From Phaeodactylum tricornutum CCAP 1055/1 (taxonomy: Eukaryota > Bacillariophyta > Bacillariophyceae > Surirellales > Neidiaceae): a DNA stretch of 64,000 nucleotides. Each line of letters opens with the position of its first letter. Positions within the stretch are counted from its first letter, which is position 1. A model generated the notes under the pieces. That model was given only the letters and a program-made list of their open reading frames with translations, was not told the DNA's origin and did no database searches. Of the stretch, positions 1 through 64,000 are shown in pieces. A program made the translations under genes and the position numbers. The stretch lies in the NCBI RefSeq assembly GCF_000150955.2, contig NC_011672.1, positions 1,232,433 through 1,296,432 of the forward strand, in the 5' to 3' direction.

Positions 1-218
1 TGGAAGAAGCGCTGTTGAATTTTGCGGGCTGTGCCATGGTGGTGTCACACGATAGGTACATGTTGGATCGCGTGGCGACCCACATTCTGGCCTGCGAGGG
101 TGATTCGGAATGGTTCTTCTTCCCAGGCAACTATGCCGAATATGAGGCCAACCGTCTGGAACGCAAGGGCCAAAGCAGCATTAAGCGCGTCGCCTACGCG
201 CCTTTGCTGAACGCGTAG
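1..218 (+). CDS. ABC-F ATPase (EttA-like), C-terminal fragment
   Basis: This is the 3' end of a gene that starts before the window; codons begin at position 3. The visible 71 residues carry the end of the second ABC domain: the post-Walker-B segment with SHDRYMLDR, which holds the H-loop histidine, followed by [10 protein letters not shown] and a GNYAEYE stretch. This order is typical of the ABC-F family, soluble translation factors that bind the ribosome rather than transport solutes. EttA and its relatives end with a very similar short basic tail. The stop codon is at 216-218. The nucleotide-binding P-loops and the linker lie outside the window, so the subfamily call rests on the tail alone. 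The organelle cannot be judged without the N-terminus. Confidence 0.85.
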
Positions 219-417
219 AAATCTCTCCCCATCATGCACAAGCATGTACTTGTATGAGGCTATTTGCATGAAGCTTTCCTAGCAATTAGCCGGCGGGTCC
301 TGTTCTCAACGATCTACCGCGGGAGGAGAGTGATAAAAAGGACAACTGGAAAATTCACGGTTTACTTTAGCGGAAGGCGTTATCGTTGTAGCATAGTCTT
401 GTACTGTTCATTCGAAC

Positions 418-1566
418 TTACTGGTGTGGTGGCACCGTACTACGAGCAGAGAAAGACATGTTTGGAAGCACCATTCGACTCGTACTTTGGTTGATGCGTT
501 CCCGGGCCATCATGAGGAACGCAGTCTTGAGCAGCGTGTGCAAAAGTTGCACACGACAGCCCTTGTAAAGGCCTCCCACACCATGCTGCGCATACTCGTC
601 TCTCAGGCACGGCCACAAGTTTGATTGGTTTGTGACCATGAGCATGATTTTTGCTCGAATTAATGGGTAGGTGGCAATGGTGGCGACCAGCTTGGCAAGT
701 AGACCAAGAATAAAGGCTTCGACGAGGGACAAGCTGGACTTGTGAGACTGCTGGTTCAGTAAGTGTGTCTTTGCGCTATCGAACACGGTAAAATGGATGG
801 CGGGGTTACTGCACAGTAGTAACGAGGGCCACAGTCCTTTCCACAAACTGAGAATCTCTCTCAAAGTAAACGGTTGATGACGAGAAAAGTTGGATGTGAC
901 CCATTCCTGAATATTTGAGGGGCTGCTTTCCAGTATTCGCGTCGCTTGCGTGCGATATTTTCTTGGCTCGGACTTGCAACCATTGTTTGGTCCAGGTTGT
1001 CGCTCTGGTAAGTTGGTACCGTCTTCGGCTTCCGTTTCCAGTTGTTCGCTCATTGTAATCAGCATGTCTGTACTGGGCGTGTCGTTCTGCATTCTCCAAG
1101 GCGACGGAGGCTGTTTGGACTGTTGCTCAAGCTCGTGGCCATCCTGTGTATACCTTAACGCGGTCCGTCTGCGATCCGTTTGTTGTTGCGACGATAAGAC
1201 ATCAAGAGGTAAGGTCAGAAACGTATTTGCCATGGCGGCTACGGCCGACAGGCATAGTCGAGCAATCGTGGAGATTTCGTTGCTGGAGCGGTTTCCTTTC
1301 CATATCGAAAGGATCCAGCTGTACAGATAGAAATAACAGAACGAGCTACTCGCCGTGTGTAACGACTTTGCAGCCCACCCAGCGTACAATGCACGCCAAT
1401 TTTGTATACTCCCCCAGACAACGGGCGCATTTCCTGCGGCTGCGTTCGTCTTCCATACGTCGACTGGATAAAACAACCATAACGACAACAACGAGGCGGC
1501 GACACCAGATACGGCGTCGGCGAGTGCCGTTCGACGGGCCCGAACGCCGTGGACTCCATTCTTCAT
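418..1566 (-). CDS. Mitochondrial carrier family protein, possibly peroxisomal nucleotide carrier-like
   Basis: The product has about 382 residues with three tandem carrier-type repeats. Each opens with a degenerate P-x-[DE]-x-x-[KR] signature: YPVDVWKT is intact, LPLDVLSS lacks the basic residue and YPLIRAK lacks the acidic one. Hydrophobic helices follow each signature, and the last repeat has GLYKGC near the C-terminus, a common carrier motif. Repeat 2 holds a long polar insert of about 100 residues rich in Gln, Ser and Glu, unusual for the family, whose members are usually about 300 residues. The spacing of the signatures and their degeneracy recall the peroxisomal ATP carriers (PMP34/Ant1), but the substrate cannot be read from the sequence. 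I chose the ATG at 1566; the frame stays open a little further upstream without another ATG. It ends tail to tail with the ABC-F gene. Confidence 0.75.
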   Translation of the reverse strand: MKNGVHGVRARRTALADAVSGVAASLLSLWLFYPVDVWKTNAAAGNAPVVWGSIQNWRALYAGWAAKSLHTASSSFCYFYLYSWILSIWKGNRSSNEISTIARLCLSAVAAMANTFLTLPLDVLSSQQQTDRRRTALRYTQDGHELEQQSKQPPSPWRMQNDTPSTDMLITMSEQLETEAEDGTNLPERQPGPNNGCKSEPRKYRTQATRILESSPSNIQEWVTSNFSRHQPFTLREILSLWKGLWPSLLLCSNPAIHFTVFDSAKTHLLNQQSHKSSLSLVEAFILGLLAKLVATIATYPLIRAKIMLMVTNQSNLWPCLRDEYAQHGVGGLYKGCRVQLLHTLLKTAFLMMARERINQSTSRMVLPNMSFSARSTVPPHQ

Positions 1567-2477
1567 GGTGTCAATTAACGGCTGCGATCCTCTCACTCTC
1601 GGTGGCGCAAACCCCTGCTCACGAGAAAACTACCCGGTCGGCAAGACAGGGCAAGGCGTATCGATGGTTTGGTCGTCGTGGCCGAAAGAGGAAGATCGAG
1701 AAACGCGGCACCAGCACGCGACTTTCCCTCACACTCTTGTGACGGAGTTCCTCTGAGTTTTGCATTTGAAATGTTACGAGCCATTTTTATATCGCTCTTG
1801 AATTTTGAATTTCTTCACCGAACAGACCTAACCGTAAGTGTAAAGTTACGATTAGATTATTGAATGTGAATTGCTACGACTAGAATAAGATACGTCTATA
1901 TTCCTGAATGACCACACTTTGAGCAATATGCTTAGTCAATAGAGAACGATCGCAAAACTGCTGAGCAAACTGTTCCAAACAGAGGCAGTTATTGGGTAAG
2001 GCTGACCGTCATTAACTGTAATTGGGCGATCTCCGCATCTTTCCCTGCACTACCGAACATTGCAGCTGGAGAACCCTGGTTACTGACTGGTGTGTGTCCT
2101 CTGTCATTTTTTCACAATGTATTTGCCATTGCCTCGGCATATTCAAACATCTTCGCACGGGCACCGTTGACTGTAGGTGCCTAGAAAGAAACCATCTCGG
2201 CCTCGGCGTGTCGTCACATCAGCGCAAAAGTCGCGACGGAGGTTAGGGGTCAAAGCAATCACGTGTGTTCGAGTCTTGATGACGTAGGTATTCTCTGATT
2301 CGCTTCACAGTCCACAGGCCTTTTTCCCGGCGTTTCCATTGCTTGTCTGGTCCGAATTGGTAGGTGCCACAAAATAAGAACCACAACCTTGGATGTGTTG
2401 ACTTGCTCCCGGGCACGGCACTCTCCCTTTTATTCCTTACAGAAACCAGAGACAGATTTACCACATTGTTTCCACCC
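1567..2477. other. Intergenic region between divergent genes
   Basis: The stretch lies between the divergent starts of the carrier gene and the gene at 2478. Short open frames here look random in composition. An RACTGTRA motif copy (AACTGTAA) lies at 2014-2021. I see no RNA gene or mobile element. Confidence 0.5.
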
Positions 2478-3566
2478 ATGTCTTGCTGTACCCCACCCGT
2501 GTTCGTGTTGATACTGCTGCTTCTTTCTAGTATTGTGGTATGCAGCGATGCCTGGGCGTTGGTACCCACGACAACGCCGCGTCGTTGGGCACGGCGGACC
2601 CGAACCACACGAGGCCACCCAGGCGTTTCTCCAGATCGCCGTCGGGTTTTCGTGGACATGGTCGGTAGCCACCGAGACGCAGAGGAGCTCGTTGAAACTA
2701 CGGAAACTATCTACACTCCAGAAGAGCAACAACGAATTGCGGAGATACACGCCGAGGCGTCGGCAGAGAATGGCACGCTCCGGGACGCTGTTCAGCAGGC
2801 TTTGCCCACCTTGCCACCCGGCTTGATTCTGAAACTTGGTCGATCCACCAGTCATTCGCACGAAAGAGTCCAACAAGTAGCTTTGGAGCTCGAACACATT
2901 ATGGATGCCCGAGTCCAGCAAGCCAAGGAGACTCTCAAAAGTCTCCTGGACGCCGGAGAAATCCGCAAACTGGATAGTCTCATTGGTCAAGCGCAACGCG
3001 ACGGAAAACTTGACGTGCCTTTTTTTAACGTCATACAGGCCAATCTCCGAGACGCCATGGCGACGGCCGAAGTAGCTCAAGAAGGAGAGGCGAACCGGGC
3101 GCAAGTACTACAACACATCTACACCCGTTGTCAGGAAGAAATGGAAAAGGCCATTCCTCCCGGGGTCGCTCTGCTCAATAAGGTACTCCGTACCGAGCAA
3201 GCCTCCATTCGTAGAAACCTATACGACCATTATCTAACACCACAGAAGAACGTTGTACGGACTCCGGACGGCCGAGAGGTCAAACTCCAAGGCGAAAAGC
3301 CCGTACTTGTACAGCTGGACACGTTTGTTTCCGCCATTGCTGACGCCGTCAAGCAGATTCGCACCGTCGAAGTCGCGGGAGCAACGGATCGGGCGACGGC
3401 CGCCAACTTGGTAGAATCGTGTCGGACGATTGCCAAGGAGGCGCGCGTGGTCATTGGAGAAAAGTATGGGGTACCGTCGGACGAATTGCAAGCCTTTGAA
3501 CTTGGATTGCAACCCGTCTTTCGACCGGACTCTCCCGAAAGTCCGTACGTCAAGGGAGAGACGTAA
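2478..3566 (+). CDS. Orphan protein with plastid-type bipartite presequence
   Basis: I do not recognise the family. The 362-residue product starts with a strong hydrophobic signal (VFVLILLLLSSIVV) followed by SDAWALVP, where cleavage before Trp would fit the ASAFAP rule for diatom plastid import. A basic, Arg/Thr-rich transit-like segment follows. The mature part is mostly helical and acidic/polar: a helical block from about residue 70, an Ala/Gln-rich middle, and a C-terminal helical part with KYGVPSDELQAFELG. No catalytic motif or membrane segment is visible after the presequence. I prefer the ATG at 2478 over the in-frame codon at 2364 because only the later start puts the hydrophobic signal at the N-terminus. 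A plastid-localised structural or regulatory role is a guess from targeting only. Confidence 0.7.
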   Translation: MSCCTPPVFVLILLLLSSIVVCSDAWALVPTTTPRRWARRTRTTRGHPGVSPDRRRVFVDMVGSHRDAEELVETTETIYTPEEQQRIAEIHAEASAENGTLRDAVQQALPTLPPGLILKLGRSTSHSHERVQQVALELEHIMDARVQQAKETLKSLLDAGEIRKLDSLIGQAQRDGKLDVPFFNVIQANLRDAMATAEVAQEGEANRAQVLQHIYTRCQEEMEKAIPPGVALLNKVLRTEQASIRRNLYDHYLTPQKNVVRTPDGREVKLQGEKPVLVQLDTFVSAIADAVKQIRTVEVAGATDRATAANLVESCRTIAKEARVVIGEKYGVPSDELQAFELGLQPVFRPDSPESPYVKGET

Positions 3567-3639
3567 CGTAAAGGAATGTGAATAATCCTATAGTGCGTCT
3601 TTTTACAATAGATAGCTCTCGAGTAGAAACGCGTGTCAA

Positions 3640-3700
3640 TGTATAGGTTGTGTATGTGTGTGCATGTGTGTATGCGCGCATTTTGTGCACCGTGACTAGG
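3640..3700. repeat. TG-rich low-complexity tract between convergent genes
   Basis: The 3' ends of the orphan gene and the uracil phosphoribosyltransferase gene face each other across about 220 bp. The middle is an imperfect (TG)n run with interruptions (TGTATGTGTGTGCATGTGTG). No coding signal is present. Confidence 0.6.
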
Positions 3701-3787
3701 CCCACACGTGTATTTACGTATGCGCCCACTCACCCATTCCTGGTTGGCCTACACAGATCGACACACCGGGAATACACCCGTCCATAT

Positions 3788-4399
3788 TTACAAAGTGTTG
3801 AAAAATCGGTCACCATAGTCCCCCACGCCCGGTACAATGAATTTGTCGTCGTTCAAGCCTTCGTCCACACAGGCCGTGACGATTTTGACGGCGGGATAAC
3901 GTTCGGCCAGAATGCGTAAGCCTTCCGGCGCACAAATCATGTTACAAAAGATGATTTTGGAGGGCGGTACCTGGTACTCGCGGCAGAGTAGGTCGAGTGC
4001 GCAGAGGGCGGAACCTCCCGTCGCTAGCATGGGATCGCAGAGCAAAACGTGCATATCCGCCAACCCGGCGGGTAGTTTGCGGTAGTAGAGTTGGGCAATC
4101 TTGTCGGGATGCGCTTCATCACGCTGTATGAGAATCTTGCCCACCTTGCAGGACGGTTCGATTTCCCGGACGGCTTCCAGTAAACAGTCACCGCTGCGAA
4201 TGATCGATACGGCGCAAATGGTGGTCGGATCCAGCGGGTGCCGACCTCGACACGGTCCACACGGCGTGTTAATATTGACGGTCGTAAAGGGGAATTCGGC
4301 CAAGGCATCTTCCGCGACGAGTCGCATGGCGCGCTTGGCGTACTGAACGAACTCTACGGAAGACGTATTGGTGTCTGTCAATGCCGCGGTGGTAGTCAT
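3788..4399 (-). CDS. UPRT: Uracil phosphoribosyltransferase (Fur1-type)
   Basis: The enzyme converts uracil and PRPP to UMP in pyrimidine salvage. The 203-residue product has the family length and markers in order: SIIRSGD near residue 70, a central basic segment, the PRPP-binding loop DPMLATGGS near residue 125, and the C-terminal uracil-recognition segment with VPGVGDYGDRFF. The PRPP motif is canonical. SIIRSGD replaces the common S-x-x-R-[AS]-G-E, so Glu is Asp there, a small change. There is no targeting presequence, so a cytosolic enzyme is likely. The start at 4399 is the only reasonable ATG, and the gene has no intron. I am confident in the family. Confidence 0.95.
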   Translation of the reverse strand: MTTTAALTDTNTSSVEFVQYAKRAMRLVAEDALAEFPFTTVNINTPCGPCRGRHPLDPTTICAVSIIRSGDCLLEAVREIEPSCKVGKILIQRDEAHPDKIAQLYYRKLPAGLADMHVLLCDPMLATGGSALCALDLLCREYQVPPSKIIFCNMICAPEGLRILAERYPAVKIVTACVDEGLNDDKFIVPGVGDYGDRFFNTL

Positions 4400-4753
4400 A
4401 GGTTGATGGAGGTGGATAGAGGAACAGGAATAATGAAAAAGGACCGAGGAAGAGTCGAGGAGGAAAGATGTCAGAAGAAGTAGCAGTGGTGGTGGCAGAG
4501 ACTAGCACTACCGATAGGTAAGGTATTCATTCGGATCTCCTCTAGCTAATAGGTAGACGCAGGCACACCTCGACACGGGTAAACGAACCTACCTCGCAAC
4601 TTGGTGAAGAGAGCCGCGTGTGCCTTGGAAGGCGAGACGACCAGATTGGGATGAAGATCCGGCGGGGCGGACATGTCGGATTACTGTGTGTATGTGTGTG
4701 TGTGTGTGCGTACTGTTGCCGGGCAATGTCCAGTGTCGCCAACGGTAGCACTC

Positions 4754-4788
<35 letters not shown>

Positions 4789-5578
4789 ATTGGTGTGTAT
4801 CAATCAATGGGAGCCCCAGCCGGTTCGGCTCGTACCGAAGCGACGGTGTTATTGTTGTCGTCGATGAAGAGACTCGTTTGGTGTTTTTTGCCCGATGATC
4901 CCGAGTCGGTTCGATTTGCTGGCAGTGGTGTCGAAAACCCGCAACGATAAGTGGCTAGAATCGTACGAAAAAAGGAACAAAGGATACCTTCGTACAGTTA
5001 ATTACAGTCATGGCAGTCGAAGGTACCATAACGTAGAGTAGACACTGCTTCGGGCTCGTTTTCTTAACGTACAGAATACAGACGCTTACAAGAGCGAAAT
5101 TGACGTGATATCACTGCCAACAAACATCCCGGCTCCACGCAAAATTCCGGGATTTTCAAGCCGACCCGGAATCAAAGAATCTGAGGGTTTGCAATTACTA
5201 GGTGTTGCAAGTAGGGCAGGTTTCCTTGGGTGGGTACGCCTCGTCGACTTGGGCTCGACCATGGTACGACATCCCTCTACGGGAAGAGCATTGACAGTGA
5301 ACGCGACAGACTGGATTCTCCCAAGCACCCTACGCTGACGTTCTCTCGTTCGGTGTACGGCAACAAGGACGACGGAACTTGCGGCGAGGCTTTCCTGCAG
5401 TGTGTGAGCATAACCCTTCGTCGGTCCGACACGCAAGTTACGTTGGCGACCCGGGATGGAGCGATGCGTGTTGTGGCGGTGCCGTCCTCGCACGTCGCCA
5501 TTTTCGTCGTCACTACTTTCGTTTGGTGACCGTTTTGGCATCGCTTCGATTCCGTTTAGTCTCGTCAATAGACGGGGT
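4400..5578. other. Intergenic region with two GT microsatellites
   Basis: Two GT tracts (about 4685-4710 and 4758-4785) dominate the proximal part. Open frames that cross them read as Cys-Val repeats and are artefacts. From 4960 to 5578 I see no convincing gene, although an antisense frame runs over part of it without recognisable content. Confidence 0.5.
4758..4785. repeat. (GT)n microsatellite
   Basis: This is an uninterrupted GT run of about 14 units. A second, slightly interrupted run lies about 50 bp upstream. Both lie upstream of the uracil phosphoribosyltransferase start. Confidence 0.9.
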
Positions 5579-6514
5579 ATGGGATTTCGGCGAAGATTCA
5601 AACAACGCAAACAATCAGACCAACACCAGGTGGAGGACGCTACGGTGTCCACCGCCAAATCCCCGGATGTGCGTACCGGACCCGCAACCTGGTGGACTCG
5701 CTTCCAACCAGTACGGTTCCGCTACGGAGGAGCGGGACCGTACACGAGAGAACACTGGCAGGCAATGGCCCGCCGATGGCCTTGGTGGTTGGCCTTGGTG
5801 ATTGGCTTTTCCTGGGAAGAAACCTCACCGTTTACACTACTGCACATCCAAGGTCCGAGTATGATACCCACCATGGCACCGGACGGGTCGGATATTTGGT
5901 TGCGTAGAACCTATACTTGGAGACGGAAATTGGGCTGGGACGTGCCCTACCGGCGTAACGACCTCGTGGGCTTTGCACATCCCGATCAACCCCAACACGT
6001 CTCGTGCAAGCGCATCGTGGGGCTCGCCGGAGATCGTGTGCAACGATACGGACAGTACGTGCACTTGTACGTGCCGTTGGATCCACACGGATTTGGCATG
6101 ACGTGGCCTCCCGTCGAACACTCCTCGACCGCATGGATGGATCGGTCCTGTCCCTGGGATACCGCCACGGCACGATTGCCGGATGTCTGGCGAGAAGCCC
6201 GGCGCACCGTCGTTGTGCCACCCGGACACGTTTGGGTGGAAGCAGATTGTCCCAATTTTGGGATTGATTCGAGACACTTTGGACCCATTCCGGTAGAATG
6301 GCTCCAGGGCAAGATCTCCGCACGGGTTTGGCCCTTGTGGCGGGCGCACGTGGCCAAGGAGGAAGCCCCGGGAGGTGGACACGGACAGCGACCACATCCT
6401 ATTTCCCTCGACGACGATACGCTACGCATGTACAATGTACACAAAAAGATGTCGTCACAACCAAAAATTGTCGGAGAGGATGAGGCCCCGGACACGGACG
6501 CTCCATCCACTTAG
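5579..6514 (+). CDS. S26-family signal peptidase, mitochondrial inner membrane protease (Imp)-like
   Basis: Imp1/Imp2 are membrane-bound Ser/Lys proteases that remove sorting signals in the mitochondrial intermembrane space. The protein shows one hydrophobic helix (WWLALVIGFSW), then the catalytic Ser box GPSMIPTM, a polar stretch with YRRNDLVGFAHP, and the Lys box CKRIVGLAGD; the Lys is the general base. The late box is VPPGHVWVEADCPNFGIDSRHFGPIP, here split by inserts; the usual form has G-D-N-x-x-x-S-x-D-S, and in this protein the Asp-Ser-Arg element is kept as IDSRHFGP. An insert of about 50 residues lies between the Lys box and that element. I chose the ATG at 5579 (311 residues); an in-frame ATG at 5456 would add 41 residues. 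A plastid or ER location is not excluded. Confidence 0.85.
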   Translation: MGFRRRFKQRKQSDQHQVEDATVSTAKSPDVRTGPATWWTRFQPVRFRYGGAGPYTREHWQAMARRWPWWLALVIGFSWEETSPFTLLHIQGPSMIPTMAPDGSDIWLRRTYTWRRKLGWDVPYRRNDLVGFAHPDQPQHVSCKRIVGLAGDRVQRYGQYVHLYVPLDPHGFGMTWPPVEHSSTAWMDRSCPWDTATARLPDVWREARRTVVVPPGHVWVEADCPNFGIDSRHFGPIPVEWLQGKISARVWPLWRAHVAKEEAPGGGHGQRPHPISLDDDTLRMYNVHKKMSSQPKIVGEDEAPDTDAPST

Positions 6515-6599
6515 CGTACTCTTCCAGGCAACTTATGCTCACCAAATAAAAGTCCAATACTAGTCATTGTGCTGCGCTTTATATTGGCACATGTGCATA

Positions 6600-7697
6600 T
6601 CACCGTGATACTACCTTTTGAGAAGTGAACAGTTTCTTTTGTTCCCGTAAGGCCAGTTGGAGAGTGCGTACGCGTTGCTCTTGATGTGCAATTTTGCGGG
6701 ATACGTCTCGGTGATAGTGCGAACCGGGCGTCACGTGCGAATTCTCTTCCTTGGCTTGGTCCAGACGTTCCCGGCAATACTGGACCCGTTCGGCAAACAT
6801 GGCCAGATATTCGTCCAACGACGAAAAAAAGAGACGACTATTTGAATGGACCGAGGACTGGATGGCGGCTTGGATGGCCACAATGCGATCCCGAAGTTCG
6901 GGTGTCAAATCGTCCCAAGCCTCCTGGTTGCCCTGGATATCGCCTAACGTCTGCATCATGTGGGCCAATGATTTTTCAAAAAGTTGCGATAGCTGCAACT
7001 GATCGGCTAGTTGGCAAATGGAGTAACAGTTTTCTGTGTCAATGGACTCCTCCAGAATCGCAGTCGTCGCGTCCAATACGGTCGAATTTTGCAAGAAATG
7101 AGCAATTTGGCAACAATCAACAATCACGTCACCCGTAAGGTTGTCCACCTGCTGGTCGCCTTGAACTACGTGGACAAAGGCCAACACCGACGAGTACGTG
7201 AATCGCTCCAGGGGAAACGAGCGACGGTCGTCGGTGTGTGGTGTAGCGGTGGTGTGGAAACGCTTCCATGACGATGCCCAGGCAAAAATAGCGTCACACG
7301 ACGACGCCAACACTTGCAACGAGACATCCCGAACAATCCCGTCCGACGCGGTCAAATCAATCAACAAACTTGCGTACGAGTCGATCACACCTTGTCGCTC
7401 GTTGCGCTGGAGTGTTTCTTGGTGTTCGTCTGCCGCAAAAATCTCGTCGTGTACCGCTTCTTGGTAGCGCGTCAAGGCTGAAAAACGCGCCAGCTCTAGG
7501 GAATTGATCCGTGTCGACGATGCGTCGGCGTCGTGAGAAGAGATCAGCGCGTTGTTCCGCAACCATTGGTCCCAATCTTGCAATCGGTGCGTTTCTGGAA
7601 CAACGGCTACGATCCGTGCGTCGCGAGGAATGCGTTCGCGGTGATCGTCGTTGTCCCCGTTCAAACGTCGCCTCAGCGGTCGTTCTTGAGGTTCCAT
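6600..7697 (-). CDS. BTB/POZ and BACK-like domain protein
   Basis: The 365-residue product has a BTB fold region from about residue 110 to 240 (SDGIVRDVSLQVLASSC, then FTYSSVLAFVHVV and later LADQLQLSQLFEKSL), followed by helices like a short BACK domain. The last 100 residues are charged and heptad-like (ERVQYCRERLDQAKEE), probably a coiled coil. BTB proteins dimerise and often act as adaptors for Cullin-3 ligases; that role is inferred from the family. No Kelch repeats, zinc fingers or membrane segments are visible. The gene is unspliced and starts at a clear ATG. It ends close to the convergent protease gene (86 bp). Confidence 0.7.
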   Translation of the reverse strand: MEPQERPLRRRLNGDNDDHRERIPRDARIVAVVPETHRLQDWDQWLRNNALISSHDADASSTRINSLELARFSALTRYQEAVHDEIFAADEHQETLQRNERQGVIDSYASLLIDLTASDGIVRDVSLQVLASSCDAIFAWASSWKRFHTTATPHTDDRRSFPLERFTYSSVLAFVHVVQGDQQVDNLTGDVIVDCCQIAHFLQNSTVLDATTAILEESIDTENCYSICQLADQLQLSQLFEKSLAHMMQTLGDIQGNQEAWDDLTPELRDRIVAIQAAIQSSVHSNSRLFFSSLDEYLAMFAERVQYCRERLDQAKEENSHVTPGSHYHRDVSRKIAHQEQRVRTLQLALREQKKLFTSQKVVSR

Positions 7698-8219
7698 GAC
7701 GTACTCTTGCTCTCCTGCTTTTGTAGCAGTCGCTTCAAAATGACAATGGACGATTCGGTCAAAAGTACAATTTGATCCGGAAGACTTTTCTGTCGATTCT
7801 GTGACTCAACTTTTCAAAAACCGGGTAATACCGTAGTGAAACATTTTCGACGATCTATGTGACTCGCCAACTTTACTATGTCAAACCACGTTTGCACCCT
7901 CACATCAGAGGGCTCAAGGAATTGATTACGGCCCCCGCCGTGCACTATCAACAAAAGGAGTTGTGAGCTCAACAGCTGTGGGCAGTTCTATTGGTAGCGC
8001 TCGCTCTGGTTTCTGCAATGAAATGTGTTTTGCAACTCGAGATACTACTCACTGTCAAAAAACTACCAACATCAATATCAAAATTGTGCGGTAGAGACAT
8101 CCTAAACGATTGTAGATGGGCATCGTGAAAGCATGGCATACAGTCTTCTCGAATATAAATTAAAAAGAATGTCTGTCTTTATTGTGCACATATTTCGCTC
8201 AAAGCCATCCTTGACTGTA
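7698..8219. other. Intergenic region without identified feature
   Basis: The stretch separates two genes on the minus strand. It would hold the BTB promoter and the kinesin 3' untranslated region. I see nothing else in it. Confidence 0.5.
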
Positions 8220-11200
8220 CTACCATCCATCCCGTTTAGCTCTATTTGTTTTCTTCGCATATGCCTCCGTGGTTGTTTTTTGCAAGCGTTCAAACACATC
8301 CTGGCTTGTGTAGTCTGAATGAGTATTTGACTCCTGCTTCAGAGGCTCACTTTGTACACTTGACGAAGACAGATCTTTGTCTGGTAGGGCGGGCTCTTGG
8401 ACAGTAGCCGAGGAGAAAGCGAAATCGCCTCGAACGTCGTAATCCGGAAGCATAGTACCGTTGTGTTTTACTGCGTATGATTGAGTTGTGGTTTTCTGCA
8501 ATCGTTCAAAAACATCCTGCTGTGTATACTCCAGTGAAAGACGAGGAGCGGCTCCCGCCGTCTGTTCCATCTGCTTTTCAAGCGGATCGTTGTCGCTTTC
8601 CAAGAGGTCGTCGAGCATTCTATCAGCGACTTCTTCTGCTGCCCTAGCTCGTTTGTCCTTCGTTTCTTGAAACTTTTCTTTTTGCGTCCCAGTGTACTGT
8701 GAGGGAGAAATCAGTCTGTCAAAAACAGACTTGTAGTCTTTCTGGTCGCTCAAAGAGCCAATGTTGAGTGGAGACGGAGACGCCAGAGATTGTGAGCTGC
8801 TGTCTCTACGTGGTTCGTCACCGGGAATAATGATCTTGTCAAGTCGATCTGCAATTTGTCTTGATAGTGCCCGACGTTGCACGTGTCCGCCTGGGGATTT
8901 TGGCCTCTTACTTTTGCTGCCTGTCGCTTTCGCTGGAGTTTTCATTGTGGAGTGCTTTTGTATACCTGTGAATCTGTCTGGGTCCGCCAGGCGATCAAAC
9001 ACAGAGAAATTTGCGAGCTTTGAGGCTTCCTCGACGAGTTCCGGAGATTCCATTAAAGAAGGCGGCATTTGACCCTCGGCTATCAAAGCCAAGTCAGCCA
9101 TGATTTCGCTCGTCCAGTCTTGTACATTTTTATCGTCAAAATTGTCTTCACTGTCGCTGGTATGCATGAGCTCGACATGTTTTTTTAAGCGAGGTGAAAG
9201 AAATGGACGGTCAGTTGAACGTTTGTGATTCGCTCGAATAAAGCGACGCTTCGGTATTCCACTGGAATGTACTCGGGGATGCAGTGCACCTTTCACGATG
9301 TCTAAGACCTCAGAGTCCAAAACTTTTTTGCGACTATCGAGCTGCTCCTGTTGGCCCTTCGTCGCCGCTTCTCGGATCTGACGCAGTGCTGAGCGTAAAT
9401 TACTTAATTCTTCTTGCAGGTCTTCACTTTCTTGAGACGCACTGACTAGATTGGAGGTCAACATATCGATCTGATCTCGATAGCATGCAACTGCTTCGGT
9501 TTCGTTTTGCAAGGCGAAAACCTGCCGCTCCAAAACCTGAATTCGCTCGTTGGAAAGAATCAGCAGCTTCGGGTCAGACGAAGAATCTGCGATACTGTTT
9601 CTCAATGCATGAGCGGATTCGTCACTGTCCGATCCTTGTTTGACCATATCCATCAACGAAAGAATTTGTTCTTGCTGCTTTTGGGTAGAAGATACAAGCT
9701 CGTGCCGTTGCTCATCCATATACGAGCGAAGGGCGGCTTCGCTTGTCTCAGCAGAGTTTTCGGCAGCTTGGACCCTTTCATCCAAAGCAGAGGCTGTTCT
9801 AGCAAGCGCCGCGATACGTCTTCGCTCGCGTACAATCATACCGAAGAGGACTCTAGAGGCAGTGCTTGTCGCCACTTGAGGTGAAACTTCTGTGTTGCAA
9901 TGTCAATGCGTTAGGATCCCAGCATCAACCAAATAGACGAGCAACGGGCAATATTGACGTACCGGAACAAAGCTTTTCAAATTCCTGATCGAACAAAAAC
10001 GAGTCACTGTGTTCATCGCGACTTGCTTTTCCTCGAGGATAAGTACGCTGTTTCCCCAATCTTTGCGCGAGTTGCCGGATCCGGTCTTGTTTGAACTGTA
10101 TCTGAATATTCAGTCCTTGAAGGGACTCCTCTGCTTCATCTCCGTTGCCACCTAGAGCTGCATCCCTTTGCGTTGTCAGTTCGAAATGATCCTCCCATTC
10201 TTGTGCAAGCTTGTCGACAAGCGCCTCTTTCCGCACGACGTCGGCCACTTTCTGATCGAAGAAATCTCTCAAAGAATCTGGGTCTATGAAAGAACTAGTT
10301 CTTGATATAGGTCTCTGGCCTTTCACAGCGGTCATTTTCTGTGTCGCCGCTGGCTGTGTCTCTCTTCTACCTACTATGACTGGATCGAGACCGGCCTTTG
10401 CCATGACCCCTCGTTTAACAGAAAGAAGACGAAGCTTTTTCTCGGTGTCTCTGTACTTCGTTCGCAAATGAGAGAGCTCTTCCAAACGAGATTTGGCAAC
10501 CTGATTTGCTATCTGTGCGTCAGCCTCGCGCTTACTTGAAATTTTCATTTGCTTGTTCAGCTCTCGATCCTTTTGCATGGTAAATCTGTGAAGCCTTTTC
10601 AACTCGTTCGCGTGGTTTTTCCGTTCGGTACCGAGCAGCTTCTGCAAGTCCACCTTCTTACGTTTCATCGCTTGAACATCCATTTGCAAACGGTTTATCT
10701 CCGAATCATTTCTTGATGATACCTTGGTCAAACTCATCAATTCCTTTTGACGCCTTTTGAGACTTGCAATATGCTCCTCCTTTTCACGAAGTCTTTCTCC
10801 TAAAAACGTTTTTGAAGGTCCGTCTTCTTTGGTTCGTTCAAGCTCAAGAATTAGGTGCTCTCGCTCTGATTCCTTACTGTCCAAAGCAGCTTCCATTTGC
10901 TGGAGCTTTTCCTCATAAAATCCTCGCATATTCTGAACAGAAAAGGAAATCAGAAAAATTCATTTCTTACAAACCAAAATCTAAAGTGTTGACGTACCGC
11001 GTATTTTTCCTGGCTGAGTCGGAGCTGATCGATAAGATCCTCCTTCGCGGCAATACTCTTGGAAAGCTCGATCAGGTCTGCTTGTAAGTGGCGCTCCTGA
11101 AGCTCATCTACGTGATTGGGTGTGACCTTTTCTTCATTTAATTTCCTATTGTCGCCTTCATCCTCTCCTTCGGCGTCGTCATAGAGACCTGCTCTAGCCA

Positions 11201-13247
11201 AAAATTTCTCTGTCAATTCGTCCAACTCTTCAAACTCGGCTTGCTCTTCCCCATCCAGAGCTCCATCATCTGCCTCTAACGCATTTCCTGGGTCTTCGAA
11301 GCTAGTTTCCGCTGATACTCTAGACTGTAAGCTCGCCAAACGAACGCGGTCCCTTTCCAAAGCCACTCGAGCTTGGGCGATCGCCACGTCTTCGTCGACA
11401 TCCCATAAAGTCGCTTGAGTAGCTTGGGCCTTCGCTTCTTGTAGAGATACTCTCAGCCTCCCAATTTCGCGTTCGTAATCTTCTGCCTTTTTCAAGAAGG
11501 CCTCTTCTATTGACTTGTTCTGCTGATTCGACGATGTAGTATCACCCGTCGATGAAGACGCTCCCAATATTGACAATTGCAGTTCAAACAGTTGCTTCTC
11601 CGCCTTTGCCACATATAGTTGTTCTTCGGCTGCGTCGTGGTACTTTTGTGATTCCCGCAACTCGTGCCTGGTTTGTGCCAATGCCTGTTCCATCTGTTCG
11701 ACCTGTTTTTCCCCATTTACACCCGAACTCGACAACGATCTCCCTGTCGCACCAAGAATCGTTGTTTGCCTGATTGCCCCGTTCGTGCCCCCATTCGGAT
11801 CCCCTCCCCAATTCCCCATGATTGCTTCCAGTCGGTCTTTCGTTACAAAGCATTCGCTCAGTGGTTTTCCCTGATGCACATTCCACAGATCCTTAGCCAG
11901 AAAAGTCACTTGTGCCTGTAACTCCGTCACGAGACGTGTGGTCGGATCTACATTTACTACGGCATTGTTCTGGATATTCTTTGCCCGGTTGGCGTACCGC
12001 AAACAATTTAAGGATTCTTCCAGATTGCTGCTAGCCGGGCTAACGCAAGCAATCATAAGCGTTTGATGATTGCCTCCCAGACTACCTTGCAACAGCCGCG
12101 TGAGTTTTGAATCGCGGTAGGGTACGAACGTTTTGCCCCGCTTCTTCGGATCCCCCAAGGCCGAAATTACGTTCCCCAGGACAAGCAGACCTTTATTGAT
12201 GTCGATTCCTTCCTTAAGACGTTGTCCCTGAGACTGCGTGCGCTTTTGCCGTTCCGAACCGGCCAAGTCGACAAAATTGAACTTGGAACGTTTGATCCGG
12301 CACGTAGTTTGTGGTAGCGTTCCCACGTTTTCGGTCGACTGGGCTGCGGTTGGAGTTGCTATGGTCTCCGTTTGTTCGACCACAAGGGAAAGCATGGCGT
12401 GAGAGCGCGAGCTCGTCGCGTTCATTGCGGTAGCCCCCGTAACACGGCGCAGCATTCCAGTAGTGATACAACGCAGAGCTTCGTCGGCTGTGGTGACGAG
12501 GCGCAGGGTGGCGCCAACGACTTCGGGCTCGTCCGTTCCGTTGTCGCGAATCGTGAGTTTGCCGCCAAGAGCCTGTGATTCCGACGACGCAGTTGCAGAA
12601 TTCGCCAGTAAATCCCGAATTTGCTCTCCGTAGAGTTCCAAAAACTGTAATTTGACTGTGACAGTGTCGCGTTCTTGCAGGCGTTCGAACAAATCGTGTA
12701 CGGCTCGAGGTAAGACCCCGGCTTGTTCACGATTGTGCAGTATGGAATCGTGCGGACCCAGGATCGTGTGTGTTTTTCCTGATCCAGTTTGTCCGTAGGC
12801 CAGGATTGTGGCGTTGTATCCTTCCAAAGTTGCATCCAGCAACGGTGCGACAACGTGTTGGTAGACCGCCGTTTGCGTTGCCGTTGGAGGAAATACTTGA
12901 TCAAAAGTAAAGCGTGGACCGGAAACACCACCGATACGAATGACGTGATGGTGTTGTTGTTTTTGTGCATGTTGCCCCATAACTTCGACGCAGTGGTCGG
13001 ATCCCCCTTCGGAAGCCAGCAATGGGCGAACTCGGACGGCAACCCGGACTGAGGACGGATCGGTTGCATTGCTAGTGATGGCGCTAGCAGTCGATGGCTC
13101 TGCCGGCGATCGCAACGGGGTCGACGTCAAGGCAACGACTGCTAGCGCCGTTGTTAAATCATCTTCCTGTCCATCGTTTTCGTCGTGATCAAACGTGAAA
13201 GATGATGCGACCAACGGAGTTGCCGCGTTTGGACTGGAGTCGGTCAT
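8220..13247 (-). CDS. Kinesin-4-like motor protein with long coiled coil and repeat tail
   Basis: Three exons (13247-10998, 10932-9963, 9889-8220) give 1629 residues; introns are 65 and 73 bp with GTACGT donors, and phases match. Residues 66-430 form an N-terminal kinesin motor: VRVAVRVRPLL opening, P-loop AYGQTGSGKTHT, switch I NATSSRSH, switch II DLAGSERQKRT, and YRDSKLTRLLQ. The opening and the stalk segment MKRKKVDLQKLL, with its basic QKDRELNKQMK continuation, fit the kinesin-4 group (KIF4/KIF21, chromokinesins), plus-end motors that act on spindle midzone or axonemal microtubules. Residues 430-1100 are coiled coil. The last 260 residues hold four copies of a V-F-[DE]-R-L motif described in the findings. 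I see no cysteine-rich DNA-binding domain as in animal KIF4. The group assignment is good but not certain. Confidence 0.9.
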
Positions 13248-13980
13248 GCTTCGATGGTGCTAGCTCTTGGCGTGTTTGTTCTGTCATTCACAGTCAACTT
13301 CACCACTTGCTTTTGGCAAATTCTACACAAGGACGAGTACGTGCACTGCAAAAACGGCAGAGACTTCGTTTCGCTACAACTGAATTGACAAACGAAGCAA
13401 AATTGGCACTTGATGCCGAGAGTAGACGGATTGACTTTTTATGTGTTACGGTGTGCGAAAGGAATAACCAACACACTATTGGCTTGCCGGACGAGCCTCG
13501 GATCTCATTGTCGTGTCGCGACCAATTTCATCCGAGTGTCCAGCGACAACGGTCACCCATTTATCATTCGAATGTGACTAGGACACCTGGGAGTCGAATA
13601 ACGGTCCAAGATTGGCTCGTTATATCCCATTGATGAGCACACGATACTAAAAAAATTGAGCTAGATATGGTTGAGAACCGCAACTATACCATGGGAGTCG
13701 TACGCAGCTATATCATTGAACAAAGCAGTCGTCCTTAGGTATCTTAATTTACTGGTTTTCAACTTCCGTTTTTGTATATACTGCAAACGTCCAAAGCGTC
13801 CAGGATCAGAGAAGATACGAAACCAGCCGAGTTTTTTTTTCCACAAGCCGTGTGCCGTGTCATGCCATGCCCAATAGGAAACACGCCGTAGATACGGCCT
13901 CCTTGAAACTTCCGCAAGAACAAAGAGCTTTGTGCCGGTAACGTGCAATCTCTACCTTGACAATTATTGACGCGCATACA
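13248..13980. promoter_or_regulatory. Shared upstream region of kinesin and rhodanese genes
   Basis: The two genes diverge from here. A copy of the recurrent motif, read TTGACTGTGA on the minus strand, lies at 13288-13297, 41 bp before the kinesin ATG. The rest is unremarkable; the overlapping open frames have no family likeness. Confidence 0.45.
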
Positions 13981-14544
13981 ATGAAAAGCTGCCGATTCGG
14001 TGGTCGTTGTGTTGCTCTTGTCGGATTGTTCGCCAAGCCGCACATGGCGTTTGTTGCGAACCGATTGGCCGTAGTCGGGGCGAGCAACCCAGCAGTCAGC
14101 TTTTCGTCAACTTTGTACGCACCAAAAGCGTTCCGCATGAGCAGCTCCCGCGCGAGCTCTACGAGCGGAGCTGCCGCGCCCATCAAGCACATTGGCAAAG
14201 CCGAAATGCAAGAGATCCTCGAAGACTACGAGGATGGAGGCACCGAAGAGTCTCGCTACATCGTTATTGACGTTCGCGGTGACGACGAGGTCATGTATAC
14301 TGGCAAACTCGCACCGTCGGTAATTACCTTACCGATTCAAGTCATCATGAGCTCCAACGCCTTTCAAATGGATCCGGATGATTTCGAAGAGGCATTCGGG
14401 TTCGTCAAACCTGATTTAGACGACACACTAGTGTTTACCTGCGCTGCGGGAGTGCGGAGCGTATACGCTTGTCAAGCTGCCGCCCGAGCCGGCTATTCGA
14501 AGCTCGTCAATTACGTTGGAGGCGCTAACGACTGGTTCACATAA
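13981..14544 (+). CDS. Rhodanese-domain sulfurtransferase-like protein
   Basis: The 187-residue protein has a single rhodanese domain in its C-terminal 125 residues: IVIDVRGDDEV, the strand LVFTCAAGVRS that holds the active-site Cys, and a closing GGANDWF. Rhodanese domains move sulfane sulfur through a cysteine persulfide. The loop CAAGVRS has six residues after the Cys with a terminal Arg-Ser, as in active single-domain members. The first 55 residues are basic and Ser/Ala-rich with few acids, compatible with organelle import, mitochondrion or plastid not resolved. I chose the ATG at 13981; an in-frame TTG at 13957 is less likely. The substrate is unknown. Confidence 0.88.
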   Translation: MKSCRFGGRCVALVGLFAKPHMAFVANRLAVVGASNPAVSFSSTLYAPKAFRMSSSRASSTSGAAAPIKHIGKAEMQEILEDYEDGGTEESRYIVIDVRGDDEVMYTGKLAPSVITLPIQVIMSSNAFQMDPDDFEEAFGFVKPDLDDTLVFTCAAGVRSVYACQAAARAGYSKLVNYVGGANDWFT

Positions 14545-14794
14545 AATACTCTGATAAAACCACCAGCACCCTTCGAACTCGGCCCTTCAATATGGCTGGA
14601 ATATAGTAGCCATCGTTGGCATTGTCCAGTCCAGGCAAATGCTGCGTGTAGCAAAATGTCGGGTCTAGCGCATTCTTTGAAATTGTTTTATCGGGTCTCT
14701 CAATTTGAACGAACAATTAAGAGAACAAGAGTGTACTCGCTTTGCAATGTGTATTTATCCGATTGCGTCATCGGAAGCGGAAGCTTTGCTACAA

Positions 14795-17290
14795 TTAGAG
14801 ATCCGCCGATCTTCTACTCTTCCTCTTGCTCTTGTCCGGCTTTAGCTTACTCTTGTCGTCGGTATCGGCCGTTTCTTTCCTCTTCTCCTTCTCTTTTTTG
14901 TCCGCCTTTGCTTTCTTCTTCTTCTTCTCGCCATCGCTGCTAGCGGTCGCAGTTTTCTTCTTCTCAGATCTCGCCTTCGTCGGGCTGTTTGGATCAGGGT
15001 TGGACGAGACGGGAGACTCAGCCACTTTTATCTTTTTGGAATCAGTGCTTCCAGTGCTCGACTCATATATGTGATTTTTCTCTGCGGATGCACTCTTCCC
15101 GCTTTTGTGCAACATCGTTTTCTTTTCGGATTTTGTCGTTTCCTTTTTGCCCCTCTTTGAAGTCTTCTTCGATTTTTCTGGTCCGCATGCATCACCTTTA
15201 TGCACCTTCTCCCTTTCTTCAACACTGCTCTTAGAAACGTCCTTGTTGTGTTTTTTGTGCTTCTTGCTTCCGAGATCCAGCTGCGTCGCCTCATCCATTG
15301 TACTCTTTTTTGAAATGCTCATCTGAGTTGCTGGAGGAAAGTTGTTCACGGGAGCCTGCAATTTAGCACTTGCGGCATTGGCCGCAGCGCGGGCTTTTTG
15401 TCTCTTCTCTTGCTCTTTCAAGTAAGCACACGCATCCAAGAACGTACCGTCATCCGATCCGTCAACACTATCTAAATCGCCGACAGCCATATCAAACCCC
15501 TTGGGAACGCGAGTTTTGGCATCGGCACTGAGAAAATCTGAAATACGTCTTGGCTTTGCGCGCTTTTCGTCCTTTTTCGACAGAACGGGAATGTCCAAAG
15601 AACTTCCGGAGTCGTCATCGGATTCGTCCTCGCTGTCAGTGTAGTCTCGCACCTTGGGAATTGACTTCATTGAATATACATTCGTGTTTTTGTCATCAGA
15701 ATCTGTCCCGTCTGATTCTTCCTTTTTGATCACAGCCGCTACAGAGGCAACTTGTCTCTCGGATAGGGACGCGTGAAGTACCACGGGCTTCTTCGGAGGC
15801 CCTTCGCTGGACGAATCGTCGTCAGAGTCGTCGCTGTCGATGTAATTGCCGCTATGTTTGGGATTTTTGGCACTTCGGGCGTTAGCTGATGCACTTGTCA
15901 TGTCCTTATCACTAGTGCTCTTGTTGTTACTATTCGTGGATACTTGAGTAGGTTGTGAATGGCGTGCGACGGTGTTCTTGGGAGGTGCCTCGATAGACGA
16001 GTCGTCGTCGGAGTCGTCGCTGTCAACATCAGCGACGCTCTTTTTCGGACCGGCTTTGGCGCTTCCGACACTGAATGGGGCTTTTGTACGATCCTTATCA
16101 CTAGTGCTCGTGTCGTAACTTTTCGTGGGTGCAAGAGATGGAGGTGTAGGGCGTACTAAGGGCTTCTTGGAAGGTTCTTCGATAGATGAGTCGTCGTCAG
16201 AGTCGTCACTATCGACAGCTGCGACTTTGCTTTTTGACTCGACTTTGTAGCTTCGGCCGCTGTTTGACGCGTTTGTAGGGTTATTAGGACCGATGCCCGT
16301 AGTAGAATTCCCCGAAGGTGTGAAAGAAGATGGTGAAGGGTGTATGACGGCCTTCTTCGGAGTCTCTTCACTGGACGAGTCGTCGTCAGAGCCGTCTTTG
16401 TCAGTACCACCGGCTGTTTTTCTGGTTTCCATTCCCCTATAGTTTGTAGCCCTATCATCCTCTAACACATCCGAGTCTTCTTCATCACTGTTGTCAATGA
16501 GTACCTTTTTCATGGTGGTGGAAGGAGATTGCTTGTATTGGGAGGCTTGAGCCGATTCCTGTTTTGATTTGTCCAGTGATTCAGAATCTTTTACTGAAGT
16601 GTGTGGAATACCGTCGCAAGGCTTTTGTTCAGATTCTTGGATGCCCGTTTTCGCTAGATACGGTTTCTTGGATGGTGAGCTGTCGTGCGATAGATTATTC
16701 GACGACCCGTTTAGTACGAGGCTGCTGGACGAGTCGTTGAGCTGTGTACTGTTGGACGAGCTATTGAATCGCTCTTCCGTGTACCGTTGTTCGTGACGAT
16801 CCTTTTTATACTTGTCTTGGCTACGATGGTTCAAAGGAGAACTTGCACCGACGTGATGAACAACAACGCCATTCGAGTTTCGTACAATGGAAGGATCTTG
16901 CTTTCCCGAAACCTCGAGCACATCAGAATCATCAACTTTTCTGAAATTCATTTTATTGAACTTTTTCATCCACTCTGGCTTTTTATCCTCAGATGCGGCA
17001 TCGTCGTCTGTTTCTTCGTGTTTGGGGCTCTTAGGTACAGAAACAGTACCGCGATTCGCACGTCGTTTCAAGGTCTCCTGCATCCACGCGGGCTGACTCG
17101 ACTTGCTGGACTCATCCTGCCCGAAACTTTCCGTACCTGGTGCTTCCTTGGCTTTTTTTTGAAGCAGGCTTTGCTTCCAAGCGGGCAACGTAGGATCGAA
17201 ATTAGGATCGTTCGAGATTGTCTCTTTCTTTTCCAAAAGCTTCTTTTTCCAGGCCGGAATGGCTGGATTGTCCGTGGCAACGCTGTTCAT
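14795..17290 (-). CDS. Ser/Asp/Lys-rich repeat protein with four PAWK-type motifs
   Basis: I do not recognise an orthologue. From the ATG at 17290 the product has 831 residues. The first 140 contain four spaced motifs: IPAWKKKLLEKK, LPAWKQSLLQKK, QPAWMQETLKRR and PEWMKKFNKM. A similar P-x-W-K-x-x-L-x-x-[KR] motif occurs in animal phostensin and taperin, so a link to phosphatase or actin regulation is possible but only by analogy. The middle has at least four tandem acidic-serine blocks (DSDDSDDDSS) spaced by basic Pro/Lys segments, like Nopp140/SRP40-type nucleolar proteins and likely casein kinase 2 targets. The C-terminal 150 residues are Lys-rich with several nuclear-localisation-like clusters. 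An upstream in-frame ATG at 17476 adds 62 residues with a short hydrophobic run; the motif-bearing start looks better. Confidence 0.75.
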   Translation of the reverse strand: MNSVATDNPAIPAWKKKLLEKKETISNDPNFDPTLPAWKQSLLQKKAKEAPGTESFGQDESSKSSQPAWMQETLKRRANRGTVSVPKSPKHEETDDDAASEDKKPEWMKKFNKMNFRKVDDSDVLEVSGKQDPSIVRNSNGVVVHHVGASSPLNHRSQDKYKKDRHEQRYTEERFNSSSNSTQLNDSSSSLVLNGSSNNLSHDSSPSKKPYLAKTGIQESEQKPCDGIPHTSVKDSESLDKSKQESAQASQYKQSPSTTMKKVLIDNSDEEDSDVLEDDRATNYRGMETRKTAGGTDKDGSDDDSSSEETPKKAVIHPSPSSFTPSGNSTTGIGPNNPTNASNSGRSYKVESKSKVAAVDSDDSDDDSSIEEPSKKPLVRPTPPSLAPTKSYDTSTSDKDRTKAPFSVGSAKAGPKKSVADVDSDDSDDDSSIEAPPKNTVARHSQPTQVSTNSNNKSTSDKDMTSASANARSAKNPKHSGNYIDSDDSDDDSSSEGPPKKPVVLHASLSERQVASVAAVIKKEESDGTDSDDKNTNVYSMKSIPKVRDYTDSEDESDDDSGSSLDIPVLSKKDEKRAKPRRISDFLSADAKTRVPKGFDMAVGDLDSVDGSDDGTFLDACAYLKEQEKRQKARAAANAASAKLQAPVNNFPPATQMSISKKSTMDEATQLDLGSKKHKKHNKDVSKSSVEEREKVHKGDACGPEKSKKTSKRGKKETTKSEKKTMLHKSGKSASAEKNHIYESSTGSTDSKKIKVAESPVSSNPDPNSPTKARSEKKKTATASSDGEKKKKKAKADKKEKEKRKETADTDDKSKLKPDKSKRKSRRSADL
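15797..16420 (-). repeat. Tandem coding repeats of the acidic-serine block, about 190 bp each
   Basis: The sequence encoding DSDDSDDDSS recurs near 15809, 15997, 16184 and 16374, that is every 187-190 bp, with shared flanks encoding Lys-Pro and Ser/Thr. A fifth, looser copy lies near 15605. The even spacing points to duplication of one unit inside the gene. Confidence 0.8.
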
Positions 17291-17955
17291 GGTGCAGACG
17301 CGACTGTCTCTGTAGACCCGAATTTGTGTGGATTCCTCTCCGGTCGGTGACTTCAGGGGGTAAAAAGATGTGGAGCAAACAAGCAGGACCCAAAGGACTT
17401 TGACTCGCTTTTTGGATGACCAACGTTGCTCGCGAGACCTAGAAAGTTCGTTGCGAAAAGTCATCCGGAAATACATTAGCAGGCATTTTCAATTACTTTG
17501 ACTGTGAATTGGGCCCGATCAAAAATCATGATTTTGAAGGCTGCTGTGCTTCCCCAAGGAACCGATAAGTAGCTTGGTACCGTTTGATGAAATCCCGTAC
17601 CACATCTGTTTCTGGTTGACTTTCCAATTGGAAGCTTACCGTTAATTACGTGTCTCGACACATACGGGTATCTCGACAAACAACACCCTCTCCAAAATGA
17701 CACGCAGCCAGACAACTTTGGCGTACGGAACTCAACCGTTGAAGGGTACCATGCCTTGTGTGAAAAATAGTAGTTATTCCGTGAAAGATATCCCTATTCC
17801 GTTTCGCAGTCAATGCAGAGCATCTGATCCAACGACCAGCCCCGCTCCGTCTCTTTCCGTTCCGACCTTACGTAGTACACGCTGCTCCGTTGGAAATCGA
17901 AATTTTCTGTCGAGAAGAAGCAGTACCGAGTTCGAGTCTAGCTTCCTGTAGCAGC
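17291..17955. promoter_or_regulatory. Divergent upstream region of the repeat-protein and CDK genes
   Basis: A TTTGACTGTGAATT sequence lies at 17497-17510. It sits 21 bp upstream of the alternative ATG at 17476 and 207 bp upstream of the preferred one, so it may mark the transcription start of the repeat-protein gene. No other feature is visible. Confidence 0.4.
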
Positions 17956-19253
17956 ATGAACTACGAAGTATACGATGACGATGCCAATGTGATCGAGACA
18001 GTATCCGACGAGGAATTGCATGAAGAAATGGATACAGAACAGCAACCAACCGAAGCGGAAAGTAATAACGGCAACAGGAATTCCAATACGCGTCGTGGAA
18101 ACCGCCTGTCGGATCAAGTGAACATGGATGATGAGCCGGAAATTCCCGGCTATGAACGGTACGTATCGACATATTCATTCGTGTAGGCGAGCTCAAGCCG
18201 TGACGAACACCGCGACAGTTATGGGAGGCCACCTGGATACTAGCGATCCTCACATTCTTCATCGTTTGCTTCTAGTACGGAAATGATAGGCCAGGGCGCT
18301 TACGGAATTGTTTTTAAGGGGACAAAGATAGATACGGGCGAAACAATTGCCATCAAACGAATTGCTTTTGCGGATTCTACACCGGAAGGTGGGGTACCCT
18401 GTAACGTCATCCGTGAGATCAGCCTACTGCGAGAACTGGATCACCCCAACGTAGTCAAGCTACTGGACATCATTCAAGCGCGGCGCGGAGGATTGTACCT
18501 CGTCTTTGAGCATGTAGCATACGACTTGAAAATGTACATGGATCAGTGTCAAACGTCCGATGATATTTCGGAGCGCCAGGGTTTACCTATTTCCACCGTA
18601 CGCTCTTTCTTGCGACAAATCATTGCCGGGGTACGCAAAATGCGAGCAGCTCTTTGAGATGTGATCCATGTTTTCCCTTCTGTGCCCTCACGATGCTGTT
18701 CTCGTCATTTCAGGTCGGATGCTGTCATACCTACCGTATTTTGCACCGGGATCTCAAGCCTCATAACCTCTTGATTACAGCGGACGGTAGGGACGTCAAG
18801 TTGGCCGATTTTGGACTGGCGCGCCTATCGGCAATCCCCAACGGTCCGTACACGTTCGAAGTCGTGACGCTCTGGTACCGAGCCCCCGAGCTACTTCTGG
18901 GGGCGAATCGCTACTCGACGTCGATTGATGTTTGGAGCATTGGTTGTATTTTTGCCGAAATGGCTACCGGAATGCCTCTTTTCCCGGGACGCTCGGACAT
19001 TGACCAACTTTTCAAGATCTTTCAACGTCGCGGCACGCCATCCGGAGATATGTGGCCGGCCGTCACGCGGCTGCCGCACTACAACGTGGAGTTTCCCATG
19101 TGGTCGGAGCGTCCCATCACGGACTTTTGCCCGGCACAGAAGTTGGGTGGTCCAGCCGGGGTTGATCTAATCAACAAGCTTTTGGCGTACGACCCGGAAC
19201 GGCGAATTTCTTGCAAGATGGCGCTGCAACACCCGTTCTTTCTACAGGCCTAA
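17956..19253 (+). CDS. Cyclin-dependent kinase, divergent PSTAIRE-helix type
   Basis: Three exons (17956-18158, 18276-18630, 18714-19253) give 365 residues; phases match and introns are 117 and 83 bp. A 70-residue acidic N-terminal extension precedes the kinase. The kinase has GQGAYGIV (glycine loop), AIKRI, the cyclin-binding helix EGGVPCNVIREISLL where the usual core would be PSTAIRE, HRDLKPHNLL, DFGLARL, and a T-loop with TFEVVTLWYRAPE, including the activating Thr. So catalytic residues are complete. The glycine loop has Ala in the place of the inhibitory Thr14 of CDK1, while Tyr15 is kept. This fits a CDK group member that phosphorylates Ser/Thr-Pro sites with a cyclin, but not CDKA or CDKB proper. 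An in-frame ATG at 17890 could extend it by 22 residues. Confidence 0.92.
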
Positions 19254-20139
19254 CGGGGTAGGTTGAAAAGCCTATACAGATGCTTCTCGGAAGCCAACAT
19301 CAAGGCAATAAATACTTACAATTTGTAGTTAATTACTCATGCTCCGACCAGCTTTGATTAGTCTCTGACAGGCCCAGAGAGGAGTATAGTGAGTAGTATT
19401 CATTCGTCTATTCCGTAAGGGATCCCGTGAATCGATTCACTGTTCGAGCTATGCTCTGTATAGGGTAGAGATTGGGAAGAGAATGGTTGTCCTTCGCGCG
19501 ACCTATCATTTCCGATCGTTCGTGCTCCGGGATGGCTTGCGACCGAAGACAGACAGACGTGTTTGTGTGTCGACGTTTTCGATTCCGAATTTCGTGATCG
19601 AATCATAGCAGCGGGAAATCGGGTTCGGGACGCCAGACCAGTTTACTTAGGTAGCTTGTTCCCAAACGAAATTGAGAACGGAACCAGGAAAGCGTTGGGG
19701 CCCGGCTGTGACGTTGCCATATTCGGATTTCTCCAACGGTAAGGCCTTGCGTCGATAAAGACTTTTTCTGGCCTTCCGCCGAGGCTCTCTCTACTGTAGA
19801 GAACAGAACACCAACCGAACACCAACCGAACGCCAAACGCCAAACGCTGAATGTTGATCGCCGCCTTCTCGCTTCCAGCTATACCTGGTAGTAGCTCTCG
19901 AGCCCCACCCATTCAAGAAACAGAGAAAAAAACTCGCAAATCCGTACCATCGAAAGACGACATCAGAACGGGTGGCATCTTACACATAGCCTTCCAGCCG
20001 TAGCACTGGTTGCCATCGTGGGGAGCGTTGGGGAGATAGAAACAGCCCCCAATCGACCAGACGGTCCACGCGTCGGAGTTGCCGATTTTTGGATTGGCCT
20101 TGTTGCGTCCGGCTTGTACGAATCTTGGGAGGCATTGCC
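19254..20139. other. Intergenic region between two kinase genes
   Basis: The region holds a short imperfect tandem repeat at about 19807-19847 (units like CACCAACCGAA, then CGCCAAA). Open frames on both strands have no recognisable content. It contains the promoter of the CaMK-like gene. Confidence 0.5.
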
Positions 20140-21594
20140 ATGGGCAGTACCAATAGCCGTCCTACGCAGACGCAAGGGAGTGACAGGGAGGAGGAAAGCA
20201 GCGTGTGCAACACACCCTGCTTCTTCTTCGGTAACGTACCAAACGGGCTGCGCAAGGTCGTGGGTCGACACGATCCGATCGGAACACCACTGCCCGAAAC
20301 TCCAATCTATCAAAGGAAACGCAGGCAACAAGTCCATCAGGCATTGCAAGAAGATCGAGGGAAAGAAATCTTTTCGTCAAAGTATGCAGGCCTGGAAAAG
20401 GAACTCTCGGGCTTACAGTCAAGCTGTCGATCTTCCTTGCTTCCGGAAGAACCCAGCGCCGGACTCTACGAAGGGCCGGACGCCGAGCAGAAAATGCAGC
20501 AAAAATACGCGCTTCTGGAGGGGTTGGGTGTCGGATCGACGTCGACAGTACACCGCTGCGTTTCCAAACAGAACGGGCAAGAGTATGCGTGCAAGATTAT
20601 TGACTGTCAGCTTATGGAAGAACGCTTCCAGGGAATGATGGAACAGTTCCAGACCGAGATTGACGCTCTCCGCCGACTCCAACATCCTAGTATCATACGT
20701 CTGTACGATGTTTTTCTCGCCCCCGAAAAAATTTATATTGTCATGGAGCTTATGGAAGGTGGTGAGCTTTTCGATTATGTTGTTCAGAAAGGAACTCTCA
20801 CGGAAGAAGAGGCTGCAGGAATCGTTCGCAAGGTAACGAGTGCCTTAGTCTACATACACGAAAAGAATATCTGTCACCGCGACCTCAAGCCGGAAAATTT
20901 GTTGCTAAAAGAGAAACCCTGTAGTGGTCCCCAACTTGGCGACATTGATGTGAAAATTATCGATTTTGGTCTTTCCAAGGTTCGTAAATATGCTGCGTAG
21001 TTGGTCATGAAAATTTCTGTCAAGCTTTATCGGCTGATCATGACTCTTTTTTGTTGTTGTCGTGAACAGGCTATGGAAGAGCCCGTAGCTCGCACCTTTT
21101 TGGGAACACGCGGTTACTTGGCACCCGAAATGTTACAGCGACGGGATTATACTCGCGCCGTGGACACTTGGGCGCTCGGCGTAATTGTCTTCGTACTCGT
21201 GTGCGGTTGTCTACCTTTTGACGACGATTCGTCAACGGTTCCCAGTGACGATCTCGTGCGCGCCAAGTTTGTGTTGCGCTTTCCCAGATGGGCGCGACAG
21301 CTGAGCCCATCGGCGAAAGATTTGCTGAATCATCTACTGGATGTCAACCCGCGAACTCGCTACAGCGCAGAGCAAGCTCTGTGGCATCCCTGGGTACAGG
21401 GGAAGACGGCACCAAAAGAGAACCTATTGGCGTCGCCCGGGAGAATCCGGGCTAGCCCGGCTCTGGCCGGTGGTCGAGCACGGCGCAAAGGGGTAAATGG
21501 AGCGTATCAGCCTCCTGCCCGCAAGTACGCCGCTGCACCCGACCGAACGCCGCCAACTTCACTGGGTCCATCCATACGCAAAACAAGTATATGA
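20140..21594 (+). CDS. CaMK-group protein kinase with predicted N-myristoylation
   Basis: Two exons (20140-20979 and 21070-21594, 90-bp intron) give 454 residues. The N-terminus MGSTNSRP is a good N-myristoylation signal, which suggests membrane attachment. The kinase domain from about residue 122 has GVGSTSTVH, YACKIID, a hinge VMELMEGGELFDYV, HRDLKPENLL, DFGLSK and, after the intron, TFLGTRGYLAPEML, then DTWALGVIVFVLVCG. These are CaMK/CDPK-type features and all catalytic residues are present. The tail after the kinase has about 60 basic, Pro-rich residues and no EF hands, so it is not a CDPK. It could be a CaMK1-like or Chk/PKD-like kinase. The intron splits the activation segment just after DFGLSK. 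The ATG at 20140 was chosen for the glycine-2 context. Confidence 0.88.
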
Positions 21595-21779
21595 CCGAAG
21601 AGCTTCACCGAAAGAATGTAGTTAACCCGGAGCAAACGGTCTCCGCTTGAGTTTATATTATCAATCGGTTATCTACGAGAGAGATTTTTCAAAAAACTAA
21701 TGTCAAAATTATGTAAAGGAAGCTGCTACTGAACTCACTTTATGATGTAGAGCCCCCGACAATCGGCACCTTCATGTCA

Positions 21780-22933
21780 CTACCTTGTCGTGGACGCGAA
21801 CGGGTTGCTTTGACTCCGGACAAATGCCGCAGCCAACGCCAGAGCGGAATTATTGGGATGCGCAATCGCGCCGCTTCCATCTAGACCAAGGCCAGCAAGA
21901 CGACCGTCAAAACACTGAGAGGCCATGATGATATCTTGCTGAAGTCGCTCTCGCTGCAATTTCATGATAAGTAACTCAGCCGGTAATAGTGACGCCGGGG
22001 AAGGCTGAAACGATTGTGGCGAATGCGGATACGTCGCAAGGAGTTGCTGATGTAACGAAATTCGACCGTTCGGATCCGGTAGAGCGGAATTGAACCGATT
22101 CAAAATATTTGGCATCTGGGATGACAAAGTGGATACGGAGTTTGTCTTCGCTTGCCTTCCCGAAATGGGTTCTAGGGGGAGATATATGGTCCTGTAAAAG
22201 TTCGGTTCCGTTTCCGGTGAACTTGGTTTGCGAGCCCCTGTTCCTTTGATCTTGATTCGTTGGATGCGATGCGCTAAAAAGCGCTTACCTCGAAGAAAAA
22301 GTTCATGGTAGTATCCGCCTTTGTCACGCCCTGCGAAGGAGATTGGGATTGGTGATGCAAAAGTGAGTTCTTCATCCAAAGGACAACTGAGGCTGCTAGG
22401 AAAATGGAAACCGCTCTTACCCGCTGTTAATCGCTTGAAACCGTAAAGGTTCAGTTGTCGCTGAAAAGAAGGGAATTTACTTTGCCTGAACCAGCTGTCA
22501 GAAACAAGACGAAGACGTGTGAGATGCTCAATATTCCGACGCGATACTTTCGTTAAAAATAATTCCCTTTCAGTGTCCACTTTGCTAGCGTTGATACATT
22601 CGTCACTTACAAAGGTAGAATATGCTCCACAAACTCCTTTTGCTTGTGTACAACAAAGCACCGTCCGTGAGGTTGCCACGAAACAATGTGATCGAGCCCG
22701 TCTCGTTGAAGTTCCAAGAGCATGTAATGAAGCTTTATTGGGAAGTTCTCCTCGGCCCGGCAGCCTTTCGATGCCGTGTCAGCGGTGATGGTATCAGACA
22801 TGTGCCTGCTGGCCTCAAACTTAGTCTCGACTTCTTGCGAATAGTCCCGGTATGTATGGACCACCTTTCCGGTCTGCATGTTTCCCTGCATGGGAAAGTC
22901 CCGAGTCTCAGTTGCGTTTCCCTCGATTACCAT
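21780..22933 (-). CDS. HSF: Heat-shock transcription factor
   Basis: Three exons (22933-22611, 22494-22421, 22330-21780) give 315 residues; introns are 116 and 90 bp. The DNA-binding domain spans all three: FPIKLHYMLLELQ, then VSWQPHGRCFVVH, EFVEHILP, the recognition helix in FWFRQSKFPSFQRQLNLYGF and the closing GGYYHELFLRGKRFL. HSFs bind inverted nGAAn repeats as trimers. A basic segment RIQRIKIKGTGARK follows, then a Ser/Pro/Gln-rich region and a short helical part (LLIMKLQRERLQQDI). The classical long HR-A/B trimerisation coiled coil is not obvious, as in many small diatom HSFs. Intron 2 is a multiple of three with no stop, so retention would add 30 residues inside the wing. Diatoms have many HSF paralogues; this copy's target genes are unknown. 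Confidence 0.93.
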
Positions 22934-25900
22934 TTTCGGTGAAGTCCGCCAGGTGAGACTTCTGGTCTACTTCGTTTTTTTTGTAATTAGAGTGGCGTGC
23001 GAGTTCCTTTTCCATGTATTAGCGATACCTCTCGGACAGGCGTTTTGAGAATTGGAGTAGTCAAGTGTCTCGAATCTGGATTGGCTACGATGCGAATTGT
23101 ACGCATGCTGCACGTGCATTGAAGTACCAGAAGTTCCGGAATATCCCGTAGTTCCCTTAACTTCACGGAATTTGGTCGATAGTGGCGACCTCGCCCATCT
23201 TTATGGTCTTGTTTCCGTTCCACGAGGATGCTTTATATAAGAAAACGGATCGCCGCAACTAGAATTCCACTAAATAAATACGACAGATATGTCGTTTCTA
23301 CTGACGTGTTTCGGAAATTTCTCTGTGGATTGCATCTGCTTGAAGCATATGGACACCTAGATTTGCGTTCCGAGAATGACTCCATCCAGAGGCTTCAAGG
23401 TTCCTTGTAGATCCAATGGTCAACGGTATCAAGATTGAATCGAACTTAAGGACTTTCCATTAAATATTCTAAATAATAATTTGTCGATGTTATCGTTGAA
23501 GATTCGATTTACCTTTAAATCTCTGTCATGAATAGGAATATTTCTAGCTTTAGATCTTTTAATATCCATGTGGTGCTCTGTTCATTGGCACTACGATATT
23601 CGGACTATGATTCCATTCATCGTTGTCCTGTCGCTTGACCGACGATTCCGCTGCGGCGGAAACCATCTAATGCATGGCCATGGCGAAGTCTAACAAAGCA
23701 CACAAGAGGACTAGTAGTACAGCTTGCAAAGTGCTTTAGAATAAAATAAAGTGAGCACATCATCCGATGTGCACAAGACTAGACTAAAGTGATGACCCTA
23801 GCATCTCATCCTGAGATGTCCTCTAAGGTCATTTGTCCCACCATACTTCCCAAAATCCGGGTCAGTATGGCTCTATCAAATCACAGATCATAGAAGCATA
23901 CCTCACTTGAACCCAAGATTAGACATAATTAATCCTCTCTTGCCTTCAGATCTTTCCGACCAACACCGCAATATCAAGAAATCTTGATATGACAGGATTG
24001 CGTTCGTGAAACGAAGGGGGTCATCTTGCTTCGAAAGATCCTTATCGTCATGCCAGATGCCGATATTTACATTAAAATCTAAAATTGAAACGGAGGCGCC
24101 AAATGAACTTGTCGAGACCCAATTGAACAAATGATACCGATTGTGGACACATAGCATCTGTAGCGACACGTAAGCTTCGCTACGGCTATCGCTCTAGAGT
24201 AGGCTTCTTTATGCTTTGGCGAGCAAACAAGAATATTGACAATCCAAAGATTGGTCTCTTGACACTTTATTCCCTTCTTGATTTCAATTTGACTGTGAAT
24301 ATGGCCTCAATGGTGGACTTTCAGCCTTGTTTATATTGGTGTAGGTCTTTTGCCCCTTTTCCACCTTTCGTAAAAAGCAAATAACCATGGCAGCTATTTC
24401 CCCACAAATTTGTATACTCCTTTGCTCTGTGCTCTACAGGACCATGCAGCCCAATCCCTATATATGCTTGCTACTGGCCAAGACCAGCAATTGATAACCA
24501 AATACAACTGCTACAAAGCCACAACTATGCTGCACCATGACCATGATGGCGCATTGAAAATTGATGTATTATTCTCTGACACTTGTTGCATGCTCCGCCA
24601 AAAGTACCACGATCATGCAAAAATGTGAACAGGTCCCGTAAACAGAATATCGCATACTTATTTATTCTTGACAATGCACATGCTGCGTCTCAACCGAAGA
24701 CGTGGGAAGGCATTGCTCTCCATCTCATACTACGCCGTCCTACATGGTACTTCAAACGCCACCTCACCTTTATTCTCGTTGCTCCAACGAGTACGCTCGA
24801 GTCCCGGTTGTACTACTCATGGTGTGTGCGAAAAATATTATCAAAGTCTGTGCCGACATTTGATACCAAGCGTTCGCATTTTTGGAATCGAAAGAGCTTG
24901 ATTTGGTGCTCAAAGACAAGCGGATGTAGGAAATGCGCTTGCTGATTGCGTCTTGAAAGTTGATGGAGAAGAGAGCTTTCGTGCCAACATGGAGCACAAT
25001 TGAGCTTTGCATCCTTACGTCCGTCCTGTAATTCCTCAACGAGGAGGATCACATATCTTTGTCATGGTACACTACCTTGCGACGTGTCCCTCAGATGTAT
25101 GCCACTTAGTATGGAAAAGGCAAGTGTGAGCCAATCCGATGGGTGTGGCGTTTACGTGTCACGTGTGGAGTTTGTGTCGGCCTTATTGCGCAAATTCACC
25201 GTATTCGCGTTACATATGGAAGTCATTTGTATCCTGGAGTCATGAATACAGGATACATACAAATGGCAGTTAGGAAAAGACACAAAACCAGTCTCACAAA
25301 TCACACGACAAGTAAGGAGCAAGATTCATTACTCACCATGGGATTCTGTATGGGATTTATATTTACAGGTTTTATGCACATGTGGGAAGATTCAAGATTA
25401 GCTATGTTTTTGGTAAGACTGTTCACTGGATTGAACAGACTTTGCAAGATTGACTAGTTTATAGAATGTAATCTTCTTCTCATTGTTTTAGAAATTCTTT
25501 GATCCAAATATTGCGTAATAGCATAGGTCCTCGTATCTGCTGTCTAACCCGTGGGGAGCGTCGTCAGCAAGCGACTTTAAAAGTCCCTAGGTTCGCTTAG
25601 GTGTATTGCAGGTCGTTCGTCATAACGCCCAACCTGTGTTTACCACGCACTGTCAAACAGCGTTACTATCCTACGTACGTACATTGGTTGTACTACGTTA
25701 GAATCTTGCCGCTATATTGTGTAGCTCATCGCGACGAGGACCACATTAATCATGAAGAGGGAAAGAGTTACATACTGGAATTCGAGTAAAACCAGAATGG
25801 CCGGTAAAAAGCTTAGCAAATCCACTAATCGCCAATGGGATATCGATCGCGAACGAGTTGTGGGGAGCGCTATTGCATTAGAGACTACAGCGAGGATGCT

Positions 25901-26178
25901 TTATGCAGCGGGGAATTATGCGCTTTTGCTCAAAATTAAGTAAGTACGTCGCTCAAAGTCTGCGCTATACCAGGCTTTTCATGGCTCACAGTTAGTCGGA
26001 ACCGGCCCGAGGTGTGACGGCGTTCAAATTTTCACTCCCATCGCGATACGAATCATAAATTGAACGCTGTTCCTCATCAGGATGTGTTTGTCACGAGATT
26101 CCTGCGGATCAAGACAATGGTATTTTTACAGTCATGCCTTAACTTATAGCAAGCGGAACGAACCAATTATTGGGTTCA
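22934..26178. other. Gene-poor region of 3.2 kb with short hairpins
   Basis: No open frame here has recognisable content or a convincing start. Two perfect short hairpins with TCC-containing loops lie at 23755-23772 and 23792-23832. A GACTGTGA motif at 24291-24298 stands 2 bp before an ATG that opens only 27 codons. Short degenerate frames between 24400 and 25450 could be decayed transposon or gene remains, but I cannot name a family. Confidence 0.5.
23755..23832. repeat. Pair of adjacent short inverted repeats
   Basis: Hairpin 1 has arms GCACATC/GATGTGC with loop ATCC. Hairpin 2 has inner arms CATCTCA/TGAGATG with loop TCC and outer arms ATGACC/GGTCAT. No coding frame overlaps them convincingly. 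Confidence 0.7.
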
Positions 26179-27273
26179 CTAAAGAACTAGATTTCGTTTT
26201 CCAACGAAGTATGATCCATTTTTGCCGTTCTTTTTATCACAGGCTTTCGCCTTTTGAACGCTTTCTCTAGGTGGAATAAATACAAGCGTTTGTAGGTCCA
26301 AGTCAGTGCCTCCTGGTTCGACCATGGCAGCAAGCACAGCAAAGAGCTCTGTAACCGCAGTCTTGGGCAAATCTTGACCAGGATTCTGTTTTCGAAATGC
26401 CCTTTCCAGCTCCGATTGACGAAAGTAAAGGGGGCTCTGTTTCCCATCGTTTTCATTTGTTGAAAAGTCGGGATAGTAAAAAAGAGGCACCTTTCCTTCG
26501 GCTAGATCGGTTTTTCCGTTGATAGCCAAAGCGTCTTCGACATCAGCATCGGCTGGGGCTATTTGAAAGTAATTGCCTCCCGCCCTTCGAGCACCGTACA
26601 TTGATTTGGTGACAAGAGTCACGGCAAAGTCCATAGGTACAGATGATATTCGAGCTTTTACCCAGGGATTGGTGAGCTCTGCGACTGCCGCTTGGTCTTG
26701 CGACGGATCGTTCTTCGCGTCTGCAATCGACTTGTCGACGGACGTCCGTGCGAGTATCAAGAGCCGCTGCGCTTCGTCAAAAGTAGTAAAGAAATAACCA
26801 GTAACCTTGGCATCTTCACCAACCACCATGAATGGAACTCCTTCCTTGTCGACGATGCAAAAGGTTGGGACAACCCGTAGGAGATCAACTATTGTTTGTG
26901 CCGACACCAACCCGGGTTGTTGCTCTCCAACGACCTCCACTATTTTCATTTGCTCCGACCCCCGCTTTGCATCTGCTGCATCAGTGCGACTAGGGACCGT
27001 CAGTAATCCCGAAACGGCTACAGTTGACGACAGAAATATCCGACGGGATGCATCTGCAGCTCCCGATTGCGGCACTCCTTGTCCAGGTGTAGCCGATGCG
27101 ACGATCGGATTCGAAGTCGAAAACGGGCATTTCACAGTCAGACAGCGTGGCAACCAGGCGCGCACGCTGCTCGTTGAAAACCCTTGAGCTGCCACTAGCA
27201 GTAGCAGTCCAGTTATAAGCTTTTCAGAAAGGCCAGAGAGCTGCCGGTATGGAAGAGGGGAGCTAGTCTTCAT
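26179..27273 (-). CDS. TIC22: Tic22-family plastid import protein
   Basis: Tic22 is a soluble intermembrane-space chaperone of the plastid import machinery; cyanobacterial homologues act in the periplasm and thylakoid lumen. The 364-residue product carries the family markers late in the protein: VPLFYYPDF, PLYFRQSELERAF, then VTELFAVLAAMVEPGGTDLDL and LVFIPPRES. The N-terminus is bipartite: a hydrophobic signal (LITGLLLLVAAQG) followed by Phe, as in ASAFAP presequences. A second signal-like block around residues 75-100 has a twin arginine, a hydrophobic run (IFLSSTVAVSGLL) and an Ala-Asp-Ala end. That is more than a four-membrane plastid protein needs. The gene has no intron. The family call is firm; the final compartment is not. 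Confidence 0.93.
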   Translation of the reverse strand: MKTSSPLPYRQLSGLSEKLITGLLLLVAAQGFSTSSVRAWLPRCLTVKCPFSTSNPIVASATPGQGVPQSGAADASRRIFLSSTVAVSGLLTVPSRTDAADAKRGSEQMKIVEVVGEQQPGLVSAQTIVDLLRVVPTFCIVDKEGVPFMVVGEDAKVTGYFFTTFDEAQRLLILARTSVDKSIADAKNDPSQDQAAVAELTNPWVKARISSVPMDFAVTLVTKSMYGARRAGGNYFQIAPADADVEDALAINGKTDLAEGKVPLFYYPDFSTNENDGKQSPLYFRQSELERAFRKQNPGQDLPKTAVTELFAVLAAMVEPGGTDLDLQTLVFIPPRESVQKAKACDKKNGKNGSYFVGKRNLVL

Positions 27274-27347
27274 TGTCGTTATACGGAGTCGTTAATAGTG
27301 TGATATACCGATTTTCGAAAAGGACCGAGACTGACTTCGGAATACTT

Positions 27348-27355
27348 GACTGTGA
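27348..27355 (+). promoter_or_regulatory. GACTGTGA motif upstream of Tic22
   Basis: The motif lies 75 bp before the Tic22 ATG, in the 263-bp gap to the neighbouring gene. It is one of several similar copies near gene starts in this window. Confidence 0.4.
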
Positions 27356-27536
27356 AGGTCAATGTCAACTAGAACAAACCCGGTTATACGTTTGAATTCC
27401 GAAAAACATAACCACAGCCAGTTCACGAAAGACCCAAAACACGAGCCTCTCTCTAAGGCTAGCTAGTAGATAGAAGGAACAACTCATACGCAACCCATAC
27501 AGGTTTGCAATGTACAAACTTTGCCAACAATTCTCT

Positions 27537-29651
27537 CTATGCGTCGTTGGATTGCGACTTGATCCACTTATCGTACTTGCCCTGTTGTGCCTTGAACAGT
27601 TTTTGCACCTTCTTTCCTTGATTCTTGTTCACAGGCTCTCCGGTCGCGTCGTGGGTGGGAATCCCATCCTCGTCAAATTGGGAGTACATGAGCGTGACAT
27701 TGTCTTCCAGCGTCAATTGCCGCATGTACTCGACCGGGGGTAGCCGATTGAGGGCTTCCTTTTGCGCATCTTCGGAAGCTTTGAGCGCCTTTTCTTCCGC
27801 GCGTCGCGTCGCCTCCGCTTCTTTTTGTTCCATTTCTCGCAAGAGTTCCGCCGGATCAGCCAGTTTCCAAACCGACCCATCGGCCTTGTCTTCGAGACGA
27901 ATCCCGAGGTTGGGTAGGTGCAGATCGCGAAAGGCGTCGCAGAGGTCGAGTACTCCTCCAACGTCTTGTGAACGCGCCTTGTCTCGGACCGCCGCCCGAA
28001 AGTTCATGAGAGCGTCCAGGACAGGGCCGAGCGTTTCCTCTCGACTTGCGCCACCGGATTCCGTGGCAAATCCCACATCCTCGCTGCCCACGAGTCCAAA
28101 CGTTCGAAAAATGTCCGTCACATAGGAGGCCACGTTACGGACGACCAAATTAACGACGGTATCGCCCTCCACGTATATGTTGGTTGCCCGCACGAGATCG
28201 ACGAGGACCGACATGGCGGTTGGTGTATCAAAGTCGTCCCGCAGAGCGTCGTGGACTTTGGTTTTCGCCGCGGCTAGTGTCTGTTGGAGCCGAATGGTGG
28301 TGGCATCCCATTTTTGCGAATCATCCATGCGGTGTTGCCGCAAACACGCTTTGACGTTGTGGAAGAATTCGACGAAACGTTTTTCCGTTTCCATGGCGTG
28401 GGTCATGGTGTTGTCGCCGTAATCCATCTGCGCGTTGTATTTGTGGAGAAGAAAAAGCATGCGTATTTGCCGTGCCGAGTTAATTTCGAGCGCTTGTTGG
28501 ATGGTGATAAAGTTCTTGAGTGATTTGGACATTTTGAGTCCTTTAATGTGCAAGTGCCCGGCGTGTACAAAGTAGTTGACCCACTGTGTTTCGCCGCATT
28601 CGGCCTCGGCCTGTGCCATTTCGTTGTCGTGGTGTGGAAATTTGAGATCGACGCCGCCGGAATGCAGGTCCATGCGTCGGTGTTGGAGGAGTCTATCCAG
28701 GACGTCACTGGCCATGACGGAGCATTCAATGTGCCATCCGGGTCGTCCGGGTCCCCATGGTGAATCCCAGGAGGGTTCCCCGGGTTTGGTCTTTTTCCAG
28801 AGTGCAAAATCGCGGGGACTCTGTTTGTCCGTGACAAAGTCTTGCGTGAGTTTACCTTCGCCTTCGGCCAATAGTTCGGCGTTGCCGACTTGCTCGGGGG
28901 CGAGTTTACAGTAGTGCATGTGGGGGGTGTCGGAGAATGTCTGTACGTCAAAATAGACGCTGCCGTTTGATTCGTAGGCGAATCCGCGTTGTATAATGTT
29001 GGCAATGTATGCGGTGACTTCGTCCATGTATTCGGTGACGCGGGTGAGTGTGGTGGGCGGTGCGACACCTAGATCGGCCATGTCCTGATGGAATTCGGCT
29101 TCGTAGCGACGCGCCAGTTGGAGGTGACCCACGTGCTGTTCGGCCGCCCGCTCAATGATCTTGTCATCAATGTCGGTCACGTTCATGACGAGAGTAACGT
29201 GGTAGCCAAAGTGCCGTTCGAGAATGCGTCGGATAATGTCGAAACCGAGATAGGTCCGGGCGTGTCCCATGTGCGAAGGAGCGTATACGGTGGGTCCGCA
29301 CCTTTTTGCGTGTGTGTGTGTGAATGTTTTGGTAGTGTGAGTGACATAGGTATGGCGTTGACTGTGAGTACGATTTGTGTGTGTGTGTGTGTGTTCCCTT
29401 GGCAGCAACAACAACGTCCTCAATAAAACAATAATAATAATAATAATGACACCGAGGCATTGCATTACGTACATGTACCATACCATGCGGGAGGATCCGT
29501 CCATGGTGAGAAAGTGTTCCTTTTGTCGGGTCAAGGAGTTGGTAATCCAGAGTCGCGGATCGTGCGTGACTTCCGCAGGCGTGGGTTTTTCCCACGGCGG
29601 TTGGGGACATCCACTGGTCCCCGTCGCCGGTAACGACTCGTCGGCACTCAT
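27537..29651 (-). CDS. CysRS: Cysteinyl-tRNA synthetase
   Basis: The enzyme charges tRNA-Cys. Two exons (29651-29473 and 29301-27537) give 647 residues. Exon 1 ends in VWYM and exon 2 continues with CGPTVYAPSHMGHART, so the splice restores the class I HIGH motif (HMGH) and the first zinc-binding Cys. Downstream are VMNVTDIDDKII, the second zinc Cys in HIECSVMASD, the zinc His region HSGGVDLKFPHHDNE, and the KMSKS loop (LKMSKSLKNF). The C-terminus has a Glu/Ala-rich helix and a Lys-rich tail as in eukaryotic cytosolic forms. There is no clear organelle signal from the ATG at 29651. The 171-bp intron has no stop in frame and carries CA and ATT microsatellites, so unspliced mRNA would encode a hydrophobic insert. 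Confidence 0.95.
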   Translation of the reverse strand: MSADESLPATGTSGCPQPPWEKPTPAEVTHDPRLWITNSLTRQKEHFLTMDGSSRMVWYMYVMQCLGVIIIIIIVLLRTLLLLPREHTHTHTNRTHSQRHTYVTHTTKTFTHTHAKRCGPTVYAPSHMGHARTYLGFDIIRRILERHFGYHVTLVMNVTDIDDKIIERAAEQHVGHLQLARRYEAEFHQDMADLGVAPPTTLTRVTEYMDEVTAYIANIIQRGFAYESNGSVYFDVQTFSDTPHMHYCKLAPEQVGNAELLAEGEGKLTQDFVTDKQSPRDFALWKKTKPGEPSWDSPWGPGRPGWHIECSVMASDVLDRLLQHRRMDLHSGGVDLKFPHHDNEMAQAEAECGETQWVNYFVHAGHLHIKGLKMSKSLKNFITIQQALEINSARQIRMLFLLHKYNAQMDYGDNTMTHAMETEKRFVEFFHNVKACLRQHRMDDSQKWDATTIRLQQTLAAAKTKVHDALRDDFDTPTAMSVLVDLVRATNIYVEGDTVVNLVVRNVASYVTDIFRTFGLVGSEDVGFATESGGASREETLGPVLDALMNFRAAVRDKARSQDVGGVLDLCDAFRDLHLPNLGIRLEDKADGSVWKLADPAELLREMEQKEAEATRRAEEKALKASEDAQKEALNRLPPVEYMRQLTLEDNVTLMYSQFDEDGIPTHDATGEPVNKNQGKKVQKLFKAQQGKYDKWIKSQSNDA
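29302..29472 (-). repeat. Microsatellite-bearing intron of the cysteinyl-tRNA synthetase gene
   Basis: The intron starts GTACGT and ends with AAAAAG. It holds two GT/CA runs (about 29309-29323 and 29376-29394) and an ATT/AAT run (about 29429-29449). Its length is divisible by three, and the reading frame stays open across it. Confidence 0.85.
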
Positions 29652-30210
29652 CCCTCGATATCGTGAGTAATTAGTGAGTAATGAGTGAGGAGGATAGCGA
29701 GAGTATTTGTATAGCACTGATATCGATACAGTTCCAAGCAAGCAACCTTGATTTGCAACGGAAGACTACCAGTGTTGGTTGGAATGGGTGCTGTTGTTTG
29801 TTGTTTGTTGGGTTGTTGTTGTTTGTGGCGTATAAGTTTGTCTCTGAGTAGAGGAACGTACCGTATGGGTCTACTGTTAGTGATAGTGTTAGTGTACGTC
29901 TGTCTGTCTGTATGTTTGTCTGTCCTACACCGTTGTGAACCCGAAGTGTCGAAGTGATTTTTCGACTCCATTTTTGGATAGGACTAATATATATTATATG
30001 TATATATATGGCACTAACAGTAAGGTAGGATTCCAAATGCTACCTTCCCTAAACGCGATCCAATCAATCGCTCCCGAAAATGGATGGACGGATCGAACGA
30101 TCCAATCGATGAATCGATGAATCGCTGCTTCATCGTATCCACCACTACAACACAATACAACAACAAACAAACAAACCAGCACCCTTCACACGTACCAAGC
30201 ACAATCGGGA
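29652..30210. other. Divergent upstream region with simple repeats
   Basis: The stretch between the cysteinyl-tRNA synthetase and aspartate-semialdehyde dehydrogenase starts has TTG-rich (29790-29830), TGTC-rich (29897-29930), AT-rich (29985-30010) and ATCGATGA-type (30098-30122) simple repeats. No gene is visible. Confidence 0.55.
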
Positions 30211-31698
30211 ATGAAGTGGTCCTCCGCAGTGATTGGAAGTCTCGCTTTGTTTGCCGCATCGTCCGTCGAACCGACCTTTGCTTGGAGTCTGTCCAAATCG
30301 TCGCAGTCACGGTCATCTCTACGCACGGACTCCTCGTCGGTCCCCACCACTGCCTCGGCCTTTGTACCACGATCCCGAGCCTTTCTCCATCGTACCACTA
30401 CAACTACTACCCGTTTTGGCAATATCAGTGCGAAACGCAGTACCAGGAACAATAACAGTCACGACCGCACGTTGCTGGCCATGTCTTACACGGTGGGAAT
30501 CGTCGGTGCCACGGGCGCCGTCGGTCAGGAAATCCGCAACGTTCTGGAAACACGCGACTTTCCCGTCGAGCGCTTGCGCATTTTCGGATCGGCACGCTCC
30601 GCCGGATCCACCGTCGCCACCAAGTACGGAGACGTCACCGTCGAACTCTTTGACGTGGCCGCCGCCAAACAGTGCGATGTCGTCTTTCTCGCCGTGTCCG
30701 GAGACTTCTCGCTCGAGCACGCGCGTCATCTCACCCAAGGAGACGACGCCACGGTGTGCATTGACAATTCGGTACGTACCCACACATACTCATTGTGACC
30801 AAAAACAAACAAACAACCAAACAAACAAACACTGGATGAATGCTGGTGGTGACAAAAAGCCATTTTCCCCTCGTCCAACCCAGACTACAACACCCGTCTC
30901 TCACACATTTTCTAATACTGCACTACACTACCCTTCCCGATACAACTCTAGTCCGCCTTTCGCTACGAAGCCGACGTTCCCTTGGTCGTGCCGGAAATCA
31001 ACGGAGCCGAAACCAAAAAGAGCAAATTGATTGCCAATCCCAATTGCACCACCGCCATTGCTCTCATGGCACTCTGGCCCTTGCATCAACTGTTTGGTCT
31101 CAAAAAGGTCATTATGAGTACCTACCAGGCCGCTTCCGGGGCGGGACAGCCTGGGATGGATGAACTCACGCAGGGAACTCAGGCCTACTTGAATGGCGAA
31201 GCCGTCGAGAACAATATCTTTGCGCATCCTCTCCCCTTTAACGTTATTCCGCAAATCGATAAATTCCAATCCAACGGATACACCAAGGAAGAAATGAAAG
31301 TCACCTGGGAAACCCGCAAGATCTGTGGCCTCCCCGACGACTTTCCCCTCTCCTGCACCGCCGTACGTATTCCCACCATTCGCGCGCATTCCGAATCCAT
31401 CGTTGTGGAAACGGAACGACCCGTCGACGTGGCCGCCGCCCGACAAGCCCTCGCCCAAGCCCCCGGCGTCAAACTCGTCGATAATACCGAACAACTAGAA
31501 TATCCCATGCCGCAGACCGCCACCGGACAGTACGACGTCGAAGTTGGACGACTCCGCAAATCTATCGTCTACGGAGACTACGGACTCGAACTCTTCGTCT
31601 GCGGTGATCAACTCTTGCGTGGAGCCGCCCTCAATGCCGTACTCGTCGCCGAAGAAATGGTCACCAACGGATCCCTCCAGGCTAAGAAAACTGCCTAG
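30211..31698 (+). CDS. ASD: Aspartate-semialdehyde dehydrogenase, plastid-type
   Basis: The enzyme reduces aspartyl phosphate to aspartate semialdehyde in Lys, Thr and Met synthesis. Two exons (30211-30771 and 30952-31698, 180-bp intron) give 435 residues. After a presequence, the NADP-binding start [14 protein letters not shown] is at about residue 95, followed by [11 protein letters not shown] and FLAVSGDFS. Exon 2 has the catalytic Cys in [22 protein letters not shown] and the His-containing [12 protein letters not shown]. All are canonical. The N-terminus has a signal peptide ending PTFA before Trp, and a second ASAFVP sequence 25 residues later, so plastid import through the ER is likely. 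The gene diverges from the cysteinyl-tRNA synthetase gene. Confidence 0.95.
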
Positions 31699-31984
31699 GC
31701 TCGTATGGGTGGACGATTGTATGGATGGATGAGTATGGTCGAGTGCCTGGACGCATCGCGCACTCCAAAATCATACGGTATGAGCTACAAGTAAATTGTC
31801 GGTAGGAACGAGCTCACTCTTAGTGCATTGGCTTTATTCGTAGTAAGGAGTGCGTATTTATTCGTACGCGTGGGCTTGCTAGATAGTGTAGTGATGGTTG
31901 TAATGATCACTACGGTTTGGTGGTAGAGGTTCATGTCATGGTGGTTGGTGGCACCCGGCACAGCGCCCATCCACCACGACCTTT

Positions 31985-33265
31985 CTAGCGCTTGCCCTTC
32001 TTTCCCTTCTTCCCGGTCCGGGGTCCACCACCGTACAACGCCGACTGGAGCGAGTTCTTGGCGTCCACGATCTTGCTTTTGGCGGACTGATCGGTCACGG
32101 CCCGCCCGTCGCGGTCAATCATTTTTCGTCTCCGTTTGCCGTTCGCGTGTCGTTCGTATCCGAGAATATCGTCCACGGGCTCTTCCACATTTCGGTCGCG
32201 TCCCCACGCCGAAGTCGAGTCGCGCACGAGATTCCCGAGATCGGCAATAGCCCCCAGGTTACTGGTTTCGTCGCGCATGAGTCGCTGTCGCTCCTTCTTT
32301 TGTTTACGTGTGGTGGTGAGTCGCACCATGGTATCTTCTTCGAAGCGTGTTTGTTCGGCTTGTCGGGAGGCGTGTCTCCGCGCCGCCTCGCGCTGTCGGC
32401 CGAGTTCCGTACCGCCGTGCACGTCCTGCTGTTCCGGGGCGTCGCCGTATTGTTCGCGGAGTGTCTGGGCCAATTCGGAAGCGCGTTGACGCTGGCGATC
32501 CCGCTGGGTACGCTGTGCGTCCCGGTCAACGCGGTCGTGCGTGTAAGGGACCGCGGCGACGCGCGGTGCCTGATAGACGCCTGTGCCTGTGCTATCGTTG
32601 TTGTTGTTGCTCGTTTGGTCGGGGTCGGTGGTACGAGAATTTTTGTGACTCTTGGTTTGAGCCACGGCAAGGGTTCTTCGCGCCGCCGCCAAATCGTCAT
32701 CGTCGTCACTGTGGATACGGTCGTCGACATTGTGGTTGTCGTTATCGCTGTGAATACTACCGTCGTCAGGACTGTCCCTGTTGCTGTCGTCACTGTCGTC
32801 TTCGACGCGGGGTCGAAACTGCAAGGGATCTTCGGGACCCATGGCGTTGTCATTGTTTGAATCGTTGGGATGATCAACAGTGTCATCCTGGGCCGCCTTG
32901 GCCAAGAGTTTGTCAATCTGGTAACGAAGTTTCTGGTCGAGTCCCCGCGTCTTGTCGAGAACGGTGGTGACCAAGCGCAGTCGGTGCTGGTGTTGATGTA
33001 GGGCATTCACATTGTCACCGTCGTACATCGTGGGCGATTCGACGAGTCGGTGTCGCAAGGCCAAGGTCCGTTCGATCAAATACGAGAGGAGGACGGTGTT
33101 GCGAGCGTCGAGAAAGTCCAAGCCCTGCGAAGGATGGAATTGATCCGGCGTCGTGTGGTGTGCGTGAATGGCCGGTAGAAGGGAGGCTTCCACCTTGCGG
33201 GACGTTTCGATCAAGCCCTGCAACAGGGCGGACTCGGACGGAGGCGATGCCTGGGATCCTGCCAT
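31985..33265 (-). CDS. Neuroguidin/Lcp5-like Sas10/Utp3 family protein
   Basis: Lcp5/neuroguidin is a nucleolar component of small-subunit processing. The 426-residue product starts with the helical Sas10/C1D region (ARNTVLLSYLIERTLALRHRL and DQKLRYQIDKLL). A long Asp/Asn/Ser-rich acidic linker follows, then the conserved GVYQAPRVAAVPY block, which matches the Y-x-P-P-K-[VL]-x-x-V-x-Y type element of the family. The C-terminal half is Arg/Gln/Glu-rich with FEEDTMVRLTTTRKQKK and a Gly/Lys tail ending GKKGKKGKR, as in nucleolar proteins. Length and order fit neuroguidin. The gene has no intron and starts at a clear ATG. Confidence 0.85.
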   Translation of the reverse strand: MAGSQASPPSESALLQGLIETSRKVEASLLPAIHAHHTTPDQFHPSQGLDFLDARNTVLLSYLIERTLALRHRLVESPTMYDGDNVNALHQHQHRLRLVTTVLDKTRGLDQKLRYQIDKLLAKAAQDDTVDHPNDSNNDNAMGPEDPLQFRPRVEDDSDDSNRDSPDDGSIHSDNDNHNVDDRIHSDDDDDLAAARRTLAVAQTKSHKNSRTTDPDQTSNNNNDSTGTGVYQAPRVAAVPYTHDRVDRDAQRTQRDRQRQRASELAQTLREQYGDAPEQQDVHGGTELGRQREAARRHASRQAEQTRFEEDTMVRLTTTRKQKKERQRLMRDETSNLGAIADLGNLVRDSTSAWGRDRNVEEPVDDILGYERHANGKRRRKMIDRDGRAVTDQSAKSKIVDAKNSLQSALYGGGPRTGKKGKKGKR

Positions 33266-33903
33266 GTTGCGTCTCTATGTTTATATAAAAGTGTACGGGT
33301 GTCTGGATGTAGAAAGGAATGAGTATAGGTAAAAGGGAACGAGCGCAAGGATTGTTGGCGCTTCTTAAAGTGAGTGTCGTTGAGAGAGTATCGACAGGTA
33401 AGACTGCTGGGAAACGTCTCTTGGGCTGGGCTTGTTATCTTTCGACTTCTACTATTCGTCGAGATGATGAATGTGAATGTGAGTGACAACGGTGAATGGG
33501 TATTGGTACCTTACCGTACCTACCGGTATCGACTGTGAGACGAATTCGTTGGGTTGGGGGAGATGTTTCGATGTCGATTCGGGATATTTCGAAATTGGAT
33601 GGTAAGCCAGACCAGAATAGCGGCTGATGCTTTGGCATCGTTGCGGAATTCCGAGTTCCGAATTCGTAATTAGTGATTGGGTTACCGACGTGGGACCCAC
33701 GGAAGACGACTCCTTCGGACTCGCGCCATCCCTAACTGTAAAACGTCTCACAGTCACAAAACATTTCCCCGAACGAGTAAGAATTGGAACACAAACGCAC
33801 ATACCTTTCTTGCCTATTACCCTTATTCCCAATCCATACCGAGACCCAACAAGCCAACGAACAAGGGATCGTCGCCACTCTTCGTACAACGCTATTCGCA
33901 CCA
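33266..33903. promoter_or_regulatory. Divergent upstream region with three RACTGTRA copies
   Basis: Between the neuroguidin-like and GAF genes the motif occurs as GACTGTGA at 33531-33538, AACTGTAA at 33734-33741 and, reversed, TCACAGTC at 33748-33755. The last two lie about 150-170 bp before the GAF-gene ATG. Confidence 0.45.
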
Positions 33904-35523
33904 ATGGCACCCCCGATCCCCACAACAACAACTCGTGGTCGTCGTGAATCCGCACCGGATTGGGTCTTGACGAACTACGACGTTGACACTTCCGTTCCCC
34001 CGGACGTCGAGACGGAACTCCGGCGATTGCGCGTCCTCCAATCCTACGATATTCTCGATCGCGAGTGGGATACAGCCTACGATCGTTTGGCACAAATCGC
34101 GGCACGAGCCTTGCAAACCCCCACGGCCTTGGTCGGTGTGGTCGATCTCGGTCGGTACTGGCGTGTGGCCCTGCACAACTGCAACAGCAACATTCACCAT
34201 AGTAACAATCATCATCACCGTGATGCTCCACGGGAACTGCCACGAAAGCAGGCCATAGCGTCACACGTGATACTCCAACGTCAGGGATACTTGGTAGTCA
34301 TGAATGTCGGGAAGGATTCGCGTTTTGTCGATCATCCCGCCGTCCGCAACGGCACTTTCCAATTCTACGCCGGAGTCGTACTCCGCTCGCCGGAAGGGTA
34401 CCCTCTCGGTGTGCTCGCAGTTACCGACACGCAACCCCGATTGCACGGCGTCTCCCACGAACAATTGCAAACCCTGCGAGATTTGGCGGACGCCCTTGTC
34501 GATTTGATGCACACGCGGCGGCGACCGAAAGGAGATACGGGGCCTGCCGCCATCACCCGTCCTACGGCTCCTGCTTCGACTACTACTACGACTCCTCCGT
34601 CCAATCCACCATCCCCCACCAACCACACCAACACCAAGGATACCAACAACAGCTCATCCTGGGGAGTGCAACGGTCCGCACGCTTTTTGCGACAGTACTT
34701 GGCCAAACTCAATGACGACTCGACGCTCGAAAACGTCCTCACCAAGGACCAACGCGAACTACTCCGCTCATCCTACGATGCCGCCGCCTTTCTCCACGGC
34801 TCCCTCTTACCTCCCGAACAACGACAAGAGCTAGTCCGAGAAAATCGTCCCGATCAAGTCACCAGCGTACAGATCGCTAGTCTGGTACAGAGTGTCGAAC
34901 TCGCCATGGATGCCTTTCCCAAGACCGTGCCCGTCCGCTACCAAATCGACGACGAACAAATTCCACCCTTCGTCCTTCTCGTCGAACTGAAAATATTTCG
35001 ATCCTGCATCGCCCTCTTGACGAGTGCCTGTGAACGCACCCGCCAGGGCGTCGTCTGCTTGCGGGTCTTTGTCCAACAACGCACCGTCACGCAGAAAGAA
35101 CTCGTCTTTGAGTGCGAAGATACCGGACCCGATGTGGAACTGGAACAGTACGACGATTTATTCGACGCTCCCCTGGACCATACCGCCGACGTTGGTGAAG
35201 AAGACTGTATCCGGGCAGATCCCCATACGGGAAAAATTCGCAAGGCACTCCGGTGCGCCACCGTCCCCAACAGTCGCAGGGGACATGGCGTACACGCTCT
35301 GGCCGACTTTATTGGTTCCATCGAGGGCGGTGACTATGGATTCAGGCCCCGAGAAACCGAAGACTTTGAACCACATGGCACTGGAACGGGGTCCGTCTTT
35401 TGGTTCAGTATCGCCTTGCACACCCCACCAGCGACACGACACGGTACGGACGCAGTTGTGCCGCGACGACCCCAGCCTTGGATCATCTCCAGTGCACGGG
35501 GGCATGGATCCTTGGCAAAATAG
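33904..35523 (+). CDS. GAF-domain protein with degenerate histidine-kinase-like ATPase region
   Basis: The 539-residue product has an N-terminal GAF-like domain (residues about 35-215): a leading helix LRVLQSYDILDREWDTAYDR, ALVGVVDLGRYW, FYAGVVLRSPEGYPLGVLAVTD. This variant is common upstream of bacterial cyclases and kinases. A Thr/Pro/Asn linker follows, then a helical part and a region that looks like a worn HATPase domain: CIALLTSACERT in the N-box place without its Asn, CEDTGPDV in the G1 place, and a late GHGVHALADFIGSIEGG followed by GTGSVFWFSIAL. A phospho-acceptor His box is not evident, so kinase activity is doubtful. A regulatory or sensor role is inferred. I chose the ATG at 33904; upstream in-frame codons are not ATG. 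Confidence 0.7.
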   Translation: MAPPIPTTTTRGRRESAPDWVLTNYDVDTSVPPDVETELRRLRVLQSYDILDREWDTAYDRLAQIAARALQTPTALVGVVDLGRYWRVALHNCNSNIHHSNNHHHRDAPRELPRKQAIASHVILQRQGYLVVMNVGKDSRFVDHPAVRNGTFQFYAGVVLRSPEGYPLGVLAVTDTQPRLHGVSHEQLQTLRDLADALVDLMHTRRRPKGDTGPAAITRPTAPASTTTTTPPSNPPSPTNHTNTKDTNNSSSWGVQRSARFLRQYLAKLNDDSTLENVLTKDQRELLRSSYDAAAFLHGSLLPPEQRQELVRENRPDQVTSVQIASLVQSVELAMDAFPKTVPVRYQIDDEQIPPFVLLVELKIFRSCIALLTSACERTRQGVVCLRVFVQQRTVTQKELVFECEDTGPDVELEQYDDLFDAPLDHTADVGEEDCIRADPHTGKIRKALRCATVPNSRRGHGVHALADFIGSIEGGDYGFRPRETEDFEPHGTGTGSVFWFSIALHTPPATRHGTDAVVPRRPQPWIISSARGHGSLAK

Positions 35524-35617
35524 TAGATTTTCCTATAGTTGCTACCTAGGTATTTAACATGTAAGTATTCCGGCTGGTCTTGTCGTCTGCAGTGGACTTA
35601 TTCGTCATTTCATACCG

Positions 35618-38600
35618 TCACAGTCGCGTGCTCGGTAACAAAGCAGCTTGGTGTTTCAGAGCCCGTAGCAATGTTGCGTGCCGATGCTTTTCTCCAATGT
35701 GGGCTTCGATGCGTTGACGAAGCTGGCGAAGTGACAACGGGCGAGACCCGATCGCTGCTCTACTTCCCTCTTCCAGATTGAGCAGAGTCCCAAAGAAGTC
35801 GGTCCAGAGCTCGACGGTATGTAGGCGTCGGTGCAGACGCTCCTTTGGCATCCAACGTTTGTTCTGGTCCAATCGAATCTGCAAATGACTCCCAAACAAT
35901 AACACGTGGGCCGACGCGCAAGCTGCAAATGTATCGATGTCAAAAGACCAAGGCAGGCCCTGACGCATGGCCACGCACATCATGTCAGGAACCACAGCAT
36001 CCCCTACAAACTTGACATCCAGAGGCTCTAATCCCTGGTGTAGAGCGGTCAGATCTTTCGCTCGACCAAAATCTACGAGCATCAAATCCGATGCTTCCAA
36101 TTCCTGATTCGCAACAATGGAAGAAGAAACCAGAACCCAATTGTCGGGTTTGGCATCGCAGTGCTGGTCACGAGGCGACATGGGATGAGGCGACGACAAC
36201 AATAACAACATTGCAGTGTAAGCTTCCATTCGAACAAACGTACCAGCATTTTCCCATGCCAGTGCAGCAGCTCCAAGTGATGGAGGATACGGGACGTATA
36301 ATACAGGACAAGCTCTTCCGGGATCCTTTCTTGAAGCTTGACTTGGTAAAAGTTAGATAGGTCCAGCAGATTCAATCCCGACCTAGACCCAGCCGTCATG
36401 CTGAGAAGACCGCCGTCAGCCAACGACATGAATGTAAGCGGTCTTGCAAAAGGAAAAGAAGTTGATTCCGATGTCCGCAAGGAAGGGCCAACCCGCTGCA
36501 GAAGCTTTTCCATGACTTCAAATTCCCATGCAAGACAATCTGTTGGCGATTGCGCCTTAACTGCAATTACGTTAGAACCGTCAAGAGCAGGCTCCGTGGT
36601 TTCGAGCAGCGTCACAACACCGTATACTCCTCGACCAAGCTCATGTTTGACTGTACTCGAGCTGGCTCCAACATTAATGCCCGCTCCCGTAGTTAATTTC
36701 TTCCCTTTCAAGGATCGAGGCAATACGTGAGAAGCTAAATTATACAAATTGTTTGGCTTTGCCAAAATATTGGCGAGCGATTTGTTGGGTTTCAACCGTC
36801 CGACACTCCTCTGACTGATTCTTTCTCGAGCTTCTTGCACATCCCTTTTGTGCAAGTCGTTGTACTCCACAGCCCGCTCCACACCGGGGACAAACAACAT
36901 CGTAGTATCATCCGTCGGCACAATGCGAGAAATATCCCCAAAGTCGAATCCCTCCGAGGCTCCTTTCGATTCATGCCTTTGGCGCTTGTTACTTCCATCT
37001 GCAAATTCGTGCATACGACACAATAAAGTATTAGCAACTAATCAATAATTTTACATTTTGGTTGGCATCACGACTTACTATCAAGATCCTTGCCTTCCAC
37101 GACGCTTTCTTCGATTGTACTGCCACCGTAACTGACATCAGCGAGGGCATCCATGGCATCTCCCAAGAGTGAAAAAGTAGCAGTATCCCCTTCGCTGTCG
37201 GCTGCAACCTCCAGCGAAGTCGCAGATTCACGAAAAACGTCAACAGCAATACGAGACATAGACCTCTGCTCAGAAGGAGATTGTTGCTGAGTGTCGTTGC
37301 GAATTTGAAAGGGCGCAAATTGACGTGAGGGGTGCTCGTTGGAATTCAGAGACAAAGCTTCATCTTGGAAAATAGTAAACGAAGGCACTGGATTTGTAGA
37401 GCGATTTTCGCTGTCGTTGAAAACGGTAAATCCTGGATCGGTGTCGAGTTCTCGTTCTTCATTGTCTCGGGTGGGGTCATGCTGAGCTATTTGCCCAATG
37501 GTTCGTATACCTTCACTTTGACAAGACAAACGCGGGCGATCTTGTTCCTCCTTCATGGTACGCAGGACCAAGCCGTCGAAACCCGGGGTATCGTTGGAAC
37601 GAGGTTTAGGATTGCGAGGCCCGTTGTTCTCCACTTCTTCGTTCAATCCAGGATCTACAGAGCGAGAGAAGGAGTTGTTACTTTCTTCCCCAACCAACTC
37701 TGCAATCGCGGCAAAGTCCGCCGTATCGCCAGTCTCGCCTGCGTTGTTGGGAGGGGGGTCTAGCACTTCGGAGACGCCTGAGTCGTTCATGATAGTGCCA
37801 AGTCCATTGTAGCGGACGCTTAAATCATTCAAGCCCATAGCTGGACTTGAGAACATGATAGATAACTCCTTCAAAGCCAATTGCGTATTAATAGTCTGCT
37901 CATCTCTTCGTATTGGAGCCCCAACGGCGTTGGCTTCGTCCATGGTGGAACTCGCCGTCGAAATATTCCGTGGAGTTAGAACATCAAAACTAGAATCCTG
38001 GGGAGTTAGCATACGAATGCCAAGGGCTTTTGGCTTGGAAGCTGCTTCCTCCGGTCGAAATAGAGGTCGTTGTACGTCGTCGAAGGAAACATCATCGTTA
38101 GTCTCATCCACACTTGTTGACATGTTCGAGTCGTTTTGTTTTTGTCCTAATTGCCGAAAGAAGAGGTTGACATCGGAAGAGGGTAGCGCCAGTTGAAAGT
38201 ACCGCGCATGCGCACGAGCCTCTTCAAAACACTGTTCTTTACCGATAGAAGACTTCAGTAAATACTTGTTAAACGCATACTTGTTCGATTTGGTGGATTT
38301 CGCTTGGCGTTTCCCCACAGCAGGAATTGATTCTTCTGCTTTTTGGTCCGTAGCAAATTGCTCTGGATTTCGCATGTAGTGCAACGGATCCTTTGAAAGC
38401 CGTTCTGCTACACCAACCGTATCTCTTTCACGGAAGGTTCGTTCGTCTCGTCGATATCGGTGTTGGTCCCTATGCTGCAGCCGTTCCTGTTCTTCACGCT
38501 CCTGGCGCGTAGCACATTCGTCGTCCACGTGTACAGCGAACGGAGCCAGAGATAGACCTGGAGCACGCGACGGCGGGGCAGCAGCCGCATACAATGAGGT

Positions 38601-39593
38601 ATAAGCTCCACGATGATTCCAGGTTTCTACAGCCTGAGTATTTTCCTTTTTGCGATCTTCCTCTCGTTCCAGACGCTGGCGAGTTTGTATGGCATCCTCC
38701 CCCGGTGTCGAATCGTTGAATCCGGAAAAACCGCTGTTCTCTTCATTTTGATCCACAAAAATAGCAAACGCCCCCTTTGTAGACGTATTTGACCGTGTTT
38801 GTAGCTGTGATCGATGGGAGGCGTTTCGGTCACTAAATGTCGACAAGTTCGAGGTAGTCCGCGAAGGTACAACATTTAAAGAAGCGACGGCGGCGCGATC
38901 ATTTCTGCTTATCCTCTCATCCGACAAGGCTCCCAGTACGCCACGAGCGGAGGATTGCTCTAGCGTGTCTTCATTTTCCTCCTCCGCTTGCGTGGCATTC
39001 AACCAATGCCGAGTCATGCGCCTTTGAAACTGTTTGTGCCGCTGTAGAAGCAATTTGAGAGGCTGCGCCTTTTTCCGAATACCCTTATCCAGGATCTTTT
39101 CAGCAAACTGATAATTCTGCTGCTGCTCTGCCTTAAAGGCCCAGGCCATCCAGAACACGGCAATATCGCTCCCGATCCTTTGCTGATGTAGATGCTGGAA
39201 AACTTCCAGTGGACGATCGGTTTTGTCCGCATACATGCAGCACACGCGGACGAAGCGGGGATCGTTGGCGTACTTCTGAATGGGAGACAAGGCACGCAAA
39301 CAACGCTCAAACAAAAGAAACTGCGAGTGTGTATCGGACGGAAAGGCATCTTGATGATATTTTATGTAAGAAAGCCAGTGTATCAGTGGGTCGTCGTCGC
39401 CGCTAGCTTCATAATCCAAAGCCTCAGAAGTACGGACTAAGCGCTCGTAGTGTTCACTCAGGCGTGATTGTTCTCTGCGATCCTCTTCACTTTCCATCGC
39501 AGCAATGGATCGCTCCAGTGCGACAACGCTACGTCCCCGCTCCAACGGAGCGGCGTTTTCCTTGGAACGCTCCCACAAAGGCGTCGCTTCCAT
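35618..39593 (-). CDS. BUB1: MadBub spindle-checkpoint kinase (Bub1/BubR1/Mad3 type)
   Basis: Three exons (39593-37079, 36998-36244, 36163-35618; two 80-bp introns) give 1271 residues. The product joins features that animals split between Bub1 and BubR1. In order: a KEN box at 11-13, the Mad3/Bub1 TPR domain (about 40-200), a possible D-box RGVL at 217, ABBA-type FAIFVD at 276, a second KEN at 316, a second ABBA-type FAVHVD at 352, and a GLEBS-like Bub3-binding segment CFEEARAHARYF at 455. The C-terminal kinase has LGRGVYGVV (959), the Lys in IAVKAQ (986), the loop HCDAKPDN (1091) and DFG (1121), so the catalytic set is complete. Bub1/Mad3 proteins monitor kinetochore attachment and inhibit APC/C-Cdc20. 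The middle (470-950) is disordered and Ser/Asp/Asn-rich. Confidence 0.93.
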
Positions 39594-40012
39594 GGTGTAG
39601 TGGGTAAGGTACCCGTCATACGCACAACCAATTTGGTCGCAAAATTATGGCGTGTTCGTCGGGAATTTGATAAGGGATGATTTCATCTGGTATTGCGGGT
39701 TCATTTTAATAATAAAAGGCTGAATAAAATAATAATGATGCAAATTCGTTTGCTACTTAATTGGATAAATAAGTCTCTCGCTGTGACATAATATTTGATT
39801 CCCTATTACACGTCTCAATCACGAAACGAAACCGAACGACCTGTATCATCTTGGTTTTCAGGACGCTTTGATGGATCTTTTTAGGAAACTAACACAACAG
39901 TAATCCTTTGTTCTTTCATTTCATTGTACGAGTGCTGTAAATTACATGGCGTATCCTTGTACTTGATTTAAGAGCACGATACGCTCTATGTATCAAACTC
40001 GTAGTCTCGCCT
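39594..40012. other. AT-rich intergenic region
   Basis: The region between the MadBub start and the end of the 7TM gene has AATAAT-rich segments around 39707-39740. No gene or RNA is seen. Confidence 0.5.
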
Positions 40013-41248
40013 TCACAGTGCAGTCAGGTTTTCCAAATCCTTCTCAATGACGCGCTTGGTACCGTCGTCATTCCCGGCTGCTGCTAGTTTCGATGCCTCT
40101 TGTTGCTTACTTGATTGCTGCAGTGTACCGGATTCCCGGTATGGCTTCTGATTGGGTTTCCGATCCTTCCAATCCTGCCAAATCGTTGGACCGAGATATA
40201 CTAAAAAGTTTGGGAGACCCTGAATGGGCACAGTGAGGACGGAGAGTAGCAGCAACGCGTAGGGAGCGTCACCATCAAAAGTCTGTATCAATCGCACAAT
40301 CTGCCGCAATTAAGAAAAAGTTGACAAGGATGATTAGTGCAAAGGTCGATTGTTACAACCGAGACTCATCGCAACTCGGAATCGTACCGAAACACAGACC
40401 CAGTTGAAATAAAAGGCGCCGGCGTAGCACAGACACTGATTGGCAACTCTTCTTGTTCGACCACTCGACAACGAAGAAGCTGAAAAGCTTGATCGGAATT
40501 GACGTTGCGATACGACAGTGAACCCACCCATTGAATCGGATGAATGAGTTCTCCCTTCCAAATTTTCACCGGAGGTCGTTCTGGCGAATGAGTTTCGGGT
40601 ATAGAAATCTGCCTGATACTGTTCCGTTGCCCTTTCAATTCTGCGAACGTGAAGGAAGATCAGTAACAGTGTTGTGGTGACCGACCCAATTGCAAGCCAC
40701 AGCGGCACGTAGAAGAAGGCCCATCGATAGATGTCGGCCGCGTGTGGCTCAAGTCGACCTGGATGAGGCGCAATCCAACACCAAAAGGTGGCGTTGTTGA
40801 ATAACTGCAACGGAATCCCTGCTACGGCCGTTCCAATACCCCAAACTAGGGGAATTGTGTGAAGGAATGGCTCGATTCTTCCGATACTTTGGTCTTTCCA
40901 TCCGTATCGGATTGTTAGTAGATAGTATAACAAAAGGCTCGTGTTGTAGATGGGACCCGCGTTGCCGATTTGGGTGAAGAAACCTTGGAGCTCACATGTC
41001 TCTGTAGTCCCAACAGCCCATTGGACACCCGACTCGCGAGGAATTGGCCAAGTAGAAAGGGCCAACCAGAACGAAGTCGAAATGTCGATACAAGATATTC
41101 CCGCCACTAGCCTGTGGTAGGTTTTGCTACGCTTCCGCTTGTCTCGAACGACCGTCCAAACAATCAGACTACTGAAGAAAAAGGAAGTAGAACCCACTAC
41201 TTTCGGCATGGCCGCGAGAGCTCGTTGTTGTGCAATGGTCAACGCCAT
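40013..41248 (-). CDS. Seven-transmembrane receptor-like protein (cAMP-receptor-like)
   Basis: Two exons (41248-40388 and 40300-40013, 87-bp intron) give 382 residues. Seven hydrophobic segments can be placed; among them are FFFSSLIVWTVV, ISTSFWLALSTW, YNTSLLLYYLLTI, IPLVWGIGTAVAG and YVPLWLAIGSVTTTLLLIFL. After the 100-residue third cytoplasmic loop, FNWVCVSIVRLIQ and the final YALLLLSVLTVPIQGLPNFLVYL complete the set. The conserved Cys pair (CELQGF and the extracellular CWIAP) could form the usual loop disulfide. Overall pattern and the FNW helix recall cAMP-receptor-like GPCRs of Dictyostelium and other protists. The ligand is unknown. The splice joins VCVS to IVRLIQ, in phase. Confidence 0.75.
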
Positions 41249-41951
41249 GAGAACGATAAACTGGTTTGGCTTTCCCTTGGCACAGTTCTTTGAGCCTATG
41301 CGTACCCATCAAAAATATTGGAATGTTCGGTCTCTAGTAGGGTGGACACACCGAACGCGAACAGACAGCGAATGGGGTACTCGGAAGATTTTTCACGGTT
41401 TGGGAAATAACCGCAGACTTTTTGTGGTGGTTACCAAATATAAAGGAAAATGCTGACGATTGCTTTGATACGGTGTTACACAGAAATTGTGGTAATGGTA
41501 ATGATCGGAGAATTCCTGATTTGTGGCCCAACACCCAATCTCTCCAGATGATTGTCGGCTGCTCTTAAGTGAACTATTTTAGATAGCACTTGAAGTTAGG
41601 ACTTGCCTATATAAAAAGACATTTCTGGTCTTGCTCCGAATTCCGTTCACTATTGACCGTGACTTTCGAAAAGTGCAACGGAAGTGTCCCAGAGGAAAAC
41701 ACCGGTCACTCGAGAGCCCATAAACTACAACATTTATACAATTGGTTCTACCAATCAAGTTGGTTCGCCTTTTTCTTTCCAAAATCTTGCCAATGGCGTT
41801 TGTACCGTCGAGTCTACGCTAGCGTACCGTATTGGAAACGCACGAGTGCACAGTCAAGCCTCTCCACGGTTCACTGTCCAGAACGTGTACCTTACGTTGT
41901 GCCCGGTCCAACCGCGTCCAACCCTAGAACCAATACTAGAAATGCTGCCGG
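41249..41951. other. Intergenic region without supported gene
   Basis: Two overlapping plus-strand frames (from 41590 and 41684) run into the antisense of the reductase gene. Neither has recognisable domains, so I do not call them. Nothing else is evident. Confidence 0.4.
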
Positions 41952-42851
41952 TCAAGGCCACTTGGATAGTTCCGTCGTTGGCCAGGGCAGCTCGGGTCGG
42001 GACCAGTATTCAATTTGGTCGACTCCACAAGGTTCCGTGCCCAATTTTTCCAATCCGGCATCGACGAGTACTTTTTCGGTCAAACCCGACTCCAACGGCT
42101 GCCGAAAGCACAGGGAAGCGTGAACGAGAATGACCCGGTCCACTTGGTGTTCGTAGAGAAATTGTCGGGCCGTGAGGGGACCACCTTCGACCATGAGATG
42201 GTTGACCCCGAAGCGGTCGCGCAAATCCCGTGTCAGCGTCGCAGCGGAGAGGTAGTCACCATGGGGCACATTGTCGCCGGATGGTTTGGTCGGCGGGACG
42301 TATACGACAGTGATGGTTTCCAGCAAATTCAAAGAGTCTTCGTCCAAGTCGGGTACAGTGTGGTACACAACCGTGGTGAGTCCGTCTTCCAACAGTGCGA
42401 AGCGGGCACCCTGGTCCGTTTTCTGTCGGAGCAGTTCCAATCGCGGATCCAACACCACCCGGAGAGGTTGACGGTCGCAGGGGGTGCGTCGTACGGTGAG
42501 CGAGGGATTGTCCGCTTGGACGGTTCCACGTCCCACCAAAACGGCGTCACTGCAACAACGCAAGCGGTGGACCATATCCAAGGCCTCTCCGCACGTAAAG
42601 CGTAACGATTCGTTTGCCGCTCGATCGGCGGCGGCGCCGTTGGCGTCGAGTGCCACCTTGAGCGTGACGCCCGTCACCGCCGCGACGGCATCGCTTTTCG
42701 CGTCCGCCGGAGCTGCCGCACATCCCGTCGCGACGTCTCGGGACGAACGGAATCCTGGCGACCACGCCGTCCGACTCGTCCACGCCGCCGCGGCGTCAAA
42801 GTGTCGTAGCCAGCCGATCCAGACCACGAACGCGCAACGCAACGGGGTCAT
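41952..42851 (-). CDS. Riboflavin-pathway pyrimidine reductase (RibD C-terminal type), plastid-type
   Basis: The enzyme reduces the ribosylamino-pyrimidine intermediate of riboflavin synthesis with NADPH. The 299-residue product has a single RibD-C (DHFR-like) domain: VTLKVALDANG, then RCCSDAVLVGRGTVQADNPSLTVR, the substrate-binding core, then LRVVLDPRLEL, and late NHLMVEGGPLTARQFL. The deaminase domain of bacterial RibD is absent, so deamination must come from another gene. The first 45 residues carry a hydrophobic signal (CAFVVWIGWL) and AAAAW, compatible with cleavage before Trp and plastid import. The ATG at 42851 is the first that gives this N-terminus. An AACTGTAA motif copy (reverse orientation) starts only 5 bp upstream. 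Confidence 0.88.
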   Translation of the reverse strand: MTPLRCAFVVWIGWLRHFDAAAAWTSRTAWSPGFRSSRDVATGCAAAPADAKSDAVAAVTGVTLKVALDANGAAADRAANESLRFTCGEALDMVHRLRCCSDAVLVGRGTVQADNPSLTVRRTPCDRQPLRVVLDPRLELLRQKTDQGARFALLEDGLTTVVYHTVPDLDEDSLNLLETITVVYVPPTKPSGDNVPHGDYLSAATLTRDLRDRFGVNHLMVEGGPLTARQFLYEHQVDRVILVHASLCFRQPLESGLTEKVLVDAGLEKLGTEPCGVDQIEYWSRPELPWPTTELSKWP

Positions 42852-43705
42852 TACTAACTGTAAGCGGAAGCCAATTTTTATTGGTATGACTGTAGGTGTT
42901 CGATAGATGAGAAGGAATAACGATGCTCGAAACCGTTCGTCGGAACCGCTGAATCGCAACGTGGGCGTTGGCAAGTCCTCTTACGTCGGACCGATCCTTT
43001 TTCGTGTTGCTGGAGTAGGAAATCGGGTATCGCCTACCGGGGGCGGGGTGGGGTGGGGTTGGGTGCGGAGAGTGACTGCAATGATGTGACACAGTAACAG
43101 CAACAGTAAATGTGTGTGATTTGCTCTTCCCTGTCAGCATACTGGTGGTACCTGTATCCGGTATCTTTACGAATACGGCATCACAACCTCCTCGCAGACA
43201 TGTTCGATCTTTCCGATGTGTGTGTGCCTATAGACTATTGTTGACGCATTACCAAGATTCTACACGCCGGATTCCATCCCGCGAAGGTTGCCACGTCCAA
43301 GATCGCCTTTCCCTCGGTACCATGCGAAGGTAGATTTCTACGTACGCGATAGCCGTCGAAGCGCAAGGAAGCCGGGCACGAGCACTGCCCACACTGTACT
43401 GCATTGTACGGTACGGTGCGGTACCGTAAGCTACGCACGTCTGGTACGGGTGTTGCTGCTGCTGGGTGTGGCTGTGTTGGTAGTGGTGGTGGTGGTATTT
43501 GGGATTCGTTCCTTTGGCCATTGGCCATCGATGACACTGCGTGATTCCGCGTACCTTTTCACGCCGCAGAACTACCCGTAGTGTGCGTACCACGAACAAC
43601 ACGTTCCTTTCGTTACACACACACACACAAGTAGCAAAATCCCTGCGAATCGTTGGTCGTTACTCTCTCTCTCTCGTCTCAGTTACCTTCATTAGAACAA
43701 CAATC
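42852..43705. promoter_or_regulatory. Divergent upstream region of the reductase and CHCHD2-like genes
   Basis: The region has an AACTGTAA copy at 42856-42863 beside the reductase start and CA/CT simple runs at about 43615-43630 and 43666-43676 before the CHCHD2-like start. A GC-rich GGGGTGGGGT run lies at about 43047-43060. Confidence 0.4.
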
Positions 43706-44514
43706 ATGGCTGTAAGTAGATCCCGTACAGTACCTTTCAATCAATTGTCGAGAATTACCTACGGAACTAGGGGAACGTCGGGAACGTAGACGAATGGGTG
43801 GTCACCGTTCCCCGGCGGTGTCCATTCGTGTGCGTGCGCGTTCACCGCCCATGGAAAGGAAGCCTTTGGCATCGCGCTACCGGTGAATGTCAACGAGGCG
43901 TGTCGATACGTGACGTTTCCACCAGTGTGTGTCGCGTCATCTCGTCGTTGGGTCCCGAAAACACAAGATTGTCTCACGATGGATTTGACTCACACGGTTC
44001 CTTTTCCTCATTGGCTTGGAAACAGCGTTCTCGTCGTGGAGGAGGTGGTAGTTTCGGTCGTGCCGCGCCATCGCGTCCCGCGGCACGCCCCGCATCTCGT
44101 CCGGTTTCCCGTCCGGCTTCCACCCAAGCCAAACCCGCCACGACTCCGGCTCCCCAGCAGAGTACCGTCCCGGCTCCGCAGTCCAGCGGCGGTGGCGGCA
44201 TGCTTTCCGGAATCGGCAGTACCATTGCGCAAGGAATGGCCTTTGGAACCGGGTCCGCCATTGCGCACCGCGCCGTGGGTGCCGTCGCTGGAAGCTTTGG
44301 TGGCGGTGAAGCCGCCGCCCCGGAACCAAACATGGCGGCCGGCGTGGACGCGGCGCCAGCGAATCCTTCGGCCATCCAAGGAGCCTGTGCGCAGGACAAG
44401 ACCATGTTCTACGAATGCCTCCAGCACAACCAGGGCGACCAGCAAGCCTGCCACTTTTTGTATGAACAGCTCCAGCAGTGCCAGCAGGGACAAAACCAAA
44501 TGCAGTTTAGTTAG
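43706..44514 (+). CDS. CHCHD2/CHCHD10-like twin CX9C protein
   Basis: Exon 1 codes only Met-Ala (43706-43711); a 314-bp intron follows and exon 2 is 44026-44514, giving 164 residues. The mature pattern fits CHCHD2: an N-terminal RSRRGGGGSFGRAAP segment, a Pro/Ala/Ser-rich region, a Gly-rich hydrophobic segment (MAFGTGSAIAHRAVGAVAG), and a C-terminal twin CX9C fold (C-AQDKTMFYE-C and C-HFLYEQLQQ-C). Such proteins are imported by the Mia40 relay into the mitochondrial intermembrane space and work in cristae organisation and respiration. The splice was chosen because it restores the basic N-terminus of the family. A start inside the intron frame at 43798 seems unlikely as its N-terminus has no family likeness. 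Confidence 0.88.
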
Positions 44515-44710
44515 ATTGGATCGGAGCGGGACGTGGGCAGGACCGTTCGTGACGGTGGAGAGTCGAACACGGACGCCTGGGTGCGTACCGAAGTATCCAA
44601 TTTTACAGTTAGTAGTGAAGAGTAACTATTGTTAGTAGCCAACCATGAATGATATAACCAAGCAACCATTAAGAATGTAGCCAACAACAACAACAACCAC
44701 ACTACGTTCG

Positions 44711-45757
44711 CTACATGGCCCACAGTCGCAATTCGTCGCGGCTGGAACGCAACACATTGGCGCGCCTTAGATCGCGGGTAGGATCCGGATGTTGCCGTTC
44801 GTCGGACTCGCAGAAGACTAACGGAGGTTGCGACGACTCGTCGGCTGCGTTTTCTTTTTCGTCATCGTCGTCTTCCTTCGTTGTCTCCTCCTTCCCGCGA
44901 ACCTTGGAGAAATATTGACGCCACAAGCTTCGTGCGGTGGCCAACGGGCCCGGATCAAACTTTCCCGGATGTTGCCGTCGCAATTGTCCCGCAAAGTAGA
45001 GCAGCAGGCCTCCGCCAATTCCCGCCGCCAGAAAACTGGCTGCGAAAAACACGTTGGTGTGGATGTTTCCTGGATGCGTCGCCTGCAAATCGTAGCTCCA
45101 GTACACGATCCGTATGGCTTGATTGATGTACTGAAACAGGCAGTTCCAAATCAAAACAAACAGAATCAGTCCCCGTTGCCGCAACGGCAGGTGGAACCAC
45201 AGGCTACGCGTCGGTAGTCCGTACAAATCAAAACCCGGATCATTCTTGCGGCGGTGGGGACAACTCCATCCAACGGTGTGCATCCAGTTGGTACATCGCC
45301 AGGGCATGGAAACGGTCGCCATGTACGTAAACAAACCGTTCAGAATCTGGACACTAATGTTGTAAATATCGTTCCGGGGATTGCAGTCGGTTCGTGGACG
45401 ACACAGCGTTTGCCATCCCATGAGAAAAAAGAAAAACAACGCTCCGTCCGCAATCACTCCCACGAGGACAAAGATACCGAGTACCTGAAAGAGACGACCA
45501 TCCAGAATTCGCAACAGGTCGTCGCGCAATCTTTCACTCCAGCCTCGAGGAGGGTCGATTACGAACGCTACCGGTACATCGATGCTTTCGTCTGGAGCGG
45601 GTACGACCCCGGTGCAGGAAACTGCGTCTGCGGTTCTTTCGAGTTCCTCGTGACTTTCTCCAGTCTGGTACAAGACGTTGGACTTTAGGACGTCGTCCGA
45701 CACAACCATTTCACCGCCAACACTTCTTTCGGCGCTTCCTTCCAACTCATTGTTCAT
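44711..45757 (-). CDS. DUF2985/PLAC8-type multi-pass membrane protein
   Basis: The 348-residue product has several hydrophobic helices: FQVLGIFVLVGVIADGALFFFFL, a Cys/Arg-containing loop, ISVQILNGLFTYMATVSMPWR, then GLILFVLIWNCLFQYINQAIRIVYW and VFFAASFLAAGIGGGLLLYF. The QILNGLF...PWR segment resembles the DUF2985 core, found in fungal and protist membrane proteins of unknown function. A WHTVGW-like Cys/His/Trp region follows. The N-terminal 80 residues are acidic and the C-terminal 70 are charged and disordered. I cannot assign a role. The gene starts at a clear ATG and has no intron; three overlapping TCACAGTC copies lie at 45899-45918 upstream. Confidence 0.7.
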   Translation of the reverse strand: MNNELEGSAERSVGGEMVVSDDVLKSNVLYQTGESHEELERTADAVSCTGVVPAPDESIDVPVAFVIDPPRGWSERLRDDLLRILDGRLFQVLGIFVLVGVIADGALFFFFLMGWQTLCRPRTDCNPRNDIYNISVQILNGLFTYMATVSMPWRCTNWMHTVGWSCPHRRKNDPGFDLYGLPTRSLWFHLPLRQRGLILFVLIWNCLFQYINQAIRIVYWSYDLQATHPGNIHTNVFFAASFLAAGIGGGLLLYFAGQLRRQHPGKFDPGPLATARSLWRQYFSKVRGKEETTKEDDDDEKENAADESSQPPLVFCESDERQHPDPTRDLRRANVLRSSRDELRLWAM

Positions 45758-46609
45758 TGTGTCTTGTCCCTTGTGATCAATGTTTTCCCGTGACGGATAT
45801 CACGATCGCGCGTTTCTTGGATTGCCATTCATTTGCAAGAACACACACCGGAGTTTTGACTTTTGAATTCCAACTTGTTCCTAGAGCTAGAGGCCCAATC
45901 ACAGTCACAGTCACAGTCAGTACAACTCGTTCACGATTTCTCTATTCCCATCATCATCTCGTAGTGATTCGGGCAAGGTCGAGAAACCCGGAAAACTCCA
46001 ACAGCGGTACCCGGACATGTATTGACTGTTGTTCAGAGTGATAGATAATTTGGTTCGGGGCTTATGAGAACAACTTTTAAAATGGTCACACATGTCTCAA
46101 TAGTTCAGCAGACGTTTCTCTATTAATGCGCACGTGGTAAGGCTATATCTTCTGCAGGAACGTTATGTCATCGACAAGAGCAAATACAAGTTAATTTCTC
46201 GGAAAGTAGGATAGACGGGCCACATAAGCCTAAGGAGGCAAGGCAACCACAGTCTTTATGGACCGTGGCTCCAGAATTCTATTCGGCTATTGCCTACGGT
46301 ATAGTCTGTCAATAGAGTCCAAAGTAATTTCAATTGCTTATTTGGAAAGCGGATTCTATAGTCTGGAAACAAGTTTGACAATAAATGCCGAGACCCACTG
46401 GTTTGTTGGTCCCTATTGCCATCGGCCAATGACGCCTATCCCCACTTGGAAACACTCGTACCGTTATACATCTTCAAGCGAGTATACTGTGTAATTGTTG
46501 GTTCCCGAAACATGCTTTGGCAAACATCTGCTTTCATCTTCGATTCACACTTACTCGAAGCAGCCATCTTTGCAGCGCGAGAATATGGAACCACTCCTCA
46601 GAAGACATC
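45758..46609. promoter_or_regulatory. Intergenic region with a triple TCACAGTC repeat
   Basis: The sequence at 45899-45918 is (TCACAG)n ending in TCAG, giving three overlapping copies of TCACAGTC about 140 bp upstream of the DUF2985 gene. From 46060 to 46609 I see no supported feature. Confidence 0.45.
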
Positions 46610-47243
46610 ATGATTCATCGATCTTTCTTGCCTTCGGCGCCGTCTCGAGCATCTACGCTACTCAATCAGGCACCACTGCAACCAAGTACTATAGAGAATG
46701 GAAAGGTCGAACGGCGGGAAAGAAAGTCCGTCTCTTTTGATGCAGCCTTGACGGTGTCGACCAATTGTTCTTATATAATGGAGGAGCTCGACCGAGGGAA
46801 CATATGGTATACCCCCGACTGAGGTTTTCACTGTCTTAGAGGAGCAGCGTAGACTGGCCAATGAAATCGGACGGGGCAGCAGCCAGGTCGGGAACAGTGG
46901 GGAATGCATGCGAGGATTGGAAGATAGTCTTAGCGATGGCGCTGAGATTGAAGTGCACTTCAAGATCAAAAGCATCATTGAAGCAGTTTTAAAGGAACAA
47001 GAGAAGCAGCGATCAAACGGAGCCACTGATGTGGAAAAACTAAGGAAAAAGGCGGTGAAGGTATCTCAGTACTGTACCAGTAGAGCGGTTAGTCTAGGCA
47101 AACAAGACGCTCGAGAAGCCAGGCGGATCCAGCGACCACAAAAAAGGTGCTCGTCATCAAAAGATGACCCAGAAGTACGAGCGCATTTCCTCGACAGTAC
47201 TTCAGAGGCAGAGGAAATTTGTCCGCCGGCTCAACAACCTTGA
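46610..47243 (+). pseudogene. Frameshifted gene of unrecognised family
   Basis: A frame from the ATG at 46610 runs to a stop at about 46820 after KSVSFDAALTV and ELDRGNIWYTPD. The next frame continues at once with EVFTVLEEQRRLANEIGRG, CMRGLEDSLS and helical, charged sequence to a stop at 47243. The two parts read as one acidic/helical protein of about 210 residues. A single extra base near 46820 explains the break. The WYTPxE element followed by a helix and RGLE, then a basic patch, is familiar from small soluble proteins repeated in diatom genomes, but I know no function. It could be a pseudogene, or an assembly error in an intact gene. Confidence 0.5.
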
Positions 47244-47527
47244 CCAGGCAAGGGAAACTGCAAATTTCTCGCACCAGCGACAAAGTTGACTGACGCATTG
47301 TATCAAAGACGTATTACATAATTTGTCCATTGTTAGGCGAAGATATTCGGCTGTCCGTTTCCGTGGTTCTAAATATGAAATGGCGATGGAAATGGTGTGG
47401 ACTCATAGTCTCGTCAAGTCTTGTGTTTGCTGGCAACACAAACTGCGCACACAATCGTGCCAATAGAACCCCATGATGGTTTACACCAAAGATCTTCCTG
47501 ATTCGAGAAAGGACGAGAAGGAGGTGT

Positions 47528-48442
47528 TCATCTTAGAGCTTGGGCAGGCGCATACTCTCGATAGGGAGGCTCCTTGACTTTCCGTAACCGGGAGCGAGCC
47601 TTCAGCATTTCAATTATGTAGGACACGTATTCACGATTGTCACTCAGTTCTGCTGAGTCGTCCTGCCAACAACAAACTAGGGACGGTTCGGGAGTGTCTA
47701 GAACCCACGACGTTCTCGGGCGAAAGACTCGTTCCGTTAGTTGTTGTGCTTGTCCGTTAGTCACGATACGAATATCCAACGGATCTGTATAGTATCCGAC
47801 TGGAACGCCAACTTGTCCCCATGTTTCGAGTCTCTGAAGTACGGGCCGCAAAACGTCCTGGTCTTCGGCGTCGATGCCCTCAATCCTACCCCAGGGCGGA
47901 ATGGGAACAATATTTCGTGGTTCGCAGCGGAGGACAGCGCAGGGAGTATGGTTAGTGACCAAGCTACTACCCGGTATGAAGCTCGGGTACTGCATGGGTG
48001 CCGTAATAACAACTCGCGCCGTATTCCGGAGTCGCGTGCCAGTCACGAACGAATCAATGCTCAGCTGGCCGAACCAGACGGGCCAAAGATACCTTCCTTT
48101 ACTAGGATCCGAATAGGTCTGTAAGCTTTCTTCCAGCATGTCGAGGACCGCCGCATTTTCGGATAGTATTCTCATTCTGCTGGTGTTGCCTTGTGCTACA
48201 GAGCGAATCCAGTCGGCTGCGCCTTTTACATTTACGAAATCTCCAGCATCTTGCACGCTGCTCTCAATTTTCGACGCGATGCGCTGTAAGCGCTCGCAAA
48301 CAACAGTTGGAACGAGTTTTGTAGAAAGTTCTCCATACATCGAGGAGGTAGTCAAAGACAAGACCAAGGTAGACAACGAAAGACCGTCGCAAAAGAAAAA
48401 CAAAATTCGATGTAAGATTTCCGGAGGTAGCGACGACAGCAT
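47528..48442 (-). CDS. F-box-like protein
   Basis: The 304-residue product begins with an F-box-like segment at its N-terminus (LSSLPPEILHRILFFFCDG), the element that binds Skp1 in SCF ubiquitin ligases. The rest has mixed helices and strands without recognisable repeats (no LRR, WD40 or Kelch); QVGVPVGYYTDPLDIRIV and YVSYIIEML are near the end. The frame stays open upstream of the ATG at 48442 for about 90 bases, to a possible splice acceptor near 48555, so an upstream exon cannot be excluded. The role as a substrate adaptor is inferred from the F-box only. Confidence 0.65.
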   Translation of the reverse strand: MLSSLPPEILHRILFFFCDGLSLSTLVLSLTTSSMYGELSTKLVPTVVCERLQRIASKIESSVQDAGDFVNVKGAADWIRSVAQGNTSRMRILSENAAVLDMLEESLQTYSDPSKGRYLWPVWFGQLSIDSFVTGTRLRNTARVVITAPMQYPSFIPGSSLVTNHTPCAVLRCEPRNIVPIPPWGRIEGIDAEDQDVLRPVLQRLETWGQVGVPVGYYTDPLDIRIVTNGQAQQLTERVFRPRTSWVLDTPEPSLVCCWQDDSAELSDNREYVSYIIEMLKARSRLRKVKEPPYREYAPAQALR

Positions 48443-48843
48443 CTCGAATGGCACTACCCCCGTTTCCAGCCGATGTTCCAGCGTGAAGTTTTCTATGAAT
48501 GCTCGATGCTTGTCAGAACCGTCAATTTCTATGGAACCATGGTGCAGCTGTTGTTATTCTCTTACTGTCTTTGCAATCTGGTTCGATGAAGTTGGATTCT
48601 TTACCGAAATTCCATTCTTATTTTTTCATGGAGAAACTAGGGGAGGGGTTCTTGGGGAAGATCTAATAGTATTCGCAGCTAACAATAACTCTAAAAACAG
48701 AAAAAGCAATGAACTTGTTCATGTGCACATACTACAGTCACGACGAAAGGACAATCAAAGCTGGAAGAACACAAGCTAGAGGTGTTCAAAGGTCATGCCT
48801 TGATTGATCAAATGTGCACGCATTGATTAATTAATTGAGGTTT
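48443..48843. other. Intergenic region without identified feature
   Basis: The stretch separates two minus-strand genes. It contains the F-box gene's 5' region and the 3' end of the UQCC1-like gene. No other signal is visible. Confidence 0.45.
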
Positions 48844-49865
48844 TCATTCAGTTGGTCTCTCCCAGCTACTCAGCATTGTCTCGGGATTCCAGTAGTAAAA
48901 GGTTCCTTTCAAGGTAATGTTGCGACGCCAAGGATGCGGCAACACGTCATCGGCGTGGACCGGAGTCTCCTCCATTATCTTCCCCGAGGCGTCTTTCAAG
49001 TTGCTAAAATCCGGCAAGTCTACCCATTTCACCCGCGCGTGTCGATAATACTCGTCGGGCCAATCCATCATAATATTCTGATAATTCGCTTCAATGTACC
49101 AGGCAATTCGATCCAATTGATCGGTTCGTCGTTCGACTTGCGCGTCTCGTACAAAGATGTGCATCCAGACAATTTTGCGCAATTCCTTGAGTCGCTCTTC
49201 CGGCTTGTCGAGGAATGCCGAGTAGGCGTGATCGTAATGCGTGAGATGTAAAAATGTGTACTGCTGTACCTTCATGAGATTCTTGTTGACGGCGAGTTCG
49301 TTGACGCCTTGTTGGCGAATGCGACAAGTGGTATCCTCCCAGAGAATGTTGAAGAGTTCTTCCTGGATCATGAGGGCAGTCTCCTTGTCAAACTCGTCAG
49401 CAGCCAAGCGCTTGTGAAGGAACCACAGATGCAGAGTCAGAAGAGCGTGACGAGGACGAAATTCACGACCAATTCCAGCAGGGCCATACCAGCGACTGGA
49501 AAGCATGCGAAAAAATTTGAGCATGGAAAGGTTTAAGGAAAGCGCTTTTTAGAAAACTCTTTCCGAGAGACTTACGGGTCCGATGCTTGAAATGTCGCTG
49601 CTTCAAAGAGAGATTCCGCCATCTGAATGCGACGTTGCTGTCCGGGGACTGAGTATCGGTCCCAGAGTCTTTGTAGTAGGCCCGTGGAAGGCTTTTCTTC
49701 CAGTGGAGCGGGAGGAGACGGATCAGGTAGTATCGGAGGCAAGGTAGTCGTATTCGTACTGAATAAAGAAGTCAAGGGAGCCGTCAGCCGAACCATCGGT
49801 CGACTGCAATACCTGTGTCGACGAGTGGACCTAGTTGCAACGCTACGTAGCGCCGAAGATCTCAT
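48844..49865 (-). CDS. UQCC1: Ubiquinol-cytochrome c reductase assembly chaperone (UQCC1/Cbp3)
   Basis: Cbp3/UQCC1 binds newly made cytochrome b and helps assemble respiratory complex III. Two exons (49865-49576 and 49495-48844, 80-bp intron) give 313 residues. The splice joins ASDP to RWYGPAGIG, followed by FRPRHALLTLHLWFLHKRL, ALMIQEELFNILWED, and helical blocks with LTHYDHAYSAFLDKPEERL, the ubiquinol-chaperone fold. The N-terminus from the chosen ATG is Ser/Arg-rich without acids (RSSALRSVATRSTRRHRY), a good mitochondrial presequence. The last 60 residues (DDVLPHPWRRNITLKG and SSWERP) may be an extension specific to this lineage. An ATG at 49922 is in frame but gives a poorer presequence. 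Confidence 0.88.
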
Positions 49866-50056
49866 CGTCGAGGCGTTCGTCGACTTTAAATCGCAACAAA
49901 TGGGACAGTCGAGGTGGACCACTGACAGAGAAATTGAAATCCAAATATCTCTCTAAAGTCACCGTCCAGGTCTGCCTCAATTCGTTCTAGTGGGAATTTC
50001 GTGTGGATTCGCTGACTACCGTTGCTCCAGGATCAGGCTGATTTGACTGTTTGGCA

Positions 50057-50296
50057 TTACTCGAGACGTCTACCTTCTTGTTCCCATCGTTTTGCTTTCA
50101 GGCCACCCACATGCAGGCTTTCCCACCGCTGACTCTGAGGATTCCGTGAGGCGATGGCTGGGCGTGCTTGTAGTCTAGAGGAATAGCCATTAAATGTGGT
50201 ATCGTACATGATATAGGACATGTCCCAGAAAGTGTGACGTGTTCGTGATTCCATGACGCGGGAATGTTCTGCGACGTTCGCAACATTCGGTGCCAT
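50057..50296 (-). CDS. Possible small protein of 79 residues
   Basis: The frame sits alone between the divergent UQCC1-like and rubredoxin genes. The product is basic (many Arg) and polar with an aromatic stretch (FWDMSYIMYD) and a Trp/Arg-rich C-terminus (SQRWESLHVGG and AKRWEQ). No family is recognised. Its isolation and size argue that it may be a real small protein, but chance cannot be excluded; an in-frame start at 50356 would give 99 residues with a hydrophobic N-terminus. Confidence 0.35.
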   Translation of the reverse strand: MAPNVANVAEHSRVMESRTRHTFWDMSYIMYDTTFNGYSSRLQARPAIASRNPQSQRWESLHVGGLKAKRWEQEGRRLE

Positions 50297-50539
50297 CCGA
50301 ATAGTGGTGTTTACTGTTTGTGTTTGTGACCACGACAACAATCCAACGAAGAGCAAACCTTTCCTCTATTTCGGTTTCGACTGTACCTAGTAAGCGTTCA
50401 ATAGAATCAACCCTTCTTGCTCCCCATACTTTGAGCCAATAATATCTTCGAGTAAGAAGTCATCGAAGCAAGTCTCAAGGAAGTTTCCGCACCTTGTTCC
50501 GTTTTTGTACTTTCACGTTTGTAGACAAAGTAATCCATC

Positions 50540-51010
50540 ATGGCGAAAGCAGTTGTTGCTTCGGGTCGTCGCGTCTCCATCCTGCTCATACTGTTAAGTC
50601 TTCTGAGTTTGATACGGGGATTTGTGCCAATCACGATCCCTTCCACTGCCGCCGTACGTTCCGGACCGTCATCGACCCAATTGTACTTTTTTGGACAACC
50701 CAAGGATGACGGCAGTCCTGGTGATTACCTCTGCCCGGTACGTTGCATTGGAGGATACCGTTGTACGGTGGCATACCGCAAACGCGGTGCGCTGCGAACC
50801 GAAGTTGTCTGCTTGATTTCTCTCACCCGAAATTTTTATTCAATCCCTCCGTAGGATTGTGGCTACGTCTTCACCAAAGGCCCCAAGGCATGGGCGGCTC
50901 TGCCGGACAGCTATTCGTGTCCTCCCTGTGGTGCGCCCAAGCGTCGCTTTAAGAAAATTCCCAAGGGATCTTCTTCCGGGAAGGTGGAAGTCAAGAAAAG
51001 CTGGTTTTGA
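50540..51010 (+). CDS. Rubredoxin-domain protein, plastid-type
   Basis: Two exons (50540-50737 and 50855-51010, 117-bp intron) give 117 residues. The splice creates YLCPDCGYVF and is followed by LPDSYSCPPCGAPKRRF, the two CxxC knuckles of rubredoxin that hold one iron. The presequence has a hydrophobic run (SILLILLSLLSLI) then RGFVP, fitting plastid import with cleavage before Phe. Plastid rubredoxins such as RBD1/ENH1 act in photosystem II assembly; they and cyanobacterial RubA carry a C-terminal membrane anchor. Here the protein ends soon after the second knuckle with a basic tail (KVEVKKSWF) and no hydrophobic helix, so it should be soluble or membrane-associated through a partner. Confidence 0.9.
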
Positions 51011-51143
51011 TACAACGTTTCACGAGCCTAGAGTATTTTTGCCAAAGGCGTTCGTTTAATTTTGCCTTGCGTAGCTACTAAATCTTATTGAATGGACCAG
51101 CATGCCACTGACGAAGAGATCTGCGTTAGAGCGTACGACTTCT

Positions 51144-52259
51144 TTATTTAGCTGCTTCAACGACAGTCTTGATGGCTTCCAGATTCTTAAGCTCGTCCGG
51201 AATATAGTACTTTTCGTAAATCAGAGGAAATGGCGTATCGTACCCGCACACACGCTTAATGGGTGCTTCCAAATTCCAAAAGCACCGATCGGCAACAGTC
51301 GCCGCAACCTCGGCCCCAAAGCCACAAGTTATGGGAGCCTCGTGGCTTACGACAAGCTTCCCGGTCTTGCTTACCGACGCGGCAACCGTCTCAAAGTCCC
51401 AGGGTAAGATGCTTTGTAGATCAATCAATTCGCAGTCAATCCCGAGCTCGGCAGCCAGTGCACAGGCCTTTGCCAAAACGCGAAGTTGGCCACCCCAACC
51501 CACAACTGTTACGTCCTCACCGGGTCTCAGAATCTCTGCCTTTCCCAATTCAATTTCGTAATCACCCACGGGTACATCTTCCACCGCCGCTCGATACAGA
51601 GCCTTGGGCTCCAAAAATACGACGGGGTCTCTGGAACGAATTGATGCCAGCAGCAATCCCTTGGCCGCTTTGGGCCCCCGTGGCATGACGACACGAATCC
51701 CAGGCGTGTGCGCCAAATACGCTTCAGGTGATTGACTATGGTAGTGTCCTCCGTGACCGACTGCCCCACAGGGAGCACGAAGCGTAACACCTCCCGCGTT
51801 CCACTGGTTTCCGGAGCGGTAACGGAATTTGGCGAGTTCGTTGACGATTTGGTCAAAGGCTGGAAAGATGTAATCGGCGAACTGTATTTCACCGATTGCA
51901 GTACCGCCTGTTGCGGCGTAGCCAACAGCGAAGCCAGCGATGCCGTTTTCGGAAAGCGGTGTATTGAAGACGCGGTCCGCCCCAAATTCCTCGCGTAAAT
52001 TGTGGCTGCAGCGAAAGACCCCACCGAAGGCGACATCTTCGCCAAACACAATTGCTGTCTCGTCCGTTCGAAGTGCTACGCGCATGGCGTCGTTGACAGC
52101 CGTGAAGAGATTCATTCGTGTCGTCGAAGGATTCTGACCAGATTCTTCGTGCCGATCCAGCGCAGACGCAAGTGTCGATTGCCACCGACAACGCCTCCAA
52201 AACGACAGATCAATCCATTTTCGTCGAATGCTTCCCGTGAGAATCCTAGACACCATCAT
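51144..52259 (-). CDS. BCKDHB: Branched-chain 2-oxoacid dehydrogenase E1 beta subunit
   Basis: The E1-beta subunit works with E1-alpha and thiamine diphosphate to decarboxylate branched-chain keto acids in mitochondria. The product from the ATG at 52259 has 371 residues. A basic presequence with [17 protein letters not shown] is typical of mitochondria. The mature part has [41 protein letters not shown], then [36 protein letters not shown], and the C-terminal [16 protein letters not shown], all close to the human subunit. The length fits. There is no intron. The alternative start at 52322 uses a non-ATG codon and is rejected. Confidence 0.95.
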
Positions 52260-53444
52260 TGCTTCATTCCATTTACACGGACGCAGCGACCTATGTAAGC
52301 AACCCACTGTCAGCACAACCAATCTTCAAGAATCAACTGTAAAGTAACTGAGAGAGGATGCCGTTCTCCAAAGGGCAATCATTGACAGAGCATGTCCATT
52401 CGGTCGCGAGATCTCTGTAAGTGACTGATGGTGGGCTTCTTTTCCAGAATCGAAGACAGAATTTCTCAAAGACCCCGTAGAAATATGATGGTAGTAGCGC
52501 GATGAATATCAAGTTTCGTAATTGAATATTTAAACTTACAATTGACAGTAAATCATAATTTGTCCATTCCCTGTCAGGAGCTATTCCGGTTTCATGTACA
52601 TTCTCGGTTTGATAACACTACGGATGAGAAACGTGAGACTTCGTCGCGGTTTCTCATCGTAAATGTTATCCTGGAATCCAAATAGGTAGTTGCTCTGCAA
52701 ACCAAGCCCTCACGACCTACTTTCTAGCTAGAGACCTTAACAGATAACACCGTATTCAACTTCAAAACTGACTGGTCAGGTCACTGTCAACTACGGTACT
52801 GGCACATAGTACCTCGATATTGGCAATTGTGATTGCACATAGAATCGGCCTAACAGATAAAGCGGAATAGTGTTTGTCGAAACTGACAATGAAATCGAAG
52901 AATTCAACAGCGCTGAAGAACCGCGATTGGATTCTGGTCTGAGAGCGGTCTTGAAGTATTTACAATCGTGAGTTTAATAGTAATAAAGTTAGTTGTCCAG
53001 TACCGTAATCCAATGTCCGCGATATCAAATGAACTGGTAGCAAAGCAGCAATACCTAACTGTAAATTCTTCCGATACACACTGTTTACCATCCCATAGAA
53101 TGCATTTATACGTTGGTCATTTCAAATGCCAGTTTTAAATTGTTTAAAGGAAAATATTTCTTCTCCCTATGTATCAAATTCAAAATCCGAACTCGCTAGG
53201 TTTCCAAAGAACAGGTCATTCACTCTGGTCGGAAACCACGATTAAACCGGTACTGACTCTAGCGAACCCAGATATCGAGGCTATTCGTAAAGGACTTCCA
53301 GTGAAGCAATCATGATTATGTTCCTACGGTTCTTGTCTTCTGGAAATCATAGTGATGCAAAAACCCGTCTCACAATCTCTTTGTCCCGACAAACCTCAAC
53401 ACAAGAACGAAGCCTAAAATATCTCACAGTCACCTGCCTTTCTC
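52260..53444. other. Intergenic region with hairpin and motif copies
   Basis: The 1.2-kb stretch between two divergent genes has AACTGTAA copies at 52335-52342 and 53057-53064, TCACAGTC at 53424-53431 (14 bp before the M6 ATG), and a 60-bp imperfect hairpin at 52611-52670. No coding gene is seen. Confidence 0.5.
52611..52670. repeat. Imperfect inverted repeat of 60 bp
   Basis: The arms GATAACA...GATGAGAAAC and GTTTCTCATC...TGTTATC pair with a short bulge and a loop of about 15 bases. It could be a structured RNA, a regulatory site or a remnant of a small transposon. Confidence 0.6.
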
Positions 53445-56400
53445 ATGAAGTTTCCTTCGCAACTCGGAGCCACGGTCGCTTTCGTCGTCGTTGCCGCAAC
53501 GACAACTAAAACGGTGTCGGGCAATCTAGCCTCGCCGTTCCCTTTCGAAGAAACCAACGCTGATGGAACCCCCACAGGTGAGATGTACATCCACGGAGGA
53601 CCTGGCGAAAGCTGGTTCGAAGACAAGCAGGGATTCACTATTTGTCCAGTGGATGAGCAGCCAACTAGACGTAGTCGACGTTTTCTTGGTGTCTTGGACT
53701 GGTTCACTGGTGGGACAAGCGAGGAAGATTTAGCCTCTTCTGATCCAGAAAGGACCTTCTACTACTGCGACCAGGACGAGAACGGCAACGCGGTACCCAG
53801 AACGGATCTGAAAGTGGGTGAGAGCGATCCCCAAGCCTCTGGCCTCCCCGCACATATTGAAATAACGAGCGATCAGCTCGAAGCGCAATGTGGGCCTTAC
53901 TGTCAGTTGGACGAAAACGGTCGCCGCTTGGGTGAAGAAGAGATCGATGGCAGCCATCGCAAGCTCCAGGGAACTTTGAAGAACCTCGTGGTCCTTATGC
54001 GGTTCAGCGATCACGCTACTCGGGATCTTCCGTCGGTGGGTGAAGTGGACGACCTGATGAGTGCCGATAGTCCCACCACGTCCTGTCCTACTGGTAGTGT
54101 AAAGCAGGTGTTCTTGGAGAACAGCAATGGTCGATTGATTCTCGATTCCACCGTCTACCAATGGGTGACCCTCGACCCCTTATACACGGAGATATACTGT
54201 GCCAATGGACGGTCCGGTCTTGACGCACGCGTCCACGAATGCATTGCGAACGCACTGGACCAGGTTGAAGCTGGTGGATTGGACTTCCGTGACTTCGATC
54301 AGGACAGCGACGGCAGAATCGATGCCATTACCTTTCTGCACTCGGGCTATGGGGCAGAATGTAAGTTTCGAAAATAGAAAATACGGCAGTCGCATGAGAT
54401 GATAGTGCTCTCCTATAAATATCTGACAATCTCTTCTTCTGAACCCTTAGGGAATGGAGCTCCTAATCGCATCTGGTCGCACAAGTGGGTGCTATACTCC
54501 ATCAACGACGGTGGCGGGAGTGGCTGGACGTCTAACACGGGTGTGAGCGTGTACACCTACCACATCAGCCCGTCTCTGTGGGGCACTAGTGGCAATGCAA
54601 TTGGTCGCATCGGAGTCATTGGTACGTAGCGTAACGGCACCACACAAGGAGAACTGGCGCTCTGTGGTAGTCGCGCTTCGACTTTTGCCCCGAGTAACTT
54701 CCTGTTGGGACGAACTCACACATTTCTCAATCACTCTGTCTTTGCAGCTCATGAAACCGGCCATTTTCTGGGACTACCTGATCTCTACGACACCGATGGA
54801 GGCGGACAAGGGCTAAACTCCTGGAGTCTGATGGCCAACAGTTGGGGATTTGACGGGTCGCAGCTGTACCCGCCTCTCATGGATCCTTGGTGTAAAATCC
54901 AGCTAGGTTGGGTCACTCCCACAGTCTTGACGGAAACCTCTCGAAGTATCGAGATTAAACCTTCTTATACCGAGGACGACTACTATGTCATCCAAAAGGG
55001 TTTCCCACAGGGAGAGTATCTCGTGATTGAGAATCGTCGCAGGGTGGGATACGACAGCCAGATTCCCAGGGTAGGTTTATGTTTTGTTTTGTTTTCCAAT
55101 GGGCCATAATGCTGACTGTTGAGTCGACGTGAATTCTTACCTGTTATCCTGTCATGCCTTGCCTTGCTCTTTGACTGTGAATGTCGTTTGATTGTAGGAG
55201 GGACTTATGATCTACCACATTGACGACAGTGCTAGTTTCAATCGAGAGGGCTTCCCAGGCCAATTTAATTGGCCTCAAAACGGAAACCACTACAGAGTAG
55301 CGCTCTTGCAAGCTGACGGGGCCTACAATTTGGAACGAGGACGCGGTGGAGATAGTGGTGATGTGTTCCACGGCGGGAGCGGCGGCGTTTCGTCCCTTGG
55401 CCCTGGTCCGAATGTCTATCCAAACACTGATAGTTACAAATTTGGTAACATTGTTCAAACTCGAGTCACCATTGAGAATATAAGTCCGGCCGGCGAGATG
55501 ATGACTTTTGATTTCCTGGACGGCGACGATGTGGTAGAGGGCGCTCCGACCCAAGCACCCACAACAGAAGGCCCGCACGAAATTAGTGTTAGAGTGACGC
55601 ACGATAGATATCCCGAAGAAACGTCCTGGAACCTAGTAAACGTGGCTGGAGGAGGCGTACTTGCTCGTCAGAATGCAGGCGAAGTCACAACCGACAATAC
55701 GGTTGTTGTAGAGACAATTCGAGTTTACCCCGGCACCTTTCGGTTCGACATATCGGATGTGTACAACGATGGCATTTGCTGCACCTATGGAATAGGGTCT
55801 TTCGAGATCAAGGTTGATGGTATGGTTGTTTATGCTTCTGACGGGTCGTTTGGTCAGTCTGATAGTACCACGTTCGAAGTCGGTGGCGTCATCATCGATA
55901 CGTCCGCACCAACGGGACAATCCAGTCCTGCGCCCACGCCGATTCCGACTGTACAACCCACAGGGCCGCCCACTGTTTTTCCTACAGTTTCGCCTAGCAC
56001 GAGTCCCACCTTCCCTGCTCCAACAGCTCCACCGACTGTGACGCCAACGGATAAGCCTACCACTCTTGCTCCGACAAACGCTCCAACCAGTCAGCCTTCA
56101 AGTGTTTTCACGGATGCTCCAGTACCGACATCGACCGCTACGCCAGTCTCGACTTCAAGCGCTGCACCTACAACTGTTTCAACAATGTCACCATCCGCAG
56201 AAGAAACAAGCACTGAAGAATTACACCTAGTTGAGATTGAAGTCATCCACGACAATTATCCTCGGGAAACATCCTGGACGTTTACAGAATCGAATGGTTC
56301 CAATGAAATTCTTGCATCCCAAGCAAGGAATTCTGTGGTCACAAACGGGCACGTTGCAAACGTAGCTCTGCTGGTTTCGTCAGGAGAATATCTTTTTGAG

Positions 56401-56874
56401 ATCAAGGATTCTGCCTGGGACGGTATCTGTTGTGCATGGGGAAATGGTAGCTACACAGTGAAGGTGGATGGTACCGTTGTCTCTACAGGAGGTGAATTTG
56501 GATCCTCAAAGATTGAAAGTGTCAGTGTCGGCTCCTTGGAACCACCAACCACCGATTTGACTACCGTAAAGATTCAAGTGAAGCACGACAACTACGCAAG
56601 CGAAACTGGTTGGGAACTGCTAAATGCAGCAACCAATGCTGTGTTGGCTAGGCAACTGAAAGGTACCGTTTTTAATCGCGGGCAAATCATTACGAAGACG
56701 GTATTGGTCCCTGCTGGAGACTACACTTTTCATATTACGGATTCCTTCAGCGATGGCATTTGCTGCTCCTATGGCGAAGGCCTTTACGAAGTGACTGTTG
56801 GCAACACCGTTGTCGCAAGTGGTGGCGATTTTGGAGCCGAAAGCTTTGACAGCTTCACGGTAGATGGTCCTTAG
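53445..56874 (+). CDS. Secreted M6-type (immune inhibitor A-like) metallopeptidase with repeated C-terminal domains
   Basis: Four exons (53445-54360, 54451-54621, 54748-55070, 55198-56874) give 1028 residues; introns are 90, 126 and 127 bp. A signal peptide (MKFPSQLGATVAFVVVAATT) starts the protein. The zinc site HETGHFLGLPD at about 364 fits HExxHxxGxxD of the M6 family and is reconstituted by the intron 2 splice; LVVLMRF, HSGYGAEWNGAPN and IWSHKW precede it. After the catalytic part (to about 590) come three copies of a domain of about 105 residues, each with HD[RN]Y..E[TS].W, G[TE][FY].F.I.D and DGICC.[YW]G. A Thr/Pro-rich linker of about 110 residues separates copy 1 from copies 2 and 3. 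Such extracellular proteases process proteins outside the cell or in its wall; the repeats may bind the wall or other surface polymers, which is inference. Confidence 0.88.
55924..56215 (+). repeat. Thr/Pro/Ser-rich linker coding repeats
   Basis: Short degenerate units of the type P-T-x-x-P-T-x-x-P code for the extended linker between repeat domains 1 and 2 of the metallopeptidase. Such linkers are usually O-glycosylated. Confidence 0.75.
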
Positions 56875-57164
56875 GTTGGTAGAGAAGCATGCTGTCTGTC
56901 TTCTTTTTTGCGCAAACAATCAAATGCTGCGATACTAAGTGTAACCTCTACGTAACGATTTGTTGCATTTGTATTATCGGTTTGAATAAGTGTACAGATG
57001 CATCTTGCTTGCTGTATGGCATCGTTCAAAAAGATCGCTAACAATGACGCTGTAGGTGTCTTGACGACCAATGAAAGTTCAAGCCATACTTTTTATTTTT
57101 CGGAGCAAGGCTTTGGTCCTGATACAATGCAAACAAAAGAGGAAATTCACTAATGTAAAGGGGG

Positions 57165-57295
57165 ATGGGAAAAGGTGAAAAACTCCCAAAAGGGAACGGA
57201 ACGTGTTCAGTCTAAATAGCATCATTTGGCGCTTGTATTTCAATAAGTATTCAAACTATTTAGAGAAATCAGCAAAAATTTGTGCCGGATGCCGA
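57165..57295 (+). repeat. Left terminal inverted repeat
   Basis: This arm pairs with the region 59247-59378. It is AT-rich and holds no frame. Confidence 0.75.
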
Positions 57296-57356
57296 CTTTT
57301 CCCGCCAAGATATTTATTGCAGGGTCTCCGATGAGCCAATGAGAGATCTCAGGGTA

Positions 57357-57414
57357 ACCCGCTTTTTGGTAGCAGGCCTCTCTGGACCCGCTTTTTGGTA
57401 GCAGGCCTCTCTGG
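57357..57414. repeat. Exact 29-bp tandem duplication
   Basis: Two adjacent identical 29-bp units (57357-57385 and 57386-57414) begin ACCCGCTTTTTGG and end CCTCTCTGG, just inside the left end of the element. Confidence 0.9.
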
Positions 57415-59246
57415 GAACTTTGGACGACAATCTGGAAGGCTGCAATGACAGCTACTATGGATTGGTTGGTCCTGGACCGTTGACGGGGTTGTAACGGAAG
57501 CGTTCTCATCTTAGGGCGTTTCTTCTGGTTCTTGCGTCATCAAGCTTTGTTGGAGGGTTACAAACAATTTTAATGGGTTTTGGATGGGAGTGGAGTCTTG
57601 TTGTTGTCATTGTTGTCATCGTTCTCGGTCTTGTACCTGTCCCTGGTCTTGATGCTGTTGGTGGTGTAGTCAGCACCACCGACGCAATTGTACTCGTCTT
57701 TGTTGTCGGAAAAGAGTGCAACCACGGGAGTGCCAAACAATTAACGTACCTTGCACACATACGACGGCGCGATTGCTGGAGGTCAGACAACGTTGTGGTG
57801 GTTGTCAGAGAAATTTTGGGTTGCTGGTTCTAGGTCAGAATCTCTTCCAGACGCCAAGCGGCGTCCTCTTCCATTATTCCCGCACCGGAAGTGTTGGTCG
57901 CCAATCGGAGTCGGCGGAAGACGGCCATTTCGAGAGCGTTCTTGTCCACCAAGTCTTGCTTGTTGTGGTCCTCGAGAAAGCTGACACTGGCGTTACCGAC
58001 ATTTCCAAAACCATTGCCGTCAGTATGGCTGCGGCCAAAGTAAAATTGGGACGGGTCCATTCCGAGTATCCACCGTGCGGATTTGAGGCTTTGGGTTGAG
58101 CGGAGGATGATTTGATGGTGGCAATTCGGGACTTGCTGACAACCTTGGAGGCCCGACGCCGGATTTGGAGCGATGTTTGCGCTTAACCATATTGCTGTCA
58201 TATTAGCATGCGGACAATCCACGGCGGTGGAATGCGCAAAACACACAGAACAGGTTGTATGGCGAACCACATGTCATAGCACCCATGCCATCAAGACAGT
58301 TTGTAAAGATCGCGCCGAAAGTCGTCGCAAAAGCCGAGAATCATTTTGTGCATACCCCAGGCATTTTGCCAGGGACAGCAGAGATGACAATGTTGTTGAC
58401 GGCGGTATTGGGTTTGCTCCTTTGGATACAAATGCAGCGGTTGAAAAAGTTTTGAGCTTCGGGCACCGTAATTCAAAAAATAATGTTGTAGAAATGGATG
58501 TAAATTTATTAAAAGCCACATTGCATACATTTTAGTTTTGTTCTGAGCATATGGCATTGCCTTCTATCTGTTATTCAAATATCTTTATTCAGTCCTTGGT
58601 TTCGGACATGTTTGCTGCCTGTGACCAGGTCCTCCAAAGGCTCTGCATGTGATGGGGTTAGCTGCAGTTGACTCATACCTATGTTTCTTTGGCCTTCCTG
58701 ATCAACCTTGTGCTCTGCTGGTAAGACTTAGCTTCCCCAACAGCGAAATTGATGGAATTGGCAAAGAGTACATTTCAGCATGTGTTTGGAATGGAACACA
58801 TAGTCATACCATTTCTAGTCATTTGGTGTTAGTTAGGCATAGATAATCAGAGCAGTAGCTTGGAAATAGGGTTGTCTATACTCCTCCTTGTACTTGCATG
58901 GGCATTGAATCTGGGAGGCTCCCCCATTTGCCTGAACATCTACTGTAGACCAAGCACAAACTGTTTTTAAGTGTGAAACGTGTGCTTTCATTGAGTCCCT
59001 TCATGGTGAGTAACGGAAACAGGACGTTGCATGGCAAATTCCATGCATTTGATGTGGTGTACTAGTGCAAATTCTGTAAGCCTATACCTCATTTCAAACC
59101 ATTTCTTGAACATCTCCCTGCCCTCGAAGCTTTTTCCAATTGTCCATCTAGAGAGACCAACAAGTAGATCAAGGATTGGCTGATGCCGTAGATGTTGAAT
59201 GATACTATTCATTTGCTGTGCTGCTTCCCGTAGCTTTCGGCAATGG

Positions 59247-59378
59247 TTGGCATCCGGCACAAATGTTTTGGCGTTTCGTCTAAATAGTTTGAATACTTAT
59301 TGAAATACGAGCGCCAAATGATGCTACTTGGACTGAACACGTTCTGTCCCCTTTTGGGAGGTTTTCACGTTTTCCCAT
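59247..59378 (-). repeat. Right terminal inverted repeat
   Basis: This is the reverse-oriented copy of 57165-57295, differing by scattered substitutions and short insertions. Confidence 0.75.
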
Positions 59379-60248
59379 TAGAAAAACCCTACGACAAGCG
59401 TATCGGGGTTCGTTATCCCTTTATCTTGGGTTTATGCTTGTAAGTCTTTGTTTTACGTCTTTTTATCGTATCTACAATCCTTTGGTCCCACAGACACGTT
59501 TTAGCTTGTTATCGTTGCAGTTTTCTAGTTTATCAGACCCATAGTTCTAAGCTGAGGTAACGGGATCAAAGGTAGGGTGATTTGTTGTGAGTTGAGTGTT
59601 TGAAGTGATTGCCAAGTCCGATAGTGCCTGGGGAGGTAAAGCTAAAATACCTGGCTCTTCATGTCGTTGTTGAGTCGCCGAAGCCTGCAGAGGCCTGGAA
59701 TATACTGCCAGTTTCTCTTTATGGTCCATGTGGTAGACATGTTGATTGGTAACTGGGTTTCGTATCCGTCTAACGGTCTGAAACGAGGCAAAATCTCCAT
59801 GGTGGGACGCTTCCATGGATCTCTTCATCTACCAAAGAAGGTGCATTGCACAAGAATTTATTGTTTGCTAAAAGCTCGGATCCAAGCTTCATCCATGTGT
59901 GGATGATAAGTAGTTTGTTTGTATGGAACATTTACTTATACAGCAACAATTATCGGACTTGTACCAAACGGTAATTGTGGATCCTCCACTCTGATAGATA
60001 TCAGCCAAATATCTTGTATTATGGGTTGCGACATGAAAATGGTGTTCGTCGCGTTTTATTGAAATGGTTCCCAAACGGTATTCAATATCGATATCACTTA
60101 TATGGTATTTATGTGGTGTTCACATGTGATATTATCAGTGATCAATAATTCTCGTGTTCACGTGGTGCAGAAAGAACACTGAATGTTGTCAAACCAGCTT
60201 ACAACGTTTTATGAAATTTAAGACAGGTGAAGAAGAAGAAAATTGACC
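59379..60248. other. Probable 5' part of the copia element, including a putative LTR
   Basis: The region lies between the inverted-repeat element and the gag start. It should contain the 5' LTR and leader of the copia element, but the 3' LTR is outside the window, so the boundaries cannot be set. A minus-strand frame at 59547-59828 has no recognised content. Confidence 0.4.
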
Positions 60249-61292
60249 ATGGCAGCTGCTTTAGCTCAAGCTCGAAATGCTTTACAAGCAATCGGCATTG
60301 TTGATGTTGAGCAACGTGATGCTATCACGGATTCGATTACGTCTATGGATGTTTTCGAGATCGCAACGGATGATTTCATCAAGGATATGTGTAAGAACAT
60401 CTGTCGTCCCGGGGGTACGCTTCCGAATCCTAACGCAGAACAACCTGGAGCCCCGGCTATGATTCCTCGCAATGGTGTAGCAATTTCACCCACTGCAGAG
60501 GAGCGTCTTGTGTTGTTGGCATACTACGTTTGTCACCTCAAGCGCACTTCTCGGCCTTATCCGGCTCAGTTCAATGCGGCACGTATTTTCTCGATGATCG
60601 AGATCAAGAAGCGTGAGAAAGAAGACAAAGAGTTCGCGAAAGACCTTGTTGCTCCTGGACAAATTGAAGACCTGAAGAAGATCCGTGATGCCTTTGAAAA
60701 TATTGCGGAATATTTGCTCCAAATTCGAGGAACAACGGGAGTTCCATTGGCTTATGTCATTCGTGAGGACGAAGAAGCTCCTGAAGGTCCGGATAACGAC
60801 TATCAAGATGCGTTTGAAGAAATGATAGCGCAATGTCCTCATGAAGAAGAGTCCTATGCAGCAGATAATGCTCAAGTGTGGTCTATTATTCGCGTTTGTG
60901 CTCATGGTGGTCCTACTTGGAGCTGGGTGTCAGCTTATGCTCGAGCTTGTAATGGTCGTGCGGCTTGGTTTGCACTTCGGTCGCATTATTTGGGACCGAC
61001 TAATCAGTCGAAGATTATGACGCGTGCTGAAGGTGATCTTGAGTCAAAGTTTTACAACGGAGAGCGTCGTAACTTTACTTTTGAATGTTTTGCTGGGATT
61101 CATCAGCAAGCTCATACAGATCTGGAAGAGTTTGGAGAGCCATTGACAGAGGCTGCAAAAGTTCGGAAATTTTTGAAACGGATTCAGGCATCGTTTCTCA
61201 ATTCTGCAATTGCCACTGTTTGTGCTAACCCATCTTTGAAAAATGATTTTGAAGCCACAGTGAGTTTTCTCAGTGAGTTTATTGAAGAATAA
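60249..61292 (+). CDS. Copia gag-like protein
   Basis: The 347-residue frame is helical, with a capsid-like middle (GPTWSWVSAYARACNGRAAW and ALRSHYLGP, then FTFECFAGIHQQAHTDLEEF). It matches the layout of gag in diatom copia elements. There is no CCHC zinc knuckle; a Gly/Arg/Lys-rich segment encoded after the stop at 61290 (from about 61329) may serve for RNA binding. Gag and pol lie in the same reading frame, separated by two stops (TAA at 61290, TGA at 61326), so the original may have been a single polyprotein. The start ATG at 60249 is preferred over the TTG 6 bp upstream. Confidence 0.8.
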   Translation: MAAALAQARNALQAIGIVDVEQRDAITDSITSMDVFEIATDDFIKDMCKNICRPGGTLPNPNAEQPGAPAMIPRNGVAISPTAEERLVLLAYYVCHLKRTSRPYPAQFNAARIFSMIEIKKREKEDKEFAKDLVAPGQIEDLKKIRDAFENIAEYLLQIRGTTGVPLAYVIREDEEAPEGPDNDYQDAFEEMIAQCPHEEESYAADNAQVWSIIRVCAHGGPTWSWVSAYARACNGRAAWFALRSHYLGPTNQSKIMTRAEGDLESKFYNGERRNFTFECFAGIHQQAHTDLEEFGEPLTEAAKVRKFLKRIQASFLNSAIATVCANPSLKNDFEATVSFLSEFIEE

Positions 61293-61328
61293 AATCAAGC
61301 TCAGCTTCGGAATATTTTGTCAGGTTGA

Positions 61329-63437
61329 TCTGGTCGCGGTCGAGGACGAGGTAAAGGTTCAGGTTGTGGTAATAAAGGTCGCGGTGGACGCAATGATAAA
61401 GGTGTCTTCAACAAAGGTTCTACCAAGGGCATGGTGGATAAGTATTATACCTTTGATGAATACAAGAGTATGAATGCTGAACAGAAGCGTCACTTACATA
61501 CGTTACGTCATGAAGCTGGTGCTAAACGCAATGCTTCTACTGTTGATTCTAAAGAAAAGGAGGATGACAAGAAATTGAAGACGAATCGTGATGATACAAG
61601 CTTGCTTACTTCAAAGTCGTTGGCAGGTCGAAATATGTTGCAGAGAAGTTCGAATATGTCGGTGGTATCAACACGTTCTATCTCGATACAGTCACTGGAG
61701 AGTACATTTATATCACACACGGAGTTAGACACTCACGCGGATACTTGTTACGTTGGAAAGAACGCTTATATATTTCACGAAACCTCTCGAACGGTTGATG
61801 TTTCTGCATCTACATTGGGACAAGCCCGGTCTGTACCAATTGTCTCTGCTGCTCTTGCATATGATCATCCTTACACATATGAAACTTTTATTTTAATTAT
61901 TCATCAGGCCTTGCACTTTCCTACCATGGAACATAATTTGTTAAATCCAAATCAGCTCCGGTTAAACAATGTGCAGGTCTATGATTGTCCAAGATTTTTA
62001 CTTGAAAACCCCACGGATTTGTCACATTCGACTTATTTTCCGAACAAGAATCTTAAATTGCATCTGCAATTAGATGGTGTGATTTTGTATTTGCCAGTGC
62101 GAAAGCCATCTCCGGAGGAGTTTCAAAATTTTCACAAATTGACTCTTACGTATGACAATCCGATTTGGGATCCTTATTTGACCGATTTTACTCGTCAGGA
62201 GGAGAAGTATACTGATAGCAAAGGTATTTTGGTAACGAGACAATCCGGTCATGCAAACATTCAAATGATTTCGTCACACGAAAGTACAGTATCAGTTGTG
62301 TTGTCTAGTATTTCGGTGTCACTCGATGAACAGCATTTTGTTGAAGCACTTGAGAAGACATGTCTGGTGAGTGTTGCTCAGTTGTCGAATTACAGGTACA
62401 GAGTTACTCCGGAAGAATTAGCCAGACGATGGAATATCGGTTTATCTGCAGCGAAACAAACTTTATTGGCTACAACTCAGAGAGGAGTCAAGGATATTAC
62501 TAGTCAAACTCTAACACAGAGAGTCAAGCCAACTACGAGTCAGCTCAGATACCGACATCTCCGTACAAGTGTGTATACGGATACAATGTTTGCTTGTGTA
62601 ATGTCATTGAGCGGAAACACATGTGCCCAGATTTACGTTAACAATCTTGATTGGACACGTGCTTATGCAATGAAGTCAAAAGGTAATGCCCATGAGACAT
62701 TGGATTTGTTGTTTCATCGAGAAGGTGTTCCAGCCAAGATTATTTCCGATGGCGCAAAAGAATTGGCGCAGGGTGAATTCAGACGGAAGGTTTGTGCGGC
62801 AGGATCTCATGCTAGACAGATTGAACCTTACTCACCATGGTTGAATCAAGCTGAGACTGCAATCAAAGCATTGAAGCGCATGACTAACATGGCTATGAAA
62901 AAGTCATCTGCACCGTTATATTTATGGGATTTTTGCCTGGAGTTGCAAAGCATGATTTGATCGTCAATTGCTCATAACATTTATGCATTGAATGACAATG
63001 TACCAAACACGGCAGTGTTGGGTGATACTACGGATATCAGTCACTTGTGTGAATTTGCTTGGTATGATTGGATATGGTATTTGGACCCAGTCGACTTTCC
63101 GGAAGACAAACGGAATCTAGGTCGCTGGCTCGGTCCTGCGCATGACATTGGTGATGTTATGTGTGCGCGTATACTTGTTTGAAGTGGTCAAGTGGTATCT
63201 CGAACTTCTTACTTGCCACTTTCTACAGCTGATCTTAATTCCAGGGAGGTGCAATTAGACAAGTCCTCATTTGACGCAACTTTGAGCTATAATAACTTTG
63301 ATGATGCCATTGCCCCTGTGTTTCCTGAAAAGTATAATGTATTTTGCGCTTATTCAGATGATTCGACAGGGGATGTCACGGTATCCTATCTAATGACATG
63401 TCTCGTGGACATACAACGTTGTTGTTTCGCGCGATAG
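61329..63437 (+). pseudogene. Copia pol: protease and integrase, interrupted by stops
   Basis: In frame after the gag stops come an RNA-binding-like Gly/Arg segment, the aspartic protease with ELDTHADTCYVG (active-site Asp), then an integrase zinc region in worn form (TPEELARRWNIGL), and the integrase catalytic core: Asp in YTDTMFA, Asp in SDGAKELA, and Glu in NQAETAIK, the DDE set. TGA stops at 62958 and 63180 cut the frame; the sequence after each continues with recognisable copia content (FAWYDWIWY, DKRNLGRWLGPAHDIG and VVSRTSYLPLS). The frame ends at 63437. Confidence 0.85.
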
Positions 63438-64000
63438 TGTTCAAATTGCTTTACTCATCACATCTTTGAATTCATTGGATATACTTGGTGCTGTTGCGCA
63501 GAATGCTTATTTGAATGCTCCAGTTTGCGAAAAGGTATATACAACATGTGGTCCAGAGCTCGGAAAGTCAGTGGAAGGTTGTTATGCACTTATTGTTTGT
63601 GCGTTATATGGTTTAAAGTCGAGTGGGGCAGCATGGCGTGCTCACTTAGCTACGACAATGGAGGAGTTGCATTTTATCTCTTGTCTTGCAGATCCAGATG
63701 TTTGGCTTAGACCAGCTCAGAAACACAATGGTACGAATTACTATGAGTATGTGCTTATTTATACCGATGATTTCCTATGTATCAGTACAGATCCGAAGAA
63801 GATTCTGGATTCGATCGGTATGCATTTTAAACTCAAGCCTGAATCAATTAAGACGCCTGAGGTATATTTGGGAGCAAATCTTGGACGTTTTACGCTTCCC
63901 GATAATCCATCAAAACAGCGATGGTCGATGAGTTCCACGAATTATGTGAAACAGGCAGTTGCAAATGTTGAAAAGGATTTGGATGAAGTTGGAAAGCGTT
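63438..64000 (+). pseudogene. Copia reverse transcriptase, partial
   Basis: The frame shifts by one relative to the integrase part and carries VVSRDSVQIAL, LNSLDILGAVAQNAYLNAPV, YALIVCALYGLKSSGAAWR, and the active-site IYTDDFLCIS (Y-x-D-D class). It is open to the window end. About 100 residues that normally precede this part of the polymerase seem to be missing around 63390-63430, so a deletion is likely in addition to the frame change. Confidence 0.85.

Follow-up and report, generated by a model that had tools for sequence, protein, structure and literature searches.

The MadBub locus and its gene model

The window analysed comprises 64,000 nucleotides of contig NC_011672.1 of Phaeodactylum tricornutum, and carries on its minus strand one interrupted gene that we assign to the MadBub family. 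The gene model consists of the following parts.

35618-39593, minus strand: gene assigned to MadBub, with three exons and two 80-nt GT-AG introns
37079..39593, minus strand: exon 1, residues 1-838 plus one base of codon 839
36999..37078, minus strand: intron 1, 80 nt, GT-AG, with a GTAAGT donor after GATA
36244..36998, minus strand: exon 2, linker and kinase N-lobe, to LLHWHGKML
36164..36243, minus strand: intron 2, 80 nt, GT-AG, directly 5' of the HCD catalytic loop
35618..36163, minus strand: exon 3, catalytic loop, DFG, C-lobe and stop

The three exons join in frame to a product of 1271 aa with one terminal stop. Since the GT-AG sites, the open frame and the homologues agree, the gene is probably spliced in this way. 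An earlier reading of the same DNA from its letters alone (the sequence-only reading) had given exactly these outer coordinates, and its exon join was reproduced on the minus strand. Exon 1 encodes KEN1, the TPR region, the D-box-like motif, the ABBA1-KEN2-ABBA2 cassette, the GLEBS-like segment, the CMI and two extra ABBA-like motifs. In translation, retention of intron 1 leads to an in-frame TGA after three more codons and to a kinase-less product of 841 aa. One homologous gene call (P0007) contains three extra residues (VRM) at the place of intron 2.

Checkpoint motifs and their conservation in diatoms

The motifs encoded by exon 1 are listed below, with conservation counted over 21 diatom homologues.

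39555..39563, minus strand: KEN1, residues 11-13, in WERSKENAAPLERGR; kept in 21/21
39078..39404, minus strand: Mad3/BUB1 homology region 1 (TPR), residues 64-172; PF08311 E 3.6e-27
38934..38945, minus strand: D-box-like RGVL, residues 217-220; R217 and L220 in 20/21, RxxL being a short pattern
38751..38768, minus strand: ABBA1 FAIFVD, residues 276-281; F-x-[IV]-[FYH]-x-[DE] fits 18/21
38640..38648, minus strand: KEN2, residues 316-318, followed by W325; kept in 20/21
38523..38540, minus strand: ABBA2 FAVHVD, residues 352-357; kept in 20/21
38364..38447, minus strand: block DERTFRERDTVGVAERLSKDPLHYMRNP, residues 383-410, conserved in the alignment; a candidate MadaM motif at most
38208..38279, minus strand: GLEBS-like segment, predicted to bind Bub3, residues 439-462
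37842..37895, minus strand: CMI/CD1-like motif TINTQLALKELSIMFSSP, predicted to bind Mad1, residues 567-584
37413..37430, minus strand: extra ABBA-like FTVFND, residues 722-727
37362..37379, minus strand: extra ABBA-like FTIFQD, residues 739-744

The profile search placed the N-terminal Mad3/BUB1 TPR domain well above threshold (PF08311, 95.2 bits against a cut-off of 31.4), and the best PDB sequence match was human BUBR1 (E 1.4e-32 for the whole sequence, with 7-224 as the best stretch). KEN1, within its flanking PLxxGR context, and KEN2 are both present, and ABBA motifs flank KEN2 on both sides. The strict ABBA pattern F-x-[IV]-[FYH]-x-[DE] occurs four times in residues 196-850, whereas shuffling of this region gave a mean of 0.026 and at least four such motifs in 0 of 5000 shuffles. 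The sequence-only reading had held that elements of both Bub1 and BubR1/Mad3 are united in one product; all the motifs it named were found, at the residues it gave (KEN 11 and 316, RGVL 217, FAIFVD 276, FAVHVD 352, CFEEARA 455), and are conserved among the homologues. Alignment of the cassette across diatoms likewise showed conservation of the KEN and ABBA motifs. A loose PP2A-type pattern is also present in the protein sequence.

The core of the GLEBS-like segment reads CFEEARA, and by a lenient test all 21 homologues combine R460 with Glu at either 457 or 458; the peptide gave no match to PDB sequences at E<=10. The CMI and the two extra ABBA-like motifs had not been listed by the sequence-only reading. 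In the predicted CMI/CD1, which has a phosphorylatable Thr, T567, M580-F581 and P584 are kept in 21/21 homologues, and the T567-F581 spacing of 14 equals that of Thr461-Phe475 in human BUB1 (PMC8391104). The CMI peptide, too, was without a match to PDB sequences at E<=10. Position -2 of the diatom threonine is acidic; its counterpart in human BUB1 is the Cdk1-primed Ser459. ABBA-like motifs in the linker number from 1 to 9 per sequence across the 21 homologues.

One feature of the human cassette is missing. Two tryptophans specifically define KEN2 according to passages of Tromer et al. 2016 (PMC5204127), and the present protein has W325 after KEN2 but no W between ABBA1 and KEN2. Of the 20 diatom homologues with KEN2, 19 likewise have no W between ABBA1 and KEN2; in P0010 a W adjoins ABBA1. 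In the human protein, mutating the tryptophan before KEN2 weakens the checkpoint. Its absence makes it harder to call the cassette canonical and leaves homology to the MadBub family unaffected.

This absence could also be taken to mean that the protein acts chiefly as a kinetochore kinase of the Bub1 type, with Cdc20-binding motifs as relics. A metagenomic diatom clade (P0019, P0199 and P0201) lends itself to the same argument, as its members have the TPR, the GLEBS core and the CMI, and in P0019 the kinase, but neither KEN2 nor ABBA1 nor the D-box, so that loss of the MCC part is possible in diatoms. However, KEN1 is kept in all 21 homologues and KEN2 and ABBA2 in 20 each, and no row of a 19-row alignment (P0019 not among the rows) departs from KEN at either box, which makes relic motifs exceedingly improbable in P. 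tricornutum. The losses in the P0019 clade do suggest that one protein for both jobs may fail in some diatoms. On the TPR tree the clade itself was well supported (FastTree local support 0.996), and its placement was poorly supported, with neighbouring nodes of 0.078-0.184.

The kinase domain and kinase-less gene calls

The C-terminal part of the protein contains the following features.

35654..36675, minus strand: kinase domain, residues 947-1260, split by intron 2; match to human BUB1 4qpm, E 3.1e-25
36556-36558, minus strand: kinase residue K986
36523-36525, minus strand: kinase residue E997
36140-36163, minus strand: HCDAKPDN
36065-36073, minus strand: DFG

By sequence, this is a Bub1-type kinase domain with its catalytic residues intact, and phosphorylation of H2A is predicted. 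All 21 diatom homologues retain the Gly-rich loop, K986, E997, D1093, N1098 and DFG. The general kinase model of Pfam (PF00069) gave no match to the present sequence at E<=10, although many of the homologues have a precomputed one. An AlphaFold2 model of the homologous diatom kinase half P0099 (pLDDT 87.9) had as its top PDB matches six BubR1/Bub1 kinase chains (TM by query length 0.58-0.61). The sequence-only reading had numbered the kinase residues correctly (K986, D1093, DFG 1121, HCDAKPDN 1091-1098) and had regarded HCDAKPDN as a departure from the norm. Its letters were right, but HCDxKPDN turned out to be the usual diatom form, found in 67 of the 74 sequences whose loop could be recognised, so HCD was rejected as the mark of an unusual kinase.

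We considered whether the domain might be a pseudokinase, like that of vertebrate BUBR1, as Cys replaces the Arg of the usual HRD, PF00069 does not match, and the closest fold match of the P0099 model carries the title BubR1 kinase. Against this stand the catalytic residues intact throughout the homologues and the Gly that active human BUB1 has at the Cys position (HGD); DYRK kinases, moreover, are active with HCD. A pseudokinase is thus very unlikely.

Among the diatom proteins, 74 kinase-less ones were examined as Mad3 paralogues, which was not supported: many of them stop close to where exon 1 meets intron 1 and have donor-like tails. Six kinase-less calls extend to intron 2 (P0009, P0020, P0074, P0076, P0077 and, by eye, P0017). 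Eight others match kinase-half calls with an equal-sized longest contig (by eye: P0054-P0099, P0044-P0100, P0065-P0108, P0060-P0118, P0031-P0158, P0231-P0110, P0230-P0116 and P0232-P0163), which points to split gene calls. This pairing covers eight of the kinase-less calls, and a true Mad3-like gene may be among the remainder. Transcriptome-labelled ORFs of other diatoms have TPR and kinase together in 5/9 cases (P0023, P0024, P0038, P0205, P0215). The halves are not joined in the other four, of which P0070 is without the kinase, P0107 and P0146 consist of the kinase only, and P0218 has the kinase with the N-terminus missing.

The shared end point raises another explanation, in which one gene makes two proteins, regulated retention of intron 1 yielding the 841-aa Mad3-like form and the spliced mRNA the full MadBub. 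If true, splicing rather than gene duplication would give diatoms the two-protein division of labour. The retained-intron product would keep the KEN, ABBA, GLEBS-like and CMI motifs, the MMETSP ORF P0070, labelled complete, has 821 aa, and intron retention affects about 24% of P. tricornutum genes according to an excerpt of PMC5859163. Shuffling, however, expects an in-frame stop in ~89% of introns of the same length and composition, and a stop within two codons of AGT-AAG in ~28%. Furthermore, the eight paired calls point to split gene calls, P0070 could be pre-mRNA, and retained-intron transcripts may undergo degradation. In titles, abstract starts and passages of the literature on Mad3, Bub1 or MadBub and alternative splicing, no splice-made Mad3 appeared; the sole mention of splicing in the passages of one Mad3/Bub1 paper concerned nonsense-associated splicing in human knockout cells, and a search of the Cryptococcus literature found nothing. 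On balance, two proteins from this gene seem very unlikely.

A single copy and its place among Mad3/Bub1 proteins

A six-frame profile search with PF08311 gave one match in the 27.45-Mb genome, the whole protein found only its own three exons at E<=1, and the cassette-GLEBS piece matched only itself. No second Mad3/Bub1 gene was thus detected in the genome by family profile, whole protein or cassette piece, which supports the unduplicated state proposed by the sequence-only reading. The same genome contains a Mad2 gene, Bub3-like WD40 matches and four Cdc20/Cdh1-like genes with a C-box (by eye). The Mad1 C-terminus gave a weak match below the Pfam cut-off (best PDB match MAD1, E 0.021), in a profile search that produced below-cut-off signals in 4/14 prokaryote controls too. 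PF08317 found no KNL1 in the genome at E<=0.1 while two prokaryote controls signalled below cut-off, a negative of little weight because the protein is so divergent for this model.

The locus, one gene with one spliced frame, has the core motifs and unbroken catalytic residues, and these are conserved across diatom homologues; it is very probably a diatom MadBub gene in its single, undivided state. An undivided MadBub has been inferred for the eukaryotic ancestor by Tromer et al. (PMC5204127), and the arrangement agrees with it, as anticipated: KEN1, TPR, a D-box-like motif, ABBA1-KEN2-ABBA2, a GLEBS-like segment, CMI and kinase lie in a single chain. The paper also describes additional ABBA motifs close to the CMI, as well as arrays of ABBA motifs in stramenopiles. 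As such a protein is already in print, the diatom gene is ordinary in kind. What sets diatoms apart from the ancestral MadBub, in sequence, is the lack of a tryptophan just before KEN2 and the acidic residue in place of human BUB1 Ser459.

The protein resembles human BUB1 in its TPR, GLEBS-like segment, CD1/CMI followed by ABBA, and active-type kinase, but it also has KEN1, the D-box-like motif and ABBA1-KEN2-ABBA2, which correspond to BUBR1 features in humans, and its kinase reads DFG and HCD where the human one reads DLG and HGD. With human BUBR1 and yeast Mad3 it shares KEN1 with flanking PLxxGR, the TPR and the cassette, and it differs from them by its intact catalytic residues and its CMI. 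The sequence-only reading had rightly noted that a duplicated pair divides these jobs in animals and budding yeast, although "animals" is too broad because the vertebrate, nematode and fly duplications are separate events; elsewhere this gene has undergone duplication and splitting no fewer than 16 times (PMC5204127).

The diatom MadBub would combine the checkpoint and kinetochore jobs of the cell, each step being modelled on the counterparts in human and yeast. Bub3 would bind to the GLEBS-like segment, bringing MadBub to kinetochores, and Mps1 would phosphorylate Thr567 of the CMI, a docking site for Mad1-Mad2, while the extra ABBA motifs may keep Cdc20 close. KEN1, TPR, the D-box-like motif and the cassette would make MadBub a mitotic checkpoint complex subunit blocking APC/C, and the C-terminal kinase would phosphorylate histone H2A, serving error correction. 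Given the acidic residue ahead of the CMI threonine, docking of Mad1 in diatoms is predicted to require Mps1 but no priming by Cdk1.

Being genetically tractable and having a single undivided MadBub, this alga offers a natural system to ask why the gene was repeatedly duplicated and split elsewhere. Motif or kinase mutants are possible in one gene with no known paralogue, and a cassette that lacks its first tryptophan is a test of how far the human one is indispensable. P. tricornutum is included in the van Hooff 2017 survey, as seen in passages of PMC5579357; other papers retrieved on diatoms and BUBR1, a trypanosome paper among them, name diatoms once each.

Gene structure and copy number of MadBub

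The contig carrying the window is part of a 27.45-Mb genome of 88 contigs. The three exons of the MadBub gene are predicted to join into a single frame of 1271 codons, with the stop ending at 35618.

39593, minus strand: ATG of the MadBub gene, opening exon 1
37078-36999, minus strand: intron 1, 80 nt, GT-AG
36243-36164, minus strand: intron 2, 80 nt, GT-AG

The residue numbers assigned by the sequence-only reading were right when rechecked on the spliced protein. Pfam search placed a Mad3/BUB1 TPR region in this protein (E 3.6e-27), overlapped by a PRP39 repeat match below the cut-off, and did not report PF00069. Sequence search of solved structures matched residues 7-224 to human BUBR1 (whole-sequence E 1.4e-32), residues 7-199 to a Mad3 chain and the kinase to human BUB1 (E 3.1e-25) and 6jkk. 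Judged by sequence, the first 224 residues are therefore closest in appearance to BubR1/Mad3, whereas the C-terminus most resembles Bub1. A model of the kinase half of the homologue P0099, built with 29 relatives (pLDDT 87.9, pTM 0.90), had as its top six PDB matches 6jkk, titled BubR1 kinase, and five chains of the human Bub1 kinase, with TM scores, normalised by query length, of 0.58-0.61.

In keeping with the proposal that a single such protein would serve both roles, no second Mad3/Bub1 paralogue was found in the genome: PF08311 gave a single match in a profile search, the whole protein recovered only its own three exons at E<=1, and the piece from cassette to GLEBS matched only itself. 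The available text of PMC5204127 already sets out an undivided MadBub of this make-up and infers it for the last eukaryotic common ancestor, and that of PMC5579357, a survey counting MadBub copies, names P. tricornutum; proteins of this kind are therefore known, and that survey has probably tabulated the single copy. The literature searched contained no motif-level description of the P. tricornutum gene.

The boundary between the Mad3-like part and the kinase is intron 1, whose retention would end translation after 841 residues and yield a ready Mad3-like isoform from the same gene, as an alternative to the spliced full MadBub; intron retention is put at about 24% of P. tricornutum genes in the accessible part of PMC5859163. 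However, chance alone gives an in-frame stop in about 89% of such introns, and 8 kinase-less gene calls lie on contigs equal in size to those of kinase-half calls, as would be expected if gene calling had split them, and we regard such an isoform as very improbable. As to the full-length MadBub, TPR and kinase occur on one ORF in five of nine transcriptome-labelled ORFs from other diatoms (P0023, P0024, P0038, P0205 and P0215), while P0070 has the TPR without the kinase, P0107 and P0146 the kinase only, and P0218 the kinase with the N-terminus missing.

Conservation of the MadBub motifs across diatoms

A protein search of about 5.8 billion sequences, in which the 7994 candidates with most words in common were scored, gave at least 96 relatives at E<=0.001 among those candidates. 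The catalytic loop was recognised by pattern in 22 relatives, namely 21 diatom or diatom-like sequences and P0096 (eukprot label Mesvir1), which we take to be a green-lineage sequence. All 22 were aligned with the window protein, and residues were tallied over the 21, excluding P0096, which fails ABBA1, ABBA2, C1092 and DFG under the definitions used.

Conservation among the 21 diatom or diatom-like homologues
KEN1: 21/21
D-box R and L (RxxL is short): 20/21; miss, P0019
ABBA1: 18/21; misses, P0007, P0010, P0019
KEN2: 20/21; miss, P0019
W325: 20/21; miss, P0019
ABBA2: 20/21; miss, P0019
GLEBS core (lenient criterion): 21/21
CMI: 21/21
Gly loop, K986, E997, D1093, N1098, DFG: each 21/21
C1092: 18/21; misses, P0024, P0043, P0049

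The KEN and ABBA motifs of the cassette first read in one protein proved conserved in most of these homologues, and a separate 19-row alignment, from which P0019, P0045, P0048 and P0096 are absent, agrees. PF16500, presumably an N-terminal cyclin family, is precomputed for many MadBub homologues (P0002, P0003, P0005 and others) and may pick up the ABBA motif common to cyclin A.

Pattern matching over 137 TPR-set proteins, some without their N-terminus, found both KEN boxes in 114, KEN2 only in 10, neither in 5, a degenerate KEN1 without KEN2 in 3, QEN for KEN2 in 3, and KEN1 with no KEN2 of the expected form in 2 (P0047 and P0092). The mutually related P0054, P0062 and P0196, in which QEN replaces KEN2, keep KEN1, the D-box and the flanking ABBA motifs.

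In the available text of Tromer et al. (PMC5204127), KEN2 is defined by two flanking tryptophans, mutation of either of which weakens the human checkpoint. The diatom cassette departs from this published form, with a tryptophan on each side, in that the first is absent: diatom homologues retain the second only, and no tryptophan lies between ABBA1 and KEN2 in 19 of the 20 KEN2-bearing homologues, the exception being P0010, with a tryptophan beside ABBA1. Both are present in P0096.

Judged from these sequences, MadBub motif content is not uniform among diatoms. On the TPR tree the metagenomic diatom MadBub-like proteins P0019, P0199 and P0201 group together with high support (0.996), although the position of the group is poorly supported. 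These proteins have a degenerate KEN1 lacking PLxxGR and no recognisable KEN2, ABBA1 or D-box. They keep the TPR, GLEBS core and CMI; the kinase of P0019 is intact, and gene calls P0199 and P0201 stop short of it. The same pattern is shown by BUB after duplication (Tromer et al., PMC5204127), and the available text of that paper assigns three of 16 duplications to stramenopiles (Albuginaceae, Ectocarpales, Aureococcus) and names none for diatoms. The clade possibly reflects another independent duplication, or else that the MCC role was lost.

CMI, linker motifs and catalytic loop

Residues 567-584 (TINTQLALKELSIMFSSP), missed by the sequence-only reading, resemble the CMI/CD1 motif. As described in the accessible part of PMC8391104, phospho-Thr461 of human BUB1 contacts Mad1 Arg617 and Phe475 stacks on Mad1 Phe629; in the window protein T567 and F581 likewise lie 14 residues apart. 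Human Ser459, at -2 of the threonine, is phosphorylated first, by Cdk1 (PMC8391104), whereas this position is acidic in the window protein and its homologues (Glu in 20 and Asp in 2 of 22 sequences).

37899-37901, minus strand: residue 565, at -2 of the CMI threonine, acidic in the window protein and 21/21 homologues

From this acidic residue we infer that the diatom CMI threonine may be an Mps1-ready site, which the kinase could use without priming.

Two more ABBA-like motifs, also overlooked before, lie C-terminal to the CMI at 722 and 739. The linkers of the 21 homologues contain 1 to 9 each, where shuffled sequences average no more than 0.06; the single motifs of P0012 and P0024 were reached in 1 and 18 of 1000 shuffles, respectively. 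ABBA repeat arrays in stramenopiles were already reported by Tromer et al. (PMC5204127).

The loop HCDAKPDN, earlier noted as differing from the common HGDIKPDN, is present as read but is not peculiar to this gene. Across 74 sequences with a recognisable loop, one pool of fetched sequences and not one per species, the residue before the catalytic Asp was Cys in 67, Ala in 3, Asn in 2, Val in 1 and Thr in 1, so HCDxKPDN is a diatom habit.

Checkpoint partners and neighbouring frames

The only HORMA match in the genome was Mad2, which fits a remark in the available text of PMC5579357 that P. tricornutum retains TRIP13 but has neither p31comet nor HORMAD. KNL1 was not found in the genome with PF08317. 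The Mad1 C-terminus gave a weak genome match below the Pfam cut-off, where 4 of 14 prokaryote controls also scored; its best PDB match was MAD1 (E 0.021). Human BUB3 as query matched WD40 sequence at two loci, where Bub3 and Rae1 are not distinguished. The C-box pattern matched seven times, and four matches extend, by eye, into WD40-like Cdc20/Cdh1 frames, two of which (L009 and L011) end in IR.

L007, L008, L009, L011: genomic loci that each combine a C-box (DRFIPSR or DRFIPNR) with WD40-like sequence (by eye; Cdc20 and Cdh1 not distinguished)

The MadBub gene is flanked by two open frames with no Pfam match at E<=0.01.

33781-35523, plus strand: open frame, 580 aa
40334-41308, minus strand: open frame, 324 aa

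The 324-aa frame appears hydrophobic by eye, like a multi-pass membrane protein.
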